Part shown: in pieces, positions 1 to 64,000 of the stretch
Layout: each line of letters starts with the position of its first letter
Numbering within the stretch: position 1 is the first letter of the stretch
Assembly: GCA_027214125.1 (NCBI GenBank)
Contig: JAPWHF010000014.1
Coordinates: forward strand, 1-64,000
Reading direction: 5' to 3'
Source of the DNA: Zoogloeaceae bacterium G21618-S1
GTDB lineage: Bacteria; Pseudomonadota; Gammaproteobacteria; Burkholderiales; Rhodocyclaceae
DNA length: 64,000 nucleotides
Translations under genes and position numbers: made by a program
The notes under the pieces: generated by a model
What the model was told of the DNA's origin: nothing
Database searches by the model: none
The model's input: the letters and a program-made list of their open reading frames with translations, nothing else

Positions 1-141
1 GACATCGACCACGAAGGCCACGTACAGCCAGCCCTGCCAGGTCGAGACATAGGTGAAGTCCGAGACCCAAAGCTGGTGTCGGCAGATCGGCTCGACCCCG
101 AAGGTATCGCGATGCTGATCGACGAACGCTCTCAGGACTTG
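1..141 (-). pseudogene. IS3-family transposase OrfB, internally deleted and cut by window edge
   Basis: The -1 frame relative to OrfA reads through the OrfB N-terminus (AFVDQHRDTFGVEPICR) and passes directly into HQLWVSDFTYVSTWQGW, the start of the DDE core. In intact IS3 OrfB proteins roughly 100 residues separate these blocks, so an in-frame deletion has removed the segment between them. The first catalytic aspartate (in SDFTYV) is kept. The rest of the catalytic core lies outside the window. That the segment is missing is clear; whether this happened in this copy or is a fixed variant is unknown. Confidence 0.7.
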
Positions 142-467
142 AATCGGCGGTCGAGCTCCGCCTGGGCGAAAAACGCGCTGGCAAGCTTGAGGATCTCGTT
201 GACCTTGCGCAGCTCACGGACCTCACGTTCCAGTTCCTTGACCCGCTGCTGATCAGCCGTTGTAGGGCCCGAGCGTTGGCCGGTGTTGCGTTCGTGCTGC
301 CGAACCCAGCCATGCAAGGTCTGTGGCGTGCAGCCGATCTTGGCGGCGATGGACTCGATGGCCGCCCACTGCGAGGGGTGATCGCCTCGACACTCGGCAA
401 CCATGCGTACGGCGCGCTCATGGACTTCGGGGGAGTACTTCGCGGGTTTCTTCTTCATGCTGTTCAT
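132..467 (-). CDS. IS3-family transposase OrfA
   Basis: A 111-residue HTH_Tnp_1 protein, the usual length for IS3 OrfA. An N-terminal helix-turn-helix (about residues 10-60, including [18 protein letters not shown]) would bind the IS ends. A C-terminal leucine-zipper-like coiled coil (about 72-95, including [18 protein letters not shown]) mediates multimerisation. It ends with the characteristic [10 protein letters not shown] stretch, where IS3 elements shift into the -1 frame to make the OrfAB transposase. The OrfB frame opens in the -1 frame just before the OrfA stop. OrfA looks intact, unlike OrfB. Confidence 0.85.
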
Positions 468-607
468 GGCTCTATCTTCTCAAGAGGGAGAGCCTCCACC
501 AAACCCGGGGCGATTCAAATCTCCCAGCCCCCGGGCATCACTCCATTCTGTGGTACGGCTGAAGGGGGCAGGTTATGTTGCTCGGACATCTACCGCTGCA
601 GGCGAAG

Positions 608-635
608 AAAAGGCGACCCGCGGGTCGCCCTTTAA
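608..635 (-). terminator. Rho-independent terminator of the pgk operon
   Basis: A perfect hairpin GGCGACCC-GC-GGGTCGCC (612-629) is followed on the minus strand by TTTTCTTC, 20-40 bases after the pgk stop. It closes the carbon-metabolism operon just before the IS element. Confidence 0.85.
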
Positions 636-654
636 TCCTTGAACCAGCCTGCAC

Positions 655-1839
655 TCAATTGTCGAATCGTGCCTCGAGAGCGGCGATGGCGGGCAGTGTT
701 TTGCCTTCGAGGAATTCCAGGAAGGCGCCGCCGCCCGTCGAGATGTAGCCGATATCGTCGGCAATGTGGAATTTGGCGATGGCTGCGAGCGTGTCACCGC
801 CGCCGGCGATGGAGAAAGCTTCGGAGTGGGCGATGGCGGAGGCCATCATCTTGGTGCCGCCGGCGAACTGCGCATGCTCGAAAACGCCAACCGGGCCGTT
901 CCACACGATGGTGCCTGCGTGGGCAATGATGTCGGCCAGCTTCGCCGCTGTCTTGGGGCCGACATCGAGGATGCGGTCGTGAGCGCCGACTTCATCGGCG
1001 GGGATACGGTTGGCGCGGGCAAGGGCGGAGACTTCGTCGGCAACGACGACGTCGACCGGCAGCGGGACTTCCGCGCCACGGGCCTTCATCATGTCCATGA
1101 TGGCCTGGGCTTCCTTGACCAGTTCCGGCTCGGCCAGCGACTCACCGATGCGCTTGCCGGAGGCGAGCAGGAAGGTGTTGGCGATGCCGCCACCGACGAT
1201 GAGTTGGTCGACCTTGTCGGCCAGCGTACGCAAAATCGTGAGTTTGCTCGACACTTTTGCGCCGCCGACGATGGCAACCAGCGGACGGGCGGGGTTTTCT
1301 GTGGCTTTGGACAGGGCGTCAATCTCTGCGCCCATGAGCATTCCGGCACAGGCGACCGGCGCAAACCGGGCAATGCCTTCGGTCGTGGCTTCTGCGCGGT
1401 GCGCGGTGCCGAATGCGTCATTGACGTAGATGTCGCACAGAGCGGCCATCTTGCGGGAAAGATCTTCGTTGTTTTTCTTTTCGCCGATATTACCCCGGCA
1501 ATTCTCGAGCAGCACGACTTCGCCAGGTTTGACTTCGAATCCGCCGTCGACCCAATGGTTGATCAGACGCACAGGGCGATTGATCAGTTGGCCAAGGCGA
1601 ACTGCGACGGGCGTCAGGGAGTCGTCGGCACCGAGCTGTCCTTCAGTGGGACGGCCGAGATGGGAGGTGACCATGACGGCGGCGCCCTGGTCCAGACAGT
1701 ATTGAATGGACGGAATGGACGCCCGGATGCGAGTGTCTTCGGTGATGTTGCCGGCATCGTCTTGCGGGACATTGAGGTCGGCGCGGATGAAGACTCGCTT
1801 GCCGCTGACATCGAGTTCGTTGAGTTTTTTGACTTTCAT
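655..1839 (-). CDS. pgk: Phosphoglycerate kinase
   Basis: Cytoplasmic enzyme of 394 residues, the standard length, interconverting 1,3-bisphosphoglycerate + ADP and 3-phosphoglycerate + ATP. In the Calvin cycle it runs in the ATP-consuming direction. The N-terminal signature [13 protein letters not shown] (about residues 14-26) and SHLGRP motif bind the substrate. VGGAKVSSK and the C-terminal [10 protein letters not shown] / STGGGAFLE glycine-rich loops bind nucleotide. The start at 1839 overlaps the epd stop (ATGA), so the two are translationally coupled. A longer reading frame upstream is only the shadow of epd. epd-pgk order is also seen in enterobacteria. Confidence 0.97.
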
Positions 1840-2903
1840 TGCGGGGTTTCCAGAAGTGAATCCAAAGAATCCGTGCTTGACCAGCGGGGGTGCCAGTGAT
1901 GCAGCACATCGACCATCCGGCTGGCGAACCCCCACTCGTTGTCGAACCAGATCAGCAGACTGAGCAGGTGTTCGCCGCCAATGCGTGTCTGGCCACCGTC
2001 GATGACGGCGGAGTGGGGGTCATGGTTGAAGTCGATCGAGGCGTGAGCCTGTTCAGTGTAGGCGAGTCGCGCCAGATGTCGGCTATGGGCGGCATCGGCG
2101 AGGAGCTGATTGATCGCCTCGACACTGCTGATCGGCTTCTGCACCGTCAGTGCCAACTCGATGGCCGAGACGTTGAGTGTCGGCACCCGTATGGCTTTTG
2201 CCTGAACGCGTCCAGCGAGTCTGGGTAGCAGACGCTCGACGCCGCGTGCCAATCCGGTAGCGACCGGGATGATGGACTGCATGGCGGAGCGGGTTCGGCG
2301 CAAATCGGTGTGATGGTAGCCATCGATCAGGGGCTGGTCGTTCATCACCGAATGAATGGTGGTGAGGATGGCCTGATCGACGCCGTAAGCCTGGTCGATG
2401 ATGTCAAGTACCGGGACGACAGCGTTGGTTGTGCAGGAGGCATTGGAGACGATGCGCTCACGGCCGGTGAGCGTGTCGTGATTGATGCCGAAAACGATGG
2501 TGGCGTCGACATCCTCAGCGCTATTGGCCGGGTGCGAGAGGAGGATACGTGGGCAGCCAGCCTTGATGAAGCGTTGCAGTTCCGCGCGTGTGCCGTAGTG
2601 ACCGGAGCACTCGATCACCAGGTCGATGTTCATGCCGGACCAATTGACCGCTTCGGGCGTCGTCTCGTGCGTGACAGCGATGCGCTGGCCGTCGATCACC
2701 AGTGTGTTCGTATCGATCTCCACCACACCAGGGAAGCGGCCATGGGTCGAGTCGAAGCGGGTGAGGTATTCGATGCTGGCCAGGTCAGCCGGTTCGTTGA
2801 TCGCCACGACCTGATAATTGTCGCGGTAGGGCGATTCGTGCAGTGCGCGCAGCAAGCAGCGGCCGATGCGACCGTATCCGTTGATAGCCAGGCGAAGTGT
2901 CAT
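1836..2903 (-). CDS. epd: Erythrose-4-phosphate dehydrogenase (GAPDH paralogue)
   Basis: A 355-residue GAPDH-family protein: N-terminal NAD-binding Rossmann fold ([16 protein letters not shown]) and the catalytic cysteine in SNASCTTN. The C-terminal signature [16 protein letters not shown], then [13 protein letters not shown], matches Epd rather than glycolytic GAPDH. Epd oxidises erythrose-4-phosphate to 4-phosphoerythronate in the DXP-dependent pyridoxal phosphate pathway. It follows gapA after a terminator-like hairpin and overlaps pgk by 4 bases. The residue after CTTN is Ala, where GAPDH and E. coli Epd usually have Cys. A role as a second triose-phosphate dehydrogenase cannot be excluded. 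Confidence 0.85.
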
Positions 2904-2922
2904 GGGCGGGTCCGGCAGGCGT

Positions 2923-2954
2923 GAACGAAAACGGGGACGCTGTGGGCGTCCCCG
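2923..2954 (-). terminator. Terminator-like hairpin between gapA and epd
   Basis: The stem CGGGGACGC / GCGTCCCCG (2932-2954, 5-base loop) is followed on the minus strand by TTTTCGTT. It sits in the 63-base gap between the gapA stop and epd start, so it probably attenuates transcription into epd-pgk and makes gapA the better expressed gene. Confidence 0.7.
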
Positions 2955-2966
2955 TGCTCGTGTAAG

Positions 2967-3983
2967 TTATTTGGCCTGCGCGAAGGCGCGCGCGGCGTCG
3001 AGCATACGGCAGGAGTAGCCCCACTCGTTGTCGTACCAGGCCAGTACCTTGACCAGCGTGCCATCAATGACGCGGGTCTGGGTGGCGTCGAAGGTGGACG
3101 ACACGGTGGTGTGGTTGAAGTCGCTGGACACCAACGGCTCGTTGTTCACCGCCAGAATGCCCTTGAGCGGGCCATTCGCCGCGGCGGTCATCAGTTCGTT
3201 GATCTCTTCCTTGGTGGTCTGACGCTCGGCCGTGAAGGTGAGGTCGACCAGCGACACGTTGATGGTCGGCACACGCAGGGCGAAACCGTCGACCTTGCCC
3301 TTCAGTTGCGGCAGTACCAAGCCGACGGCCTTGGCGGCGCCGGTTTTGGTCGGGATGATGTTGGCGGCGGCGGCGCGGGCGCGACGCAGATCCTTGTGGC
3401 GCACGTCCACGGTTACCTGATCATTGGTGTAGGCGTGGATGGTGGTCATCAGGCCCTGCTTGATGCCGATACTGTCAGACAGCACCTTGGCGACCGGTGC
3501 GAGGCAGTTGGTGGTGCACGAGGCGTTGGAGACGACGGTCATGCCTTCGCCCAGCACTTCTTCGTTTACGCCCATGACGATGGTGGCGTCGACGTCGTCA
3601 CCGCCCGGGGCGGAGATCAGTACGCGCCTGGCGCCCATGTCGAGCAGCTGCTGGGCCTTGGCCTTGCTGGTGTAGGCGCCGGTGCACTCGAGCAGCACGT
3701 CGACGCCATGGCTGCCCCAGTTCACGCCTTTCGGGTCTTTGGTTGAGTAGAAGGGGATCTTCTTGCCGTCGATGATGATCGTGTCTTCACCTTCGGTTTC
3801 AACCGAGGTGGCGAAGCGGCCATGCGTGGTGTCGTACTTGAGCAGGTGCGCGTTGGTGGTCAGGTCGCCCGAGGCGTTGATGGCGACAAGCTCAAGTTCG
3901 CTTTGCAGACCTTGTTCGTAGATGGCGCGCAGGGTGCAGCGACCGATGCGGCCGAAACCGTTGATGGCAACTTTGATCGTCAT
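2967..3983 (-). CDS. gapA: Glyceraldehyde-3-phosphate dehydrogenase, type I
   Basis: A 338-residue NAD(P)-dependent GAPDH converting glyceraldehyde-3-phosphate to 1,3-bisphosphoglycerate, reversible in glycolysis, gluconeogenesis and the Calvin cycle. The N-terminal Rossmann motif is [16 protein letters not shown] and the catalytic cysteine lies in [15 protein letters not shown]. The C-terminus has the canonical [12 protein letters not shown]. The start at 3983 follows a GAAGGA ribosome site. A much longer open frame upstream is a shadow of tkt. The 50-base gap to tkt suggests cotranscription with tkt and the phosphoribulokinase gene. Confidence 0.97.
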
Positions 3984-4033
3984 GGATAGCGTCCTTCGTT
4001 CTCTAGTTTGAATCCGGTAAGTGTCTTTTTGCC

Positions 4034-6064
4034 TCAGGCCACGCGAGAGCGCACAGCGTCGACTACCGCTTCGGCGGTAATGCCGAAGAGCTTGAACAGT
4101 TCGCCCGCCGGGGCCGATTCGCCAAAACTGTCGATGCCGATCACCGCGCCTTCGAGGCCGACATACTTGCGCCAGAAGTCCGTCACGCCGGCTTCGACCG
4201 CGACGCGCGGGATACCCGTGGGTAGTACCGAGGTTTTGTAGTCGGCATCCTGACGATCGAACACGTTGGTGCAGGGCATGGAGACCACGCGTACGTAGGT
4301 GCCAGCGTCTGCCAGCGTCTGTTGCGCGGCCATGGCCAAGGCGATTTCCGAGCCCGTGGCGATGATAACCGCATGCGGCGCGTCGCCGCGTGATGCATTG
4401 CCGGCTTCGGCCAACACGTAGCCACCGCGTCGAATCGCGGCGGTCTGTGCTGTGCCGCGGGCCTGGAAGGGCAGGTTCTGACGCGAGAAGCACAGGGTCG
4501 ACGGGCCGTCGGCGCGCTCAATGGCGTGCGCCCAGGCCACGGCCGATTCAGTGGTGTCGCAGGGGCGCCACACGTCCATGTTGGGAATGTAGCGCAGCGT
4601 GGCGGTTTGTTCGACCGGCTGGTGCGTGGGGCCGTCTTCGCCGAGGCCGATGGAGTCGTGGGTGAACACGAAGATCTGGCGCAGCTTCATGAGTGCGGCC
4701 ATGCGTAGTGCGTTGCGCGCGTACTCGCTGAACATCAGGAAGGTGGCGGTGTAAGGGATCAGCCCGCCGTGCAGGCTGGCGCCGTTGGCGATCGCCGCCA
4801 TGCCGAATTCGCGCACGCCGTAGTACACATAGTTGCCGCCAGCTTCGCGCGTGACGCCTTTGGCGCCCGACCACAGCGTGAGATTGGAGCCGGCGAGATC
4901 GGCCGAGCCGCCGAGCAGTTCGGGCAGCTTGGGGGCGAAGGCTTCGATGGCGTTTTGGCTAGCCTTGCGGGTGGCGATGGTCTCGGCCTTGTCGCCGACC
5001 TGCGCCAGCACCGTGTCGACGTGCGCTGACCAGTCGGCCGGCAGCGTGCCGCTCATGCGGCGCTCGAATTCGGCGGCCAGCGCGGGGTGGGCGCTGCGGT
5101 AGGCGGTGAAGCGGGTGTTCCACTCGGCTTCGGCCGCGGCGCCGGTTTCACGCGCATTCCAGGCGGCGTAGACGTCGGCGGGCACTTCAAACGGCGGATG
5201 GTTCCAGCCGATGTACTCGCGCGCGGCGGCGATTTCGGCATCGCCCAGCGGGGCGCCGTGCACATCGTGGCCACCCTGCTTGTTGGGCGCGCCGGCGCCG
5301 ATCACCGTCTTGCAGCAGATCAGCGTCGGCTGGGTGGTGTTGGCGCGGGCCTGCTCGATAGCGGCCTGAACGGCGGCGCTGTCGTGGCCTTGCACGTCGC
5401 GGATCACCTGCCAGCCGTAAGCTTCGAAGCGCTTCGGGGTGTCATCGGTGAACCAGCCGTCGACATGGCCGTCGATGGAGATGTTGTTGTCGTCGTAGAA
5501 GGCGGTCAGCTTGCCCAGGCCCCAGGTGCCGGCGAGCGAACAGGCTTCGTGCGAGATGCCTTCCATCAGGCAGCCGTCGCCAAGGAAAACCCAGGTGCGA
5601 TGGTCGACGATGTCGTGACCAGGCTGGTTGAACTCGTCCGCCAGTACTTTTTCGGCCAGCGCCATACCAACAGCGTTGGTGATGCCCTGGCCAAGCGGGC
5701 CGGTGGTGGTTTCGATGCCCGGTGCGTAGCCGTATTCGGGGTGGCCCGGGGTCTTGCTGTGCAGTTGGCGGAAGTTCTTCAGGTCGTCGATCGACAGATC
5801 GTAGCCAGTCAGGTGCAGCAGGGCATAGATCAGCATCGAGCCATGGCCGTTGGACAGTACGAAGCGGTCGCGGTCGGCCCACTTGGGGTTGGCGGGGTTG
5901 TGCTTGAGGTTGTGACGCCACAGCACTTCGGCGATTTCTGCCATGCCCATGGGCGCGCCGGGGTGGCCGGACTTGGCTTTCTGGACCGCATCCATGGCCA
6001 GCGCGCGAATCGCGCCGGTGATCGGGTTGAACTGGGGCAGTGTGACGTTGCGCTCAGACGACAT
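4034..6064 (-). CDS. tkt: Transketolase
   Basis: A 676-residue thiamine-diphosphate enzyme moving two-carbon units between sugar phosphates in the pentose phosphate and Calvin cycles. Visible features are [11 protein letters not shown] near the N-terminus, the ThDP motif [13 protein letters not shown] ending in [21 protein letters not shown] in the pyrimidine domain, and the C-terminal domain with [17 protein letters not shown] chose the start at 6064 (MSSERN) over 6082 because a GAGAGAG ribosome site precedes it. It lies between the phosphoribulokinase gene and gapA, matching cbbT-cbbG order in autotrophs. Confidence 0.95.
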
Positions 6065-6189
6065 CGCTCTCTCGCGGCTCATGGGCCAGATTGGGGAAAG
6101 GCGGAATTATCGTCGAAACCGGCCCGCTTGGGTACCCGCTTGTGCGTCGCAGCAGCCCGGCGGTCGGTATGTAGCAGGTTCGATTATTG

Positions 6190-6214
6190 TCATGGAATCA
6201 TTGTCTTGCCATGA
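6190..6214. repeat. Inverted repeat between phosphoribulokinase gene and tkt
   Basis: TCATGG and CCATGA are separated by 13 bases, directly after the prkB stop in the transcribed direction. It could be an operator for tkt or a weak RNA hairpin. There is no T-tract, so it does not look like a terminator. Function unknown. Confidence 0.3.
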
Positions 6215-6217
6215 AAA

Positions 6218-7093
6218 TCAGACCCACTGACGACGGCGCTCCATGAGCTTCCAGATAAGGGGCGTGAGGATGAGTTGCATGGCGAGGTCCAGTCGACCGC
6301 CTGGCACGACGATGGTATTGGCCCGCGACATGAACGCGCCGCTGATCATGTTGAGCAGGTAGGGGAAGTCTACGCCGCGCGGGTCCTTGAAACGCACGAC
6401 CACCATCGATTCTTCGAGCGTTGGGATGTCGCGCGACGAGAAGGGGTTGGAGGTGTCGACCACCGGCACGCGCTGGAAGTTGATATGGGTGTGCGAAAAC
6501 TGCGGGACGATGTAATGCACGTAGTCGTGCATGCGTCGCAGGATGGTGTCCTGCACCGCGTCTTTGGAGTAGCCGCGCAGGCGGGTGTCGCGGTGCAGCT
6601 TCTGGATCCACTCCAGGTTGATGGTTGGCACCACGCCGATCAACAAATCGACATGGCGCGCGATATTGACCTCTTCGGTCACCATGGCGCCGTGCAGGCC
6701 CTCGTAGAACAGGCAGTCGGTGCCCACCGGAAGGTCTTCCCACTCGGTGAAGGTGCCCATCGGCAGGTTCCAGCGCAGCGATTGCGCTTCATTGTGCACA
6801 TAGTGGCGACGCCGACCGGTGGCCGAATCGCCATAGGCGCGGAAGATCTGTTCCAGATCGGAGATCAGGTTGGCCTCGGGGCCGAAATGGCTGATGCCGC
6901 GCTCGCCGCGGGCTTCGGCTTCGTCGATGAGGCGCTTCATTTCGTCGCGCGGATAGCGATGGAAGCTGTCGCCTTCGATCACCGCGGCGTTCACGTTCTC
7001 GCGATGAAAGATCGCCTCGAAAGTGTGTTTGACCGTGGTTGTGCCCGCGCCCGACGAGCCGGTGACGGCAATGATCGGATGCTTCATCGACAT
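6218..7093 (-). CDS. prkB: Phosphoribulokinase (proteobacterial class)
   Basis: A 291-residue kinase phosphorylating ribulose-5-phosphate to ribulose-1,5-bisphosphate. The P-loop GSSGAGTTT is at residues 12-20, and AAVIEGDSFHRYPRDEM and the catalytic region YEGLHGAMV follow, as in proteobacterial (octameric) phosphoribulokinases. The start at 7093 is preceded by CGGAG at a good spacing. It is followed by tkt, gapA, epd and pgk on the same strand, the set that regenerates and uses RuBP. Related PrkB proteins also occur in organisms without RubisCO, so the gene alone does not prove autotrophy. Confidence 0.9.
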   Translation of the reverse strand: MSMKHPIIAVTGSSGAGTTTVKHTFEAIFHRENVNAAVIEGDSFHRYPRDEMKRLIDEAEARGERGISHFGPEANLISDLEQIFRAYGDSATGRRRHYVHNEAQSLRWNLPMGTFTEWEDLPVGTDCLFYEGLHGAMVTEEVNIARHVDLLIGVVPTINLEWIQKLHRDTRLRGYSKDAVQDTILRRMHDYVHYIVPQFSHTHINFQRVPVVDTSNPFSSRDIPTLEESMVVVRFKDPRGVDFPYLLNMISGAFMSRANTIVVPGGRLDLAMQLILTPLIWKLMERRRQWV

Positions 7094-7123
7094 GAAAGGA
7101 CTCCGGAGAAAAGCTGGCGAAAA

Positions 7124-7933
7124 TCAGGAATGACTGGATACCCAGGTGCGCCACTGCTGGAACAGTCCGGGGCTCGCGGCAGCAATGATGCCGCGCTTGA
7201 CTGCCGGGCCGGCCATCAAGTCGCCGCCGTCGAGGGCTGCGCATTCGCCGCCCGCCTCTTGCAGAATCAGCCGGCCGGCCGCGTAGTCCCACAACATCTG
7301 GCCGCCATGGATGTAGACGTCGAGTCGGCCCGCCGCCACAAAGCACCATTCCAGCGCGCTGGAGCCGAAGTTGCGCTGCGAATAATAGGGCGGGCGCACG
7401 GCCAATTCATCGGCCAGATGATGGCTGACCCGCTTGAAATCCACGCCGGCGACGGCCTCGCTCAGGCGCTCGGCGGGTTGGCGCAGGGGCAGTTCGGTGC
7501 CGTTCAGATACGCGCCGGCGCCAGCGGCTGCGTAGAAGCACTCATCGGTGACCGGGTTGTACACCACGCCGAAGCGCGGTTCGTGCTCCATCATGTAGGC
7601 GATGGAGACGGCAAAAAAAGGGACGCCGTTGGCGAAATTGGTGGTGCCGTCGATGGGATCGATACACCACAGCCCGCGCTTGCCTTCAGCCCACAGGCGG
7701 GCTTGCTGCTCGGGGCTCATTTCTTCACCCAGCACCGGGCCGGGGGCCAGTTCCGGCAAGGCTTGAGAGAACATGCGCTGAGATTCGAGGTCCGCCTCGG
7801 TAAACAAGGAGCCGTCGCTCTTCTTCTGGCGCGCGGTGTTGAGGTGTCGCGGCAGGATCACGTCGCGGGCGATATCGCGGACGACGGATTCGAGGGCGCG
7901 GGCCCGGGACAGACGCTTGGCGGCGGTATTCAT
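7124..7933 (-). CDS. Inositol monophosphatase family sugar phosphatase
   Basis: A 269-residue metal-dependent phosphatase of the IMPase/FBPase superfamily. Metal-binding motifs are visible in order: GEE (about residue 70), DPIDGTTNF (about 92-100) and WDYAAG (about 215-220). Substrates in this family include myo-inositol-1-phosphate, fructose-1,6-bisphosphate and 3'-phosphoadenosine-5'-phosphate, and sequence alone does not decide. As first gene of a block with phosphoribulokinase and transketolase, it might supply a fructose- or sedoheptulose-bisphosphatase activity; this is inference. A longer upstream reading frame runs into the rsmE promoter region, so I took the ATG at 7933. Confidence 0.8.
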   Translation of the reverse strand: MNTAAKRLSRARALESVVRDIARDVILPRHLNTARQKKSDGSLFTEADLESQRMFSQALPELAPGPVLGEEMSPEQQARLWAEGKRGLWCIDPIDGTTNFANGVPFFAVSIAYMMEHEPRFGVVYNPVTDECFYAAAGAGAYLNGTELPLRQPAERLSEAVAGVDFKRVSHHLADELAVRPPYYSQRNFGSSALEWCFVAAGRLDVYIHGGQMLWDYAAGRLILQEAGGECAALDGGDLMAGPAVKRGIIAAASPGLFQQWRTWVSSHS

Positions 7934-8077
7934 GCGCAAAATTCCTGCTGTCGGGGCGGTGCGGCAATCCGGCGGGCCGGTGCCCCGAGGCGTCGCCGGT
8001 ATGCCGGCGAACCGGGGTGGGCAACACCGTTGAATTGGAGGCGACAATCGGGGGGAGTCGCTCGAAGCGCCGAGCAC

Positions 8078-8108
8078 TGGAAACTCCAAGCAAAGCCGAC
8101 CCTATAAT
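8078..8108 (+). promoter_or_regulatory. Candidate rsmE promoter giving a leaderless mRNA
   Basis: A perfect TATAAT is at 8103-8108, with a weak -35 candidate TGGAAA at 8078-8083 (19-base spacing). Initiation about 7 bases after the -10 would fall at 8115, the second of two adjacent ATG codons. No ribosome-binding sequence precedes either ATG. Confidence 0.5.
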
Positions 8109-8111
8109 AGC

Positions 8112-8834
8112 ATGATGACTCATCGATTCTTTTGCCCCGGCCCCCTGTCCGCGGGCGCTTCCGTCGTGTTGCCCGACGACGCTGCTCATCATGCAACGCG
8201 GGTTTTGCGCCTGCGCGCCGACACGGCGATCGAGGTGTTCGATGGCGAAGGGCGGGCGCATCCTGCGGTCTTGGCGTCCACGACCTCGCCGGTCACCGCC
8301 GTGCTCGGCGCCGCCTTGCCGTTGGCGCCCTTGCCGCGATGCCGCATCACCCTGGTGCAAGCGCTGGCCGGCGGCGACAAGATGGACTGGGTGGTTCAAA
8401 AGGCCGTAGAACTGGGCGTAGACATGATCCAGCCCGTGGCTGCCAAGCGGTCAGTGCTGCGTCTGGAGGGCGCGCGGGCCGAGAAAAGGCTGGCACACTG
8501 GCAGAAGGTGGCGGTGTCGGCGTGTGAGCAATGTGGGCAGAATCGCCTGCCGCAGGTGATGCCGGTGCTGCCGCTCGAGCGCTGGTTGATGGCCGCGTCG
8601 GGTGGCTGGGTGCTGGCGCCGGCTGCGCCGCAGGCCTTGCGCTTGCGCCCGGTGCCGGAGGATGGGCAGATCACTTTGTTGGTCGGGCCGGAAGGTGGTT
8701 GGGACGATGCCGAGCTGGCCGCGATGGCGACTCGGGGTGTCGAGGCGGTGTCGCTGGGGCCGCGCGTGCTGCGTACCGAAACCGCCGGTTTGGCTGCAAT
8801 AGCGGCCATACAGGCACTGTGGGGTGATTATTGA
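8112..8834 (+). CDS. rsmE: 16S rRNA (uracil(1498)-N3)-methyltransferase
   Basis: A 240-residue SPOUT-class methyltransferase that N3-methylates U1498 of 16S rRNA using SAM. Seen: an N-terminal PUA-like domain with HHATRVLRLR, a central VQKAVELGVD...SVLR block with EQCGQNR, and the C-terminal trefoil knot LLVGPEGGWDDAEL ... SLGPRVLRTETAGL, the SAM-binding signature. The length matches the family. Two ATG codons at 8112 and 8115 are possible starts, and a -10 box immediately upstream suggests a leaderless message. It is divergent from the carbon-metabolism operon. Confidence 0.95.
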   Translation: MMTHRFFCPGPLSAGASVVLPDDAAHHATRVLRLRADTAIEVFDGEGRAHPAVLASTTSPVTAVLGAALPLAPLPRCRITLVQALAGGDKMDWVVQKAVELGVDMIQPVAAKRSVLRLEGARAEKRLAHWQKVAVSACEQCGQNRLPQVMPVLPLERWLMAASGGWVLAPAAPQALRLRPVPEDGQITLLVGPEGGWDDAELAAMATRGVEAVSLGPRVLRTETAGLAAIAAIQALWGDY

Positions 8835-8879
8835 TCGGCCGGGGTGCAGCGTCGGTCGCCGCAATTGACGGGAGAGAGC

Positions 8880-10361
8880 ATGTTTGAATCCGCAGAGTTG
8901 GGCCACCGAATCGACAAGGCGGTGTACGACGCTGAAGTGCCGTTGTTGCGGGCCGAGCTTCTGGACGCCCAATTTGATTTGCGTGAGTTGGCCGAATGCG
9001 CCGTGGTGGTGCTGATCAATGGGGTGGATGCTGCCGGCAAGGGCGAGACGGTGAATTTGCTTGGCGAGTGGCTGGACCCGCGACATCTGGTCATCCGCGC
9101 CTTTGATCGCCCGAGCGACGAGGCGCGTCAGCGCCCGCCCATGTGGCGTTTCTGGCGCAGCCTGCCGCCCAAGGGGCGCATTGGCATTCTGTTTGGCAAC
9201 TGGTATCACGAGCCGATACGGCAGCGGGCCGATCGCCACATGAAGTCGTCGCGACTGGACCAGCGCCTGGATGAGATCAACCGTTTCGAAGCCATGCTGG
9301 CGCGCGAAGGCGTGCTACTGATCAAGTTTTGGTTCCATCTGTCGCGTGACCGGCAAAAGGCGCGGCTCAAAAAACTCGCTGCCGATCCTCTGACGCGATG
9401 GCGCGTGACCGACGCCGACTGGCGAAACTACAAGCAATACAACAAGTTGCGGGATGTGGCCGGGCATGTGCTGCGGCACACCGATACGGCGGAGGCGCCG
9501 TGGATCGTGGTCGATGGCTCCGACGCACGCTACCGCGCGTTGCGGGTGGGACGCGTCTTGCTGGCGGCATTGCGCAAACGCCTCGGCGCCGCGCGACAGT
9601 GGCAGGCGCGCCTGAGTGTGGCGCCGATGGCTCCAGCGGACGATGGCCGTTCCTTGCTTGACGCCTTGGTGCTCGATCAGCCAATGAGCAAAAAGGATTA
9701 CGGCCGGGCGCTGGAGCGACTGCAAGGTCGTCTGGCGCTCCTTACCCGTCGGGCAGGCTTTAGCAAGCGTGCGTTGGTGCTGGTGTTTGAAGGCATGGAT
9801 GCGGCCGGCAAGGGCGGCGCGATTCGTCGGGTCACCGCGGCGCTAGATGCGCGGCAGTACCAGGTGTTGCCTATCGGTGCGCCCACCGAGGAGGAGCGTG
9901 CGCAGCCCTATTTGTGGCGTTTCTGGCGGCATTTGCCACGCCGTGGCAAGGCGCTTATTTTTGATCGGTCGTGGTACGGCCGGGTTTTGGTCGAGCGGGT
10001 CGAGGGTTTCTGCGCCGAAGCCGACTGGATGCGCGCGTATCAGGAAATCAACGATTTCGAAGATCAGTTGTCCGACGCAGGGGCGGTGGTGATCAAGTTC
10101 TGGCTGGCGATCAGCCAGGATGAGCAGCTGGTGCGCTTCGAGACGCGGGCCAATGAGCCCCACAAACGCTTCAAGATCACCGATGAAGACTGGCGCAACC
10201 GCGAGCGCTGGCCAGAGTACGCGTGCGCGGTCAGCGACATGATCGACCGGACCAGCACGGAAGTGTCTCCCTGGACGCTGATCGAAGCGGACAACAAGCG
10301 CTTTGCACGGATCAAGGTGCTCGAAACCATCTGCAGCCGGCTGGAGGCCGCGCTGGAATGA
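8880..10361 (+). CDS. pap: Polyphosphate:AMP phosphotransferase (two-domain PPK2)
   Basis: A 493-residue protein with two tandem PPK2 domains, each with a P-loop: INGVDAAGKGE (about residue 45-55) and FEGMDAAGKGG (about 303-313). Each also has a PMWRFWRSLP / YLWRFWRHLP lid block. Such two-domain (class II) enzymes transfer phosphate from polyphosphate to AMP to make ADP. The start at 8880 follows GGGAGAG. Polyphosphate metabolism is prominent in Rhodocyclales and phoU lies 3.5 kb away, although no ppk1 or pst gene is in the window. Confidence 0.92.
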   Translation: MFESAELGHRIDKAVYDAEVPLLRAELLDAQFDLRELAECAVVVLINGVDAAGKGETVNLLGEWLDPRHLVIRAFDRPSDEARQRPPMWRFWRSLPPKGRIGILFGNWYHEPIRQRADRHMKSSRLDQRLDEINRFEAMLAREGVLLIKFWFHLSRDRQKARLKKLAADPLTRWRVTDADWRNYKQYNKLRDVAGHVLRHTDTAEAPWIVVDGSDARYRALRVGRVLLAALRKRLGAARQWQARLSVAPMAPADDGRSLLDALVLDQPMSKKDYGRALERLQGRLALLTRRAGFSKRALVLVFEGMDAAGKGGAIRRVTAALDARQYQVLPIGAPTEEERAQPYLWRFWRHLPRRGKALIFDRSWYGRVLVERVEGFCAEADWMRAYQEINDFEDQLSDAGAVVIKFWLAISQDEQLVRFETRANEPHKRFKITDEDWRNRERWPEYACAVSDMIDRTSTEVSPWTLIEADNKRFARIKVLETICSRLEAALE

Positions 10362-10464
10362 GGCTTGCGTCGTTTTGAGCGATGCAGCATCAGATCGGGT
10401 GATCACGCTAGAATAATCGTATTGGCTGCGATTTGCGGCGACCGGACCCTATGATGGAGCACCC

Positions 10465-11814
10465 GTGCAGGACACACTCACCGATCTCGACCCCGCTGAT
10501 GAACTGAGCCAGAATTTTGTGGCCTGGGTGCGCGGTGCCGCTCCGTACATCCACGCCTTTCGCGGCAAGACCTTCGTGATCGGTTTTGGGGGTGAGATTG
10601 CCGCCGGAGAGCAGGCCCAGAAACTCGCTTACGACTGCAACTTGTTGTCCGCGCTGGGCATTCGGCTGGTGCTGGTGCATGGTGCCAGACCGCAGATTGA
10701 TGCCGAGCTGGCGCGCCGTGGTGTCGAATCGCGCTTTCACAACAACATACGCGTCACCGACGCCGACGCACTCGACGGAGTGAAAGCCGCGATCGCCGTG
10801 ACGCGCCTGGAACTCGAAGCCTTGTTGTCGCAGGGCTTGCCCAACACACCGATGGCCGGCAGCTATATTCGCGTGACCGGTGGCAATTTCATCATTGCTC
10901 GGCCCGAGGGGGTCGTCGACGGCATCGATCTGCAATTTACCGGATCGGTTCGCAAGATTCTGGCTGAAGAGATTGCGGCTGACCTCGACCAACAAAACGT
11001 GGTGCTCATTTCGCCCTTGGGCGTGTCGCCCTCGGGAGAGATTTTCAACCTGACGGTCGAGAACGTCGCCGAGGAGGTGGCTGTCGCCCTGTCGGCCGAG
11101 AAGCTGCTGTATTTGTGTGATGCGCCGGGTCTGCTCGATGTTGACGGGCAACTGATCGACTCCATTACTGCCGATGCGGCAGAGCGAATGCTCCAGGCGG
11201 GGCAGGGCATGACGGAAGACCTCGATCTTTACCTGCCGTGCGCGATTCGCGCAGTGCGCAAGGGCGTCAATCGGGTGCACTTGATCGACCGTGATCGCGA
11301 CGGCGCTCTGCTGCTCGAGTTTTTTACCCACCAGGGCGTGGGTACGGTGGTGTCGCGCGACGTGCTGTTCCGCTTGCGCGAGGCCTCGGTCGATGACGTC
11401 GGCGCGCTGGTCAGCCTGCTCGCGCCGCTCGAGGCCGATGGCACCCTGGTGCGGCGGGGGCGGGAGCTGTTGGAGCAGGAAATTACGCGCTTCTCTGTCG
11501 TTGAACATGATGGGATGCTGGTCGGGTGTGCCGCCTTGTATCCGTTTAGTGAAGAGCGCGCCGCGGAGCTGGCCTGTCTTGCCGTGATGCAGGAATACCG
11601 GGAAGCCGGCTTGGGCGAGATGCTGTTGCGGCGCATGGAACGGCGTGCACGTGAGCAGTCGCTCGAAGCCTTGTTTGTGCTCACCACGCGCACCGCGCAT
11701 TGGTTCCGCGAACGCGGGTTTGTCGAAGTCGGGCCGGAGCGCTTGCCTTCGCAAAAGCGCGATCTGTATAACTTTCAGCGTCGGTCGAAAGTGCTGGTCA
11801 AAAGCATCAGGTAG
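10465..11814 (+). CDS. argA: Amino-acid N-acetyltransferase (N-acetylglutamate synthase)
   Basis: A 449-residue ArgA, first enzyme of arginine biosynthesis, acetylating glutamate with acetyl-CoA. The N-terminal amino-acid-kinase-like domain (about 1-290; GFGGEIAAGEQ, LVLVHGARPQID) normally carries the arginine feedback site. The C-terminal GNAT domain (about 300-449) has EYREAGLGEMLLRRMERRA as acetyl-CoA loop and the terminal SQKRDLYNFQRRSKV typical of ArgA. The start is GTG at 10465, preceded by GGAG at 10455. It stands alone between the pap and diguanylate cyclase genes. Confidence 0.95.
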   Translation: MQDTLTDLDPADELSQNFVAWVRGAAPYIHAFRGKTFVIGFGGEIAAGEQAQKLAYDCNLLSALGIRLVLVHGARPQIDAELARRGVESRFHNNIRVTDADALDGVKAAIAVTRLELEALLSQGLPNTPMAGSYIRVTGGNFIIARPEGVVDGIDLQFTGSVRKILAEEIAADLDQQNVVLISPLGVSPSGEIFNLTVENVAEEVAVALSAEKLLYLCDAPGLLDVDGQLIDSITADAAERMLQAGQGMTEDLDLYLPCAIRAVRKGVNRVHLIDRDRDGALLLEFFTHQGVGTVVSRDVLFRLREASVDDVGALVSLLAPLEADGTLVRRGRELLEQEITRFSVVEHDGMLVGCAALYPFSEERAAELACLAVMQEYREAGLGEMLLRRMERRAREQSLEALFVLTTRTAHWFRERGFVEVGPERLPSQKRDLYNFQRRSKVLVKSIR

Positions 11815-11856
11815 AGACCACAACCAACGGCCGTATACTCCCCATCGGAGGCGGTC

Positions 11857-13392
11857 ATGGCGCGAATGGCGGGAAAGAGGCACTGGGCAATACCGCTGTG
11901 GCAGGCCCTGCTGGTGGGTTTTGCGGCGCTGCTGGCGGCGGGGCTGGCCAAGGGTGCAGGTGCCGGAGGCGCGGTCGAAGGCTTGGCTGCGGCGTTGGCG
12001 AGCAGCGTGGCGGCCTTGCTATTCCTTGGGCGGGCCTATCAGCGGGGCGTCGCTGGGCAGCGCCTGCAACTGATTGCTGAAACCGGTGCTGGTGCCGAAA
12101 TGGCCTTTTCGCCCGAGGGTCGCTTGCTGTGGGTCAGTCCTGCCATCGCTTCGCTTTCGGGGTATTCGGCTGACGAATGCACTGCTGCGCCGGATCTGAT
12201 CAATTTGCTGGTCGATGAACTGGATCGAGGCTATGCCCGCGAGCAATGTGCGCGCGCCATGGCGGGAGAATCCGGTCAGAGTGAAATGCGCTTGTGTCAC
12301 CGGCAAGGTGACATGGTGTGGGTCACGTGTTTCTGGCGTCCGGTGCGAGACGATGGCGGCCGTCTCCAGATTATCCGGATGTCGATTGTCAGTGACCAGG
12401 CGCGCAAGACGACAGAACTCCAATTGCTCGAAACCGTGGCGGCCTTGCGTCGCGCGCAGGGCCTCAGCGAGCACTATCTTTCGCGCAATCGCGATGAACG
12501 TCAGCGACTCCAGGCACTGCTCGATGTCATTGAGCTGGGGATCTTGTTTGTCGACGCCGACCGCCGGGTTCGCTATGCCAACCCGGCCTTGTTGCGGATA
12601 TGGGGGTTTGGTGGCACGGGCGAGAACTTGCTCGGTGTGCGAGACGCGCGCTTGCTGGCCGAAGCCATGGCGCAGATCGAGGCGGCTGAGGCCTATCGTG
12701 TTCATGTCGACGCGGTACAAAAGCAGCGCGGTCGGTCGGAGCCTTTTGAGTTGCGCCTGCTCAATGGTCGCCGGGTTCAGGAGGTGTCAGCCATGGTCAC
12801 GGCCGAGGGCTCGACACGTTCGCTGGGGCGCCTGTGGGTGTTTGAGGATGTGACTGAACAGCGTCGCGCGTCGGAGGATCTGGTGCGCCTGGCCGAGCGC
12901 GATCCACTGACCAATCTCTACAACCGTCGACGCTTCCACGATGCGCTTGAATCAAGTCTGGCTGGCGCTCAGCGCGGGCAGACGCAGATCGGTTTGATGA
13001 TGTTCGATCTCGACGGCTTCAAGCCGATCAATGATGAACTTGGGCATCAAACCGGCGACGAAGTGCTGGTGGCGGTTGCGGTGTCGATTCGCCGTGTTGT
13101 GCGGCGTAACGAGCAACTGTTTCGCGTGGGCGGCGACGAGTTCGCGATATTGATTGCCGAAGCTAATGAGTTGGCGCTGCAAGAGCTGGCGCAACGGGTG
13201 GTCACTGAGGTGGCGGGGATCAAGATCGCTGGCGCATCGATCAGTGCGAGTGTCGGCTACGCCTGCTACCCGGACGACGCATCGTCGGTGGATGCCTTGG
13301 TGGCGGCGGCCGATTCAGCCATGTATCGGGCGAAATCCGCCGGCAAGAACTGCTGGCAGACCTGCGCGGCGCGTGGGCGCCATCGCTCCTGA
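11857..13392 (+). CDS. Membrane-bound PAS-PAS-GGDEF diguanylate cyclase
   Basis: A 511-residue sensor. Two short hydrophobic segments (about residues 13-31 and 43-58) anchor it to the membrane. Two PAS domains follow (about 70-185 and 220-330; FSPEGRLLWVSPAIASLSGYS and ILFVDADRRVRYANPALL). A GGDEF domain fills about 340-505, with an intact RVGGDEFAIL active site (GGDEF about residues 425-429), so it should make c-di-GMP. The inhibitory I-site reads RxxE instead of RxxD, so product inhibition may be weak. The start follows CGGAGG. Confidence 0.9.
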   Translation: MARMAGKRHWAIPLWQALLVGFAALLAAGLAKGAGAGGAVEGLAAALASSVAALLFLGRAYQRGVAGQRLQLIAETGAGAEMAFSPEGRLLWVSPAIASLSGYSADECTAAPDLINLLVDELDRGYAREQCARAMAGESGQSEMRLCHRQGDMVWVTCFWRPVRDDGGRLQIIRMSIVSDQARKTTELQLLETVAALRRAQGLSEHYLSRNRDERQRLQALLDVIELGILFVDADRRVRYANPALLRIWGFGGTGENLLGVRDARLLAEAMAQIEAAEAYRVHVDAVQKQRGRSEPFELRLLNGRRVQEVSAMVTAEGSTRSLGRLWVFEDVTEQRRASEDLVRLAERDPLTNLYNRRRFHDALESSLAGAQRGQTQIGLMMFDLDGFKPINDELGHQTGDEVLVAVAVSIRRVVRRNEQLFRVGGDEFAILIAEANELALQELAQRVVTEVAGIKIAGASISASVGYACYPDDASSVDALVAAADSAMYRAKSAGKNCWQTCAARGRHRS

Positions 13393-13461
13393 CGGGCGGC
13401 GGCGTCTTTTCCGCTAAAATGCCGCCTTGATGATCCATCGATTTCGACACAGGTGAAGACA

Positions 13462-13734
13462 ATGGCAAGAATGGTTCAGTGCGTGAAACTCGGTCGCGAG
13501 GCCGAAGGGCTGGAACGCCCCCCGGTGCCCGGTGAGATGGGCAAACGGGTGTTCGAGAACGTCTCCAAGGAGGCTTGGGGGCAGTGGGTCAAGCACCAGA
13601 CCATGCTGATCAATGAAAACCGCTTGAACCTGATGGATGTGCGCGCGCGTAAATATCTCGCCGAGCAGATGGAGCGTTACTTTTTTGGCGGTGGTGCCGA
13701 TGCGATTGGTGGCTATGTGCCGCCGGCCGATTGA
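13462..13734 (+). CDS. yggX: Probable Fe(II)-trafficking protein YggX
   Basis: A 90-residue cytoplasmic protein with the family signature [20 protein letters not shown] and the conserved single N-terminal cysteine, then [15 protein letters not shown] and [15 protein letters not shown]. In enterobacteria YggX protects Fe-S clusters from oxidative damage. The ATG at 13462 is preceded by AGGTGA at 7 bases; an in-frame GTG at 13453 is less likely. It ends in a strong bidirectional terminator shared with phoU. Confidence 0.93.
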
Positions 13735-13753
13735 GGCGGCTTTCGTCAAAACA

Positions 13754-13784
13754 AAAAGGGGACGGCGATGCCGTCCCCTTTTTT
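13754..13784. terminator. Bidirectional terminator between yggX and phoU
   Basis: Hairpin AAGGGGACGGC-GAT-GCCGTCCCCTT is flanked by A5 on the left and T6 on the right, so it can end transcription from yggX (plus) and phoU (minus). Confidence 0.95.
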
Positions 13785-13801
13785 GCGCGTGTTGTTCGGG
13801 C

Positions 13802-14503
13802 TCAGTCGGTGTTCGCCGTGCGCTCGATGTTGGCCAGGCCTGTATGGCGCACATCCTGCCCCTTGACCATGTAGATCACGTACTCAGCCACGTTCTTGGC
13901 GTGATCGCCAATACGTTCGATCGCTTTGGCCATGAACAGGATGTCGATACCGCGCGAAATCGTGCGCGGATCTTCCATCACAAAGGTGATCAGCTGACGG
14001 ATGATGCCTTTGAATTCAGCATCGACCTCGCGGTCCTGACGCACCACTTCAGCGGCGGCGCTCATGTCGAGGCGGGCAAAGGCATCGAGCGCCTTGCGCA
14101 GCATGTCGATCGCCAGGCTTGCGGCGTGGCGCAGCTCGATTCGGGGCACAAAGGCGGAGTCGCTCGAATGCAGACGCTTGCTCATTTTTGCGATTTTTTT
14201 TGCCTCGTCACCGATGCGTTCCAGATCGGTAATGACTTTGACGACCGACATCACCATGCGCAGATCGTTGGCCGCCGGTTGGCGTTTGGCGACGATCTGA
14301 ACGCAGGCATCGTCAAGTTCCAGTTCCAGCAGGTTGATGCGGTGATCCTGGTCAATGACTTCTTCCAGCGCATCGACGTCGCCCGTGGCGAGCGCTTCGA
14401 TGGCTTTGGCAATTTGCAGTTCCACCATGCCGCCCATTTGTAGAACGCGGGTGCGAATGCTTTCAAGCTCGAATTCAAATTGCTTGGAGGTGTGTTCAGT
14501 CAT
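13802..14503 (-). CDS. phoU: Phosphate transport system regulator PhoU
   Basis: A 233-residue, all-helical cytoplasmic protein made of two PhoU repeats. The metal-binding E/DxxxD signatures are in VVKVITDLERIGDEAKKIAK (about 88-107) and AKAIERIGDHAKNVAEYV (about 191-208). PhoU connects the PstSCAB transporter to the PhoR sensor kinase and represses the Pho regulon. Here it is not next to pst or phoBR genes. The start at 14503 lacks a clear ribosome-binding sequence. The rpiA gene lies 65 bases upstream on the same strand. Confidence 0.95.
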   Translation of the reverse strand: MTEHTSKQFEFELESIRTRVLQMGGMVELQIAKAIEALATGDVDALEEVIDQDHRINLLELELDDACVQIVAKRQPAANDLRMVMSVVKVITDLERIGDEAKKIAKMSKRLHSSDSAFVPRIELRHAASLAIDMLRKALDAFARLDMSAAAEVVRQDREVDAEFKGIIRQLITFVMEDPRTISRGIDILFMAKAIERIGDHAKNVAEYVIYMVKGQDVRHTGLANIERTANTD

Positions 14504-14568
14504 GGGGAGGAAGCCGGGCCGGGAGAGTCGAAGGAGGAAAAATACTTAATTTAGATGACAGTTTGATG

Positions 14569-15231
14569 TCAAACCGCATCAATGCGGCGGACACCACCCG
14601 GTGCCGCGAGCAACAAGCTGTCTGCACCGCGACGGGCAAAGAGCCCGTTGGTGACGACGCCGACGATCTGATTGAGCTCGCTTTCGAAGGCGACGGGGTC
14701 GGTGATTTGCAGCGCATGCACATCAAGAATCAGGTTGCCGTTGTCGGTGACGAAGCCTTCACGCAGCATCGGGCGCCCCCCGAGGGCGCTCAACGCACGC
14801 GCGACCTGGGCACGGGCCATGGGAATCACTTCGACCGGCAGGGGGAAGCGGCCCAGCGTCGTGACTTGTTTGGAGGTGTCACAGATGCAGATAAAGCGTG
14901 TGGCCACCGCGGCGACAATCTTTTCGCGGGTCAGCGCGCCGCCGCCGCCTTTGATCATGGCCAGCGATGCGTCGATTTCGTCTGCACCATCGACATAGAC
15001 GGGCAGTTCGGTGACGTCATTGAGATCGAACAGGGTGATGCCGTGTGCCGCCAGACGCCGGGCGCTGGCTTCGGAGCTGGCGACCGCACCACGAATCCGG
15101 TCCTTCATGCGGCCCAGACCATCAATAAAGAAATTGGCCGTCGAGCCGGTACCAACGCCAACGATGCTGCCTTCGATCACAAAGTCGAGGGCGGCTTCGG
15201 CGGCGGCTTGTTTCAGTTCATCTTGCGTCAT
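14569..15231 (-). CDS. rpiA: Ribose-5-phosphate isomerase A
   Basis: A 220-residue enzyme interconverting ribose-5-phosphate and ribulose-5-phosphate, the step feeding phosphoribulokinase. The conserved loops are visible: [13 protein letters not shown] (about residue 25-37), [24 protein letters not shown] (about 83-106) with catalytic Asp/Glu, and [18 protein letters not shown]. The length is standard. It starts at 15231 and is divergent from the YidB-like gene, with phoU downstream and no obvious terminator between. Confidence 0.95.
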
Positions 15232-15377
15232 GGTTCGCCAGGGGTTGGGCCGTTGAATGCCTGCATTCTACCGAAATGTGCGACCGGCGATCTTGTGAAA
15301 CCCTGTCACGTGTCTTGTTGTGCTTGATTCAACAGGCCATGATGTCGCGACTCGAACAGGATGAAGGAGGGCACACC

Positions 15378-15785
15378 ATGGGATTGCTTGATCAACTGGC
15401 CGGACAGGTGCTTGGCGGCGGTAAGAGTGCGGGGAATCCGATGATGGATATCGTCAAAGCCCTGATTCAGAACAGCGAAGGCGGCTTGCCCGGTTTGTTG
15501 TCGCGCCTTCAGGCGGGCGGTTTGGGTGGTGAAGTGGCCTCCTGGTTGGGGCAGGGCGAGAATCAGCCGGTGGACGCCGACGCGTTGAGCCAGGCGATTG
15601 GCCCGGACGCCTTGGCGCAGGTGGCCAGTCAGGTCGGGATGAGCCAGCCGGACGCGGCTTCGGGGTTGGCCGGCGCTTTGCCGCAGTTGATCGACATGCT
15701 CTCGCCGAACGGGCAGATCGATGACAACTCGGAGATGCTTCAGCAGGGACTGTCGATGCTTGGCGGGCTGTTTGGCAGTCGTTAG
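15378..15785 (+). CDS. YidB-like DUF937 protein
   Basis: A 135-residue acidic protein starting MGLLDQLAGQVLGG and ending LQQGLSMLGGLFGSR. It has a glycine/glutamine-rich middle part and an Asp/Ala-rich helical core (DADALSQAIGPDALAQVASQVGM), as in YidB/DUF937 proteins, whose function is not established. The start at 15378 is set by a perfect AAGGAGG eight bases upstream. There is no signal peptide or membrane segment, so it is probably cytoplasmic. It is a single-gene unit ended by its own terminator. Confidence 0.8.
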   Translation: MGLLDQLAGQVLGGGKSAGNPMMDIVKALIQNSEGGLPGLLSRLQAGGLGGEVASWLGQGENQPVDADALSQAIGPDALAQVASQVGMSQPDAASGLAGALPQLIDMLSPNGQIDDNSEMLQQGLSMLGGLFGSR

Positions 15786-15809
15786 AACACCGTCGTCAGG
15801 AAGGAAAAT

Positions 15810-15830
15810 GCGCCCGCGGGCGCGTTTTTT
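15810..15830 (+). terminator. Terminator of the YidB-like gene
   Basis: GCGCCC-GC-GGGCGC stem (15810-15823) followed by GTTTTTT, 25 bases after the stop codon. Confidence 0.9.
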
Positions 15831-15844
15831 GTTTGAGCTGCTTG

Positions 15845-16981
15845 CTACGCTTTGTGTGCTTGCGTCGCGCGCTCCAACTCGGGGGCGCTGTTGACGTGCA
15901 TGCCGTCGGGTAGATGTAGCGTGCGCGTGGGGAATGCGATTTCGGCGCCATGCCTGTCGATGATGGCCGCCACTTGCAGCAGGACGTCCTGTTTGACGCG
16001 ATGGAACTCCACCCATTTGGTGGTGTGGGTGAAGGTGTACACGAAGAAATCGACCGATGAGGCATTGAAGGTGTTGAAGTGCACGATCATGGTCTGATCG
16101 TCTGCAATGTCGGCATGATCGATCAGCATCTGCCGTACGTCGTCGGTAATCGCCTGCATCTTGTCGAGATCGTCATAACGAATGCCGATGGTTTCGTTGA
16201 TGCGACGGTGGGTCATCCGGGTGGGGTTTTCGACGGAAATCTGGGTAAAGATGGCGTTGGGCACGTAGAGCGGCCGTTTGTCGAAGCGGCGGATGCGGGT
16301 CAGTCGCCAGCCAATGTCTTCGACGGTGCCTTCGATGTCTTTGTCGGGGGAGCGGATCCAGTCGCCAATGGCGAAGGGCCGATCGAGGTAGATCATCAGC
16401 GCGCCAAAGAAATTGGCCAGCAAGTCCTTGGCAGCAAAGCCGATCGCGATGCCACCGACACCGCCGAACGCGAGTACGCCCGAGATGCTGAAGCCAAGTG
16501 ACTGCAGGGCGATCAGCACCGTGGTGATGATGACGGTGATGCGCAGCAGCTTGCCAACAGCGGCCACCGTGGAGAGGTCTGCAGGTTGTCCGAGCGCTTC
16601 GCCGCGCGCGATGATGGCATGCTCGGTGTTGCCGATCAGGCGGGTGAGTGTCCACGCAATCAGGGCAATGACGCCGATTTTTCGCATCGGATCGACGGCA
16701 TCAAAGATTGGCGCGTCGGTGTGCTGGCCGACGATGTCGGCCGCAAAGGCGATGCCGAGCAGCCAGATCAGCATTCGCAACGGCCGGCCGAGTGCTTCAA
16801 GCGCGGCATCGTCCCAAACCAATGCCGTTTTACGGGCTGCCGCGATCAAGCGTGTAAGGATGCGGCCAATCACTAAGTTAGCTAGCACGACAGACAGGAC
16901 GACGAGAAATACTTGAGAGGTCAGGCCGCTCTGCGCGGTGTCGAAGCCCAAGGTTGTCAGCCAGTGAGTCAGAAATTCCAT
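15845..16981 (-). CDS. MscS-family mechanosensitive channel
   Basis: A 378-residue inner-membrane protein. Several hydrophobic segments occupy about residues 20-165, ending in the pore helix ISGVLAFGGVGGIAIGFAAKDLLANFFGAL. A soluble beta domain (DRPFAIGDWIRSP...GTVEDIGWRLTRIR) and C-terminal alpha/beta domain follow. This is the MscS fold with additional N-terminal helices, as in YnaI-type channels. It should open under hypoosmotic stress to release solutes. It is followed convergently by the YidB-like gene and preceded by the uspA terminator. Confidence 0.92.
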   Translation of the reverse strand: MEFLTHWLTTLGFDTAQSGLTSQVFLVVLSVVLANLVIGRILTRLIAAARKTALVWDDAALEALGRPLRMLIWLLGIAFAADIVGQHTDAPIFDAVDPMRKIGVIALIAWTLTRLIGNTEHAIIARGEALGQPADLSTVAAVGKLLRITVIITTVLIALQSLGFSISGVLAFGGVGGIAIGFAAKDLLANFFGALMIYLDRPFAIGDWIRSPDKDIEGTVEDIGWRLTRIRRFDKRPLYVPNAIFTQISVENPTRMTHRRINETIGIRYDDLDKMQAITDDVRQMLIDHADIADDQTMIVHFNTFNASSVDFFVYTFTHTTKWVEFHRVKQDVLLQVAAIIDRHGAEIAFPTRTLHLPDGMHVNSAPELERATQAHKA

Positions 16982-17055
16982 GAGTGTGCGAGGGGTGTTA
17001 TTGCAATGGAGGGCGAGCGCAGCGGGCAGAATCGGTCTGCAACCGCCCGCTGCGC

Positions 17056-17101
17056 AATGAAAAACGGGGGTGCGGTGTTCCGTGTGGAACGCGGCACCCC
17101 C
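17056..17101 (-). terminator. Terminator downstream of uspA
   Basis: Stem CGGGGGTGC / GCACCCCCG (17065-17101) encloses an inner GTTCC-GTGT-GGAAC hairpin. The minus strand continues with TTTTTCATTG. It separates uspA from the mscS-family gene. Confidence 0.85.
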
Positions 17102-17131
17102 GAATGATAACAGGCTGTCTGTGAGCGGGCT

Positions 17132-17581
17132 TTATGCGGTGCCGCGTACGACCATCATCGAAATGCTCACTTTCTTGAGCAGTTTTTCGGCAACGCTGCC
17201 GAGCAGCAGGCGCTGCACGCCACGACGACCGTGCGAGCCGACGATCAGCAGGTCTGCACCGGATTCGGCGACGGTCTGGACGATCTGATCGGAGGTCGAG
17301 TGATGCTCGGAGACGAGCAGCTTGCTTTCCGGCGTGGTGCCGGCGGCGGTCGCGGTGGCGATGGCGCTATTAAGCACGCTCTTGCCTTCTTTGATGAGCG
17401 CTTGCTGGACTGCGTCCCGGCTGGCCAGGGTGACACGATTGAAATGTGCGAACAGCGCCTCATCCACGGCATGCACCACGGTCAGGCGAGCGCCGGTGGC
17501 GACACACAAGGTGGCGGCCTCTTCAATGGCGCGTTGGGAGGTAGGGCTGTCGTCAACGGCAACGATGATGTGTTTGTACAT
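17132..17581 (-). CDS. uspA: Universal stress protein UspA family
   Basis: A 149-residue single-domain USP: MYKHIIVAVDDSPTSQRAIEEA at the N-terminus and the ATP-binding motif GSHGRRGVQRLLLGSVAE (G-x2-G-x9-G-S) near the C-terminus. It is therefore probably of the nucleotide-binding subclass. Such proteins respond to growth arrest and energy or redox stress. It forms a single-gene unit flanked by terminators on both sides. No FNR-type box is visible upstream. Confidence 0.93.
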   Translation of the reverse strand: MYKHIIVAVDDSPTSQRAIEEAATLCVATGARLTVVHAVDEALFAHFNRVTLASRDAVQQALIKEGKSVLNSAIATATAAGTTPESKLLVSEHHSTSDQIVQTVAESGADLLIVGSHGRRGVQRLLLGSVAEKLLKKVSISMMVVRGTA

Positions 17582-17714
17582 CTGGGGCCTCGAATTTGGT
17601 GGGTTTCGGGGAAGGGAGTATTGGTGCTGTGCAGCGTACCACCGAGAGGGCCCGTGTCGTTATCGGCGTTTTCCCCAAGGCGAGGTGCGAACTTGGATGA
17701 TGCAGCCGGGATGC

Positions 17715-17746
17715 CAAAAAAGAAAACCCCCGCCGAAGCGGGGGTT
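17715..17746 (-). terminator. Terminator of the actP-type symporter operon
   Basis: Hairpin AACCCCCGC-CGAA-GCGGGGGTT (17725-17746), followed on the minus strand by TTTTCTTTTTT. It lies 26 bases after the symporter stop codon. Confidence 0.95.
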
Positions 17747-17772
17747 GTCCGAACACCCAGGGGTGTTTCTAC

Positions 17773-19554
<1,782 letters not shown>

Positions 19555-19567
19555 TCGTCAGGTCTCC

Positions 19568-19831
19568 TCAGTCTTCGTGAACGTCGTGTTCGCGGTCGAT
19601 CTGTCCCATCCGGTGGGCGTAATAGAAAATCAGCGCCACGAAGATGTAGATCGAACCCTGCTGTGCGAACCAGAAACCGAGCGGGTAACCGCCCAGCATG
19701 ATGCTGTCGAGCATCGGCTGCAGGATGATGCCGAATCCGAAGGACACGACAAACCAGATAATGAGCACGGTGGTCAGCAGGCCGAGCGTGGCGCGCCAGT
19801 ATGCGTCGCCTGACCCTTGTGGCTTCTCCAT
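19568..19831 (-). CDS. DUF4212 sodium symporter small subunit
   Basis: An 87-residue protein with two membrane helices (about 14-38 and 52-75) and the family features YWRATLGLL at the start and PLGFWFAQQGSIYIFVALIFYYA. It is the small subunit accompanying VC_2705-type symporters; the symporter gene begins 13 bases downstream. The C-terminus is charged and cytoplasmic (HRMGQIDREHDVHED). Confidence 0.9.
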   Translation of the reverse strand: MEKPQGSGDAYWRATLGLLTTVLIIWFVVSFGFGIILQPMLDSIMLGGYPLGFWFAQQGSIYIFVALIFYYAHRMGQIDREHDVHED

Positions 19832-19868
19832 CGCCTATCTCCTCTCAAATATTATTGAATGCCATTTC

Positions 19869-19881
19869 CGGACAGTGTCCG
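19869..19881. promoter_or_regulatory. Short palindrome upstream of DUF4212-symporter operon
   Basis: CGGAC-AGT-GTCCG lies 38 bases upstream of the DUF4212 start in the 227-base gap between the two DUF4212 genes. It could be an operator. No regulator can be assigned. The remainder of the gap shows no gene. Confidence 0.35.
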
Positions 19882-20058
19882 ACGGCGGTAGCCAGCGTGT
19901 TTCCTGGCACCCTCCACCAGCACACCGGGTCAGTGAGTGGACAAACCACGCGCTGCCGGAAAGTGACGGGCAGATGGAGTATCGAGAGGAAAGCTTACAG
20001 AAACCTTAATGCGCTTTATCAAGGCATTAATTAGATTGCGGACGTCGGCTGCGGCGGC

Positions 20059-20355
20059 TCACTCGCCAGACGACGGGAAGCGGGTGCGCGGCTCGCCGGG
20101 GGCGGATTCACGCACCCAGTCGCGATCAAGCCGGTTCATGTAGCTGACGTAGATTCCAATGATGATCAGGTAGATCAGCAAAGAGCCTTGGGCGAACAGA
20201 TAGAAGCCGAAGGGGAAGTTGAAGAGCGTGAAGTGGTTGAGTTCATCGGCGAAGTAGCCGGCGACGAATGTGCTCACAAACCAGACGCACAGCAGCGCCA
20301 CCGTCAGTCGGGTGTTGCGTTGCCAGTAAGCGCGTTGTGCCGGTCTCGGTTGCAT
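20059..20355 (-). CDS. Second, orphan DUF4212 protein
   Basis: A 98-residue paralogue of the symporter small subunit at 19568-19831. It shares YWxRxxxL, WFV and GFYLFAQGSLLIYLIIIGIY, with two membrane helices (about 16-38 and 52-75). No SSS large subunit is attached to it: the gene upstream is lrgB, and the next downstream gene is the other DUF4212 copy. It may serve the same symporter or an unlinked one. The C-terminal tail is arginine-rich. Sequence divergence between the two copies is high, so it is an old duplication or separate acquisition. Confidence 0.8.
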   Translation of the reverse strand: MQPRPAQRAYWQRNTRLTVALLCVWFVSTFVAGYFADELNHFTLFNFPFGFYLFAQGSLLIYLIIIGIYVSYMNRLDRDWVRESAPGEPRTRFPSSGE

Positions 20356-20430
20356 CGCTCGCCTCCACGCCGAGTATCGGACAGATCGCGCCAGCGGGCA
20401 ATGTCTGCACGCGGCGAGTGCTGCGCTGTT

Positions 20431-21165
20431 TCAGGCAAACCAGCGACTGAGCCAGGGCAGTAGCCACGGCGTCAGCAAGGCTGTGAGCAGGCCATTGGTC
20501 GCCATGGCCAAGGCGGCAAAGGCACCGGTTTCAGCGCTGATCTGAAAGGCGCGTGCGGTGCCGATGCCGTGTGCGGCCAAGCCCATGGCAAAGCCCTGCA
20601 CTGCGGGGTCGCGGGTGCCGAGCAGGCGAAACAGGCCTTGCGCGACCATGGCGCCGAAAATGCCGGTCATGATCACCAGTGCGGCGGTGAGCGAGGGTAG
20701 CCCGCCAAGGGCTTCGGCGACGGCCATGGCGATCGGGGTGGTGACACTTTTTGGGGCAAGGGAGATCAGTGATGCCTCACTGGCGCCGAGCAAGGCGCCT
20801 GCACCCCAGGCCACCACGATGGCTGTCGTTGCGCCGCACAGCAGTGTGAGGCCGAGCGGAATGGCCATGGCGCGCAAGCGCTGGAGCTGACCATAGAGCG
20901 GAATGGCCAGCGCGACGGTGGCGGGGCCAAGCAGGAAGTGAACAAACTGGGCACCGTCAAAATAGGTTTCGTAGGCCGTGTCGGTAGCCCAGAGGATGCC
21001 AACCAAGGTCAGCACGGCGATCAGCACCGGATTGACCAGCGGATGCCCGCCGGCGCGGCGATGGAGTTGCCAGGCGCCGAGGTAGGCGATCAAGGTGAGC
21101 GTCAGGCCGAGCAGGGGTGAGGCGGAGAGGTAGACCCATAGGCCGGTGAAGTCGTGACGGATCAT
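20431..21165 (-). CDS. lrgB: LrgB family membrane protein
   Basis: A 244-residue polytopic inner-membrane protein. The family signature LLGPATVALAIPLYGQ and the block APKSVTTPIAMAVAEALGG...LTAALVIMTGIFGA are clear, as is AAHGIGTARAF. LrgB works with the holin-like LrgA, historically in murein hydrolase control and more recently in pyruvate or glycolate uptake. The start at 21165 overlaps the lrgA stop (ATGA), so lrgA-lrgB are coupled. An in-frame longer start would run into lrgA and is unlikely. Confidence 0.93.
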   Translation of the reverse strand: MIRHDFTGLWVYLSASPLLGLTLTLIAYLGAWQLHRRAGGHPLVNPVLIAVLTLVGILWATDTAYETYFDGAQFVHFLLGPATVALAIPLYGQLQRLRAMAIPLGLTLLCGATTAIVVAWGAGALLGASEASLISLAPKSVTTPIAMAVAEALGGLPSLTAALVIMTGIFGAMVAQGLFRLLGTRDPAVQGFAMGLAAHGIGTARAFQISAETGAFAALAMATNGLLTALLTPWLLPWLSRWFA

Positions 21166-21512
21166 GAGCCGCTCCCGCGGCGGCGCAAGATGAACGTCAA
21201 TACCAGTGCGGAGACGGCCAGCGCGGCGAGCGTGCTGATCACCAGCGCGGCCAGCAAGGCTTGCCATTCGCTGGCGAGGCGGTCGGCATGCAACATGATG
21301 CCGGCGCCGGCGGGGACAAAGAGCAACGAAAGGTGGCTGAGCAGTCCGTTGGCGGTGTCCTGCAGATTCTTGCCGGGCCCGCCGTGCAGGATGAGCGCGA
21401 CAAACAGCAGCGCCATGCCGAGCACCGGGCCCGGCAAGGGAATGCCCAGGCCGCGGGAGATGACTTCGCCAGCGAGTTGGAACACCAGTAGCAGGGTGAT
21501 GGCGTTGAGCAT
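21162..21512 (-). CDS. lrgA: LrgA/CidA family holin-like protein
   Basis: A 116-residue protein with four hydrophobic segments. GIPLPGPVLGMALLF and LLFVPAGAGIMLH are hallmark LrgA/CidA motifs. The start at 21512 (MLNAITLLL) has AGGAGG eight bases upstream. It lies 16 bases after the stop of the Gate-domain protein and overlaps lrgB, so the three genes form one operon. Confidence 0.93.
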   Translation of the reverse strand: MLNAITLLLVFQLAGEVISRGLGIPLPGPVLGMALLFVALILHGGPGKNLQDTANGLLSHLSLLFVPAGAGIMLHADRLASEWQALLAALVISTLAALAVSALVLTFILRRRGSGS

Positions 21513-21528
21513 GGGCGGAACCTCCTGG

Positions 21529-22467
21529 TCAGGTGAGCAGTATGTGTCCGATGGTGCGCAGCGCAATGCCAACGGCCCCGCCGAGCACGGCGACGCGCCA
21601 CACTGCGGCGACGGGCTTTCCGGCAGAAATCAGTACGGCGATGCCCGGAATGTCCAGCGGATGTACCAGAAAGCCCGCGCTGGCGTTGAGGCTGGCAACG
21701 CTGGCCGTGCCGGCGCGCAGCATGTCATTCATCACCCCCATCATGGCGGTGCCACCACCGATGAATTTGGTGAGCGTGGGCAGGATCAGCGCGGGGTCGA
21801 TGCCGAGCAGCACCAGGGTGGGTGCCAGCACATCGGTGAGTCCGTCGATGATGCCGCTGGCGCGCAAGCCGGCGACGGCGACCAGTGCCAGGACGAGCAT
21901 GGGAATGGCGCCAATGGTGATCTTGAAGGCTTCGGCGCCGGCCCGGTTGATGACATCAAGCACACCTTTGGCATCGTCGGCGACCGGGTGGCGCAGGGTT
22001 TCGTCAATGCAGCCTTCCTGATCGGAAAGGTGTTTGCCGAATACGTGATAAGTCGTCGCCGCGGCAGCCAGGCCGCCGAGCAGCGACAGGAGGAGGGTGA
22101 TGCCAAATGCGAGCCCCATGGTGGACATCGGGATCAAGACGTTAGCCTGACTCATGGCCATTACCATGGCCAGCGTTGCAGCGATATGCCGCGGCGAGGT
22201 GCCCCGTTGGGCCATCATGGCCAAAGTGGCCACTGGCGCGGCGAAACTGACAAAGTTGATCTGCAAGGCTGCGAATACGCCGAGGCCGGTCAGTCCGGCG
22301 GGGCGCAGCAGTGGCGCAAGTTGGCGGACCAGCCAGTCGAGTACGCCGCGCGCTTCGAGCAGGCGCATCAGTGACAGCATGACAACCATGACGGGAAGTA
22401 GCACAAACAGGGCAAGCTCGACGCCCGCGCGGCCGGCGCGAAGCACAACATCGAAAATTTCAACCAT
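21529..22467 (-). CDS. Nucleoside recognition (Gate) domain membrane protein
   Basis: A 312-residue polytopic membrane protein with two Gate-type repeats, as in SpmA/YjiH-type proteins: ALFVLLPVMVVMLSLMRLLE with ALQINFVSFAAPVATLAMMAQRG, and the second half AFKITIGAIPMLVLALVAV with LTKFIGGGTAMMGVMNDM. The family binds or transports unknown small solutes. The start is uncertain: ATG 22467 has no clear ribosome site and upstream codons are possible. It is operonic with lrgA-lrgB, suggesting a shared substrate or envelope function. A second Gate protein is at 46679-47626. Confidence 0.75.
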   Translation of the reverse strand: MVEIFDVVLRAGRAGVELALFVLLPVMVVMLSLMRLLEARGVLDWLVRQLAPLLRPAGLTGLGVFAALQINFVSFAAPVATLAMMAQRGTSPRHIAATLAMVMAMSQANVLIPMSTMGLAFGITLLLSLLGGLAAAATTYHVFGKHLSDQEGCIDETLRHPVADDAKGVLDVINRAGAEAFKITIGAIPMLVLALVAVAGLRASGIIDGLTDVLAPTLVLLGIDPALILPTLTKFIGGGTAMMGVMNDMLRAGTASVASLNASAGFLVHPLDIPGIAVLISAGKPVAAVWRVAVLGGAVGIALRTIGHILLT

Positions 22468-22687
22468 TCCAGGAGAGTCCGGGGGTAATGCAGGATCGAC
22501 GGTGCGCCCGTCACGACGGTGGCAGGAGTTCGGGGTGTCTGGCGGGTGAACGCCGACCAAGGACAATACAGACGGCGTTTATTGGTGTGTGGTCACCACC
22601 TGAATAGTGCATGCGTGGGGGCGTGGCGAATATCGTACGAACACACCCGTGCTCCAAGCCGCCCGTATTCTACGCGATCGTCACAGC

Positions 22688-24928
22688 CTAGTTTGTGTTG
22701 GGGCGGTAGGCGTCGAGCCAGGCGGCCAGATCGTCGGCGATCATCGGGCGGGCGAGCAGGTAGCCCTGCATTTCGTCGCAGCCGAGGGCGCGTAAGCGGT
22801 CGCGCTGGCTGGCGGTTTCGACACCTTCGGCCAGCACCTTCATGCCGAGCTGATGGCCGAGCGGGACGATCATCTCGGCTATCCGCCCACTTTGACCATG
22901 TTCGAGCGTATGGATGAAGGAGCGGTCGATCTTGAGCCGGTTGGCGGGTAGTCGGTGCAAGTAAGACAAGGACGAGAAGCCGGTGCCGAAGTCATCAATG
23001 GCAATGGAGACACCGCGGGCGCGGATGGCTTCGAGGAGCGTCCGGACCTGGTTAATGCCTAGCGCCGCAACGGATTCGGTAATTTCGAGCTCCAGGCACT
23101 CGGGGCAAATGGATGAGGTGTCCAGTGCGCGGTCGAGGATACTCAGGAAGTTGGGTTGGCGCAGTTGCACGGTGGAGACATTGACTGACATGCGCAGGCC
23201 GGTATGTCCGTGCTGATGGAGTGACTCCAGCACGCGCATCGATTGGTGAAGAATCCACTCGCCAATGGGGAGGATAAGCGCGGTTTGTTCGGCCACCGGA
23301 ATGAAGCGATCGGGCGGCACATGCGTGCCATTGTCGATCCGCCAGCGGGTGAGCGCTTCGAATCCGACCACCCGTCCCGACAGGAGGTCGAGCTGCGGCT
23401 GAAAGACCGGGTAGAGCTGATCGCCACTGGCTAGCGCACGGTGCAGTGCAATCCGCATCCGGTTGCGGTCATGCGTTTCATTGGCGATGGACTCGCAATA
23501 GTAAGCGTGGTGGCCGAGCCCGGAGGTTTTTGCTCGTTTTAGCGCGATGTAGGCGTTTTGTATGCCGTCCGAGCCGCTGCCCTGAACATCACGCAAGTGC
23601 ACGATGCCAGTGCTGACGGTGAGCGGGTGGTCGACCTGGTCGATATTGAACGGCGTGCTGAACAGACGGCCGATGGCGTCTGGGGTCAGGTGCTCGCGTC
23701 GGCCCAGCAGCCCAAAAACATCGCCGGAGACTCTGGCGACAAAACATCCAGGAAATTCGGTACCCAGTCGTTGAGCAATGGCGCGCAGTAGTTGGTCGCC
23801 ATAGGGGTGCCCAAGGAGATCGTTGACGGCCGAAAATTGATCGATATCGACAAGGGCCAAGGCTTGCTCATTGCGGCTGGGGCTGTCAATGGCGCGATCC
23901 AGCTCTCGAAGCATGGCTGAGCGGTTGGGGAGTCCGACCAGACGGTCACAATATGCCTGGTCGCGCAAGGCGCTGACCAGCTGGATGTTCTGCGCGCACA
24001 AGGACATGTTGGTGCAGAACATGTGCAGCAGGTTTTGGTCGAGTTCGTGAATTGGCTCACTGGAGTCGACGAAAACCGCGTAGGCGTGTTGATCCCGGGT
24101 TTCAAAAAACAGCGTGAGGCTGTGTGGTTCGACAAGGTTGCGGCGTTCGATCAGGCTTTGTCGCAATGCCGCGGTGATTCTCGGCTCGTCGATGGTGTTA
24201 AATGGTTGGTCCGTCAGCCCGCTAAAGCGGCCAGCCGCGGCGATGATCTCAAACTGGGGGGCGTGGCCGTTCTGAGGCGGTATTTGCGGCGTACTGGCGC
24301 AGACCAAGCCTTCGGGAGGTATCCCGATGAGGCTGGCAATTTGGATGATGATGCCCTCGGCGAAACTGCGTAGCCCCGGGCGAGTCATTACGTCATTGCT
24401 GGCGGCGATGACCTTTTCGAGTCCGCGGCGGCTGGCGTCAAGGCGGCGCAACTGTTCGTAAGAGCGCAGGGCAGCCGTCACGGTGGTGAATAGCTTGTTG
24501 CGGGTCAGTTCATTCTTGGTTTTGTAGTCGTTGATGTCGTAGCGGCTGATCGCGTCCATTTCAGGCGCCTGGCCGGGTTGTCCGGTACGCAAGACAATGC
24601 GCAGATTGGTCAGCTGAAGTTCTTCGCGGATCGCGCTGACAATGCGCAGCCCGGCGTCTGGCGTTTCCATCACGACGTCGAGCAGCAGGACGGCGATATC
24701 GTGTTCGCGGCGCAGGACAGCGAGGGCTTCGGCGCCCGAGTGGGCATGGAGGAACTCAACCGGGCGGCCAAGAATGGGGATGCCCTTGAGCGCGAAACGT
24801 GTGGCCTCGTGGACGTCGGCGTCGTCATCCACCACCAATATTCGCCACGGCGGTTGCGTTGGCATCAGAGCGCCGTTGTTGGGCAGCTCTTCGTCCGCGA
24901 AGACGAACTGCCCCTCCCCCTCCGCCAT
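22688..24928 (-). CDS. Response regulator with DUF3369, GGDEF and EAL domains
   Basis: A 746-residue cytoplasmic protein. A receiver domain (about 28-150; ILVVDDDADVHEAT, LLLDVVMETPDAG with the phospho-acceptor Asp) is followed by DUF3369 (about 170-335). A GGDEF-like domain with a degenerate SGDVF signature (about 398-402) is probably not a cyclase. The C-terminal EAL domain (about 495-740) keeps GFEALTRW, ELEITESV, DDFGTGFSSLSYL and AEGVET, so it should hydrolyse c-di-GMP. The start at 24928 has GGGAAG upstream. No histidine kinase is adjacent. Confidence 0.92.
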   Translation of the reverse strand: MAEGEGQFVFADEELPNNGALMPTQPPWRILVVDDDADVHEATRFALKGIPILGRPVEFLHAHSGAEALAVLRREHDIAVLLLDVVMETPDAGLRIVSAIREELQLTNLRIVLRTGQPGQAPEMDAISRYDINDYKTKNELTRNKLFTTVTAALRSYEQLRRLDASRRGLEKVIAASNDVMTRPGLRSFAEGIIIQIASLIGIPPEGLVCASTPQIPPQNGHAPQFEIIAAAGRFSGLTDQPFNTIDEPRITAALRQSLIERRNLVEPHSLTLFFETRDQHAYAVFVDSSEPIHELDQNLLHMFCTNMSLCAQNIQLVSALRDQAYCDRLVGLPNRSAMLRELDRAIDSPSRNEQALALVDIDQFSAVNDLLGHPYGDQLLRAIAQRLGTEFPGCFVARVSGDVFGLLGRREHLTPDAIGRLFSTPFNIDQVDHPLTVSTGIVHLRDVQGSGSDGIQNAYIALKRAKTSGLGHHAYYCESIANETHDRNRMRIALHRALASGDQLYPVFQPQLDLLSGRVVGFEALTRWRIDNGTHVPPDRFIPVAEQTALILPIGEWILHQSMRVLESLHQHGHTGLRMSVNVSTVQLRQPNFLSILDRALDTSSICPECLELEITESVAALGINQVRTLLEAIRARGVSIAIDDFGTGFSSLSYLHRLPANRLKIDRSFIHTLEHGQSGRIAEMIVPLGHQLGMKVLAEGVETASQRDRLRALGCDEMQGYLLARPMIADDLAAWLDAYRPNTN

Positions 24929-25022
24929 AGTGTTCTTCCCTCTGAGTTTGGCCGTCGAGGGAATTAACGAGTGCCACCCGAATTTCTTGAGGGGCTGCGG
25001 GGGCGGTGGAGTAATTTTTGTC

Positions 25023-25781
25023 TTAGCGAGGCAAGGCGTAGTAGACAGTTGGCCCGCAACCAATCGTGATCACCATGCGTCGCAGCCAAACGGCCGGCAA
25101 GCGCCGGGCGAGGCGCGCACCCATGTAACCCCCGGCGACCGCGGTGATCAGCATGATCCAGGTGTGGGGCCAACTTACCGCACCCGCAATCACAAAAGTG
25201 ACGACCGCGATGCTGTAGATGACCGCAGATAGCCAGTTCTTGAGCGCGTTGATTTCGTTCAGATCGGTATGCCCTTGAATGGCCAGCGCGGCGATCATGA
25301 CGATGCCCATGCCCGAACCGAAAAATCCGCCATACACCGACACCAGGAACTGGAACACCGTGCCGCCCAGGCCATGACTCGGGCCCGCGGTGCCGCGCAG
25401 GCGTGCCAGTAGGCGCGACAGCGACCCGCTCAGCGCAAACAGCAGCGTGGCCACACCAAGCAACCACGGGATCAATTGCGTAAACAGTCGGTCTTGCACT
25501 TTGAGCAACAGCACCCCGCCCAGCAGCCCGCCCAGAAACGCAACAATTGAAAGCGGAAGCAGGCGGTCGCGGTATTTGTACAAGGCGTCGCGACTGGCCA
25601 GTGCCCCGGCCAGACTGGCCGGCCAAAGCGCAACCGCATTGCTGGCATTGGCCATGACGGACGGTACGCCGACGGCCAGCAGTGCCGGAAAGGAAAAGAA
25701 GGTGCCACCACCCGCGACTGAATTCATGGCTCCGGCCATGAAGGCCGCCACGCCAATCAGGGCAATTTCACTCGCGGTCAT
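25023..25781 (-). CDS. TauE/SafE family sulfite/sulfonate exporter
   Basis: A 252-residue membrane protein with about eight helices. The family's GAMNSVAGGGTFFSFPALLAVG at residues 17-38 and the internal repeat VYGGFFGSGMGIVMIAAL are visible. The substrate class is sulfite, sulfoacetate or other organosulfur anions in characterised members; here it is not known. Its ATG overlaps the stop of a small upstream ORF (25778-26014). The EAL protein lies 94 bases downstream. Confidence 0.88.
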   Translation of the reverse strand: MTASEIALIGVAAFMAGAMNSVAGGGTFFSFPALLAVGVPSVMANASNAVALWPASLAGALASRDALYKYRDRLLPLSIVAFLGGLLGGVLLLKVQDRLFTQLIPWLLGVATLLFALSGSLSRLLARLRGTAGPSHGLGGTVFQFLVSVYGGFFGSGMGIVMIAALAIQGHTDLNEINALKNWLSAVIYSIAVVTFVIAGAVSWPHTWIMLITAVAGGYMGARLARRLPAVWLRRMVITIGCGPTVYYALPR

Positions 25782-26014
25782 GGCTGACGCTGATGGTGTT
25801 GGTGGATGGCATCAAGGATGTCGGTGAGTCGTGTGCCGCTTTCCGAAGGCAATGCAGCCCGCTGCCCGGCCGCTTGATCGCATCGCTTGGTCCCAAAATG
25901 ACTGAGGCCAAACCCGCGGGCGCCGGAAGCATCCCTGCTGTTCGACATGACGCAGCACAGTGGGCGAGTCGGAGCGTCAGGGTCGATGGCTCGAATGGGG
26001 CCGTTGCGGCGCAT
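25778..26014 (-). CDS. Unrecognised small protein coupled to the TauE/SafE gene
   Basis: A 78-residue ORF starting MRRNGPIRAIDPDAP, with CCVMSNSRDASGARGF in the middle and a His/Gln-rich end (DAIHQHHQRQP). Its TGA overlaps the ATG of the TauE/SafE gene (ATGA), a common sign of a real coupled gene, and its codon third positions favour G/C. There are no membrane segments and I recognise no family. Three cysteines, two adjacent, could bind a metal. The start is uncertain: no good ribosome site precedes 26014, and the frame stays open to 26128. The other 356-base-gap sequence holds only an inverted repeat near pilE. Confidence 0.4.
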   Translation of the reverse strand: MRRNGPIRAIDPDAPTRPLCCVMSNSRDASGARGFGLSHFGTKRCDQAAGQRAALPSESGTRLTDILDAIHQHHQRQP

Positions 26015-26085
26015 AGGACACTCTGGAACAGGCGCCCAGATACTGTCGTGAAGATCTCGGTTTTTTTTGAGCAGTGAACGTTCAG

Positions 26086-26121
26086 GCGGTGCGCAGTGCA
26101 AAGTCCTTGGCTGCGCACCGC
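26086..26121 (-). terminator. Hairpin downstream of pilE
   Basis: Arms GCGGTGCGCAG / CTGCGCACCGC are perfect over 11 bases with a 14-base loop, 17 bases after the pilE stop. No T-tract follows on the minus strand, so it may be a factor-assisted terminator or an mRNA-stabilising stem at the end of the pilin operon. Confidence 0.55.
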
Positions 26122-26137
26122 GGAACATTTATCAGTA

Positions 26138-26596
26138 TTACCAGCAGGCTTGAACCGTGCCGCCGGTAGCTGCTTTGACGCCGGTTTCAGTGAGCGACAG
26201 CGTGCCGCATGTGTCGCCTGCCTGGCTTCCCGTGGGGGCTGCGTTCAGCGTAAAGGTGGTCTGGGTCGCCGCAGCAATGGTCAGGTTATACGTTGCCGCG
26301 CCGCCATCGATCGGGCATTGGGCAGGGTAGAACGTTGCTGCGGGCGCGCCAGTGTTCGCGCCGCCCGCGGCCAGACCCTGGTAGGATTGATTCGTCGAGA
26401 AACGACGCTCCATGGCGGCAGCCATCCCGACCAGCGCGCCGGCGCAATCATTGCGCTTCGAGCGCAACACGTACTGGGTATAGTTCGGGTAGGCAATGGC
26501 AGCAAGAATGCCGATGATCGCGACAACAATCATCACTTCAATGAGCGTAAAGCCGCGTTCTCCGCTGCGCCGGAAGGACTGCTCTACGCGCTTCAT
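26138..26596 (-). CDS. pilE: Type IV pilin-like protein PilE
   Basis: A 152-residue prepilin. The leader ends in ERG and the mature protein begins [24 protein letters not shown], the class III signal cleaved and methylated by PilD. Cysteines near residues 51, 94, 134 and 151 probably form disulfides. It is the last gene of a minor pilin cluster, at the place of pilE in Pseudomonas, and so more likely a minor pilin priming assembly than the major subunit. It overlaps the pilY2-like gene by 4 bases. Confidence 0.88.
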
Positions 26597-26919
26597 TGCC
26601 CACCCCCGTTGTTGAAAAGGTGGAGTTCGACGACCACGATATTTCCCTGGCTATCGGCGTTCGTTTCCATGGCGATCTGCTTTCCTACCCATGCCGAAGA
26701 AACGGGTGAATACGCCAGGTTGCGATCGTCTGCGGTGATCTTCGTTGCTGTGGTGATCAATAACTTCCGGTCGCCGACGACAATGGTGGAGGTCGCCGGA
26801 CTGACGGATTTAATGACACCGATTTCCTCAAGAGGGCGCTCCTGTGCGTTGGCTCCCACGCTCAAGAGCCCGAACAGGCTGACCAAGGTCAGGCGACGCA
26901 CAAATGTCTTGATGTTCAT
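26593..26919 (-). CDS. pilY2: PilY2-like small secreted protein
   Basis: A 108-residue protein with a signal peptide (about residues 1-25, ending SVGANA). A short beta-rich domain follows ([24 protein letters not shown] ... [26 protein letters not shown]). Its position between pilY1 and pilE matches P. aeruginosa pilY2; the assignment rests on position and size, as the primary sequence is little conserved. Overlaps pilE by ATGA and lies 12 bases after pilY1. Likely periplasmic. Confidence 0.6.
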
Positions 26920-26931
26920 GGCCGGTTTTCC

Positions 26932-29900
26932 TTATTGCAGTTGTCGCCACGAGATACGGCGACTCCCGTCGGATTGTTGAGTGCTCTTGTCGATGGTGCC
27001 GGTCGAGGTGGAGCCGTACTTGTGGGTTTTACCCCCGGCGTCGCGCACCTGGCCCAGGCTCTTGATCATGCCGCCCACCACACGACGGCCGCTGACGACC
27101 TTGTTGTTGTACTCGTTGCTGCTACCGTAAGTGCCGTCCCTTGCCAAGTCGAACACGTTATGTTCGGTACGCGCGCCCGTGTAGGGGGCCAGCTCGATAA
27201 TCCAGCTTGAGCCGCCGCCGGCACAGGCATCGTCATCCGGGATGGAGCTCACATAGATGATGCGGTCTTTCCAGAGAATCGGGTCGGTGAGGATGCGTTC
27301 GCCTGCCTTGATGTTGGTCGGCGGGACGAGATCCACCAGAAAGCCACGTTGATTCACCGTGGGCGTGTTCTGCGAGAATTGCCGAATCTCCCAGACGTTG
27401 CCGTTAAAGGCCTGAGATCCTTCGTAGGTAATGCTTTGCACCAGCAGGTCGCTCCGCGCGACTTTGGATGCGTTACTGACGCTGCCGCAGCCCGTGCCGG
27501 AGACGCCGATGCCGCATTCGTCCTGCACACCATAGAGGGATTGCTTGCTCAGGTCAGTGTTGTCGCCCGACTCAAAATACTTGCCCGTGCCGAAATAGAC
27601 CATCAGGCCTTGTTTCGGGTGCTTGCTGACTTGTACTTTGGCGGTGATCGGCTGCGCTTGTGCAGGGCTGCCGCCATCGGTTGCTTTAAATAGCGGCTTG
27701 CCACCAAAGGCAACTTTCCAGTTGCTGCTACTGCTACCGGTAAAGTCAAATTTCCAGAGATTACCGTGCAGATCCCCGGCATAAACCAGGTCGATAGAGC
27801 CGTTCTGGTCGCTGTCGATGACCACAGGGGTGGCCAGTCCATTTGGTGTCGTTGCGCTGCCGACGCTGGTGTCGATTTTCTTGATCAGTGCGCCGGTACT
27901 GATATTGACGACGAACAACTGGGCCTTTTGGGCCGTGCTGTTGTAGCCATTGCCAAAGATGGCTACCCAGTCACCGCTTTCGGTTCGGCCAATGGACGCC
28001 TGACCGAGCGCGAAGCCCAATTCTCCGAAGCCGGTGGTGGTGTCGTTGACTTCCCACAGCACGTCGGAGGCTCCGAAGCTATGTGCATTCTCAACGTTGA
28101 GGGCGAAGTATCCCTTGCCGCCAGCGCCGGTGGAGCCGACCAGCACGGTCTTCCAGTTGCTGCCGACGAGGGCATCGCCGACCTTGGGCGCACCGTCCAC
28201 ATAGTAGCGGTGGGTGTACTTCGGGTCCGCCAGCGTGGGCAAGCCGGACATGATTGTGTTGGGGACGTAGCCGAAGAGCTCTGCGCCCGTGTCGCTGTCC
28301 AGACCGCGGAAAATGCCGTCATTGGCACCAAAGAAGAGTGCTCCCTTGCGGTTCAGGAAGTTGGTGGAGACCCGTCGTGTGATATAGGCGTTTCGTTCCG
28401 ACGTGCTTAGCGAACCGGCCAGGCTGTATCCATAGTCCTCATTCTTCACGAACGCCGGGTCCGAGTTGACGACGTCGCCCATGATGCTCTTGCGCGTGCG
28501 GAAGGGGCCGTTGTTAGACGCCTCTTTGCTCTGGTCGCCACGCACCCATTCCAGCAGGGTCGAGTCGTTGCTGAGGGCTGTTTTCTGGCTTGTCGCCAAC
28601 GAAGCCCAAGCTAGCGGAATGCCCTGCCCGTTACTCGGGTTTATGGTGAAAAGGCTGCGGGTCAAAAAGGCCGGAATCTGTTTGCTCGCTTGCCACGTCG
28701 GCGTGGTATCCGGGTCGCCGGTGTTGACATCAATCTTGTAGGCCAACATGTCTCCCGTCCAGGTGCCGCTGTCGAAGCGTGCCTGGAAGAGGAGCGTATT
28801 GGTGCTCAGGCGAGTGGAGTTGGCCGCCACTGTTGCGGCCGAACTGGTCCGGGCGTTGATGGTGGCCAGCGTGGCCGCGAGTGCGTTGGCGAAGGTTTGT
28901 GGGTCTTTTGCGCTGAAGAATTCGCCTCGGCCGTTCAGGCTGGCATGCAGCAAGTCATCAATTTTGGCCGGGTCACTGGAGGTCGGGCTGGGCCAGCCAG
29001 GGTCCGTCTTGGTCGCAATTGCGGCAAAGGCGGTGGTTGAGGAGATGGTGCCTTCAACGCCGAGACCGACACCAAAGGTCACCATGTGCTGCCAAAAGGC
29101 GGGGTCGTCGGTGCTGACCGGGACGTTGTTGTTCAGATCGCTGCGCAGATCGCGATTCCAGTAGTACATGGCGATATCCGCCAGGTTGTTGCTCCAGTTG
29201 TCCTTGAACGGACCGATCGGTGTGTACTGATATGTCGCGCTATTGGGGCCGGTAATGAGCGGGCCATTGCTACCATCGTTGTTTTGCCTAGCACCCGACG
29301 TTGCCGCTTCATAGTAACTGCCGTTAGTCCAGTAGCCATCGGTGGTCAGAATGGTGAAGTTCTGGCGGCACGACAGATCCTTGCCGCCGGACACGCCAGG
29401 GGTGGTACTGGCGGCGCCGCGACTATCTTGCCATTCGTAGTAATCGCCCGCTGCGTCAAGTGCCCGACGTAGCGGGGTACTGCCTGTGGGCTGTTGCGCA
29501 AACAACCAGTCAAAGAACTGCTTGCGGTTGTTGGTGACGTTGCCAAAGGTGTCCTTGTCGCTGAAATCACGAACGCCACGTTCAATGGTGGACGTCGACA
29601 AACCATCAACGTTTATGCTGCTTCTGTTGATACGGCCGTAACCAATTCGCAGCCCCGTGCCCTGTTGCGCAAAGGCCCGGCTGACCCCCGCCTTGGCGGC
29701 CGACATGCGGTCGCGGTAATAGGAGTACCAGTTGGCAAAATTGGTTTCTTCACTGCTGCCTACCTTGACGTAGGTATAGCAGTCGTCATCCGTTGCTGTG
29801 CCGTTGCAGTTGGCGTTTCCGGCGTTGAACACGTAATAAAAAGCGGCCTGGGAACTGGCGGAATATTCGTTGGAATAACCCGCGTAGTACCAGGTTGGTC

Positions 29901-30300
29901 TGAATGAGGTGCTGAGGTTGACCGTATTGGCACCTCGGCTGCTTGAATAGCCATCTTTCCAAGCCGAGGTGAAAGTCGAGTCGCCGCGACTGACGCCATC
30001 TTGATCCAGCGGCGGGAGATAGGTGGCGGTGGGATCGTAATAGATCTTGTTGTAATAGCTCGACTTGGCCCGTTTGGTGTTGTGGTATGAATAAATGCCG
30101 TCCGGCATGAAGGACCAATCCATTGAGCCGGAGTCATCGAGCACGAACAAGATGTTCGGCTCCACCGTGCCCCCCAGATAGAGCGGGACCTGCGAGATCG
30201 CCAGCGACGCTGAGAGCGCCTGGCTGGGCAGGCCGAAAGCGCATGCAGCAACGACCGCTGCAGCGATGGGGGTCAGCGTTTTGGGCGGTGTAGTGTTCAT
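26932..30300 (-). CDS. pilY1: PilY1, pilus-tip adhesin/assembly factor
   Basis: A 1122-residue secreted protein with a signal peptide (cleavage near SQALSA). A von Willebrand A-like region begins ILFVLDDSGSMDWSF (MIDAS DxSxS). The C-terminal third is a PilY1 beta-propeller, with the calcium loop DSDQNGSIDLVYAGD near residue 829. PilY1 sits at the pilus tip and works with PilX/PilW/PilV in assembly, adhesion and mechanosensing. I prefer the start at 30300 (AAAGGTG upstream); an ATG at 30336 overlapping the pilX stop would add 12 residues. Confidence 0.93.
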   Translation of the reverse strand: MNTTPPKTLTPIAAAVVAACAFGLPSQALSASLAISQVPLYLGGTVEPNILFVLDDSGSMDWSFMPDGIYSYHNTKRAKSSYYNKIYYDPTATYLPPLDQDGVSRGDSTFTSAWKDGYSSSRGANTVNLSTSFRPTWYYAGYSNEYSASSQAAFYYVFNAGNANCNGTATDDDCYTYVKVGSSEETNFANWYSYYRDRMSAAKAGVSRAFAQQGTGLRIGYGRINRSSINVDGLSTSTIERGVRDFSDKDTFGNVTNNRKQFFDWLFAQQPTGSTPLRRALDAAGDYYEWQDSRGAASTTPGVSGGKDLSCRQNFTILTTDGYWTNGSYYEAATSGARQNNDGSNGPLITGPNSATYQYTPIGPFKDNWSNNLADIAMYYWNRDLRSDLNNNVPVSTDDPAFWQHMVTFGVGLGVEGTISSTTAFAAIATKTDPGWPSPTSSDPAKIDDLLHASLNGRGEFFSAKDPQTFANALAATLATINARTSSAATVAANSTRLSTNTLLFQARFDSGTWTGDMLAYKIDVNTGDPDTTPTWQASKQIPAFLTRSLFTINPSNGQGIPLAWASLATSQKTALSNDSTLLEWVRGDQSKEASNNGPFRTRKSIMGDVVNSDPAFVKNEDYGYSLAGSLSTSERNAYITRRVSTNFLNRKGALFFGANDGIFRGLDSDTGAELFGYVPNTIMSGLPTLADPKYTHRYYVDGAPKVGDALVGSNWKTVLVGSTGAGGKGYFALNVENAHSFGASDVLWEVNDTTTGFGELGFALGQASIGRTESGDWVAIFGNGYNSTAQKAQLFVVNISTGALIKKIDTSVGSATTPNGLATPVVIDSDQNGSIDLVYAGDLHGNLWKFDFTGSSSSNWKVAFGGKPLFKATDGGSPAQAQPITAKVQVSKHPKQGLMVYFGTGKYFESGDNTDLSKQSLYGVQDECGIGVSGTGCGSVSNASKVARSDLLVQSITYEGSQAFNGNVWEIRQFSQNTPTVNQRGFLVDLVPPTNIKAGERILTDPILWKDRIIYVSSIPDDDACAGGGSSWIIELAPYTGARTEHNVFDLARDGTYGSSNEYNNKVVSGRRVVGGMIKSLGQVRDAGGKTHKYGSTSTGTIDKSTQQSDGSRRISWRQLQ

Positions 30301-30332
30301 GGCAACACCTTTCAGAATGGCGCGCGCGGTGT

Positions 30333-30896
30333 TCATTGCATCACCGTCGAGCGCAGGATGACGGTACTGGTGCCACTGGCACCGGTGGAGCGGGCGGTGA
30401 TGTCGAAGATGCGGACATCGGCCGGTCGCGGTTCAAGCGACGAGGTCGAATACACACCAGGGCGTTCTTCAATCCAGTAGTCCGGGGCTTCGGCAAAGCT
30501 TGGGTATGACACAGCCGGCGATGAGGGTGCTGTATAGGAAGTCATGGCCTTGAGGTTGTTGCCAGCAGCCCAGCCGCGCACGTTGGAGGTGGTTTTCCAG
30601 CTTGCGGCAATTGATTCGTCCGGAGCAGGTTTCGAGGGGAACGAAAAAACACCGTTTCCAGAGAGTGAGCCGAGGGCTGTCAGTGCCTCGTTTTCGCCAG
30701 CACGCAAAGCCATCTCAGCCGCTTGGGCGGCCAGGTCGCGGTCGCGCATGTTGCCGGACATCCGCTCTTCCAGTGAGGTTGTTTGCATGGCGGTCAAGCC
30801 CAGCATGGTCATTACCAGAAGGAGGATGAGGCCGACAATCAGTGCAGAACCAGACTGACTGCTTGGGGGGCATTTAAAATGATTTCGTGGCGTCAT
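30333..30896 (-). CDS. pilX: Minor pilin PilX
   Basis: A 187-residue minor pilin. After the leader (MTPRNHFKCPPSSQSG) comes the hydrophobic helix SALIVGLILLLVMTMLGLTAMQ. As in other PilX and GspK proteins the glutamate at mature position 5 is missing (Val here), which fits a tip position. TSLEERMSGNMRDRDLAAQAAEMAL follows, typical of PilX. The stop overlaps the alternative pilY1 start. Start chosen at 30896; the longer frame upstream is a shadow of pilW. Confidence 0.88.
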   Translation of the reverse strand: MTPRNHFKCPPSSQSGSALIVGLILLLVMTMLGLTAMQTTSLEERMSGNMRDRDLAAQAAEMALRAGENEALTALGSLSGNGVFSFPSKPAPDESIAASWKTTSNVRGWAAGNNLKAMTSYTAPSSPAVSYPSFAEAPDYWIEERPGVYSTSSLEPRPADVRIFDITARSTGASGTSTVILRSTVMQ

Positions 30897-30906
30897 GGCG
30901 AGACCT

Positions 30907-31995
30907 TTAGAACCGGTTACGCAAAGCGATGGTGGTCGACACTGTCGAGTACATGCGTCGATCTGCCGCGGTCGTCGTTGCGCCATTAAAGGTGATCGGC
31001 ATCGGTACAGAGACGGCGTTGTCGTCGGCACTGACCAGCAGTAATTCAAACTGGATGGCGATGACATTGGCCCAGTCGGTCGCCGTCATGGCGGTGGCCG
31101 GCAGGTAGCGGGCGACAGTGCGACCCGTCACGCCGGGTCCGGCGCCGGCTGCCGGCAGGCCGTACAAGACGTTCATGTTGGCGACGCCTTCGATCATCTC
31201 GTTGCCGTTCAGGTACAAGGACTGCAGTGCTTGCCCCTGGCGGTTCAGTTTGCTCGATTGCGCAAGGTGGAACACCTGGGTCTGAAGGCGCATGACGCGG
31301 GTGCTGTCGCCGTAGTCCCTATCGCTGGCGAGGCTGTCAGAGATGTTGGCCGCGCCGGTAACTTTATGCTCCAGTGTGACGTTGTTGCCCGAGGCCGGCA
31401 CATTGCTGACGCGGAAAGCGTCGGCTGAGAGGCAGTCCGCCAGCATCACAATATCGCCTTGACGAAAATCCATGGCGTTGTCACGAATGACCAAGGGGGC
31501 CGTGCCTTTGACCGAGTTAGAGAGCGTTGTTGCTGCACCGGATGCAAAAAGAATAGTGATGACGTCCGTGCCGGCGACGCCGATATTCGCGGGGCTGGCG
31601 TAGGTGCCCACAACGCCTGGCGCGCCTGCCGCATAGGGAAATGCACTGATTGAGTTTGTGCCATCAAAGCTTACGCCGGTCGCGGCGGACCGGGGAAAGA
31701 CGGCGCCATAGCCTTCCTGCTCAGCGCTGGCGGCCATATACCCGCAGCCAAGGTGCCCGACCATCCGGAAATTACGCTGCAGGAATTCGACGGCAAAGCG
31801 GCCTTTCTCCTGAATACGCGCCAATTCCTCGTTGTAACGGTAGGTTTGCTTGTTGTTGACGAACAGCGTGATCATGCCGCCAACGAGCAACAGGCTGATG
31901 ACCATGCCGATCATCAGTTCGATCAGCGTTGAACCACGCTGGCCGGTCAGGCGACGGCAGCGGTCAAAAACGGAGAGGGGGGCGATCGGGCTCAT
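30907..31995 (-). CDS. pilW: Minor pilin PilW
   Basis: A 362-residue prepilin-like protein. The leader ends in GQRG, then STLIELMIGMVISLLLVGGMITLF with Glu at mature position 5. The block ARIQEKGRFAVEFLQRNFRMVGHLGC is a PilW hallmark, and a long beta-rich C-terminal domain follows. It is part of the tip-priming complex with PilV, PilX and PilY1. pilX starts 10 bases downstream and pilV ends 10 bases upstream. Confidence 0.92.
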   Translation of the reverse strand: MSPIAPLSVFDRCRRLTGQRGSTLIELMIGMVISLLLVGGMITLFVNNKQTYRYNEELARIQEKGRFAVEFLQRNFRMVGHLGCGYMAASAEQEGYGAVFPRSAATGVSFDGTNSISAFPYAAGAPGVVGTYASPANIGVAGTDVITILFASGAATTLSNSVKGTAPLVIRDNAMDFRQGDIVMLADCLSADAFRVSNVPASGNNVTLEHKVTGAANISDSLASDRDYGDSTRVMRLQTQVFHLAQSSKLNRQGQALQSLYLNGNEMIEGVANMNVLYGLPAAGAGPGVTGRTVARYLPATAMTATDWANVIAIQFELLLVSADDNAVSVPMPITFNGATTTAADRRMYSTVSTTIALRNRF

Positions 31996-32005
31996 TGTCG
32001 GGCGC

Positions 32006-32482
32006 TCATTCGCGGGAAACGATCTGGATGGTTTGTGCCTGTCGGGCGGCGGTTACGTCGTTTGCTTCGCTCCACCTGACTGATATGACAAAAAACGGAC
32101 CGCCGTCGCAGGCGCCGGGGGCAGCGGGGTTGCTGACCGTGCAGACGGAACCATCACCCAGCGGCAGTTGTGCAGCCAGGCGCGCTTTCCAGTCAGTGAT
32201 TTGCTGGTCGGGAAAGGTTGTTGCGCTAGTGAATGCGCCAAAGCCCACGTTGAAATCACCATTGGTCGCATTGGAACCACTGGCACGCACGCGCTCCTGC
32301 ATGTCATAAGCCAGCGTGACCGCTTTTGAACGCAGTTGGGCAGTCTGGTTGAACTTGAGGGAGCTGACCTGAAGTCCTGCCAGGCCAAGCAAGCCCAAGG
32401 ACAGCACCACCATGGCAATCAGCGCTTCGATAAGCGAAAAGCCGCGTTGGTGAGCCCGGGGTTGGGTTGTGAGCCTTGTCAT
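32006..32482 (-). CDS. pilV: Minor pilin PilV
   Basis: A 158-residue prepilin. The leader ends in HQRG, then FSLIEALIAMVVLSLGLLGLAGLQ with Glu at mature position 5. SSLKFNQTAQLRSKAVTLAYDMQERVRAS follows, as in PilV. Two cysteines frame a TVSNPAAPGA loop in the C-terminal half. The start at 32482 was chosen; an in-frame GTG at 32491 overlaps the fimT stop. It lies between fimT and pilW in the normal minor-pilin order. Confidence 0.9.
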   Translation of the reverse strand: MTRLTTQPRAHQRGFSLIEALIAMVVLSLGLLGLAGLQVSSLKFNQTAQLRSKAVTLAYDMQERVRASGSNATNGDFNVGFGAFTSATTFPDQQITDWKARLAAQLPLGDGSVCTVSNPAAPGACDGGPFFVISVRWSEANDVTAARQAQTIQIVSRE

Positions 32483-32484
32483 GT

Positions 32485-32946
32485 CTAGCACCCCACTACC
32501 GTGATGGCACCGTGTCCGATCGTGTTGATGATCAACCGTCGCATGCGTAAATCGCCAGATGTGCAGCCCGGCGGGGAGAGGTCAATCGTTCGATCGGCCT
32601 GGGCGATATTGACGCCGAAGGAGTCGAAGGCGATGGCCGTTGTTGCCTGAGCGCCGGCCATGGTGACTTTGGGTAGGGCTTCGTGATCGCGCAGCAAGGT
32701 CCCGTCACTGGCATTGACTTGCCACCCCGCGCTGTAGCCGCCCACTTTGGGTGTCACCGTGACCGTGATGCCGCGTTTGACGGCTTCGCTGCGGGCGAGC
32801 GCAAATGCGGAAAGGAGTTCATTCGCCTGGGTTGTCATTCGATTGTCTTCAATCATGCGAGTAAAGCTCGGCGCGGCGATCGCGGCAAGAATTGCCATGA
32901 TGGCCAGGGTGATCATTAGCTCGATGAGGGTGAATCCGCGATTCAT
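32485..32946 (-). CDS. fimT: Minor pilin FimT/FimU (GspH family)
   Basis: A 153-residue prepilin with a very short leader (MNRG) and helix FTLIELMITLAIMAILAAIAAPSF, Glu at mature position 5. The GspH/FimT domain follows (ANELLSAFALARSEAVKRGITVTV ... SGDLRMRRLIINTIG). It is the first gene of the pilus operon. FimT proteins of some competent bacteria bind DNA; this is not established for this copy. The open frame extends far upstream to 33333 across the tRNA gene, which is not real coding. Confidence 0.9.
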   Translation of the reverse strand: MNRGFTLIELMITLAIMAILAAIAAPSFTRMIEDNRMTTQANELLSAFALARSEAVKRGITVTVTPKVGGYSAGWQVNASDGTLLRDHEALPKVTMAGAQATTAIAFDSFGVNIAQADRTIDLSPPGCTSGDLRMRRLIINTIGHGAITVVGC

Positions 32947-33056
32947 GGTCGTTGTCCGTAGGTTCTGGCTTGACTCTAGATGGCTCAAAGTGCGCGAGCG
33001 ACTGGCAAACGCTGGGATGCTGGTTCCGGGGGATGAACGGTGGGTGAGGATAATGA

Positions 33057-33085
33057 TTGCAAGTTTTGCAAAGCCTCGATAAAAT
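33057..33085 (+). promoter_or_regulatory. Promoter of tRNA-Thr
   Basis: TTGCAA (33057-33062), 17-base spacer, TAAAAT (33080-33085). Predicted initiation is about 5 bases before the mature tRNA 5' end, giving almost no leader. Confidence 0.8.
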
Positions 33086-33096
33086 TTGCGCCCTTT

Positions 33097-33172
<76 letters not shown>

Positions 33173-33182
33173 GTTGTACGAC

Positions 33183-33220
33183 AAGGCCCTGGAGGTTTTC
33201 CTCCGGGGCCTTTGTCTTTT
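33183..33220 (+). terminator. Terminator of tRNA-Thr
   Basis: Stem AAGGCCCTGGAGG / CCTCCGGGGCCTT with a TTTT loop, followed by TGTCTTTT, 10 bases after the tRNA. The next 170 bases hold only a short CACGC-TT-GCGTG palindrome and the DUF192 promoter region. Confidence 0.92.
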
Positions 33221-33392
33221 GTGGCCGGGCGAGGCCAGTTTGATTGTTTCGCACGACGGTGTTTCGGCGCGTGTTCGTGATGGGCTTCACGCTTGCGTGC
33301 GGGGGTGTTTCGTGTGCTTGGGCTACGCGCCACCGACGGCTAGCTGTCCTTCGACTACACTTTGCTAAACACTTTTTTCGGGAGTGGCGCGC

Positions 33393-33830
33393 GTGCGTGG
33401 ATGGCTGTTGATTGGCTTGAGTTCTGTGTCGCTGTGTGTACAGGCGGCGGAGCCCCTGGGGCGGGTGGATTTGTCGGTCGGGCTGTACCGGATCGATGCC
33501 GAGGTGGCGGAAACGCCGGGCCGGCGGGCGCAGGGGTTGATGGGGCGGGAGCGTTTGTTGCCGCATGAGGGCATGGTGTTTGTGTTTCCGGAGTTGCGCG
33601 CGCACTGCATGTGGATGCGCAATACGCCGCTGCCCTTGTCGGTGGCGTTTATCGACGACTCGGGGCGGATCATCAATATTGCCCAGATGAAGCCGCATTC
33701 CGAAGACAATCATTGTGCGGCCCAGCCGGCACGTTACGCGCTTGAGATGAATCAGGGCTGGTTTGCCGAAAAGCGTGTGGCGCCGGGCACCAAGCTTGTT
33801 GGCCTGGAGCGCTTGCCGCCGCCGCGCTAA
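33393..33830 (+). CDS. Secreted DUF192 protein
   Basis: A 145-residue protein with a signal peptide (MRGWLLIGLSSVSLCVQA). The DUF192 domain has EVAETPGRRAQGLMGRERL, GMVFVFPELRAHCMWMRNTPLPLSVAFID and ALEMNQGWFAEKRVAPG. The function of the family is not established. I chose GTG at 33393 because a GGGAG at 33379-33383 is 9 bases upstream; the GTG at 33384 directly touches that sequence. It is monocistronic between the tRNA and flhB. The mature protein would be periplasmic, or lipid-free secreted, as there is no lipobox. Confidence 0.85.
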   Translation: MRGWLLIGLSSVSLCVQAAEPLGRVDLSVGLYRIDAEVAETPGRRAQGLMGRERLLPHEGMVFVFPELRAHCMWMRNTPLPLSVAFIDDSGRIINIAQMKPHSEDNHCAAQPARYALEMNQGWFAEKRVAPGTKLVGLERLPPPR

Positions 33831-33958
33831 ACCTGCGTTTGCAGAATTGGGGCGGTTTTCTGCCCTTTCTTCCGCCCTGATATTGCCCGCTACGATCTGA
33901 TAATGCTCACATCCGCTGCTCCGCGAGGGCAGCTTGTGTGGCCGGATCGGAGAGCGGC

Positions 33959-35101
33959 GTGGCCGAAGAGAGTGATCTCGAGAAGACAGAAGAGGCGACA
34001 CCACGACGCCTGGAGCAAGCGCGCGAGGAGGGGCAGGTCCCTCAGTCGCGCGAGCTGTCGACTTTTCTGGTCATGATGGCGGGTGTTGCTGGTTTGTGGG
34101 TGATGGGGCAGTGGGTGGCGGGGCGCATTGTCGCGCTGGTCAAGGGGGGCTTGAGCTTTGAGCGCGATCTGGCCATTGATCCGGTGTTGATGGTGGCAAA
34201 CTTGCGCGATGTGCTGGCCGAGGCGGTGCTGACGGTTGCGCCGGTGTTTGCGGTGCTGATGGTCGCGGCGGTTGCGGCGCCCATTTTGATGGGCGGCATG
34301 GTGTTTTCGCCGAAGGCCTTGCAGTTCAAGTTCGAACGCATGGACCCGCTGAAGGGGCTGGCCAAGATGTTTTCCGTGCATGGCGCGGCGGAGCTGGTCA
34401 AGGCCTTGCTGAAGGCTTTTCTGGTTGGCGGCGTGGGCGCGTGGGCAATCTGGCGCGAGAAGGATCAGATGCTGGCCTTGATGTCTCAGCCGCTGGCGGC
34501 GAGCCTCAACGATTTTGCGCAAATCGTGCTTTTCTCCGCATTGCTGGTGGTGTCCAGCCTGGCCTTGCTGGCCGTGCTCGATGTGCCTTTCCAGTTGTGG
34601 CAATACCACGACAAACTGAAGATGACGAAAGAGCAGGTTCGCCAGGAGAACAAGGAATCCGAAGGCGATCCTCAGCTCAAGGCGCGCATCCGCCAGGCGC
34701 AGCGCGAAATGTCGCGTCGCCGGATGATGTCCGAAGTGCCCAAGGCCGATGTGGTGGTGACCAACCCGACGCATTACGCAGTGGCGTTGCGCTATGAGGC
34801 GGGCCGAATGGGCGCGCCGGTGGTGGTGGCCAAAGGGGCGGACCTGACCGCTCAGAAGATTCGTGAAATCGCCGCCGAGCACAATGTGCCGACGCTTGAG
34901 GCCCCGCCGCTGGCGCGGGCGCTGTTCGCGCACTGTGAAATTGACCAGGCGGTGCCGGCGGCGTTGTACACCGCGGTGGCCGAAGTCATGGCCTACGTCT
35001 ATCAACTCAACCATTGGCTGGCCGATGGCGGACAGGTGCCCGAGGTGCCGCAGGCCTTGCCCGTGCCCGCCGACATGGACCCCGGCGCAGGCCGCGCCTG
35101 A
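33959..35101 (+). CDS. flhB: Flagellar export apparatus protein FlhB
   Basis: A 380-residue inner-membrane protein of the flagellar type III export gate. The N-terminus is MAEESDLEKTEEATPRRLEQ, and four membrane segments follow (about 30-215). The cytoplasmic domain contains the autocleavage motif NPTH near residue 268, which switches export from rod/hook to filament substrates. The start is GTG 33959, preceded by GGAGAG and giving the canonical N-terminus; GTG 33938 is unlikely. flhA follows after 28 bases. Confidence 0.97.
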   Translation: MAEESDLEKTEEATPRRLEQAREEGQVPQSRELSTFLVMMAGVAGLWVMGQWVAGRIVALVKGGLSFERDLAIDPVLMVANLRDVLAEAVLTVAPVFAVLMVAAVAAPILMGGMVFSPKALQFKFERMDPLKGLAKMFSVHGAAELVKALLKAFLVGGVGAWAIWREKDQMLALMSQPLAASLNDFAQIVLFSALLVVSSLALLAVLDVPFQLWQYHDKLKMTKEQVRQENKESEGDPQLKARIRQAQREMSRRRMMSEVPKADVVVTNPTHYAVALRYEAGRMGAPVVVAKGADLTAQKIREIAAEHNVPTLEAPPLARALFAHCEIDQAVPAALYTAVAEVMAYVYQLNHWLADGGQVPEVPQALPVPADMDPGAGRA

Positions 35102-35129
35102 TGCTGAACCTCACTGAATACGCCCACTC

Positions 35130-37232
35130 ATGAACGCCGTGACCCTCCGTTCCCTGATGTCTCCGACGGCGCTGCGGCAACTGGCCGCGCCGATGCTGAT
35201 CATCATGATCCTGGCGATGATGGTGTTGCCGCTGCCGGCGTTTGCGCTGGACGTGTTCTTCACCTTCAATATTTCGCTGTCGGTGATGGTGATGCTGGTG
35301 GCCATGTACGCCAATCGGCCGCTCGACTTCTCGGTGTTTCCGACGGTCTTGCTGCTGACTACATTGCTGCGCTTGAGCCTCAACGTCGCCTCGACGCGGA
35401 TCGTGCTGCTCGAAGGTCATGGCGGGTCGGACGCCGCCGGCAAGGTGATCGAAGCCTTCGGCCACTTCCTGGTGGGCGGCAACACGGCGGTCGGTCTGGT
35501 GGTGTTCACCATCCTGACGGTGATTAACTTCGTGGTGATCACCAAGGGCGCGGGGCGGATCGCGGAGGTGAGTGCACGCTTTACCCTGGACGCGATGCCC
35601 GGCAAGCAGATGGCCATCGATGCCGACCTCAACGCCGGCCTCATCGATGACAAGGAAGCCAAGCGCCGTCGTCGCGAGATCGCGCAGGAATCGGACTTCT
35701 ACGGCGCCATGGACGGTGCGTCCAAGTTTGTACGCGGTGATGCGGTCGCCGGCATTCTGATTCTGTTGATCAACATTGCCGGCGGTCTGGTGGTGGGGGT
35801 CATGCAGCACGACATGGCGCTGTCGCAGGCCGCCGAGATCTACACCTTGCTGACCATTGGTGATGGTCTGGTGGCACAGATTCCGTCGCTGATCATTTCC
35901 GTGGCGGCCGGTCTGGTGGTGGCCCGAGTCGGCGACGAGGGACAGATCAGCGGGCAGGTGGTGCGCCAGGTCTTCTCCAATCCGCAGGTATTGATGCTCA
36001 CCGCGGCGATTCTCGGCGTGCTCGGCCTGATTCCCGGCATGCCCAATCTGGTGTTCATTCTGCTCGCCTCCTTGTTTGGCTGGCTGGCCTGGTGGCGGCA
36101 ATCGAACCCGATAGATGGGCCGGAAGACGAGGAGGCAATGAAGATGCCGTCTCAGGCCGAGATCGCGGCCGCCACCGAGCAGTCGCAGGAAGCGAGCTGG
36201 GCCGATGTGTCGCCGGTCGATGTGCTGGGCCTTGAGGTCGGTTACCGGTTGATCCCGATGGTCGACAAATCGCAGGATGGCGAGCTGCTCAAGCGCATTC
36301 GCGGCCTGCGCAAGAAATTTGCGCAGGATGTCGGCTTCCTGGCGGCGCCGGTGCATATTCGCGACAATCTGGAGCTCAAGCCCAACGCCTATCGCATCGC
36401 ACTCAAAGGCGTGGAGATCGGGAGCGGCGAGGCGTATCCGGGGCAGTTTCTGGCGATCAATCCGGGGCGGGTGACTGGCCCCTTGTCGGGTCGCGAAACC
36501 AAAGACCCGGCCTTCGGGCTGCCCGCGTTCTGGGTCGATGCCGGTCAGCGCGAGCAGGCGCATGCGTTGGGCTACACCGTAGTCGATGGCAGCACGGTGG
36601 TGGCGACGCATTTGAATCACCTCATCCTCGAACACGCCGCCGAGTTGCTTGGCCGGCAGGAAACCCAGTCGCTACTCGATCACATCGGCCGCGACTCGCC
36701 CAAACTGATCGAAGATCTCGTGCCCAAGCAACTGCCGGTGTCCACGGTGCAGCGGGTATTGCAGAACCTGCTCGAAGAAGGCGTCAATATCCGCGACATG
36801 CGCACCATCATCGAGGTGCTGGCCGAACATGCCGCGCGGATTCAGGATCCGCTCGAGCTCACCTCGCGTGTGCGCCAGGCGCTGGGCCGCTCGATCATTC
36901 AGGCGCTGTTCCCGGGTGACTCCGAGGTGCAGGTGATGGCGCTCGATCCGGGGTTGGAACGGGTGCTGATGCAGGCCATTGGTACGGGCGGGCCGGAGGG
37001 CGGCGCGATAGAACCGGGGCTGGCCGACAGTCTGTTGCGTCAGACGGTGTCGCTGGCCCAGCGTCAGGAGAGCATGGGGCTGCCGCCGGTGTTGCTGGTG
37101 CCGGGGCAACTGCGCTGGCTGCTGTCGCGCTTCCTGCGCCGTTCGGTGCCTACGCTCAAGGTGATCGCCAATGCCGAAGTGCCGGAAAACCGCATGATTC
37201 GCGTCGGTGCGACGGTCGGATCTGCCGCTTGA
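35130..37232 (+). CDS. flhA: Flagellar export apparatus protein FlhA
   Basis: A 700-residue export-gate ion channel and substrate platform. It has eight membrane segments in the first ~330 residues (LPAFALDVFFTFNISLSVMVML, TLLRLSLNVASTR). The conserved FHIPEP-family loop includes GAGRIAEVSARFTLDAMPGKQM. A large cytoplasmic domain (about 340-700) docks chaperone-substrate complexes. Length is normal. It follows flhB directly and is ended by a clear terminator, so flhBA form a two-gene unit and flhF starts anew. Confidence 0.97.
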   Translation: MNAVTLRSLMSPTALRQLAAPMLIIMILAMMVLPLPAFALDVFFTFNISLSVMVMLVAMYANRPLDFSVFPTVLLLTTLLRLSLNVASTRIVLLEGHGGSDAAGKVIEAFGHFLVGGNTAVGLVVFTILTVINFVVITKGAGRIAEVSARFTLDAMPGKQMAIDADLNAGLIDDKEAKRRRREIAQESDFYGAMDGASKFVRGDAVAGILILLINIAGGLVVGVMQHDMALSQAAEIYTLLTIGDGLVAQIPSLIISVAAGLVVARVGDEGQISGQVVRQVFSNPQVLMLTAAILGVLGLIPGMPNLVFILLASLFGWLAWWRQSNPIDGPEDEEAMKMPSQAEIAAATEQSQEASWADVSPVDVLGLEVGYRLIPMVDKSQDGELLKRIRGLRKKFAQDVGFLAAPVHIRDNLELKPNAYRIALKGVEIGSGEAYPGQFLAINPGRVTGPLSGRETKDPAFGLPAFWVDAGQREQAHALGYTVVDGSTVVATHLNHLILEHAAELLGRQETQSLLDHIGRDSPKLIEDLVPKQLPVSTVQRVLQNLLEEGVNIRDMRTIIEVLAEHAARIQDPLELTSRVRQALGRSIIQALFPGDSEVQVMALDPGLERVLMQAIGTGGPEGGAIEPGLADSLLRQTVSLAQRQESMGLPPVLLVPGQLRWLLSRFLRRSVPTLKVIANAEVPENRMIRVGATVGSAA

Positions 37233-37264
37233 GCACTCGCTGGAAAAAATGACCGGCAAGAAAT

Positions 37265-37290
37265 AAGGGGGGAGAACCCCCTTTTTCCGG
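37265..37290 (+). terminator. Terminator after flhA
   Basis: Stem AAGGGGG / CCCCCTT around a GAGAA loop, followed by a run of T, 33 bases after the flhA stop. Confidence 0.9.
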
Positions 37291-37314
37291 CGAAGAGGTG
37301 GACGGCGCTCTCCG

Positions 37315-37347
37315 CATAATCGACGCATCAAGAATCGTCCGGACGAT
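37315..37347 (+). promoter_or_regulatory. Candidate flhF promoter and 14-bp palindromic operator
   Basis: CATAAT (37315-37320) could serve as a -10 box, although no good -35 is seen. A perfect 14-base palindrome ATCGTCCGGACGAT follows at 37334-37347, ending 25 bases before the flhF start and downstream of the predicted initiation site. It is well placed for repression. Confidence 0.45.
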
Positions 37348-37372
37348 CGGACCGATGGCTGCGGAGATCACC

Positions 37373-38845
37373 ATGAACGTCAAACGCTATTTTGCCCAGA
37401 CCGCCCGGGAAGCCCTGCGCCAGCTCAAGGAAGAGCTGGGCGCCGAAGCCATCGTGCTGTCGAATCGATCGGTCGACGGTGGCGTCGAGATCGTGGCCTT
37501 GCCGGCGGATGCGGTCGAGTTGCTCCATCAAAGCACCCGCAGCGCGCCGGCCGCCGCCAAACCGGCGTCCGTCAAAGCACCAGCGGCATCGCTCGCCCAT
37601 GACGATGACGAGGGCGAGGGCGACTACCGGGTTCAGTTGTCGTCCGCGCGCCGCCCGTCCGCGCCGGCAGCTCAGCCAACGCGTGCGCCCGCAGCCGCGC
37701 CGGCGCAACAGATTCGCCCGTTTCAGCCGCCACGCCTCGATCGCCCGGTGATGCATCACGAGGTGTTTCCCCGGCATGACGAGATGCGCGCCGCCGAGCC
37801 GCCGCGCACCGCACGCACCGAAGCACCGCGCCAGAGCGCCCCGGCCCCGCGCACAGTGCCGGCCGAGCCGCGCCGCGAAGAAGAGTCGGCCCGCATTCGT
37901 GCCTTGCAGGAAACCAATACCCGTCTGATGGAAGAGATGGGCGGCATTCGCGCCATGCTCGAACGCCAGCTCGCCGGCTTTGCCTGGGGCGAGGCCGGGC
38001 GTCAGGCGCCAGCGCGCAACCGCATGACCGGTGAGTTGCTCGAAGCCGGATTTTCGGCGCAGCTGGCACGCACGCTATGCGATGCCGTTGATCCGAATGC
38101 TGAATTGAGCGCCGCACGCAATGCGGTCAAAACCGCACTCAACCGGGGGCTGCGCGCCTTGTCGAATGATGCCGACGTGATCGACCGTGGCGGTGTGTAC
38201 GCGCTGGTCGGCCCGACCGGCGTGGGCAAGACCACCACCGCCGCCAAGCTCGCCGCGCGTTGCGTGGTGCGCCATGGTGCCGACAAGCTGGCCCTGATCA
38301 CCACCGACGGCTACCGGATCGGCGCACATGAACAACTGCGCATCTATGGCCGCATCCTCGGCGTGCCAGTGCACGTGGTGCGCGATGCCGGCGATCTGCG
38401 CCAGACCCTGGCGGACCTGCGCGACAAGCACATGGTGTTGATCGATACTGTGGGCATGTCGCAGCGCGACCGCATGGTCGGCGAACAGGCGGCCATGCTC
38501 ACCGGTGCCGGCAACGTCAATCGGCTGCTGCTGCTCAACGCCACCTGCCGCGGTGATACGCTCGACGACGTGGTGCGCGCCTACGACGGCCCCGAACTGG
38601 CTGGCTGCATTCTCACCAAGGTCGACGAGGCCGCCTCGCTCGCACCCGCGCTCGACGTCGCGGTGCGTCACGAGATGTCGGTCTACTACGTGGCCAATGG
38701 CCAGCGCGTGCCGGAAGACCTCCACTTGCCTAATCGGGCCTATCTGCTGCATCGCGCGATGAAAGCGGTGGACGAGGGCTCGCCCTACCACCTCAAAGGC
38801 GAAGAGGCGGGGCTGTTGATGGCCTCAGCCGGTGCCGGAGCCTGA
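37373..38845 (+). CDS. flhF: Flagellar biosynthesis GTPase FlhF
   Basis: A 490-residue SRP-type GTPase that determines site and number of polar flagella. The N-domain begins MNVKRYFAQTAREALRQ. A proline/alanine-rich linker (about 60-170) follows. The NG domain has G1 GPTGVGKTTTAAK (about 280-292), ITTDGYRIGAHEQLRIY, G3 DTVGMSQRD and G4 TKVDE. The GTPase motifs look intact. The start follows GGAG. The next gene, one base after the stop, is an FlhG-like partner. Confidence 0.95.
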   Translation: MNVKRYFAQTAREALRQLKEELGAEAIVLSNRSVDGGVEIVALPADAVELLHQSTRSAPAAAKPASVKAPAASLAHDDDEGEGDYRVQLSSARRPSAPAAQPTRAPAAAPAQQIRPFQPPRLDRPVMHHEVFPRHDEMRAAEPPRTARTEAPRQSAPAPRTVPAEPRREEESARIRALQETNTRLMEEMGGIRAMLERQLAGFAWGEAGRQAPARNRMTGELLEAGFSAQLARTLCDAVDPNAELSAARNAVKTALNRGLRALSNDADVIDRGGVYALVGPTGVGKTTTAAKLAARCVVRHGADKLALITTDGYRIGAHEQLRIYGRILGVPVHVVRDAGDLRQTLADLRDKHMVLIDTVGMSQRDRMVGEQAAMLTGAGNVNRLLLLNATCRGDTLDDVVRAYDGPELAGCILTKVDEAASLAPALDVAVRHEMSVYYVANGQRVPEDLHLPNRAYLLHRAMKAVDEGSPYHLKGEEAGLLMASAGAGA

Positions 38846-38846
38846 C

Positions 38847-39635
38847 ATGATTGACGGGCGCGAAGACCAAGCCGCGGGGCTGCGGCGCTTGTTTCGCAAG
38901 GCACCGCCGACGGTTGTTGCGGTGTTCTCCACCGGTCATGTGCCCACCAGAACCGCGGCGCAGGCGATCAGCCGGCTGGGAGGGCAGGCGCATCGCGTGC
39001 TGGTGCTCGATGAAGCGGCCGGCGCGTCCAGTCTGGCCGAGGTGTGGGGGCATGCGCCGGGCGGCGATCTGCTGCATGTGCTTGACGACCGTCAATCGCT
39101 CGACGGCCTGTTGCTGCCGGTGCCCGGTTTGATGGGGCGCCTGCCGACCGCGGCGGTGGCCATGGCGCTGCCGCTGCTCGACGACGAGCGTCGGGCGCAA
39201 CTGCTCACCCATTTACAGTCCTTGCAGCGGCGCACGCGGTTCATGGTCATCCATGCCTCGGTGCAGGCGCTGGACCCGGTGTCGCCCTTTGTGTTTGCCG
39301 CGCCACGCCATCTGGTGCTGGCCGAAGCCAGCGGGCGCGGTGCGACCGAAGCCTATGCCTGCATCAAGGCGTTGGCGGCACAGGGCGCCGGATCCTTGCA
39401 TGTGTCGGTCGCGCGGGCGCGCGATCGCGCCGATGCGCGGGCCTTCTTCGATCGGCTGGCAGATCTGGTGCGCGACAAGGTGGGGATCCCGCTCGCCTGG
39501 GTCGGGCAGGTCGAGCACGATGATCTGGCCGGGCCCTTGTTGCACCACGCAGCTTTACCGCGTGAGGCGGAGGCGGCCTTCTTGCGGCGGCTGCATGGCT
39601 GGCGACACACCGGGGCGTCGGCAACGCGGTCTTAG
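38847..39635 (+). CDS. FlhG/FleN-like protein lacking ATPase motifs
   Basis: A 262-residue protein in the flhG position. Its N-terminus keeps DQAAGLRRLF, the helix by which FlhG stimulates the FlhF GTPase. The deviant Walker A (KGGVGKT in FlhG) is replaced by TGHVPTRT, with no lysine. The Walker B aspartate region reads MVIHAS instead of the usual LIDTAAG. So it looks like a MinD-fold relative that cannot bind ATP in the normal way. ATG 38847 with GGAG upstream is chosen. It is likely coexpressed with flhF, and a terminator separates it from fliA. Confidence 0.7.
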   Translation: MIDGREDQAAGLRRLFRKAPPTVVAVFSTGHVPTRTAAQAISRLGGQAHRVLVLDEAAGASSLAEVWGHAPGGDLLHVLDDRQSLDGLLLPVPGLMGRLPTAAVAMALPLLDDERRAQLLTHLQSLQRRTRFMVIHASVQALDPVSPFVFAAPRHLVLAEASGRGATEAYACIKALAAQGAGSLHVSVARARDRADARAFFDRLADLVRDKVGIPLAWVGQVEHDDLAGPLLHHAALPREAEAAFLRRLHGWRHTGASATRS

Positions 39636-39681
39636 TCCATCGATGGGGTCAGATAAGCTGTTTTTGCGCCATGAAGAGAAT

Positions 39682-39706
39682 AAGGCGGTAAGAAAGCGCC
39701 TTTTTT
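39682..39706 (+). terminator. Terminator after the FlhG-like gene
   Basis: Short stem AAGGCG / CGCCTT with a 9-base loop, then TTTT. It lies about 47 bases after the stop and implies that fliA has its own promoter. Confidence 0.7.
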
Positions 39707-39750
39707 GGAGTGCAGTAAATGGGTAAAGCACGGACAATAGGGCGTATCGG

Positions 39751-39774
39751 GCTTCATGGCGACGGCCATGAAGC
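39751..39774. repeat. Perfect 10-bp inverted repeat in the fliA leader
   Basis: GCTTCATGGC and GCCATGAAGC around a GACG tetraloop, 46 bases before the fliA ATG. It could be an RNA hairpin in the leader or a dyad operator. No T-tract follows, so it is not a terminator. Confidence 0.6.
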
Positions 39775-39820
39775 GAGTCGAGTCCCCGGTCTGGGGCTGC
39801 ACCACTGAACGGGCCACTGC

Positions 39821-40588
39821 ATGTACACCGCATCCGGCACACTTGATCGCGACCAGTTGGTGACGCATTACGCGCCGCTGGTCAAACGCATTGCCTACCA
39901 CTTGATGGCCAAGTTGCCAGCCAGTGTGCAGGTCGATGACATTATTCAGAACGGCATGATCGGGCTGCTCGACGCCATTGGTCGCTACGAAGAGGGCTTG
40001 GGCGCGCAGTTCGAGACCTACGCCGTGCAGCGGATTCGTGGCTCCATGCTTGATGGTTTGCGCGAAAACGACTGGCTACCACGCAGCCTGCGTCGCGACA
40101 TGCGCCGCATCGAGGGGGCGATTCACGAACTGGAGCAGCAGAACGGGCGTCACCCGACCGAGCGAGAACTGGCCGACACCTTGGGCATGGCGCTGGCCGA
40201 GTACCAGAAAATGCTGCAAGACGCCCGCGGTCATCAATTGGTGTATTTCGAAGACTTCACAGACGGCAATGATGACGATTATCTCGAGCGTCATGCGGTC
40301 GGTCATGAAGGCGATCCGCTGGATGCCTTGCTCGATCAGAGCATGCGTGACATTCTCGTGGCCTCCATCGACGATCTACCCGAGCGCGAAAAGATGGTGA
40401 TGGGTCTCTACTACGAGGAAGACCTCAACCTGCGCGAAATTGGCGAGGTTCTCGGCGTGTCCGAGTCACGCGTGTGTCAATTGCACAGCCAGGCCATCGC
40501 CCGCTTGCGCTCCCGGATTCACGGCACCAAAGGCGGCCCCAAGGCACGGCGTGGGCGCCCGCCCAAGAACGCTGCCGACGCGGCCTGA
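39821..40588 (+). CDS. fliA: RNA polymerase sigma factor FliA (sigma-28)
   Basis: A 255-residue flagellar sigma factor. Region 2 is YAPLVKRIAYHLMAKLPASVQVDDIIQNGMIGLLDAIGRYE, with RIRGSMLDGLRENDWLPRSLRR. Region 3 has HPTERELADTLGM. Region 4 is LPEREKMVMGLYYEEDLNLREIGEVLGVSESRVCQLHSQA. It should read the class III genes and is held by FlgM (56243-56539). Two matching sigma-28-type promoters are seen in this window. The C-terminus has a basic tail (KGGPKARRGRPPK) beyond the usual end. Confidence 0.97.
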   Translation: MYTASGTLDRDQLVTHYAPLVKRIAYHLMAKLPASVQVDDIIQNGMIGLLDAIGRYEEGLGAQFETYAVQRIRGSMLDGLRENDWLPRSLRRDMRRIEGAIHELEQQNGRHPTERELADTLGMALAEYQKMLQDARGHQLVYFEDFTDGNDDDYLERHAVGHEGDPLDALLDQSMRDILVASIDDLPEREKMVMGLYYEEDLNLREIGEVLGVSESRVCQLHSQAIARLRSRIHGTKGGPKARRGRPPKNAADAA

Positions 40589-40611
40589 TCGCCTAGGAGA
40601 CGGCTTCAGTC

Positions 40612-41352
40612 ATGGATAGCATCAGCCTGATCGGACTGGTTCTCGGCCTGGCCGCCATTTTGGTGGGGCAGGTGCTCGAGGGCGGGCATATCAGTTCGCT
40701 GGTTCAGCCGACTGCGTTCATGATCGTGATTGGCGGTACGCTCGGTGCCGTCATGCTGCAAAGCCCCTTGCGCGTGTTCACCGACGGCATGCGCATGGCT
40801 AAATGGATTGTCGTGCCGCCTGCGGCAACGCATGGCGAACTGATTGGCCGCGTGGTCGGCTGGAGTCACGTGGCACGCCGTGAAGGTCTGCTGGCGCTGG
40901 AAAATCAGATTGCCGGGGTGGGAGATACCTTTACGCAGAAAGGCATTCAGTTGCTCGTCGATGGTGTGGAGCCCGACCGCCTGCGCGATGTCATGGAGGT
41001 TGAAATCACCGCTTGGGAAAGCCGGATGAAACTCGGTGCCAAGATCTGGGAAGCCGCTGGGGGCTATGCGCCGACCATCGGCATTCTCGGTGCGGTGATG
41101 GGCTTGATTCACGTGATGGAAAACCTCTCCGATCCGTCGAAACTCGGTGCCGGTATTGCGGTGGCCTTTGTGGCAACCATCTACGGCGTGGGCTTCGCCA
41201 ACCTGGTGTTCTTGCCGATGGCCAAGAAGCTGCAGGCACACGTCGCGCGTCTGGTGTCGCTGCGAGAGATGCTGGTCGACGGCCTCGTGGGCATTGCCAA
41301 TGGTGACAATCCGCGCATCATCGAGAGCCGGTTGCAGGGCTACGACGTTTGA
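40612..41352 (+). CDS. motC: Flagellar motor stator protein MotC (MotA family)
   Basis: A 246-residue stator A-subunit with four membrane segments. VIGGTLGAVMLQSP, WEAAGGYAPTIGILGAVMGLIHVMENL and AVAFVATIYGVGFANLVFLPMAKKL are typical of MotA/PomA, with the torque-generating charged residues in the cytoplasmic loop (about 60-165). It pairs with MotD (45213-46082), from which it is separated here by 3.9 kb of other genes. It is coexpressed with fliA, 23 bases upstream, and has a good AGGAGA ribosome site. Confidence 0.95.
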   Translation: MDSISLIGLVLGLAAILVGQVLEGGHISSLVQPTAFMIVIGGTLGAVMLQSPLRVFTDGMRMAKWIVVPPAATHGELIGRVVGWSHVARREGLLALENQIAGVGDTFTQKGIQLLVDGVEPDRLRDVMEVEITAWESRMKLGAKIWEAAGGYAPTIGILGAVMGLIHVMENLSDPSKLGAGIAVAFVATIYGVGFANLVFLPMAKKLQAHVARLVSLREMLVDGLVGIANGDNPRIIESRLQGYDV

Positions 41353-41432
41353 TTCCGGATGCGGCCGGGCCTCGGTCGCATCACGTATTCCGTGTCTCGC
41401 GTCACAAATAATTCATGTGTTTTCCGTGTCAT

Positions 41433-41448
41433 TTCGATAATATTCGAA
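41433..41448. promoter_or_regulatory. ArsR operator overlapping the ars promoter
   Basis: TTCGA-TAATAT-TCGAA is a perfect 5-base-arm dyad, ending two bases before the arsR ATG. GATAAT (41436-41441) within it can be the -10 box, so ArsR binding would block initiation. The transcript would start almost at the ATG, and no ribosome site is present. Confidence 0.7.
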
Positions 41449-41450
41449 TT

Positions 41451-41804
41451 ATGGAAATTAAAGACGCTGCGCAGCTGTTGTCGGCACTCGGGCACGACGC
41501 CCGGCTGAGCATTTTTCGTTTGCTGGTCGAAGCCGGCCCCGCAGGCCTCAACGCGGGCGCTATCAGTGATGCGCTGGCCATGCCGCCGGCGTCGGCATCC
41601 TTTCATCTGGCGCATTTGAGCCGGGTGGGGCTGATCCAGGGGCAGCGGGCGCATCGCTTCATCCACTACTCGGCCAATTTTTCGAGCATGGATGCGCTGA
41701 TCGTCTTTCTGACCCGCAACTGCTGTCAGGGTGAAGCCTGCCTGCCACTGACTGCGGCGTGCGATACCCGAGGCACGCGCCGGGTTCATATGACGGGCGA
41801 TTGA
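41451..41804 (+). CDS. arsR: Arsenic-responsive repressor ArsR
   Basis: A 117-residue winged-helix repressor of the ArsR/SmtB family: AAQLLSALGHDARLSIFRLL, then the recognition helix ASASFHLAHLSRVGLI and wing GQRAHRFIHYS. Arsenite-sensing cysteines are C-terminal (NCCQGEACL), like the CC...C arrangement of the Acidithiobacillus-type ArsR, and not in the DNA-binding helix as in E. coli ArsR. It heads arsR-arsC-ACR3. The operator overlaps its own promoter. ATG 41451 is chosen; no ribosome site precedes it. Confidence 0.93.
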   Translation: MEIKDAAQLLSALGHDARLSIFRLLVEAGPAGLNAGAISDALAMPPASASFHLAHLSRVGLIQGQRAHRFIHYSANFSSMDALIVFLTRNCCQGEACLPLTAACDTRGTRRVHMTGD

Positions 41805-41848
41805 GATCGCAATAACAAACTGAGGTGGGGCAGGGCCCCAGGGACATC

Positions 41849-42262
41849 ATGCCTGACCTGAAAACCGTGCTGGTGCTGTGCACCGGCAACTCCTGCCGCT
41901 CGCAAATGGCCGAGTCGATACTCAACCACGATCTGGCGGGCCGGGTGCGCGCCTTGTCAGCCGGGACCGCGCCGCAGCCCAAGGTGGCCGATGGTGCCAT
42001 CGCGGCGCTGACGCAGGCCGGCCTGCCCACCGAGGGATTGACGCCCAAGGATGTGTCGGCTGTGCTCAACGAGGTCATCGACTTGGTGGTGACGGTGTGT
42101 GACAACGCCAAGGAGAGCTGCCCCATTTTTCCGCGGCCGGTGCCGCGCATCCATGTGCCGTTTCACGATCCGCATGGCGAGCCGCTCGATAGTTTCATCG
42201 CCGTGCGCGACGAGATTCGTGCCCGCCTGCTGCCCCTCGTGCGCGACGCGCTCGATCTTTAA
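41849..42262 (+). CDS. arsC: Arsenate reductase, thioredoxin-coupled type
   Basis: A 137-residue enzyme of the low-molecular-weight phosphatase fold. The active-site loop CTGNSCRSQMAES contains the nucleophilic Cys (about residue 11). TVCDNAKESCP (Cys about 83 and 90) provides the redox shuttle of pI258-type arsenate reductases, which are recycled by thioredoxin. It reduces arsenate to arsenite for export by the next gene. The start at 41849 follows AGGGA; GTG 41825 is less likely. Confidence 0.94.
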   Translation: MPDLKTVLVLCTGNSCRSQMAESILNHDLAGRVRALSAGTAPQPKVADGAIAALTQAGLPTEGLTPKDVSAVLNEVIDLVVTVCDNAKESCPIFPRPVPRIHVPFHDPHGEPLDSFIAVRDEIRARLLPLVRDALDL

Positions 42263-42274
42263 TCGGAGGACGCC

Positions 42275-43354
42275 ATGTCTGCACAATGTGAAGTCACGGC
42301 CAAGGCGATCGCCGGTGCGCCGATCAGTTTTTTTGAACGCTATCTGACGGTTTGGGTGTTTCTGTGCATCTTTGCCGGCATCGCGCTAGGTCAGTTGGCG
42401 CCGGGCGTGTTCCAGGCGCTCGGCCGGCTGGAGATTGCTCAGGTCAACCTGCCGGTGGGCCTGCTGATCTGGGTGATGATCATCCCGATGCTGATGAAGA
42501 TCGACTTCGGCGCGCTGCACGAGGTGCGCGAGCAGAAGCACAGCATGGCCATCACCCTGGTGGTGAATTGGGCGATCAAACCCTTCACCATGGCCGCGCT
42601 GGGCTGGCTGTTCATCCGCCATGTGTTCGCGCCGTGGCTGCCGGCCGATCAGATCGACAGCTATATCGCGGGCTTGATCTTGCTGGGGGCGGCGCCGTGC
42701 ACGGCCATGGTGTTCGTGTGGAGCAACCTGTGCCGGGGCAATGCCAACTTCACGCTGACCCAGGTGGCGCTCAATGATCTGGTGATGGTCTTCGCCTTCG
42801 CGCCCATCGTCGCACTGCTGCTCGGGGTGTCATCCATTCCAGTGCCGTGGGACACGCTCTTCCTGTCGGTGGTGATGTACATCGTCATTCCGCTGGCGAT
42901 CGCGCAGTTCTTCCGCAAGCGCTTGCTCAAGCGCGGCCGGGCGAACTTCGACGCCGCATTGGGGCGGATCGGGCCGTTCTCGATCATGGCCTTGCTGGCC
43001 ACGCTGGTGCTGCTGTTTTCCTTCCAGGGCGGCACCATCGTTGCCCAGCCGGCGATCATCGCTATGCTGGCGGTGCCCATCCTGCTGCAGACCTTGCTGA
43101 TTGCCGGCCTCGGCTACGTACTCAACCAGCGCCTGCGGGTGCGCCATGACGTGGCCGGCCCGTCGACCATGATCGGCGCCTCCAACTTTTTTGAGTTGGC
43201 GGTGGCGGTGGCGATCGTGCTCTACGGTTTCGACTCTGGCGCGGCGCTGGCGACCGTGGTCGGCGTGCTGATCGAGGTGCCGGTAATGCTGTGGCTGGTG
43301 CGGACGGTCAATGCCAGCAAGGGGTGGTACGAGCGGGGGCAGCAGCGCGCCTAA
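42275..43354 (+). CDS. arsB: ACR3-family arsenite efflux permease
   Basis: A 359-residue inner-membrane transporter with ten predicted helices. The family core GAAPCTAMVFVWSNLCRGNANFTL contains the essential cysteine, and TLVLLFSFQGGTIV and MIGASNFFELAVAVAIVLYGFDSGAAL follow. It exports arsenite using the proton motive force. It lies 12 bases after arsC with a GGAGG ribosome site. It converges on the chemoreceptor gene with only 21 bases between the stops and no terminator visible. Confidence 0.95.
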   Translation: MSAQCEVTAKAIAGAPISFFERYLTVWVFLCIFAGIALGQLAPGVFQALGRLEIAQVNLPVGLLIWVMIIPMLMKIDFGALHEVREQKHSMAITLVVNWAIKPFTMAALGWLFIRHVFAPWLPADQIDSYIAGLILLGAAPCTAMVFVWSNLCRGNANFTLTQVALNDLVMVFAFAPIVALLLGVSSIPVPWDTLFLSVVMYIVIPLAIAQFFRKRLLKRGRANFDAALGRIGPFSIMALLATLVLLFSFQGGTIVAQPAIIAMLAVPILLQTLLIAGLGYVLNQRLRVRHDVAGPSTMIGASNFFELAVAVAIVLYGFDSGAALATVVGVLIEVPVMLWLVRTVNASKGWYERGQQRA

Positions 43355-43375
43355 TGTACGCGCTGCGACCGGGGC

Positions 43376-45001
43376 TCACAGGCGGAAGCTGGCGACCGAA
43401 CCTTTGAGGTCGCCGGCCAGGTTGCGGAGCTGATCTGCCGCACCGGCCATGCGTCCGAGGGCTGACTGGTTGGCTCGCACCTGCTCGGCCATGTCTTCGA
43501 CATTGCGACTGATATGGCTGCTTGAGTCGCTTTGCTCGCGCACCGCGCGGGTGATTTCCCCGACCTCCGCTGTGGTGTGGCTGACTGAATCATTGGCCTC
43601 GCCAAGCGCCTCGGAGGCCAGTCGCATCCCGTTCCGGCTGTCTTCCAGCGATTCAAGTCCCTTGTTTAGCGCCTTTTCCAGAGTGCGCGCCTGCTCGCCA
43701 AGCACATGGGTGATGCCGTCGATCTGGCTGGCCGACTGGCCGGATTTCTCGGCCAGTTTGCGCACTTCATCGGCCACCACCGCAAAGCCGCGACCTTGTT
43801 CGCCTGCGCGGGCCGCTTCGATGGCCGCGTTCAGCGCCAGCAGATTGGTTTGCTCGGCAATCTCACGCACCTGCTGGGTCATGGTGGTGATTTCCTGCGC
43901 ACTCTTGAAAAAGGCTTGCGCGGTCTCGGTGACGCCGCGCATGACACTGGCCGAGCCTTCGACAGACTTCGACAAGGTGTCGAGTCGGGCGGCGGCGCGG
44001 GAGGAGGCTTCGAGGCCTTTTTCGGACAATGCGCTCAGCCGTTCGGTGTTGCCGCTGATACGCTGGATGGCGGCGGTGACAGTGTCCACGCCATGCGCGG
44101 TGTCACCGGCAGCTTCGGTCTGGCGTTCGGCAGATTCTGCCGCTTTACGCGATTCCGTGGCCACTTCGCCCGCTGCAGCGTCGACGCTGTCGACGGATTT
44201 GGCCACCCGGCCGATGAGCTGGCCCAGATCATTGCGGATCGATTCTGCGCTGCGTGCGATGCGTCCCAGTTCATCCCGCGTGTGGGCCCGGATCGGTTGG
44301 CTGAAATCGCCTTTTGAGAGCGCGAGCAGCCCACTTTCGAGCTCGCGTGCTGGGCCAATGAGCTGACTGCGCAGCAGCCACAAGAAGAGCGCAAAGGCCA
44401 TGGCGCAAGCGATCGCCATGAGTGCGGCGGTGATGACGATGGCCTGGCGGGCGTCGGCCTTTATGGCATCGGTGCGCTCGGCAATCTGTGCGTTTACCAG
44501 GGCGGCGAGATCATCAAGGTGTTTGCCTGCGGCTTTGTCTGCATCTCGCACATTTTTCTCCAGCGCGTAAATGTCATAGCTGACGCGGTAGGCCGAGAGC
44601 GCATCGCCATAGGACTCGCGCAGTGCGTGGTGTGCGGTCAGAAACTCTTTGGAGAGTGCCTTGGTCTGCTCATTGACGAGCGGGGAGGCGGCCAGGGTTG
44701 TCAGGGCTGCCTGCAGTGCGTCCTGTTTTTTTCCGTAGGCGAGCCAGTAGTCAGCCGTTATTTCGTCTTCGGTGATGCGCAGGAGAATGTTCTTCCAGTC
44801 GAGCAACTGGGAGAGGAAGACCGTTTTGTTTTCGGCCAATTTGAATTGTTCGGAATGAAGCGCATCGACTTCGCTGGTGAGGGTGTCGATGGCGCGGTAT
44901 TGCAGGAGCAGCCCGACGCAGGCCGCCACCAACAGGAGGGTGGTGCCGCCACCACAGATCAGCAGCAGTTTGTTGCGGATGCTGGACAGGATGAAGTTCA
45001 T
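43376..45001 (-). CDS. Methyl-accepting chemotaxis protein
   Basis: A 541-residue chemoreceptor. Membrane helix 1 (about 8-30) and a helical periplasmic sensor of about 155 residues (30-185, four-helix-bundle type, [13 protein letters not shown]) are followed by helix 2 (about 187-210) and HAMP (211-265). The signalling hairpin tip [41 protein letters not shown] is canonical. The ligand is unknown. There is no C-terminal NWETF-type tether. A sigma-28-type promoter lies 37 bases upstream of the ATG at 45001. It sits between acr3 and motD on the opposite strand. Confidence 0.93.
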
Positions 45002-45037
45002 GATCGGGCCATCGGTGGAAGTCAAAGTTGACGTCAA

Positions 45038-45064
45038 CGTACGGCCGCCGTGAGCGATTCTTTA
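45038..45064 (-). promoter_or_regulatory. Sigma-28 (FliA)-type promoter of the chemoreceptor gene
   Basis: Minus strand TAAAGAAT, 11-base spacer, GCCGTACG; consensus is TAAAGTTT-N11-GCCGATAA. Initiation would fall about 30 bases before the MCP start codon, in agreement with chemoreceptors being class III genes. Confidence 0.75.
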
Positions 45065-45157
45065 GCGAGAAAAACCCGTATTTGTCGAGGCGTCGATACG
45101 GTGCTTATAGGGATGGTGCTCAAGGGTGTCGGTGCGATGCCGTTATGGGTCCGAGGG

Positions 45158-45172
45158 TGGCACAAACGTTGC
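45158..45172 (+). promoter_or_regulatory. Sigma-54-type promoter of motD
   Basis: TGGCAC-AAACG-TTGC has GG and GC exactly 10 bases apart and matches the -24/-12 consensus at all core positions. Predicted initiation is about 45184, 29 bases before the motD ATG. No enhancer site for a sigma-54 activator was identified. Confidence 0.8.
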
Positions 45173-45212
45173 GTTAATTGGTTGTGATGTCACCGAAGGA
45201 CCGGACGCCGCC

Positions 45213-46082
45213 ATGGCCAGACGAAACAGAGACGCAGAAGAACACGAAAACCACGAGCGCTGGCTCGTGTCCTACGCCGACTTCATCACCTTGTTGTTCG
45301 CCTTTTTCGTGGTGATGTACTCGCTCAGTTCGGTGAACGAAGGAAAATACCGCGTGCTCAGCGACTCGTTGGTTCAGGCCTTCCGCAGCGTGAGCGTCAA
45401 TGAATCCGGCACCCAGATAGTGGTGCAGCAGGTGTCCATGCCGACCGGCCCCATTCCTATGCCAAAGCCGGATCGCGTGCAGCAGGAGGCCGAGAAAGCC
45501 AAACAGGCCGCAAAAGAAGCCGCGGTCAAAAAGGTGCGGAGCATGGCGGAAGAAATCCGCCGGGTACTCAAACCGCTGTCCGACGGCGGGCAGGTGCTGG
45601 TCACAGAGGGGGCCAACGGCATCAAGGTGGAGATCAACGCGGAGGTGCTTTTTGCGCCCGGTGAGGCCTTGCTCGGCGCACAGGCGGTGAGCGCTCTGAG
45701 TGCGGTGGCGCAGGTGCTGGTCGGGTCGGAGTTTCCGATCGTGATCGAAGGTCATACCGATAACGTGCCAATTAGTACTTATCGTTTTCCCTCCAACTGG
45801 GAATTGTCGGCGGTGCGTGCATCAAGCGTGGTGCGCTTGTTCGTTAATTCTGGCGTTGAGCCGGCGCGGTTGACGGCCGCGGGCTACGGTGACCAGCGGC
45901 CGGTCGCCGACAACGAAACGGCCGAGAGTCGCAGTAAAAACCGGCGAGTGACCTTGCTGATCGAGTCCATTCTGGTCGAAGAGGAATTGCCGCCGGTGGT
46001 TCCGCTGCGCCGCAATGATCCGATTCAGAGCATTTTGCCTAGCGCGAGTGCTGGCCAGACGGTACAGGCGAAGATGTTCTAA
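45213..46082 (+). CDS. motD: Flagellar motor stator protein MotD (MotB family)
   Basis: A 289-residue stator B-subunit. A single N-terminal membrane helix carries the proton-binding aspartate (SYADFITLLFAFFVVMYS). A plug/linker region with a Lys/Glu/Ala-rich helix follows (about 88-125). The C-terminal OmpA-like domain (FPIVIEGHTDNVPIS, NWELSAVRASSVVRLF, SKNRRVTLLIE) anchors it to peptidoglycan. Partner of MotC, 3.9 kb upstream. It has its own sigma-54-type promoter. The start at 45213 has GAAGGA somewhat far upstream. Confidence 0.94.
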   Translation: MARRNRDAEEHENHERWLVSYADFITLLFAFFVVMYSLSSVNEGKYRVLSDSLVQAFRSVSVNESGTQIVVQQVSMPTGPIPMPKPDRVQQEAEKAKQAAKEAAVKKVRSMAEEIRRVLKPLSDGGQVLVTEGANGIKVEINAEVLFAPGEALLGAQAVSALSAVAQVLVGSEFPIVIEGHTDNVPISTYRFPSNWELSAVRASSVVRLFVNSGVEPARLTAAGYGDQRPVADNETAESRSKNRRVTLLIESILVEEELPPVVPLRRNDPIQSILPSASAGQTVQAKMF

Positions 46083-46084
46083 CA

Positions 46085-46098
46085 TTGATGTGCATCAA
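46085..46098. promoter_or_regulatory. Perfect FNR/ANR box upstream of hemerythrin gene
   Basis: TTGAT-GTGC-ATCAA is an exact FNR consensus dyad, just after the motD stop. A -10-like GATACA at 46123-46128 places the box near -41 to -43, the class II activating position. It suggests induction at low oxygen. Confidence 0.8.
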
Positions 46099-46156
46099 AA
46101 CTGTTGCGGCGCACAAGAATAGGATACAAGTTACATTTTTTAACATCGAGCACGCC

Positions 46157-46630
46157 ATGGCGGAATTATTTCAGTGGTCCGATGCGTACGACGTCGGTAT
46201 TCAAGAAATCGACGAGCAGCACAAGGTGCTGGTCGACTTGCTCAATCGTTTGCATGATGCGATTCATGCGCACCAGGGGTCCGAGACCTCACGCAAGATT
46301 CTCGGCGACCTGGCTGACTACACCCGCACCCATTTTGCGGTCGAAGAGTCGCTGATGCGGGTGTCGAACTACCCCGAATTTGCGGCACACAAACAGAACC
46401 ATGAAGACTTGATCGGCCAGGTCAATGCCTTGCAGATCAAGTTGGATTCGGGCGAGGCCAAAATCACGTTCGAGTTGCTACACTTTCTCAAGGTCTGGCT
46501 GACCAATCACATCAAGGAAGCGGACAAGCGTTTTGCCGATTTCTTCGTCAGCGTCGGTGGTGCGCCCGCGTGGGCGCCGCATGTCGAGCAGTCGATGAGC
46601 GAAAAGAAGTGGTGGTGGAAGTTCTGGTAG
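46157..46630 (+). CDS. Bacteriohemerythrin
   Basis: A 157-residue single-domain hemerythrin binding O2 at a di-iron site. The ligand motifs are visible: FQWSDAYDVGIQEIDEQHKVLVDLLNRLHDAI (His/Glu), RTHFAVEESLMRVSNYPEFAAHKQNHEDLI (His, Glu, His-xxx-His) and WLTNHIKEADKRF (His, Asp). The C-terminus carries an unusual tail, SEKKWWWKFW. The start at 46157 (MAELFQW) matches the family; longer starts overlap the FNR box. Likely oxygen storage or sensing for motility under low oxygen. Confidence 0.92.
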   Translation: MAELFQWSDAYDVGIQEIDEQHKVLVDLLNRLHDAIHAHQGSETSRKILGDLADYTRTHFAVEESLMRVSNYPEFAAHKQNHEDLIGQVNALQIKLDSGEAKITFELLHFLKVWLTNHIKEADKRFADFFVSVGGAPAWAPHVEQSMSEKKWWWKFW

Positions 46631-46650
46631 GCAGGATATTGCGTAGATCG

Positions 46651-46680
46651 AAGCGGCCCCGCGGGGCCGCTTTGCTTTTC
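46651..46680. terminator. Terminator after hemerythrin gene
   Basis: AAGCGGCCCC-GC-GGGGCCGCTT stem followed by TGCTTTT. It is located between the convergent hemerythrin and Gate-protein genes and touches the stop of the latter. Confidence 0.88.
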
Positions 46681-47626
46681 AGGCGTTCGCGGCGCGTCTC
46701 AGCGGTAGTCGGGATAGCAGGCGGATGACGATCAGCGCAAACAGCACACGCGCCCACAGGATGCCCGACAGATCGGCACCCATCAGCAGGATCAGCAGCG
46801 TGTCTTCGATCAGGCTGTGACACAGGCCGAGAAAGCTCAGGGTCAGGAAAACATCACGCCGGCTCAGCGTGCCGCTACGCACTTCCTTGAGCAGCAAGCC
46901 CGCACCGAAAGTCAGCCCGAGCGTGGCGCCGATCACCGTGATATTGGCCGCTTCGCCGCGAATCCCGATGAGCCGCAGCGCCGGCACGAGCAGGGCGTGG
47001 ATGAGTTTTTCGATGCCCAGGGCGCGAAGCGAGCGAAGCACGGCCATCAGTGTTGCGATGATGACAAGAATCCACAGCAGTGTTTGCGCCTGGTCCAGTG
47101 CCCAGCCCGCCAGCGTGGGCGCAGCGGCCGGTGCCTGCCAGGGTAGATCCACCGGCTGGGCGAGCCAGCCGGTGCCTTGATAGATCAGATGCAGCACTGT
47201 GCCGAGTGCGATCGCGCCGATGAGACGAATCGCCAAGGTGGCGCGCCAGTGCACGCCGGCGGCCTTGGCCACGGCGCCTTCGACCGGCAGCGAGTGGGCG
47301 ACCAGCATCATGGCGCCCAATACGGTGGCTTGCGCTGCCGTCACCGGCATGTCTGCGGCGAGGGTGAAGAACACCACCAGACCGGCGTAGATGTTGCTGA
47401 GCAAGGTGGCTGCCCAGACAAGGCCGAGGGCGTCGGGCAGGCCGACCAGTGACATGATGGGTGACAGGGCCCACGCAAGCGCTTCGCTGCCGCCGGCCAT
47501 GTCGAGCGCCTTCACGATGAGCAGGGCCGGTACCATCACTTTCAGCAAGGCGCCGTAAACGTAGAGCACCTCGAGGGCAAAGGAGATGACCGGGTGCTTC
47601 GGCGCAGTCGGGGGCGTGGCGGACAT
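46679..47626 (-). CDS. Nucleoside recognition (Gate) domain membrane protein, second copy
   Basis: A 315-residue membrane protein with about eight helices and two Gate-type halves: LEVLYVYGALLKVMVPALLIVKAL ... LLSNIYAGLVVFFTLAAD, and LWILVIIATLMAVLRSLRALG ... NITVIGATLGLTFGAGLLLKEVRSG. The family's substrates are not established. It is divergent from an Lrp-type regulator, which suggests amino-acid-related transport under Lrp control. It is only distantly similar to the Gate protein at 21529-22467. The ribosome site is weak. Confidence 0.8.
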   Translation of the reverse strand: MSATPPTAPKHPVISFALEVLYVYGALLKVMVPALLIVKALDMAGGSEALAWALSPIMSLVGLPDALGLVWAATLLSNIYAGLVVFFTLAADMPVTAAQATVLGAMMLVAHSLPVEGAVAKAAGVHWRATLAIRLIGAIALGTVLHLIYQGTGWLAQPVDLPWQAPAAAPTLAGWALDQAQTLLWILVIIATLMAVLRSLRALGIEKLIHALLVPALRLIGIRGEAANITVIGATLGLTFGAGLLLKEVRSGTLSRRDVFLTLSFLGLCHSLIEDTLLILLMGADLSGILWARVLFALIVIRLLSRLPLRRAANA

Positions 47627-47704
47627 TCTGGTTTCAGCCTTGGGCTCGGAATGACTGCCAGTCTAGCGAGGTGGGTGGTAAATAATTAAGCATTCATCGA
47701 GACG

Positions 47705-47746
47705 ATCTTTCCAAAAACTTTTCTATTTGCTTTAAAAAGGAAAGAT
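47705..47746. promoter_or_regulatory. A+T-rich inverted repeat between Gate permease and Lrp regulator
   Basis: ATCTTTCC (47705-47712) and GGAAAGAT (47739-47746) flank an A+T-rich 26-base spacer in an otherwise GC-rich region. It lies 24 bases before the lrp start. Position and base composition suit an Lrp/AsnC binding site for autoregulation and control of the divergent permease. Confidence 0.5.
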
Positions 47747-47770
47747 TCGAAACACCTTGCAGGTGAAGCC

Positions 47771-48235
47771 ATGGCGCTCGACCGTCTTGATCGACGTATT
47801 CTCGATATTCTCCAGCATGATGCGCGACTGACCAATCAGAAACTCGCCGAGGTGATCGGGCTGTCGCCGCCCGCGTGTTTGAAGCGGGTCAAGCGCATGA
47901 CCGAGCAGGGCTATATCCGTCGGCAGGTGGTGTTGCTCGATCCGGAGCGGGTCGGGCCGCTGCTGCACATCGTGGTAGAGGTGACCATGGAGCGCGATCG
48001 CAAGGATCTCTATCAGCGATTCCTGGGGCGTGCAATGGCGTATGCGGCCGTCAAACAGTGCTATCAAGTCACGGGCGAGATCGATTTCGTGTTGATTGTG
48101 GTGGTACAGACCATGGAGGCGTATGACCAGTTTTGCGACGAGGTGCTGTACGCCGACGACAATCTTCGCAAGTTTCGTACGCTGGTGTCGCGCTTCCGGA
48201 ACAAGTTCGACACGGCGCTCGATGTTGGCATTTAG
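47771..48235 (+). CDS. Lrp/AsnC family transcriptional regulator
   Basis: A 154-residue regulator. The N-terminal helix-turn-helix is LDRRILDILQHDARLTNQKLAEVIGLSPPACLKRVKRM. The C-terminal RAM (ligand-binding, oligomerising) domain has VTGEIDFVLIVVVQTMEAYDQFCDEVL. Members respond to amino acids. AGGTGA precedes the start. It is divergent from a Gate-domain permease and convergent with an amino-acid binding protein gene, both plausible targets. Confidence 0.92.
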   Translation: MALDRLDRRILDILQHDARLTNQKLAEVIGLSPPACLKRVKRMTEQGYIRRQVVLLDPERVGPLLHIVVEVTMERDRKDLYQRFLGRAMAYAAVKQCYQVTGEIDFVLIVVVQTMEAYDQFCDEVLYADDNLRKFRTLVSRFRNKFDTALDVGI

Positions 48236-48280
48236 TGGCTTTTGGGCGTCTCCGGCGTGTGGCGCAGACCGGCGGCTGGC

Positions 48281-49156
48281 CTACGGAAACGCCGGCTCGC
48301 GGTTGGGGGTGATGAAGGTTTCCTTGGTCAGCCGGTTCAGCGGGACGTTCAGGGTCGGGGTGTTGAACCAGCGTTGGTAAAGCGCCGGCATCTCCGCTGT
48401 TGGCAGAAGGCCACTCAGGCTGTCGCTCACCATCTTCGTGAAGGGCGTGTCGCCCTTGCGCATCATGATGCCGTAGGGTTCGATCGAGAGGAACGGCCCG
48501 ACCGCCTCGAATTGCGCGCCGTCGGGGGCGGTGGAAATCTGCGAGTAGAGAATGATGTCGTCGAGCACAAAGGCCTTCGCCTTGCCCTCACGTACTGCCG
48601 CCATCCCCGCGTCTGCGTCGAGCACGTAGATAAAGTGGAGCCCCAAGGAGGCGGCGTCGTTGTGTGCCATCACCAGCTTTTCGCCGGTTGTGTTCTTGAT
48701 GATGGCGAGTGTCTGGTTGCCCAGATCGTCGATCGATCGGATCTTGTCGGCCTTGCGGGTCAGCAGACGAGTGCCGGTGACATAAAAGGCCGGGGAGAAG
48801 TCATACCGTGCCTGACGGTCGCGGGTCATGGTCGATGCGCTGCAATCCATGTCGGACTTGCCCGTATCCAGCATCGTGAAGCGGGTGTCCCAGTCGGTTT
48901 CGACATAGACAATCTTCAGTTCGGGCAGACCCAGCCGGGTTTTGAAGTCGGTAGCGATGCGCTTGCACAGATCGATGGTGTAGCCCTGCGGCGTGCCGGT
49001 GGCGGAATGGCTGCCGAACGGCGCATTGCCGGGAACCCAGCCGATGGCCAGCGTGCCGGTGCGTCGAATCTTGTCGAGCGTGTCGGCCTGGGCGGACAGC
49101 GTGCAGAGGATGGCCAGGGCGGCGACCAATGTATGGGTCAAGCGAGTGTGGGCCAT
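48281..49156 (-). CDS. Amino-acid ABC transporter substrate-binding protein
   Basis: A 291-residue family-3 periplasmic binding protein (GltI/glutamate-aspartate-like). A signal peptide (about 1-24, ending LSAQA) precedes DTLDKIRRTGTLAIGWVPG. SGYTIDL-like binding motifs appear as GTPQGYTIDLCKRIA, and SASTMTRDRQARYDFSPAFY follows. No permease or ATPase genes are adjacent, so the transporter's other parts are elsewhere, or it serves another function such as a receptor ligand. AAGGAGA precedes the start. Confidence 0.88.
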   Translation of the reverse strand: MAHTRLTHTLVAALAILCTLSAQADTLDKIRRTGTLAIGWVPGNAPFGSHSATGTPQGYTIDLCKRIATDFKTRLGLPELKIVYVETDWDTRFTMLDTGKSDMDCSASTMTRDRQARYDFSPAFYVTGTRLLTRKADKIRSIDDLGNQTLAIIKNTTGEKLVMAHNDAASLGLHFIYVLDADAGMAAVREGKAKAFVLDDIILYSQISTAPDGAQFEAVGPFLSIEPYGIMMRKGDTPFTKMVSDSLSGLLPTAEMPALYQRWFNTPTLNVPLNRLTKETFITPNREPAFP

Positions 49157-49463
49157 GCGATGTCTCCTTTGAATCCGGGCGCATGTGCGGAACGCACTGT
49201 GGGTGGTTTCCGTCTATTTTGTGGTGCGCGGCGAAAAAGGCTCCGGGCGAGGTGACGGATAGGTCACGACGCCCGGAGGGGGTGTTCCCGGGGTCGCCGG
49301 GAAGACTTATTAGACCGGAGCTGGCGGAGCAAAAAATGCTTTATGGCGCCAGAATTCGAAGTGTTCTGAAAAACCCGTGCGATTTTCCGTTGTGATCGGA
49401 AAGGAAATCCCCCGGGGCGGTGTTGCGCCGCACCCGGTGGTGAGTTTCGACCCAACGCGTGCC
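49157..49463. other. Intergenic region between binding-protein gene and parC
   Basis: 307 bases without a convincing gene. It holds a terminator-like hairpin (49234-49278) and, toward 49156, the untranslated leader of the binding-protein gene. Short open frames here have no supporting ribosome sites. Confidence 0.6.
49234..49278 (-). terminator. Large hairpin terminator upstream of the binding-protein gene
   Basis: CTCCGGGCG / CGCCCGGAG (49241-49278) encloses a GTGAC / GTCAC inner dyad. The minus strand then reads CCTTTTTCGCC. It probably ends the parE-parC transcript. Confidence 0.75.
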
Positions 49464-51836
49464 TCAGGCCGCGCCGGTGGGTTTGATCTTCTGCGGCAGT
49501 GGCACGCCCTTGCGCGCACGTCGGTGGCGCCATAGTTCGAGCTGATTGGGCTTGATGCTCAACTCGGTGGCGCGACTGCCGCGACCGATGCCCTGAACAA
49601 GGAGGTTCGCGGCATTGTCGGGGACCGCCACGGCGGCCAGTTGCGCGTCGGCGTCGAGCGCCATGACGATGACACCGCGTCCGCCCGACTGCACTTTCAT
49701 CTCGCTTGTAGGGAAGACCAGAATGCGCCCGTTGTCCGAGAGCGCGGCAATCCAGTCGCCCTTGACCGGCGTCGGGGCCAGCACCTTCTCGCCCTTTTCG
49801 AGCGTCATGAACGCCTTGCCGGCACGCTGGCGGGTGGTCGCATCGGCGATCTTGCAGATGAAGCCGTAAGCGCCCGAGTGGCTGAACAGGTAGTGCGCCT
49901 CGGGCGCGGCGGTCACCACCTGCGCCAGTTTTGCTCCGTCCTGAAACTCGACGAGCGTGGCGATCGGTGTCCCGTCACCGCGTCCGCCGGGCAGATCGGC
50001 GACACGCACGGTGTAGGCGCGGCCCTTGGTGTCGATCACGATCAGCGGCCAGATGCTGCGGGTTTCGATCACCGCAAAGCCGCTGTCGCCGGTCTTGTAG
50101 TTGATGCTCTCGGCGTCGATGCCGTGGCCCTGGCGGGAACGTACCCAGCCGTTTTTGGATACCACGACCGTCATCGGTTCGTCCGCCACGCTCACCTCGG
50201 CCACCGCCACCGGGGCAACGGTTTCGATCAGCGTGCGGCGCTCGTCGCCGTACAGCTTGGTGTCGGCCTCGATCTCTTTGAGGATGAGTTTGGTCATTGC
50301 CGGACGGCTGTCGAGCAGGTGAGTCAGACCGTCGCGCTCGTCCTTGAGCTTGGCCAGTTCCTGTTCGATCTTGATGCCTTCGAGGCGCGCCAGCTGACGC
50401 AGGCGGATCTCGAGGATGTCTTCGGCCTGGACGTCGGTCAGGCCGAAGGCTTCGATCAGCGCCGGCTTGGGCTCGTCGGACTCGCGGATGACACGGATCA
50501 CTTCCTCGATGTTGAGGAAGGCGATCATGCGCCCTTCGAGAATATGAATGCGCCGGTCGACTTCGTCCAGGCGGTGGCGGGTGCGCCGCTCGACCGTCAC
50601 ATAGCGGAAGTCCACCCACTCGCTGAGAATCTGCACCAGATTCTTCTGCTGCGGCCGGCCATCGCGGCCGATCATCGTCAGGTTGAGCGAGGTGGAGGTT
50701 TCGAGGCTGGTGTGCGCCAGTAGCACGGCCATGAATTCGTCACGGCTCTGGCGGCTGGAGCGCGGTTCGAGCACCAGGCGGATCGGTGCCTTGTCGGAAG
50801 ATTCGTCGCGTACGGTCTCGAGCACGCCCAGCACCAGTTGCTTGAGCTGCTTTTGTTCCTGCGAGACGTCCTTTTTGCCGGTGCGCGGCTGCGGATTGGT
50901 GAGGGTTTCGATTTCAGCCAGCACCTGTGCGGCCGATACGCCATGCGGGAATTCGTCGATGATCACCCGCCACTGGCCGCGCGCCATTTCCTCGATACGC
51001 CAGCGCGCGCGCATGCGCAGGCTGCCACGGCCGGTGGCGTAGGCCTCACGCAGGGTCTCGGTGGTCGAGATGAGTTGGCCGCCGCCGGGGTAGTCCGGGC
51101 CGGGCAGGACTTCCATGACCTCGTCGAGCGTGGCCTCGGGTTTGCGGATCAGCAGGCAGGCGGCCTTGGCCACTTCGCGCAGGTTGTGCGGCGGGATTTC
51201 GGTGGCCATGCCCACGGCAATGCCCGAGGCGCCGTTCATCAGCACAAAGGGCAGGCGCGCTGGCAGCAGCGCCGGCTCCTTGAAGGCGCCGTCGTAGTTG
51301 GGGCGGAAGTCGACCGTGCCACGGTCAAGCTCGGACAGCAGCAGGTCGGCGATGGGTGTGAGCCGGCATTCGGTGTAACGCATGGCGGCGGCGGAGTCGC
51401 CGTCGCGCGAGCCGAAGTTGCCCTGGCCGTCGACCAGCGGGTAGCGCAGCGAGAAATCCTGCGCGGTGCGCACCATGGCGTCGTACACCGAGCTGTCGCC
51501 GTGTGGGTGGTACTTGCCGATTACGTCGCCGACCACGCGGGCGGATTTCACATGCTTGCTGCTGGCCGACAGGCGCATCTCGTTCATGGCGAACAGGATG
51601 CGGCGCTGCACCGGCTTCATGCCGTCTTCGACTTGCGGCAGGGCGCGCGACTTGACCACGCTCATGGCGTAGGCGAGGTAGGCGCGCTCGGCGAAGAGGT
51701 CGAGCGGCAGGGCATCGTCGGCCATCGGTGGCGGGGTGTCGCCTGACGGCGGGACGGGCGGCGGCGCGTCAGCGCCAGGCGCGGGGGCCTCGTCGGCGGG
51801 CGGCGGGGCAAACAGATCGAGAGAATCGTTACTCAT
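49464..51836 (-). CDS. parC: DNA topoisomerase IV subunit A
   Basis: A 790-residue type IIA topoisomerase subunit. A proline-rich N-terminal extension (about 1-45) precedes the winged-helix domain with the catalytic tyrosine in [14 protein letters not shown]. It has the [11 protein letters not shown] / [17 protein letters not shown] quinolone-region motifs, a coiled-coil gate (about 400-500) and a C-terminal beta-pinwheel. With ParE it decatenates daughter chromosomes. parE is on the same strand but a binding-protein gene lies between them. Confidence 0.96.
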
Positions 51837-51851
51837 GAAATCGGGTAGGTC

Positions 51852-52988
51852 TCAGTACATCATGTGGCCACTACCGCCGATGACACCAATGTCGCGGTAG
51901 GTGGAGCCGTTGTGGCGGGTGGGCGAATAGCTCAGGAGAAAGCCGGAGGCATTGGCTGGGTTGAGGCCTTCAAGCGCATCGCGCAGCTTGGCGCGGGTGA
52001 TCGGCGCGGTGGTGTTGTCGGCGGCGATCAGCATGAGCCGCGCCGAGATAAAGCCTTCCATGGTGTTCGGTGACAGTTGCTCGGCCGTGTCACCGTAGAT
52101 CTTGTGAAGTGCGCGCAACTCTTCGCAGATCTTGAGTGTGCAGGAGCCTGGGTCGGGCATGACCGACACCATGCCGAAGCCGCGAGCCGCCTCGATGCCG
52201 GCGGTTTTGACGATCTGGGTGGCGTCGTTCACCGAGATGCCGATGCGCGGTGCGAACAGGCCGGCGGCGTGCGTTGCTTTTACAATGATGGCGGTCGGAG
52301 CCCCCGCGGTACCGATCAGCACGCCTTGCGGGTCGGCCGCCATGACGGTCGCTACGGCGGCTGACACATCGACACTGCCGCGCGGGCTGATGCCACGGCC
52401 GGCGGCTTCTAGACCATGTGCTTTGAGGGCTTCCACAAAGGCGCTGTGGATCGATTCGCCGAAGGGGTCGTCTTCATGCAGGATGCCGACGCGTTTGATG
52501 CCGGAGTTGGCAAAGTGCAGCACGATGCGCTCGACTTCTTCGGCGTAGCTGGCGCGCACATGGAATACCTGCGGATTGACCGGCGAGCGCAGGTGGTCGG
52601 CGCCGGTGTAGGGGCCGATCAGCGGAATCTTCGCGGTGTCCAGCATGCCACTCTTGAGCACCGCGGCGGTGTTGGCCGTGCCCAGGATGTTCACGATGGC
52701 GACGGGTTTGTGGGTGTCGATGCCTTCCTTGAGCAGCCGGAGTGTGTCGTTGACTTCGTAGCGGTCGTCGAGCGCGACCAGTTTGATCTTCTGGCCATGA
52801 ACGCCGCCCTGACGGTTGGCCTCGTCGATGGCGAGACTTGCGCCGTAGCGCAGGGCGCGGCCAAGGCTGGCACGGGAGGCGGAATAGTCGGCCACCTGGA
52901 GCACGGTCAGTTCGGCGGTGTAGGCGGGGGGCATTGCCAGGCCCAGGGCGGCGGTGAGGCACAGCGCGCTTAGAATTTGCCGGGTCAT
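51852..52988 (-). CDS. Branched-chain amino-acid-type ABC transporter substrate-binding protein
   Basis: A 378-residue LivJ-type (peripla_BP_6) protein with a signal peptide (about 1-24, ending AYTA). ASLAIDEANRQGGVHGQKIKLVALDD and GPYTGADHLRSPVNPQVFHVRASYAEE are typical. It is encoded between parE and parC on the same strand, with gaps of 30 and 15 bases, and must be cotranscribed with them. No permease or ATPase gene is near. The ligand is unknown. GAGG precedes the start. Confidence 0.88.
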   Translation of the reverse strand: MTRQILSALCLTAALGLAMPPAYTAELTVLQVADYSASRASLGRALRYGASLAIDEANRQGGVHGQKIKLVALDDRYEVNDTLRLLKEGIDTHKPVAIVNILGTANTAAVLKSGMLDTAKIPLIGPYTGADHLRSPVNPQVFHVRASYAEEVERIVLHFANSGIKRVGILHEDDPFGESIHSAFVEALKAHGLEAAGRGISPRGSVDVSAAVATVMAADPQGVLIGTAGAPTAIIVKATHAAGLFAPRIGISVNDATQIVKTAGIEAARGFGMVSVMPDPGSCTLKICEELRALHKIYGDTAEQLSPNTMEGFISARLMLIAADNTTAPITRAKLRDALEGLNPANASGFLLSYSPTRHNGSTYRDIGVIGGSGHMMY

Positions 52989-53018
52989 GGTGTGGCGCCT
53001 CGTGTGAAAGCAATGAGA

Positions 53019-54998
53019 TCACAGGTCGGCATCGACGGTGTCTCCCTTGGTTTCCATCCAGGCGCGGCGCTTGCTCGCTTCACCTTTTCCCATCAGCAGC
53101 GTAAACATGCGCAGGGTGTCGTCGAGCGCGTCGGCGCGCACTTGCACCGGCAAGACACGGCGGGTGGCCGGGTCCATGGTGGTTTCGCGCAGTTGCTCGG
53201 GGTTCATTTCACCGAGGCCCTTGAATCGGCCGATTTCCAGCGACTCGGGCTTGAAGCCTTCCTGCAGGGTTCGGTCGCGGATTGCGGTGAGCTCGCCGTC
53301 GTCGAGCGCATACAACCGACGGGCCGGGCGTTTCTTGCCTTGCGCCGGTACGTCCACTCGATACAGCGGCGGTTGCGCCACATAGATATGACCGGCCTCG
53401 ATCAGCTTGGGGAAATGACGAAAGAACAGTGTCAGCAGCAGGGTCTGGATGTGCGCGCCATCGACGTCGGCGTCGGACATGATCACCACCTTGCCGTAGC
53501 GCAGGCTGCTCAGGTCGGGCGTGTCATTCGGGCCGTGGGCATCCACGCCGAGGGCCACGGCAATATCGTGGATCTCGTTGTTGGCGTAGAGGCGGTCGGG
53601 GTCGATCTCCCAAGCGTTCATGACCTTGCCGCGCAGTGGCAGGATGGCCTGGGTTTCTTTGTTGCGGGCGAGCTTGGCGCTGCCACCGGCCGAGTCGCCC
53701 TCGACCAGGAAGAGTTCGTTGTGGTCGATGTCTTCGCTTTCGCAGTCCGACAATTTGCCGGGCAGCACTGCGACGCCTGAGGTCTTTTTCTTCTCGACCT
53801 TTTTGGCGTTTTTCTGGCGTGCTGTGGCGGCGCGAATGGCCAGCTCGGCAATCGCCTTGCCGGCCTCGACATGATTGTTGAGCCAGATCTCGAAGGGGTC
53901 GCGCACCATGCCGGAGACCAGCTTGACCGCTTCGCGCGAGTTGAGCTTTTCCTTCACCTGACCCTGAAACTGTGGGTCGAGCAAGCGGGTCGAGAGCACA
54001 AAGCTGAGTCGGCTGCAGGCGTCGTCCTGCTGTAGCTTGAGGCCGCGTGGCAACAGTGCGTGATGCTCGATGAAGCTTTTGACCGCTTCGAACACCCCGG
54101 CGCGCAAGCCGGACTCGTGCGTGCCGCCAGCGACGGTGGGGATCAGGTTGACATAGGATTCGGCCGGCACGGCGGGGTCGAACCAGCCAAAGGTCCAGGC
54201 TGCGCCTTCGCCGCTGGCAAAGGCCTCGTCATCGCTGGCGGCGTATTTTTCGCCGGTGAACAGCGGCGCGACGGGTTCCTGGTCACCGGCGAGCTCGGTC
54301 AGGTATTGGGCCAGACCCCCGGGATAGTGCCATTGCTTGCTGCTAAAGCTGCCATCGGCCTGTTCGACATCGAGCTGCACCGCGACGCCGGGCAGCAGCA
54401 CGGCCTTGGAACGCAGCAGGCGCTCGAGCTCGTTCATGGGCACCCGCGGCACGTCGAAGTACTTCGGATCAGGCCACACCTTGACCGTGGTGCCGGTGTT
54501 GCGCTGGCCGCAGGTGCCGATCTCTTCGAGCGGGCCGATACGCTCGCCACCGTTGGCAAAGACGATGCGATGCACCTTGCCGTCGCGCTTGACCTCCACC
54601 TCGATGCTTAGCGACAGCGCATTGGTGACGGCCACGCCGACGCCGTGCAGACCGCCGGAGAAAGCGTAGGCGCTGTTGCCCTCGCGCTTGTTGAATTTGC
54701 CGCCGGCGTGCAGCCGGGTATAGGCCAGCACGACCACCGGCACGCCTTCTTCGGGGTGCAGACCGACCGGGATGCCGCGGCCGTCGTCGGCCACGGTGAT
54801 CGCGCCGTCGCGATGGACGGTCACCTGGATCTTCTTGGCCGAGCCGGCGAGGGCTTCGTCGGCCGCGTTGTCGATGACTTCCTGGATGATGTGGGCCGGC
54901 GAATCGGTACGGGTGTACATGCCCGGCCGCTCGCGGACTGGCTCCAGGCCTTTGAGGACGCGGAAGGAAGATTCGTCGTAGTTTGCGTTGCTTGCCAT
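53019..54998 (-). CDS. parE: DNA topoisomerase IV subunit B
   Basis: A 659-residue ATPase subunit: GHKL ATP-binding domain (EVIDNAADEALAGSAKKI, DDGRGIPVGLHPEEGV, SGGLHGVGVAVTNALS), transducer domain, and TOPRIM domain (LFLVEGDSAGGSAKLARNKETQAILPLRGKVMNAWE, MSDADVDGAHIQTLLLTLFFR). The C-terminal end IGRFKGLGEMNPEQLRETTMDPATR is classic ParE/GyrB. It is first in the parE-binding protein-parC unit. Confidence 0.96.
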   Translation of the reverse strand: MASNANYDESSFRVLKGLEPVRERPGMYTRTDSPAHIIQEVIDNAADEALAGSAKKIQVTVHRDGAITVADDGRGIPVGLHPEEGVPVVVLAYTRLHAGGKFNKREGNSAYAFSGGLHGVGVAVTNALSLSIEVEVKRDGKVHRIVFANGGERIGPLEEIGTCGQRNTGTTVKVWPDPKYFDVPRVPMNELERLLRSKAVLLPGVAVQLDVEQADGSFSSKQWHYPGGLAQYLTELAGDQEPVAPLFTGEKYAASDDEAFASGEGAAWTFGWFDPAVPAESYVNLIPTVAGGTHESGLRAGVFEAVKSFIEHHALLPRGLKLQQDDACSRLSFVLSTRLLDPQFQGQVKEKLNSREAVKLVSGMVRDPFEIWLNNHVEAGKAIAELAIRAATARQKNAKKVEKKKTSGVAVLPGKLSDCESEDIDHNELFLVEGDSAGGSAKLARNKETQAILPLRGKVMNAWEIDPDRLYANNEIHDIAVALGVDAHGPNDTPDLSSLRYGKVVIMSDADVDGAHIQTLLLTLFFRHFPKLIEAGHIYVAQPPLYRVDVPAQGKKRPARRLYALDDGELTAIRDRTLQEGFKPESLEIGRFKGLGEMNPEQLRETTMDPATRRVLPVQVRADALDDTLRMFTLLMGKGEASKRRAWMETKGDTVDADL

Positions 54999-55093
54999 GC
55001 GGGTTCCGTTTGAAGCCGTCCGCCGCGGGGGCGGATCACGGGTCGAAAGGATAGCGGCTTTGCCCTGCTCTGTGTGTGGCGAGGGCGGGGCGG

Positions 55094-55777
55094 TCAGTCC
55101 GTTGGCGGAGGTTTGGCGGTTTCGGTGTCAAGCTGGGCCAGAAAGGCGCGCATGAATTCGATACGTGCGGTTGCCTCGCGTCGGGCCGCAGCGGTATGCA
55201 GCGTTTCGCCGACATGAAACAGCTTGCGATAGAAGTGGTCGATGGTGAAGCGCTGGTCGTCGGGCTCGCGGGTGTCGCAGAACGGGTCATCGGAGCTGTA
55301 GAGCGGCCGGCCCAGCGCGCCGCCCACCATCAGGCAGCGGGCGATGCCGATCGCGCCGAGCGCTTCGAGCCGGTCGGCATCCTGCACCACGCGCGCTTCG
55401 AGTGTGTCGGCGGCAATGCCGGCACTGAAACTGTGGGCCTCGATGGCGTGGCCGATGGCCGGGAGCAGGGCGGCCGGGGTGCCCTCGTCGCGTAGCCAGT
55501 CGATGGCCAGCGCCGCTGCATGGCGGGAGGACAGCGCGCGGTCGGGGTGATTCTTGGGGTAGCTCACACAGTCGTGCAGCCAGGCGGCGGGGATCACCAC
55601 GGCCAGATCGGCGCCTTCGGTCTCGGCAATCAGGCGGGCGTTGGCCACCACGCGCTCGACATGCGTGATGTCGTGCGCCGGGTCGGCCGGCAAACGGGTC
55701 AGGATGAAGGCGCGCAGCGCCGCGTCGGAGGGCCTCGGCGCGTCGTGATCGAGGCGGGCGCGGCTGGTCTCAGACAC
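55094..55777 (-). CDS. HD-domain phosphohydrolase
   Basis: A 227-residue HD-superfamily protein: DPAHDITHVERVVANARLIA (first His), PAAWLHDCVSYPKNHPDRA (HD doublet) and VVQDADRLEALGAIGIARCL (last Asp), like the YedJ family of metal-dependent phosphohydrolases. Its nucleotide substrate is unknown. The GTG start overlaps the end of flgN by 8 bases, so it is translated together with the flagellar genes flgM-flgN, although its role is probably metabolic. A weak ribosome site suggests dependence on flgN translation. Confidence 0.85.
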   Translation of the reverse strand: MSETSRARLDHDAPRPSDAALRAFILTRLPADPAHDITHVERVVANARLIAETEGADLAVVIPAAWLHDCVSYPKNHPDRALSSRHAAALAIDWLRDEGTPAALLPAIGHAIEAHSFSAGIAADTLEARVVQDADRLEALGAIGIARCLMVGGALGRPLYSSDDPFCDTREPDDQRFTIDHFYRKLFHVGETLHTAAARREATARIEFMRAFLAQLDTETAKPPPTD

Positions 55778-56246
55778 TGCCCAGGCTTCGACCGCCGCCC
55801 GCGGGGCGCGATTGCCCGTCCGGGCCGTAGAGCTGGGGTTGGTTGGCCGCGGCCAGCAAGGTGCTCAGGGCGGCCTGGTTGTGTTGCATGCGCTCGACGA
55901 TCAACACGCCGTTACGCTGGTTGCGATCCCGTGCTTCACGGGCCAGCTTGAGCACGGCGTCCCAGGCGGCGAGTGCGGCAGGCGCGTCCTGGCAAAGCGC
56001 GCGAATGATCGCGTCGGTCTGTTGCAGCCCGAGGCGGGCGAGCAGACGGGTGCGGTCGTCGTTGATTTTTTGCAGTTGACGGTAACGCTGGTTTTTGTCG
56101 TCGGCGACCGGCATGAGCGCGTCGGCCTGTCCGTCGATCAGCAATTGCTCTTCGTGAACGAGTAGATCGACGAAGCCGCGCAGGCGCGAGGCTTCGTCGA
56201 TAATCAGTGCGTGCAGGCGAAGGCGGTCCGGGTTCTGGTTGGTCAC
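55770..56246 (-). CDS. flgN: Flagellar export chaperone FlgN
   Basis: A 158-residue helical protein of the FlgN family, the export chaperone of hook-filament junction proteins FlgK and FlgL. Coiled-coil helices include ALIIDEASRLRGFVDLLVHEEQLLI and LQKINDDRTRLLARLGL. The C-terminal RNQRNGVLIVERMQHNQAALSTLLAA is the part that binds partners. GTG start overlaps the flgM stop (GTGA). It is the second gene after the sigma-28-type promoter. Confidence 0.88.
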   Translation of the reverse strand: MTNQNPDRLRLHALIIDEASRLRGFVDLLVHEEQLLIDGQADALMPVADDKNQRYRQLQKINDDRTRLLARLGLQQTDAIIRALCQDAPAALAAWDAVLKLAREARDRNQRNGVLIVERMQHNQAALSTLLAAANQPQLYGPDGQSRPAGGGRSLGSV

Positions 56247-56539
56247 GCTTGTCTGGGTTGGTGAGCCAGCATCTGGCGAACGCTTTCGATCAGCCCGTCG
56301 GCGACCTTGTTGGCATCCACAGAAAACTGGCCATCACTGATGGCTTGTTTGATTTCATCTACGCGTGCCTGGTCAACCACCGGGGTCGCCGCAATGGCTT
56401 TTTCCGCCTTCTGCAGCCCCGACGACAGCTGCACCTGATCGCCTGTTGGGGCGCTCGGTTGCGCTGCGGCAGTCGCTTTGGCACGCTGCTCGCCGGCAGG
56501 CGTATTGCCCACCGATTTCACGGAGTTGTCGATTTTCAC
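56243..56539 (-). CDS. flgM: Anti-sigma-28 factor FlgM
   Basis: A 98-residue, largely disordered protein. It has the N-terminus MKIDNSVKSVG and the conserved C-terminal sigma-binding half VDQARVDEIKQAISDGQFSVDANKVADGLIE. It holds FliA inactive until exported through the completed hook-basal body. The start is GTG 56539 with GAGGA upstream. It is transcribed from a sigma-28-type promoter, giving the usual autoregulatory loop. Together with flgN it lies downstream of flgA on the same strand. Confidence 0.93.
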   Translation of the reverse strand: MKIDNSVKSVGNTPAGEQRAKATAAAQPSAPTGDQVQLSSGLQKAEKAIAATPVVDQARVDEIKQAISDGQFSVDANKVADGLIESVRQMLAHQPRQA

Positions 56540-56577
56540 AGCCTGGTCCTCTTTTTTTATATATGACTACAGGTGCT

Positions 56578-56604
56578 GTTACGGCGACGCACAAGAGAAC
56601 TTTA
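56578..56604 (-). promoter_or_regulatory. Sigma-28 (FliA)-type promoter of flgM-flgN
   Basis: Minus strand TAAAGTTC, 11-base spacer, GCCGTAAC; the consensus is TAAAGTTT-N11-GCCGATAA. Initiation falls about 30 bases before the flgM GTG. The 125-base gap between flgA and flgM contains nothing else of note. Confidence 0.85.
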
Positions 56605-56664
56605 GCATCCAGATCAGATACCGAATGTAACGTCGTTTTGCCTGCTGCCATGCTGTGAAACATA

Positions 56665-57351
56665 TCACGGACTGAGCACAACCTCCCCGTTTTCACTGGC
56701 AACGCCATGGACCACTTTGCCTGACGGCAGCCGCACACGCACGCCCTGGCCCGCGCGCGCGCTGTTGAGCGCCGTGCCGCTGTTGGCCACGCGAAAACCG
56801 CTGCCTTGCACAATCACCGATACCGGTCGGCCGGACTGGATCACTTGCGGCTGGGCCATCATCGTGGCGCGCAGGGGCTGCCCCTGGGCGACCGCGAAGC
56901 GCATCTGACTGCCAATGGCCTGGGCGGGGTCGGTAAGGAGCTGACGGCCCATCTCGGTGAGGTCGCCTTGCTGTTCGGCCAGATCGCTGGCGGTGAGAAT
57001 TTCGCCGGGGCGCAGGGCGCGGGCGCTGACAAGATAGTGGCCCATCACCTGGACATGGGCGGCCACATACAGCGACCAGTTGGCCGGGCCGGTGCAGCGC
57101 ACACCGACCCGGACCCGTCCCCAGGCACGCGCGCCGGCCGGCAGCCACGGTTCGATCCGGTCACAGGCGGGCAGGGGTGGTTGCATTTGTGGCGAGGTGA
57201 CCTCGATGCGCACCTCGCCCGGTGTGCCTGCCGTCTGGCCGCGCAGGAACTCGTACACCACGGCGCGGATGGTGTCCGCCGTTTGCGCCCCGACGCCAGG
57301 GCCGAACAGGGTGAGGCCGACGAGTAGCAGGCAGGAGGCAATGCGTTTCAT
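56665..57351 (-). CDS. flgA: Flagellar P-ring assembly chaperone FlgA
   Basis: A 228-residue periplasmic protein with a signal peptide (about 1-22, ending GVGA). The SAF/FlgA domain is visible: LVSARALRPGEILTASDLAEQQGDL and the C-terminal VRVRLPSGKVVHGVASENGEVVLSP. It helps FlgI polymerise into the P ring. It is divergent from flgB and upstream of flgM. The start at 57351 gives the signal peptide; the longer frame upstream covers the flgB promoter region and is unlikely. Confidence 0.92.
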   Translation of the reverse strand: MKRIASCLLLVGLTLFGPGVGAQTADTIRAVVYEFLRGQTAGTPGEVRIEVTSPQMQPPLPACDRIEPWLPAGARAWGRVRVGVRCTGPANWSLYVAAHVQVMGHYLVSARALRPGEILTASDLAEQQGDLTEMGRQLLTDPAQAIGSQMRFAVAQGQPLRATMMAQPQVIQSGRPVSVIVQGSGFRVANSGTALNSARAGQGVRVRLPSGKVVHGVASENGEVVLSP

Positions 57352-57535
57352 GGCGGCATTACACCATGATCGGGCGCGATGGCGTGCCGTGAACAAGCCG
57401 GTGTTTCCGCGCCTGTTTGCCGGATCGGCAAAGCTTGCCGCTTGCCGGTTGGATTTGCCGGTGGGGCGCCTGAAATGCCTGTGTTTTGGCGGCTTATTCG
57501 GCCGATGAACCCTGATCAGTGGTGCGTAGGATGCC

Positions 57536-57551
57536 TGGCATGAAAGCTGCA
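57536..57551 (+). promoter_or_regulatory. Sigma-54-type promoter of the flgB operon
   Basis: TGGCAT-GAAAG-CTGCA has GG and GC 10 bases apart, a close match to TGGCAC-N5-TTGCA. Initiation is predicted near 57562, 53 bases before the flgB ATG. Confidence 0.7.
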
Positions 57552-57614
57552 ATAGGGTTCCTGCCCCCGGTGCCTGCAGCTGATGGCCCGAGGCACAGCA
57601 AACGAGGTGACACC

Positions 57615-58019
57615 ATGACCAACCGGCTCGATAACGCACTGCAGTTTCACCAGGACGCGCTGAATGCGCGCGCCTACCGCCAGCAGTTGCTGTCTACCAA
57701 TATCGCCAATGCCGACACGCCTAACTACAAGGCGCGCGATGTCGACTTCAGCGCCGCGCTGACGGGTGCGCTGGGATCGCGCATGGGGCCGCTGGCATTG
57801 GCCACCACCGCGCGCGGTCATCAGTCGGGGAACACGGCCAATCCGCTTGAAGCAGCTGCGCGCTATCGCACCGAGCAGCAGGCAAGCGTCGATGGCAACA
57901 CCGTGAATATGGATGTGGAGCGCGCCGCCTTTGCCGAGAACGCGCTGCACTACGAAGCGAGCATCACCTTCATCAACGGTCTGTTGCGCAGCATGCAGTC
58001 TGCGGTCCAGGGCCAGTGA
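57615..58019 (+). CDS. flgB: Flagellar basal-body rod protein FlgB
   Basis: A 134-residue proximal rod subunit exported by the type III gate. The rod motif LLSTNIANADTPNYKARDVDF (about 29-49) and C-terminal helix YEASITFINGLLRSMQSAVQG are standard. First gene of flgBCDEFGHIJ; the start at 57615 is preceded by GAGGTGA. A sigma-54-type promoter lies 64 bases upstream. flgC starts 14 bases after the stop. Confidence 0.96.
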   Translation: MTNRLDNALQFHQDALNARAYRQQLLSTNIANADTPNYKARDVDFSAALTGALGSRMGPLALATTARGHQSGNTANPLEAAARYRTEQQASVDGNTVNMDVERAAFAENALHYEASITFINGLLRSMQSAVQGQ

Positions 58020-58033
58020 GCGGAGGCTGAATC

Positions 58034-58438
58034 ATGAGCATGCTTAACGTTTTCAAGATTGCGGGCTCGGCGATGAACGCCCAGTCGGTGCGGTTGAACA
58101 CTACAGCCTCCAACATGGCCAACGCCGACAGCGTGACCGGGCCGGATGGCCAGCCCTACAAGGCCAAACAGGTGGTTTTTTCGGCCGAATCGGTCGATGG
58201 CGCCGGCTCCGTTGGTGTGAAGGTCGATCAAATTGTCGAAAGCGCCGAGCCGGGGCGCTTGGTGTATGACCCAGCCAACCCCGCTGCCAATGGCGAGGGC
58301 TATGTGGAAATGCCCAACGTGAACGTGGTGGAGGAGATGGTCAACATGATCTCCGCCTCACGCTCGTATCAGGCCAACGCGGAGGTGATGAACACCGCCC
58401 GCACCTTGCTCCAGCGCACGCTGGGCATTGGCCAGTAA
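58034..58438 (+). CDS. flgC: Flagellar basal-body rod protein FlgC
   Basis: A 134-residue proximal rod subunit. [28 protein letters not shown] at the N-terminus and [29 protein letters not shown] at the C-terminus are the paired rod helices. GGAGG precedes the start. It lies 14 bases from both flgB and flgD, consistent with one operon. Confidence 0.97.
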
Positions 58439-58452
58439 AGGAGAGATGAGTC

Positions 58453-59124
58453 ATGGCTGCCGTCGATAGCGCCACCAGCGCACAACAGATTCTGAACAAT
58501 CTTGCCCGCACCGAAGCTCAAAAGCCGAAGGCGACGGACGATGCGCAGAGCCGCTTTCTCACGCTGCTGACCACGCAGCTGAAAAATCAGGACCCGCTCA
58601 GCCCGATGGACAACGCGGCGGTGACCTCGCAGCTTGCGCAGATCAGCACGGTCGACGGTATCGAGCGCCTCAACGCGACACTCGGCGAATTGATGGCAGG
58701 CCGGCAGTCTTCCGAGGCCTTGCAGGCGGCACAGTTGCTCGGCCGTGGGGTGTTGGTCCCCGGCAAGGGCCTGGTGCTGACCGATCAGGGCTCGCTGGGC
58801 GGCTTCAAACTCGACGCCTCAGCCGACAAGGTGATCGTGTCCATCTCCGACGCCAATGGTCTCGAGGTGGCTTCTGTCGACATGGGTGCGCATACCGCTG
58901 GCACGCATTCCTTCCAGTGGGATGGCACTGCCACTGATGGCACTCCGGCCGCTGCCGGCGCCTACACGGTGAAAATCACCGCGACTCAAGGCGATGAAAA
59001 AGTCGCCGCCACCGCACTCGAACTCGGTCAGGTGTCCAGCGTGATCCGCGGGCCCAAGAGTGTCGATCTGCAGGTGGGTTCGCTGGGCATTTTCCAGCTT
59101 AACGAAATTCAGCAAATTCTCTGA
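58453..59124 (+). CDS. flgD: Hook-capping protein FlgD
   Basis: A 223-residue hook cap/scaffold. The N-terminal export and cap region has DDAQSRFLTLLTTQLKNQDPLSPMDNAAVTSQLAQISTVDGIERLN. The C-terminal FlgD Ig-like/Tudor domain has FQWDGTATDGTPAAAGAYTVKITA. It is needed for hook polymerisation and then discarded. AAGGAGAG precedes the start. Confidence 0.96.
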   Translation: MAAVDSATSAQQILNNLARTEAQKPKATDDAQSRFLTLLTTQLKNQDPLSPMDNAAVTSQLAQISTVDGIERLNATLGELMAGRQSSEALQAAQLLGRGVLVPGKGLVLTDQGSLGGFKLDASADKVIVSISDANGLEVASVDMGAHTAGTHSFQWDGTATDGTPAAAGAYTVKITATQGDEKVAATALELGQVSSVIRGPKSVDLQVGSLGIFQLNEIQQIL

Positions 59125-59139
59125 CGGGAGCATATCGCC

Positions 59140-60363
59140 ATGGCTTTCCAACAAGGTTTGAGCGGACTGAATGCCGCCTCCAAAGCCCTCGACGTGATCA
59201 GTAACAACGTGGCCAACGGCAGCAACGTCGGCTTCAAGGGCGGCTCCACCCTCTTTACCGACGTGTATGCCGCGGCGCTCAACGGCGCCGCCGCGGGTGT
59301 GCAGATCGGTATTGGTACGGCGGTGGGCGCGGTTGCCCAGCAGTTCTCGCAGGGCAACATCACGCCGACCGGCAATCCGCTGGATATTGCCATCAACGGG
59401 CAAGGTTTCTTCCGGGTCAGCGGGCAGGGCGCGATCGCCTACACCCGCAATGGCCAGTTCGATGTGGACAAGAACGGCTACCTGGTCAATTCGTCCGGCT
59501 ACCGGCTCACCGGCTACGCGGCCGACAACCTGGGCAATATCCTGCCGTCCTCGCCGACCGATTTGCAGATCGACACCTCTGACCTGCAGCCGCAGCCGTC
59601 GTCGGCCATTGCCGTGGGTTTGAACCTGGATTCACGTGCGGTGGCGCCGGGTGTGGCCTTTAACGCGGCCAATCCGACCACCTACAACGCATCGACCTCG
59701 GTGACGGTGTTCGACTCGCTCGGCAATGACCATATTCTTAATATGTACTTCCAGAAGACCGGCGGCGGCACCTGGGATCTCTATACGCAGCTCAACGGCG
59801 GTCCGGCCACGCTCGCTACGGGTAGTCCGTCCATGACCTTCGACGGCGCAGGCGCGCTGACCGCGGGTGCGACACACACCTTGTCGTTGACCATCCCCGC
59901 CACCTTCGGTGCAAACACGCCGCAGGCGGTTACGCTCGACTTTTCGGGTAGCTCGCAATATGGCAGCGCCTTCGGGGTGAACCGTCAGGTGCAGGACGGT
60001 TACGCCTCCGGCCGTCTGTCCGGCATCACCATCGCCGACGACGGCACCATGCAGGGCCGCTACTCCAACGGCCAGTCGCGCAACCTGGGTCAGGTGGTGC
60101 TGGCCAACTTTGCCAGCTCGGGTGGTCTGCTCTCGCTCGGCAGCAACCTGTGGGGTGAGTCGCCGGACTCCGGGCAGCCGCTGATCGGCGCGCCGGGTTC
60201 TGGCAGCCTGGGTCAGCTCGCGGCGGGTTCTGTCGAAGAGTCCAACGTGGATATGACCGCCGAACTGGTCAACATGATTACCCAGCAGCGGGCCTATCAG
60301 GCCAACGCGCAGTCGATCCGCACCCAGGACCAGATTCTGCAAACCCTGGTCAACCTGCGCTAA
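59140..60363 (+). CDS. flgE: Flagellar hook protein FlgE
   Basis: A 407-residue hook subunit, of usual length. The N-terminal helix FQQGLSGLNAASKALDVISNNVANGSNVGFKG and C-terminal ESNVDMTAELVNMITQQRAYQANAQSIRTQDQIL form the D0 core. The middle beta-rich D1/D2 domains contain TPTGNPLDIAINGQGFFRV and a Thr/Ala/Gly-rich variable part. flgF follows after 21 bases. Confidence 0.96.
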   Translation: MAFQQGLSGLNAASKALDVISNNVANGSNVGFKGGSTLFTDVYAAALNGAAAGVQIGIGTAVGAVAQQFSQGNITPTGNPLDIAINGQGFFRVSGQGAIAYTRNGQFDVDKNGYLVNSSGYRLTGYAADNLGNILPSSPTDLQIDTSDLQPQPSSAIAVGLNLDSRAVAPGVAFNAANPTTYNASTSVTVFDSLGNDHILNMYFQKTGGGTWDLYTQLNGGPATLATGSPSMTFDGAGALTAGATHTLSLTIPATFGANTPQAVTLDFSGSSQYGSAFGVNRQVQDGYASGRLSGITIADDGTMQGRYSNGQSRNLGQVVLANFASSGGLLSLGSNLWGESPDSGQPLIGAPGSGSLGQLAAGSVEESNVDMTAELVNMITQQRAYQANAQSIRTQDQILQTLVNLR

Positions 60364-60384
60364 TAGCCGAGGGAGTCGCACGCC

Positions 60385-61125
60385 ATGGATAAGTTGATCT
60401 ACACCGCCATGACCGGCGCCAAGCACATCCTGACCCAACAGGCAGCGGTGTCGCACAACATGGCCAACGCGACCTCGACCGGTTTTCGCACCGAGATGCA
60501 CAAGTTTCGCGCGGTCGATGTGCAGGATTCGCCGCTGGCCAGCCGCAGTTTCGTGGTGGATGCCAGCGTAGCGACCGACTTCCGACCGGGCCCGATGCAG
60601 CTGACCGGTCGCACCTACGACGTGGCGGTTGAAGGCAAGGGCTGGTTTGCAGTGCAAGGCGCCGATGGTCGCGAGGCCTATACCCGCAACGGCAGTTTTG
60701 AACTCTCCGCCGAGGGCGTGCTGCAGACCCGTGACGGCCGTGCGGTGATCGGCGACGGGGGCCCCATCACGGTGCCGCCGGACAACCAGATCGTGATCGG
60801 CAAAGACGGTTCGATCTCGGCCATTCCGACGACGGGCGACAAAAATGCGGTCAACGTGATTGGCCGCCTCAAGCTGGTCAATCCGCCCGAGGCCGAGCTG
60901 CGTCGGGGCGAAGACGGCTTGTTTCGCACTGCCAGTGGCGCGCCTGCGCCGGCCGACGAGGCCGTTCAGGTGGCCGGTGGCTATCTGGAAGGCAGCAACG
61001 TGAATGTGGTTGATCAGATGGTCAACATGATTTCCCTGGCCCGCCAGTTCGAGATGCAGACCCAGCTGCTGCGCAAGGCCGAGACTAACGACCAGGTCGC
61101 CACCAAGCTGCTGACGACCGGCTGA
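60385..61125 (+). CDS. flgF: Flagellar basal-body rod protein FlgF
   Basis: A 246-residue proximal rod subunit. MDKLIYTAMTGAKHILTQQAAVSHNMANATSTGFRTEMHKF at the N-terminus and EGSNVNVVDQMVNMISLARQFEMQTQLL at the C-terminus are characteristic; TYDVAVEGKGWFAVQG is the D1 motif. A GAGGGAG ribosome site precedes it. The 137 bases to flgG contain no gene. Confidence 0.96.
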   Translation: MDKLIYTAMTGAKHILTQQAAVSHNMANATSTGFRTEMHKFRAVDVQDSPLASRSFVVDASVATDFRPGPMQLTGRTYDVAVEGKGWFAVQGADGREAYTRNGSFELSAEGVLQTRDGRAVIGDGGPITVPPDNQIVIGKDGSISAIPTTGDKNAVNVIGRLKLVNPPEAELRRGEDGLFRTASGAPAPADEAVQVAGGYLEGSNVNVVDQMVNMISLARQFEMQTQLLRKAETNDQVATKLLTTG

Positions 61126-61262
61126 GGCCGGAACTGACCGGAATTTCGGCGCCTCTTCCTCGCATCGGAAAAGCGTCGCCCGGCGTACTCTGATTTCAAG
61201 GGCCGCCTTGTGCGCTGGCCCACGCGAATGCAAAGCGCCCACGCGGCGCGAAGGAGCCCGAC

Positions 61263-62045
61263 ATGATCCGCTCACTGTGGATTGCCCGCACCGGTCTGGA
61301 TGCCCAGCAAACCCAGCTGGACGTGATTTCCAACAACCTGGCCAACGTCTCGACCACAGGTTTCAAGCGTTCGCGCGCGGTGTTTGAAGACCTGCTGTAT
61401 CAGACGCTGCGTCAGCCTGGCGCCCAGTCGACCCAGCAAACCCAGATCTCCAGCGGCTTGCAGATCGGCACCGGCGTGCGCCCCGTTGCTACCGAGCGCA
61501 TCCACACGCAGGGCAACCTGCAACAGACGGGCAACGGCCTGGATGTGGCGGTGCAGGGCGAGGGCTTCTTTCAGATTCAGCTGCCCGACGGCACCACCGC
61601 CTACACGCGTGATGGCTCGTTCCAGCTCGACAATCAGGGCCAGATGGTCACCGCCAGCGGCTATCCGCTGACCCCGGCCATCATCCTGCCGGCCGACACC
61701 GTGAGCATGACCATCGGCAAGGACGGCACGGTCAGCGTGCAGCAGTCCGGACAGGTCTCGCCCACGCAGGTCGGCACCATCCAGCTGGCCACGTTTGTGA
61801 ACAACGGCGGATTACAAAGCGCAGGCGAGAACCTCTACCTCGAGACTGCCTCCAGCGGCACCCCGACGCCCAACACCCCGGGGTCGAACGGCGCCGGCGT
61901 GCTCAACCAGAATTACATCGAAACCTCCAACGTGAACGTGGCTGAAGAGCTGGTGCAACTGATCACCACCCAGCGTGCCTACGAGCTCAACTCGCGCGCG
62001 ATCCAGACCTCCGACCAGATGCTCGGTCGCCTGACGCAACTCTGA
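61263..62045 (+). CDS. flgG: Flagellar distal rod protein FlgG
   Basis: A 260-residue distal rod subunit: [68 protein letters not shown], and the C-terminal [35 protein letters not shown]. Length is exactly that of the enteric protein. AAGGAG precedes the start. It has the largest upstream gap of the operon (137 bases), without a convincing promoter. Confidence 0.97.
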
Positions 62046-62066
62046 TCGGGCTCAGGGAGACTCGCC

Positions 62067-62735
62067 ATGCGCGTGCTGCTCACCCTGTTGCTGACGAGCT
62101 TGCTGGCCGGTTGCGCTGCGCTCGACACCACACCGCCGACTGCGGTGCACCAACCCATGTCGGCCCGGCCCGAAGTGCGCGCTGGTGTGGCACCGGCCAA
62201 CGGTGCCATTTTCCAGACGGTGGGCGTGCGTCCGCTGTTCGAAGATCGGCGCGCCCGGCTGGTGGGCGACACCATCACCATCAATCTGGCCGAGAGCACC
62301 ACCGCCCGCAAGGCGTCCAATGCCAGCGCGAGCCGCGATGGCAGCTTGAGCGCCGGCATCACCTCCATCAACAAGCTGCCGCTCAAGGGGCTGGCCGGTC
62401 TGGGCGTGGAGGCGGAGAGCGAGAGCGACTTCTCGGGGCAGGGCGCGGCCGCCGCCAACAACCTGTTCAACGGCGTCATCACCTGTACGGTGATCGAGGT
62501 GTATCCGAACGGCAATATGCTGGTGTCGGGCGAAAAGCAGGTGTCGATCAACCAGGGCAACGAGTTCATCCGCTTCTCGGGCGTGGTCAATCCCAACCAT
62601 GTGACCACCAGCAACACCGTGCAATCCACCCAGGTGGCCGACGCGCGCATCGAATACAAGGGCAGCGGCTATATCAACGAGAGCCAGGTGATGGGCTGGT
62701 TGCAGCGCTTCTTCCTGCTGCTGCTGCCGATCTGA
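62067..62735 (+). CDS. flgH: Flagellar L-ring lipoprotein FlgH
   Basis: A 222-residue outer-membrane lipoprotein with lipobox LLAGC (Cys at about residue 16). SLFEDRRA-type region ([28 protein letters not shown]) and the C-terminal [27 protein letters not shown] are conserved in FlgH. It forms the L ring with FlgI's P ring below. GGGAGA precedes the start. flgI begins seven bases downstream if its first ATG is used. Confidence 0.96.
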
Positions 62736-62742
62736 GGTTGTT

Positions 62743-63927
62743 ATGGATATCGAGCACACGCACATCGTCGCCAATGTCGTAGGGCGGGTTTCAACCCGCC
62801 ACTGGCTGGATCGGTTTCGCGGGTTGAAACCCGCCCTAAGCTTAGCCATCGCGTTGCTGTGTGGTCTGTTTGTTGCGACCGCCCACGCCGAGCGCATCAA
62901 GGACCTGGCCAACATTGCCGGCGTGCGCAGCAACCAGCTGGTGGGCTACGGTATTGTGGTGGGGCTGGACGGCAGCGGCGACCAGACCACCCAGACGCCG
63001 TTCACCGTGCAGAGCATCATCAACATGCTCGGCAACATGGGTGTGACCATGCCGCCGGGCACCAACCTGCAGCTCAAGAACGTGGCCGCAGTGATGGTCA
63101 CCGCCGACCTGCCGCCGTTTGCGCGACCCGGCCAGCGGATCGACATCACCACTTCGTCGATTGGTAACGCCAAGAGTCTGCGCGGTGGCACGCTGGTGAT
63201 GACGCCGCTCAAAGGCGCCGACGGCCAGATTTATGCCATGGCGCAGGGCAACGTGGTGGTCGGTGGTGCCGGTGCGTCGGGGGGCGGCGCGTCTGTGGTG
63301 GTCAATCATCTGTCGGCCGGGCGGGTACCCAACGGCGCCACGGTCGAGCGCGCGGTGCCCACCGCATTGGGGCAGGGCGAGGTGATTCTGCTTGAGCTTG
63401 AACAAACCGATTTCGGCACCGCCCAGCGCATGGTTGACGCCATCAACAGCGCGACCTCGCCGGGCCAGGCCCAGGCGCTGGACGGGCGTACCATTCAGGT
63501 TCGTGCGCCGTCCGATGCATCGATGCGTGTGGCCTTTCTCGGTCGGATCGAAAACATCGACGTCACCCCGGCGCTGCAATCGGCCAAGGTGATCATCAAT
63601 TCGCGCACCGGTTCGGTGGTCATGAATCAGGCCGTGATGCTGCAGCAATGCGCGGTCGCGCACGGCAACCTGTCGGTGTCGGTCACCACCGAACCGGTGG
63701 TCAGCCAGCCCAATGCGCTGTCGGGCGGGCGCACCGTGGTGGGGGAGCGGGGTGATGTGTCGATCGATCAGTCCGGCGGCGCGCTGATGCGTGTGTCGGC
63801 CGGCACCAACCTTGCCGAGGTGGTCAAAGCGCTTAATGCGCTGGGCGCCAATCCGATGGACCTGATCAGCATTCTCCAGGCCATGAAGGCCTCGGGCGCG
63901 CTGCGGGCCGATCTGGAAGTGATCTGA
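62743..63927 (+). CDS. flgI: Flagellar P-ring protein FlgI
   Basis: A 394-residue periplasmic protein; the mature part starts about [31 protein letters not shown], and the C-terminus is [31 protein letters not shown]. The signal peptide has an unusually long N-region (about 33 residues before [18 protein letters not shown]) that is encoded by a perfect inverted repeat (62780-62838). ATG 62743 has GAGG upstream. An in-frame TTG at 62824, within the repeat, would give a normal 22-residue signal peptide. The stop overlaps the flgJ start by one base. Confidence 0.93.
62780..62838. repeat. REP-like perfect 20-bp inverted repeat inside flgI
   Basis: TAGGGCGGGTTTCAACCCGC (62780-62799) and its exact reverse complement (62819-62838) are separated by 19 bases. 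Each arm is itself palindromic (GGCGGGTT-TC-AACCCGCC in the left arm). This matches the layout of paired REP/BIME units. The flgI reading frame stays open through it. Confidence 0.9.
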
Positions 63928-64000
63928 TGCAGGGCGCGGCGCAACTCAATACCCTTGATCCGAATGCCATGGCCGACCTCAAGCGTTTGGCCAAGGACAA
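63927..64000 (+). CDS. flgJ: Flagellar rod-capping protein FlgJ, start only
   Basis: The first 24 residues ([20 protein letters not shown]...) are in the window. Position after flgI, a one-base stop/start overlap (TGATG), and the N-terminal sequence typical of the rod-scaffold domain identify it. The C-terminal muramidase domain, if present, lies outside. Confidence 0.8.
   Translation, partial: MQGAAQLNTLDPNAMADLKRLAKD

Follow-up and report, generated by a model that had tools for sequence, protein, structure and literature searches.

A probable pseudo-ATPase derived from FlhG, encoded beside flhF in a Denitromonas-type bacterium, and recurrent loss of the FlhG P-loop in its order

Results

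The flhF-flhG-fliA locus and the encoded FlhG protein

The window analyzed here, a stretch of 64,000 nucleotides from Zoogloeaceae bacterium G21618-S1, carries the flagellar genes flhB, flhA, flhF, flhG, and fliA in this order on its forward strand (33938 to 40588; Table 1). A single base separates the flhF stop codon (TGA, 38843 to 38845) from the flhG start codon (ATG at 38847), and flhG translates into 262 residues plus a stop codon, so that the position and length given in a preliminary description of this DNA hold. That description had the protein begin with DQAAGLRRLF; the motif is present, at residues 7 to 16, while the N terminus itself reads MIDGRE. The flhF frame is open from 37298, its start at 37373 having been set with the start of the profile match, and the window FlhF contains the motifs GPTGVGKTT, DTVGM, and TKVDEA. 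On the 3' side of fliA (40612 to 43354) lies a motA-type stator gene (PRK09109 model) without a motB-type partner frame directly after it, followed by an ArsR-type regulator, an arsC-like frame, and an ACR3 pump. This stretch aligns unbroken in the Denitromonas-type records L067 to L069 and is therefore no insertion private to the window genome.

Table 1. Features of the flagellar locus in the window, with the evidence for each assignment
Feature	Coordinates	Strand	Evidence
flhB	33938..35101	+	TIGR00328, 4.8e-128
flhA	35130..37232	+	TIGR01398, 3.2e-270
flhF, SRP-type GTPase	37373..38845	+	TIGR03499, 1.6e-80
flhG, FlhG-derived pseudo-ATPase, 262 aa	38847..39635	+	Translation; FleN homology, 1.1e-9; predicted MinD/FlhG fold
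N-terminal helix, residues 4-17 (DQAAGLR = 7-13)	38856..38897	+	Predicted model; pN; family motif counts
Former P-loop, residues 28-36 (S-TGHVPTRT)	38928..38954	+	Alignments; pN 0.195 over 22-46
Former switch I DxD, now D55-E56-A57, catalytic Asp gone	39009..39017	+	Alignment and counts
Former Walker B Asp, now His136	39252..39254	+	Alignment
Helix alpha-6, residues 163-178, including K174	39333..39380	+	Model; aligned to Lys177 of Geobacillus FlhG
fliA, flagellar sigma factor, next gene 3' of flhG	39821..40588	+	FliA model, 9.9e-94

Among the best 80 of 349 relatives from named records, the nearest are Denitromonas ohlonensis and D. halophila (93% identity), and the named relatives belong to Rhodocyclales-type genera. 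In GTDB, the order of the window genome is Burkholderiales (Betaproteobacteria), and the members of its class outside this order are gammaproteobacteria (gamma genomes below). Another Denitromonas, strain IR-12, has been placed in the Betaproteobacteria (PMC8692401, excerpt).

Profile searches gave the window FlhG no name: Pfam returned no family up to an E value of 1, and NCBIfam only two unrelated weak matches (0.053 and 0.21), the curated ParA/MinD thresholds not being reached. A phmmer search against PDB sequences (E up to 1) returned five matches, three to FleN (best 1.1e-9) and two to FlhG, with the homology to FleN spanning residues 20 to 228.

The ATPase site is lost, while the helix and the fold are retained

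In the alignment with FleN, the GKGGVGKT motif falls on TGHVPTRT (T29 to T36) of the window FlhG, a stretch shorter by two residues, and MVIHAS lies under the Walker B strand with H136 in place of the Asp. The absence of the deviant Walker A motif KGGVGKT and the replacement of the Walker B Asp, both read from the sequence in the preliminary description, are thereby borne out. A third loss, unmentioned there, concerns the second (catalytic) Asp of switch I, the DxD motif having become DEA (D55-E56-A57). Given that the three site features tested (a KGGxGK[ST] Walker A, the catalytic Asp of switch I, and the Walker B Asp) are all absent, the protein fails the ATPase definition; it is an FlhG by descent, position, fold, and helix, and not by its ATPase. 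The FlhF-activating DQAxxLR helix has indeed been kept, at residues 7 to 13 and within the predicted helix 4-17, and includes Q8, which we take to be the expected co-catalytic glutamine for FlhF.

The structure prediction proposed with the preliminary description returned a MinD/FlhG fold. AlphaFold2, run on 52 aligned sequences, gave a model with a pLDDT of 89.8 and a pTM of 0.86, in which helix 4-17 stands separate from the body. FleN, FlhG, and MinD came top in the fold searches with this model: the best Foldseek match was FleN 5j1j (3.4e-11, TM about 0.6), and the VIA fold search aligned FlhG 4rz2 over 211 residues (Z 19.8, rmsd 2.9) and FleN 5j1j over 214 (Z 19.2, rmsd 3.7). These matches rule out a fold unrelated to MinD. 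The entries 4rz2 and 4rz3 are FlhG of Geobacillus, the name that PMC12327844 uses.

Within the same 52 sequences, G30, D55, E56, and D74 are invariant and H136 is present at 90% or more. The exchange of the lost Walker B Asp for a nearly invariant His in this clade may point to a pocket that has taken on another role; across the family, His occupies the position in 25 of 86 FlhGs.

The gene is intact, under selection, and the only flhG found in the genome

The window genome (4.39 Mb in 66 contigs, 99.99% estimated completeness) was searched for a second, canonical FlhG, and none was found with the window FlhG, with a canonical gamma FlhG, or among CbiA-type loci. The window FlhG recovered only itself, the next match having an E value of 0.106; the gamma query recovered MinD (2.2e-15), the window FlhG (6.3e-15), and then other P-loop proteins; and none of the 15 CbiA-type loci, read in six frames, contains DQAxxLR. 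The MinD of this genome has an intact KGGVGKT motif.

A frameshift hiding a Walker A motif, the error that the preliminary description had considered, did not materialize. In all of the closest 80 of the 349 named-record relatives the frame is open over 258 to 281 amino acids and G-x4-G[KR]-[ST] is absent; as the scan was seeded with the helix and only the nearest 80 were kept, it is uninformative on helix retention and on the collection as a whole. Comparing the window with four Denitromonas-type records, we obtained omega values of 0.061 to 0.101 for flhG, 0.070 to 0.130 for flhF, 0.027 to 0.034 for fliA, and 0.027 to 0.084 for flhA, and with untrimmed ends flhG gave 0.064 to 0.115 (three Denitromonas comparisons). 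Within Denitromonas, flhG is thus constrained like flhF and more weakly than fliA and flhA. Comparisons that include relatives of 71 to 73% identity gave 0.16 to 0.30 for flhG.

Constraint is distributed unevenly along the protein. Over all pairs of eight sequences, with pS near 0.47, the mean pN was 0.010 for residues 1 to 17, 0.195 for 22 to 46, 0.136 for 63 to 130, 0.172 for 131 to 146, 0.111 for 147 to 233, and 0.249 for the tail; of the seven regions, only one has a higher replacement rate than the P-loop segment (22 to 46).

Erosion of the ATP site extends through the family and most order members sampled

We classified three sets of FlhG proteins on one MAFFT alignment. The first covers the window's family, in which 85 of 101 genomes were matched by the window FlhG and all were taken, together with one very short FlhG found beside flhF (genome G023), giving 86 proteins. 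This search was independent of the helix, as four of its matches start at residue 145 or later. The combination of signature Lys and GK[ST], looked for in the clade-wide check suggested earlier, occurs in none of the 86. The P-loop reads GK[ST] in 12, GR[ST] in 19, and neither in 55, the last class including four short proteins (mini-FlhGs, see below) and L066, a fragment cut off by the end of its contig; the missing part of this protein, with the helix and a GR-type loop, lies on a second contig (L261). DQAxxLR is present in 85/86, the exception being that fragment.

The second set comprises 71 further genomes of the order, two of which (L152 and L170) belong to the window's family but had not been part of the first sample. 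From the matches listed, we took the best-scoring 25 uncounted genomes and picked 46 by hand across families; in all, 249 genomes gave a match at 1e-6, the weak ones among these being probably MinD-like. Three of the 71 combine the signature Lys with GK[ST] (none has the strict KGG motif); 26 have GK[ST], 7 GR[ST], and 38 neither. All 71 contain DQAxxLR, a count biased upward since the picks were mostly made from matches reaching the N terminus. At the second, catalytic position of DxD, Asp is found in 0/86 proteins of the first set and 3/71 of the second.

The third set consists of 49 gamma genomes, the best-scoring 29 and 20 of the next 24 out of 123 genomes with a match at 1e-20; the ranking profile was built from members of the window's family only and should therefore not favor canonical sites. 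All 49 have the full deviant Walker A motif, DxD, and the Walker B Asp, and 44 have the exact DQAxxLR. In the other five (L289, L291, L303, L309, and L310) the ATPase sites are intact, the exact motif is altered, and the Gln is kept in 5/5. Conservation per element reverses between these 49 proteins and the 88 proteins of the order that have neither GK[ST] nor GR[ST] (the four mini-FlhGs and the fragment left out): it is highest in the P-loop (0.99) and lowest in the helix (0.64; alpha-7, 0.66) in the gamma proteins, and highest in the helix (0.69; beta-2, 0.67) and lowest in the P-loop (0.33) in the 88.

To place these losses on a gene tree, we used a quick IQ-TREE run on 169 proteins, for which the motif columns had been masked. 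The presence or absence of GK[ST] requires 10 changes if either direction is allowed; with losses only, 15 are needed for GK[ST] and 18 for losing both Lys and Arg. As the deep branches are weak and the window's family does not form one clade, these counts are only rough. P-loop loss is recurrent in the order, and the decay looks stepwise, the signature Lys and the catalytic Asp being gone in nearly all sampled members, the P-loop Lys repeatedly, and the P-loop half last. The loss described earlier is confirmed, and the scope given to it was too narrow: erosion of the site reaches most of the order members sampled and ends in the mini-FlhGs.

Mini-FlhGs join the helix directly to the C-terminal part

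Mini-FlhGs of 117, 117, 100, and 88 amino acids occur in four family genomes from two genera (g20 and g24). In these the P-loop half is deleted, and the helix runs straight into the C-terminal part, which includes alpha-6 and alpha-7. Each gene is flanked by flhF and fliA, and the interval leaves no space for the deleted half. In another genome, G048, we found by eye, and kept outside the counts, a 212-amino-acid FlhG remnant (L258, 2385 to 3023) in which DQAAGLRRW is followed by an Ala/Pro-rich stretch; the flhF upstream of it lies in a long open frame of 780 amino acids.

FlhF scored above the cutoff in 87 family genomes, of which only G065 is without a helix-bearing FlhG gene, and there just 91 bases of contig remain beyond the FlhF match. 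Within the family, FlhG thus occurs where FlhF does.

C-ring contact positions and the C-terminal tail

Residues K177, R207, and F215 are given as the C-ring contacts of Geobacillus FlhG (PMC12327844, excerpt). We mapped these positions by eye via 4rz3, applying the offset of 8 that the alignments imply. The alpha-6 Lys (K174 in the window, Lys177 in Geobacillus) is present in 80/88 members without GK[ST] or GR[ST] and in 4/4 mini-FlhGs. The R207 position varies, and 54/88 carry His, Lys, Gln, or Arg at that of F215.

In the tail, F245, R247, and R248 are nearly invariant among the 52 aligned sequences. Its hydrophobic moment is 0.600 in the clade versus 0.599 in shuffles, as against 0.662 versus 0.556 in the gamma proteins; since the clade value does not exceed the shuffles, membrane binding is unsupported.

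FleQ is rare in the order

In monotrichous species, the transcription factor FleQ/FlrA is also a target of FlhG (PMC12826062, excerpt). At an E value of 1e-8 or better, a cutoff picked after the lists had been inspected, a FleQ domain is found in 38/49 canonical gamma genomes versus 1/300 genomes of the order, and the window genome contains no convincing FleQ (best PF06490 match, 3.5e-4). The association is strong and imperfect: 11 of the 49 gamma genomes lack FleQ at this cutoff (5 of these at 1e-5 too) and are still canonical, which excludes FleQ loss as the sole cause. The absence of FleQ may nevertheless be what allowed the ATP site to be lost. FlhDC as the cause was rejected, because FlhC, found in the window genome, occurs in only 112/300 genomes of the order and leaves the order-wide pattern unexplained.

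Discussion

A nucleotide-independent activator of FlhF

The most economical reading of these sequences would be that activation of FlhF has been separated from the ATP cycle. We regard it as probable that the pseudo-ATPase serves as a nucleotide-independent activator of the FlhF GTPase, with flagellar number governed by dose and timing rather than by an ATP cycle. Because the signature Lys, the P-loop Lys, the catalytic Asp, and the Walker B Asp are gone, an ATP-sandwiched dimer would not be expected in spite of the MinD/FlhG-like fold. Helix 4-17 would bring Gln8 to the FlhF-GTP dimer and return it to the inactive monomer, as the conserved motif and published work on FlhG suggest. The body would act as a carrier and might dock on the C-ring through K174 of alpha-6, a contact that needs no ATP in Geobacillus. 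The number of flagella would then be set by the dose of FlhG and by the moment at which it meets FlhF at the nascent basal body, with no ATP-gated cycle at work on FleQ, at the pole, or at the membrane.

Published experiments bear on this proposal from both sides. According to excerpts of PMC12327844, the binding of FliY by FlhG in Bacillus subtilis is ATP independent; there, the FlhG variant Q8A closely resembles a deletion, whereas the hydrolysis-dead D65A is without discernible effect on hook distribution, from which its authors inferred that stimulation of FlhF is the central function of FlhG. D65A, however, forms a constitutive homodimer, a state that differs from that of the window FlhG. 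For Vibrio alginolyticus, loss of function and hyperflagellation are described with the Walker A substitution K31A, and only a slight effect with D60A (PMC7226244, excerpt); in our assessment, such Walker A mutants argue against a universal rule. Counting one polar flagellum is also not the task of FlhF and FlhG throughout the order, since flhF occurs in the peritrichous betaproteobacterium Bordetella bronchiseptica (PMC7064773, excerpt). Closer to the window, transmission electron microscopy shows one flagellum, at the pole, on Denitromonas sp. IR-12 (PMC8692401, excerpt), and the FlhG of the D. iodatirespirans IR-12 record (L070), which we equate with that strain by the shared name, is 90% identical to the window FlhG and has lost the ATP site as well. 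One polar flagellum is thus compatible with an FlhG not expected to bind ATP, and ATP-driven cycling of FlhG appears unnecessary for it.

Alternative explanations

Several observations from the sequences speak against the favored reading: flhG is less constrained than fliA and flhA, two of the three published C-ring contact positions are poorly conserved, and D55, G30, and H136 are conserved in close relatives, so that the old pocket may hold something. The pocket could have been repurposed to bind a different ligand or partner, His136 and the DE motif contributing to the new site, and both the invariance of G30, D55, E56, and D74 beside H136 at 90% or more (52 sequences) and the His at the Walker B position in 25/86 family members fit this idea; a P-loop segment that ranks second among seven regions in replacement rate (pN 0.195) would be unusual for a ligand site, and we consider this explanation distinctly unlikely. 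The mini-FlhGs of 88, 100, and 117 residues, together with the remnant of G048, raise another, namely that the helix alone matters and the rest is a decaying carrier without a partner of its own, FlhG being on its way to a peptide activator of the GTPase. Against this stand the constraint on the body in Denitromonas and near relatives (pN 0.111 and 0.136 at 147-233 and 63-130, with pS near 0.47) and the C-terminal part with its alpha-6 Lys that all four mini-FlhGs retain, which makes such an outcome unlikely.

An ATP-dependent function could also be supplied in trans by another ATPase such as MinD, e.g., by pairing with the pseudo-FlhG. The window genome does encode a MinD with an intact KGGVGKT, and flagella of Escherichia coli can respond to MinD (PMC12826062, excerpt); homology searches found no positional or sequence link of this kind to flhG, and the mini-FlhGs are without the half that bears the dimer-forming P-loop, so that we hold this to be very improbable. 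That a pseudogene or a sequencing error masks an ordinary FlhG is hardly conceivable: the missing motif is all that favors it, and it is ruled out by the open frames with the same loss in the closest 80 of 349 relatives, from separate assemblies, and by omega values of 0.06 to 0.12 within Denitromonas.

Implications of a dismantled ATP switch

In the current picture, as reviewed in late 2025, FlhG is an ATPase whose ATP-dependent dimer connects flagellar number with the pole, the C-ring, and transcription (PMC12826062, excerpt). Loss of the ATP site beside a retained helix, seen in the window organism and in graded form in most sampled relatives of its order, points to something other than ATP as the counter of flagella here. 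With an order in which most of the sampled members lack the full ATPase site yet retain the FlhF-activating helix, among them a genus in which one strain was observed with a single polar flagellum, it becomes directly testable which activity of FlhG does the counting, and natural variants are at hand in the form of full pseudo-ATPases, GK/GR intermediates, and mini-FlhGs of 88 to 117 residues. An FlhG without an ATP site was unreported among the titles and abstract openings listed from CC-licensed PMC literature, and a remark within the FlhG papers of 2011 to 2016 is possible. A wider proposal would have the ATP switch of betaproteobacterial FlhG dismantled many times, leaving a dose-limited activator of FlhF that provides for one polar flagellum without ATP and has been cut back to the helix and a C-ring-docking segment; as enteric flagella are thought to descend from a betaproteobacterial set (PMC12826062, excerpt), this decay could be the road to E. 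coli and Salmonella, which have neither FlhF nor FlhG. We find the arguments for and against this proposal evenly balanced.

Comparison with known FlhG systems

FleN of Pseudomonas aeruginosa (5j1j, 5jvf, 7ejw, 8p53, and 8pb9) shares fold and homology with the window FlhG, and its gene likewise adjoins flhF, but in the aligned chains it keeps KGGVGKT and Walker B, and it acts on FleQ, whereas all ATP sites are missing from the window protein. In Pseudomonas putida, the order is flhA-flhF-fleN-fliA (PMC6424431, excerpt). FlhG/YlxH of Geobacillus and Bacillus (4rz2 and 4rz3) resembles the window FlhG in fold, DQAxxLR helix, and alpha-6 Lys; unlike the window FlhG, which has no recognizable ATP site, these are ATP-dimerizing ATPases (PMC12327844, excerpt). 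Betaproteobacterial FlhGs with GK[ST] or GR[ST] (e.g., L031, L155, and L026) are a further group, which have the helix and have lost the signature Lys and catalytic Asp as well, but in which a P-loop Lys or Arg, neither being left in the window FlhG, makes nucleotide binding conceivable. The mini-FlhGs (L064, L065, L257, and L210) share with the window FlhG the DQAxxLR helix, the alpha-6 Lys, and the position between flhF and fliA, and differ from it in having dispensed with the P-loop half altogether, at 88 to 117 amino acids.
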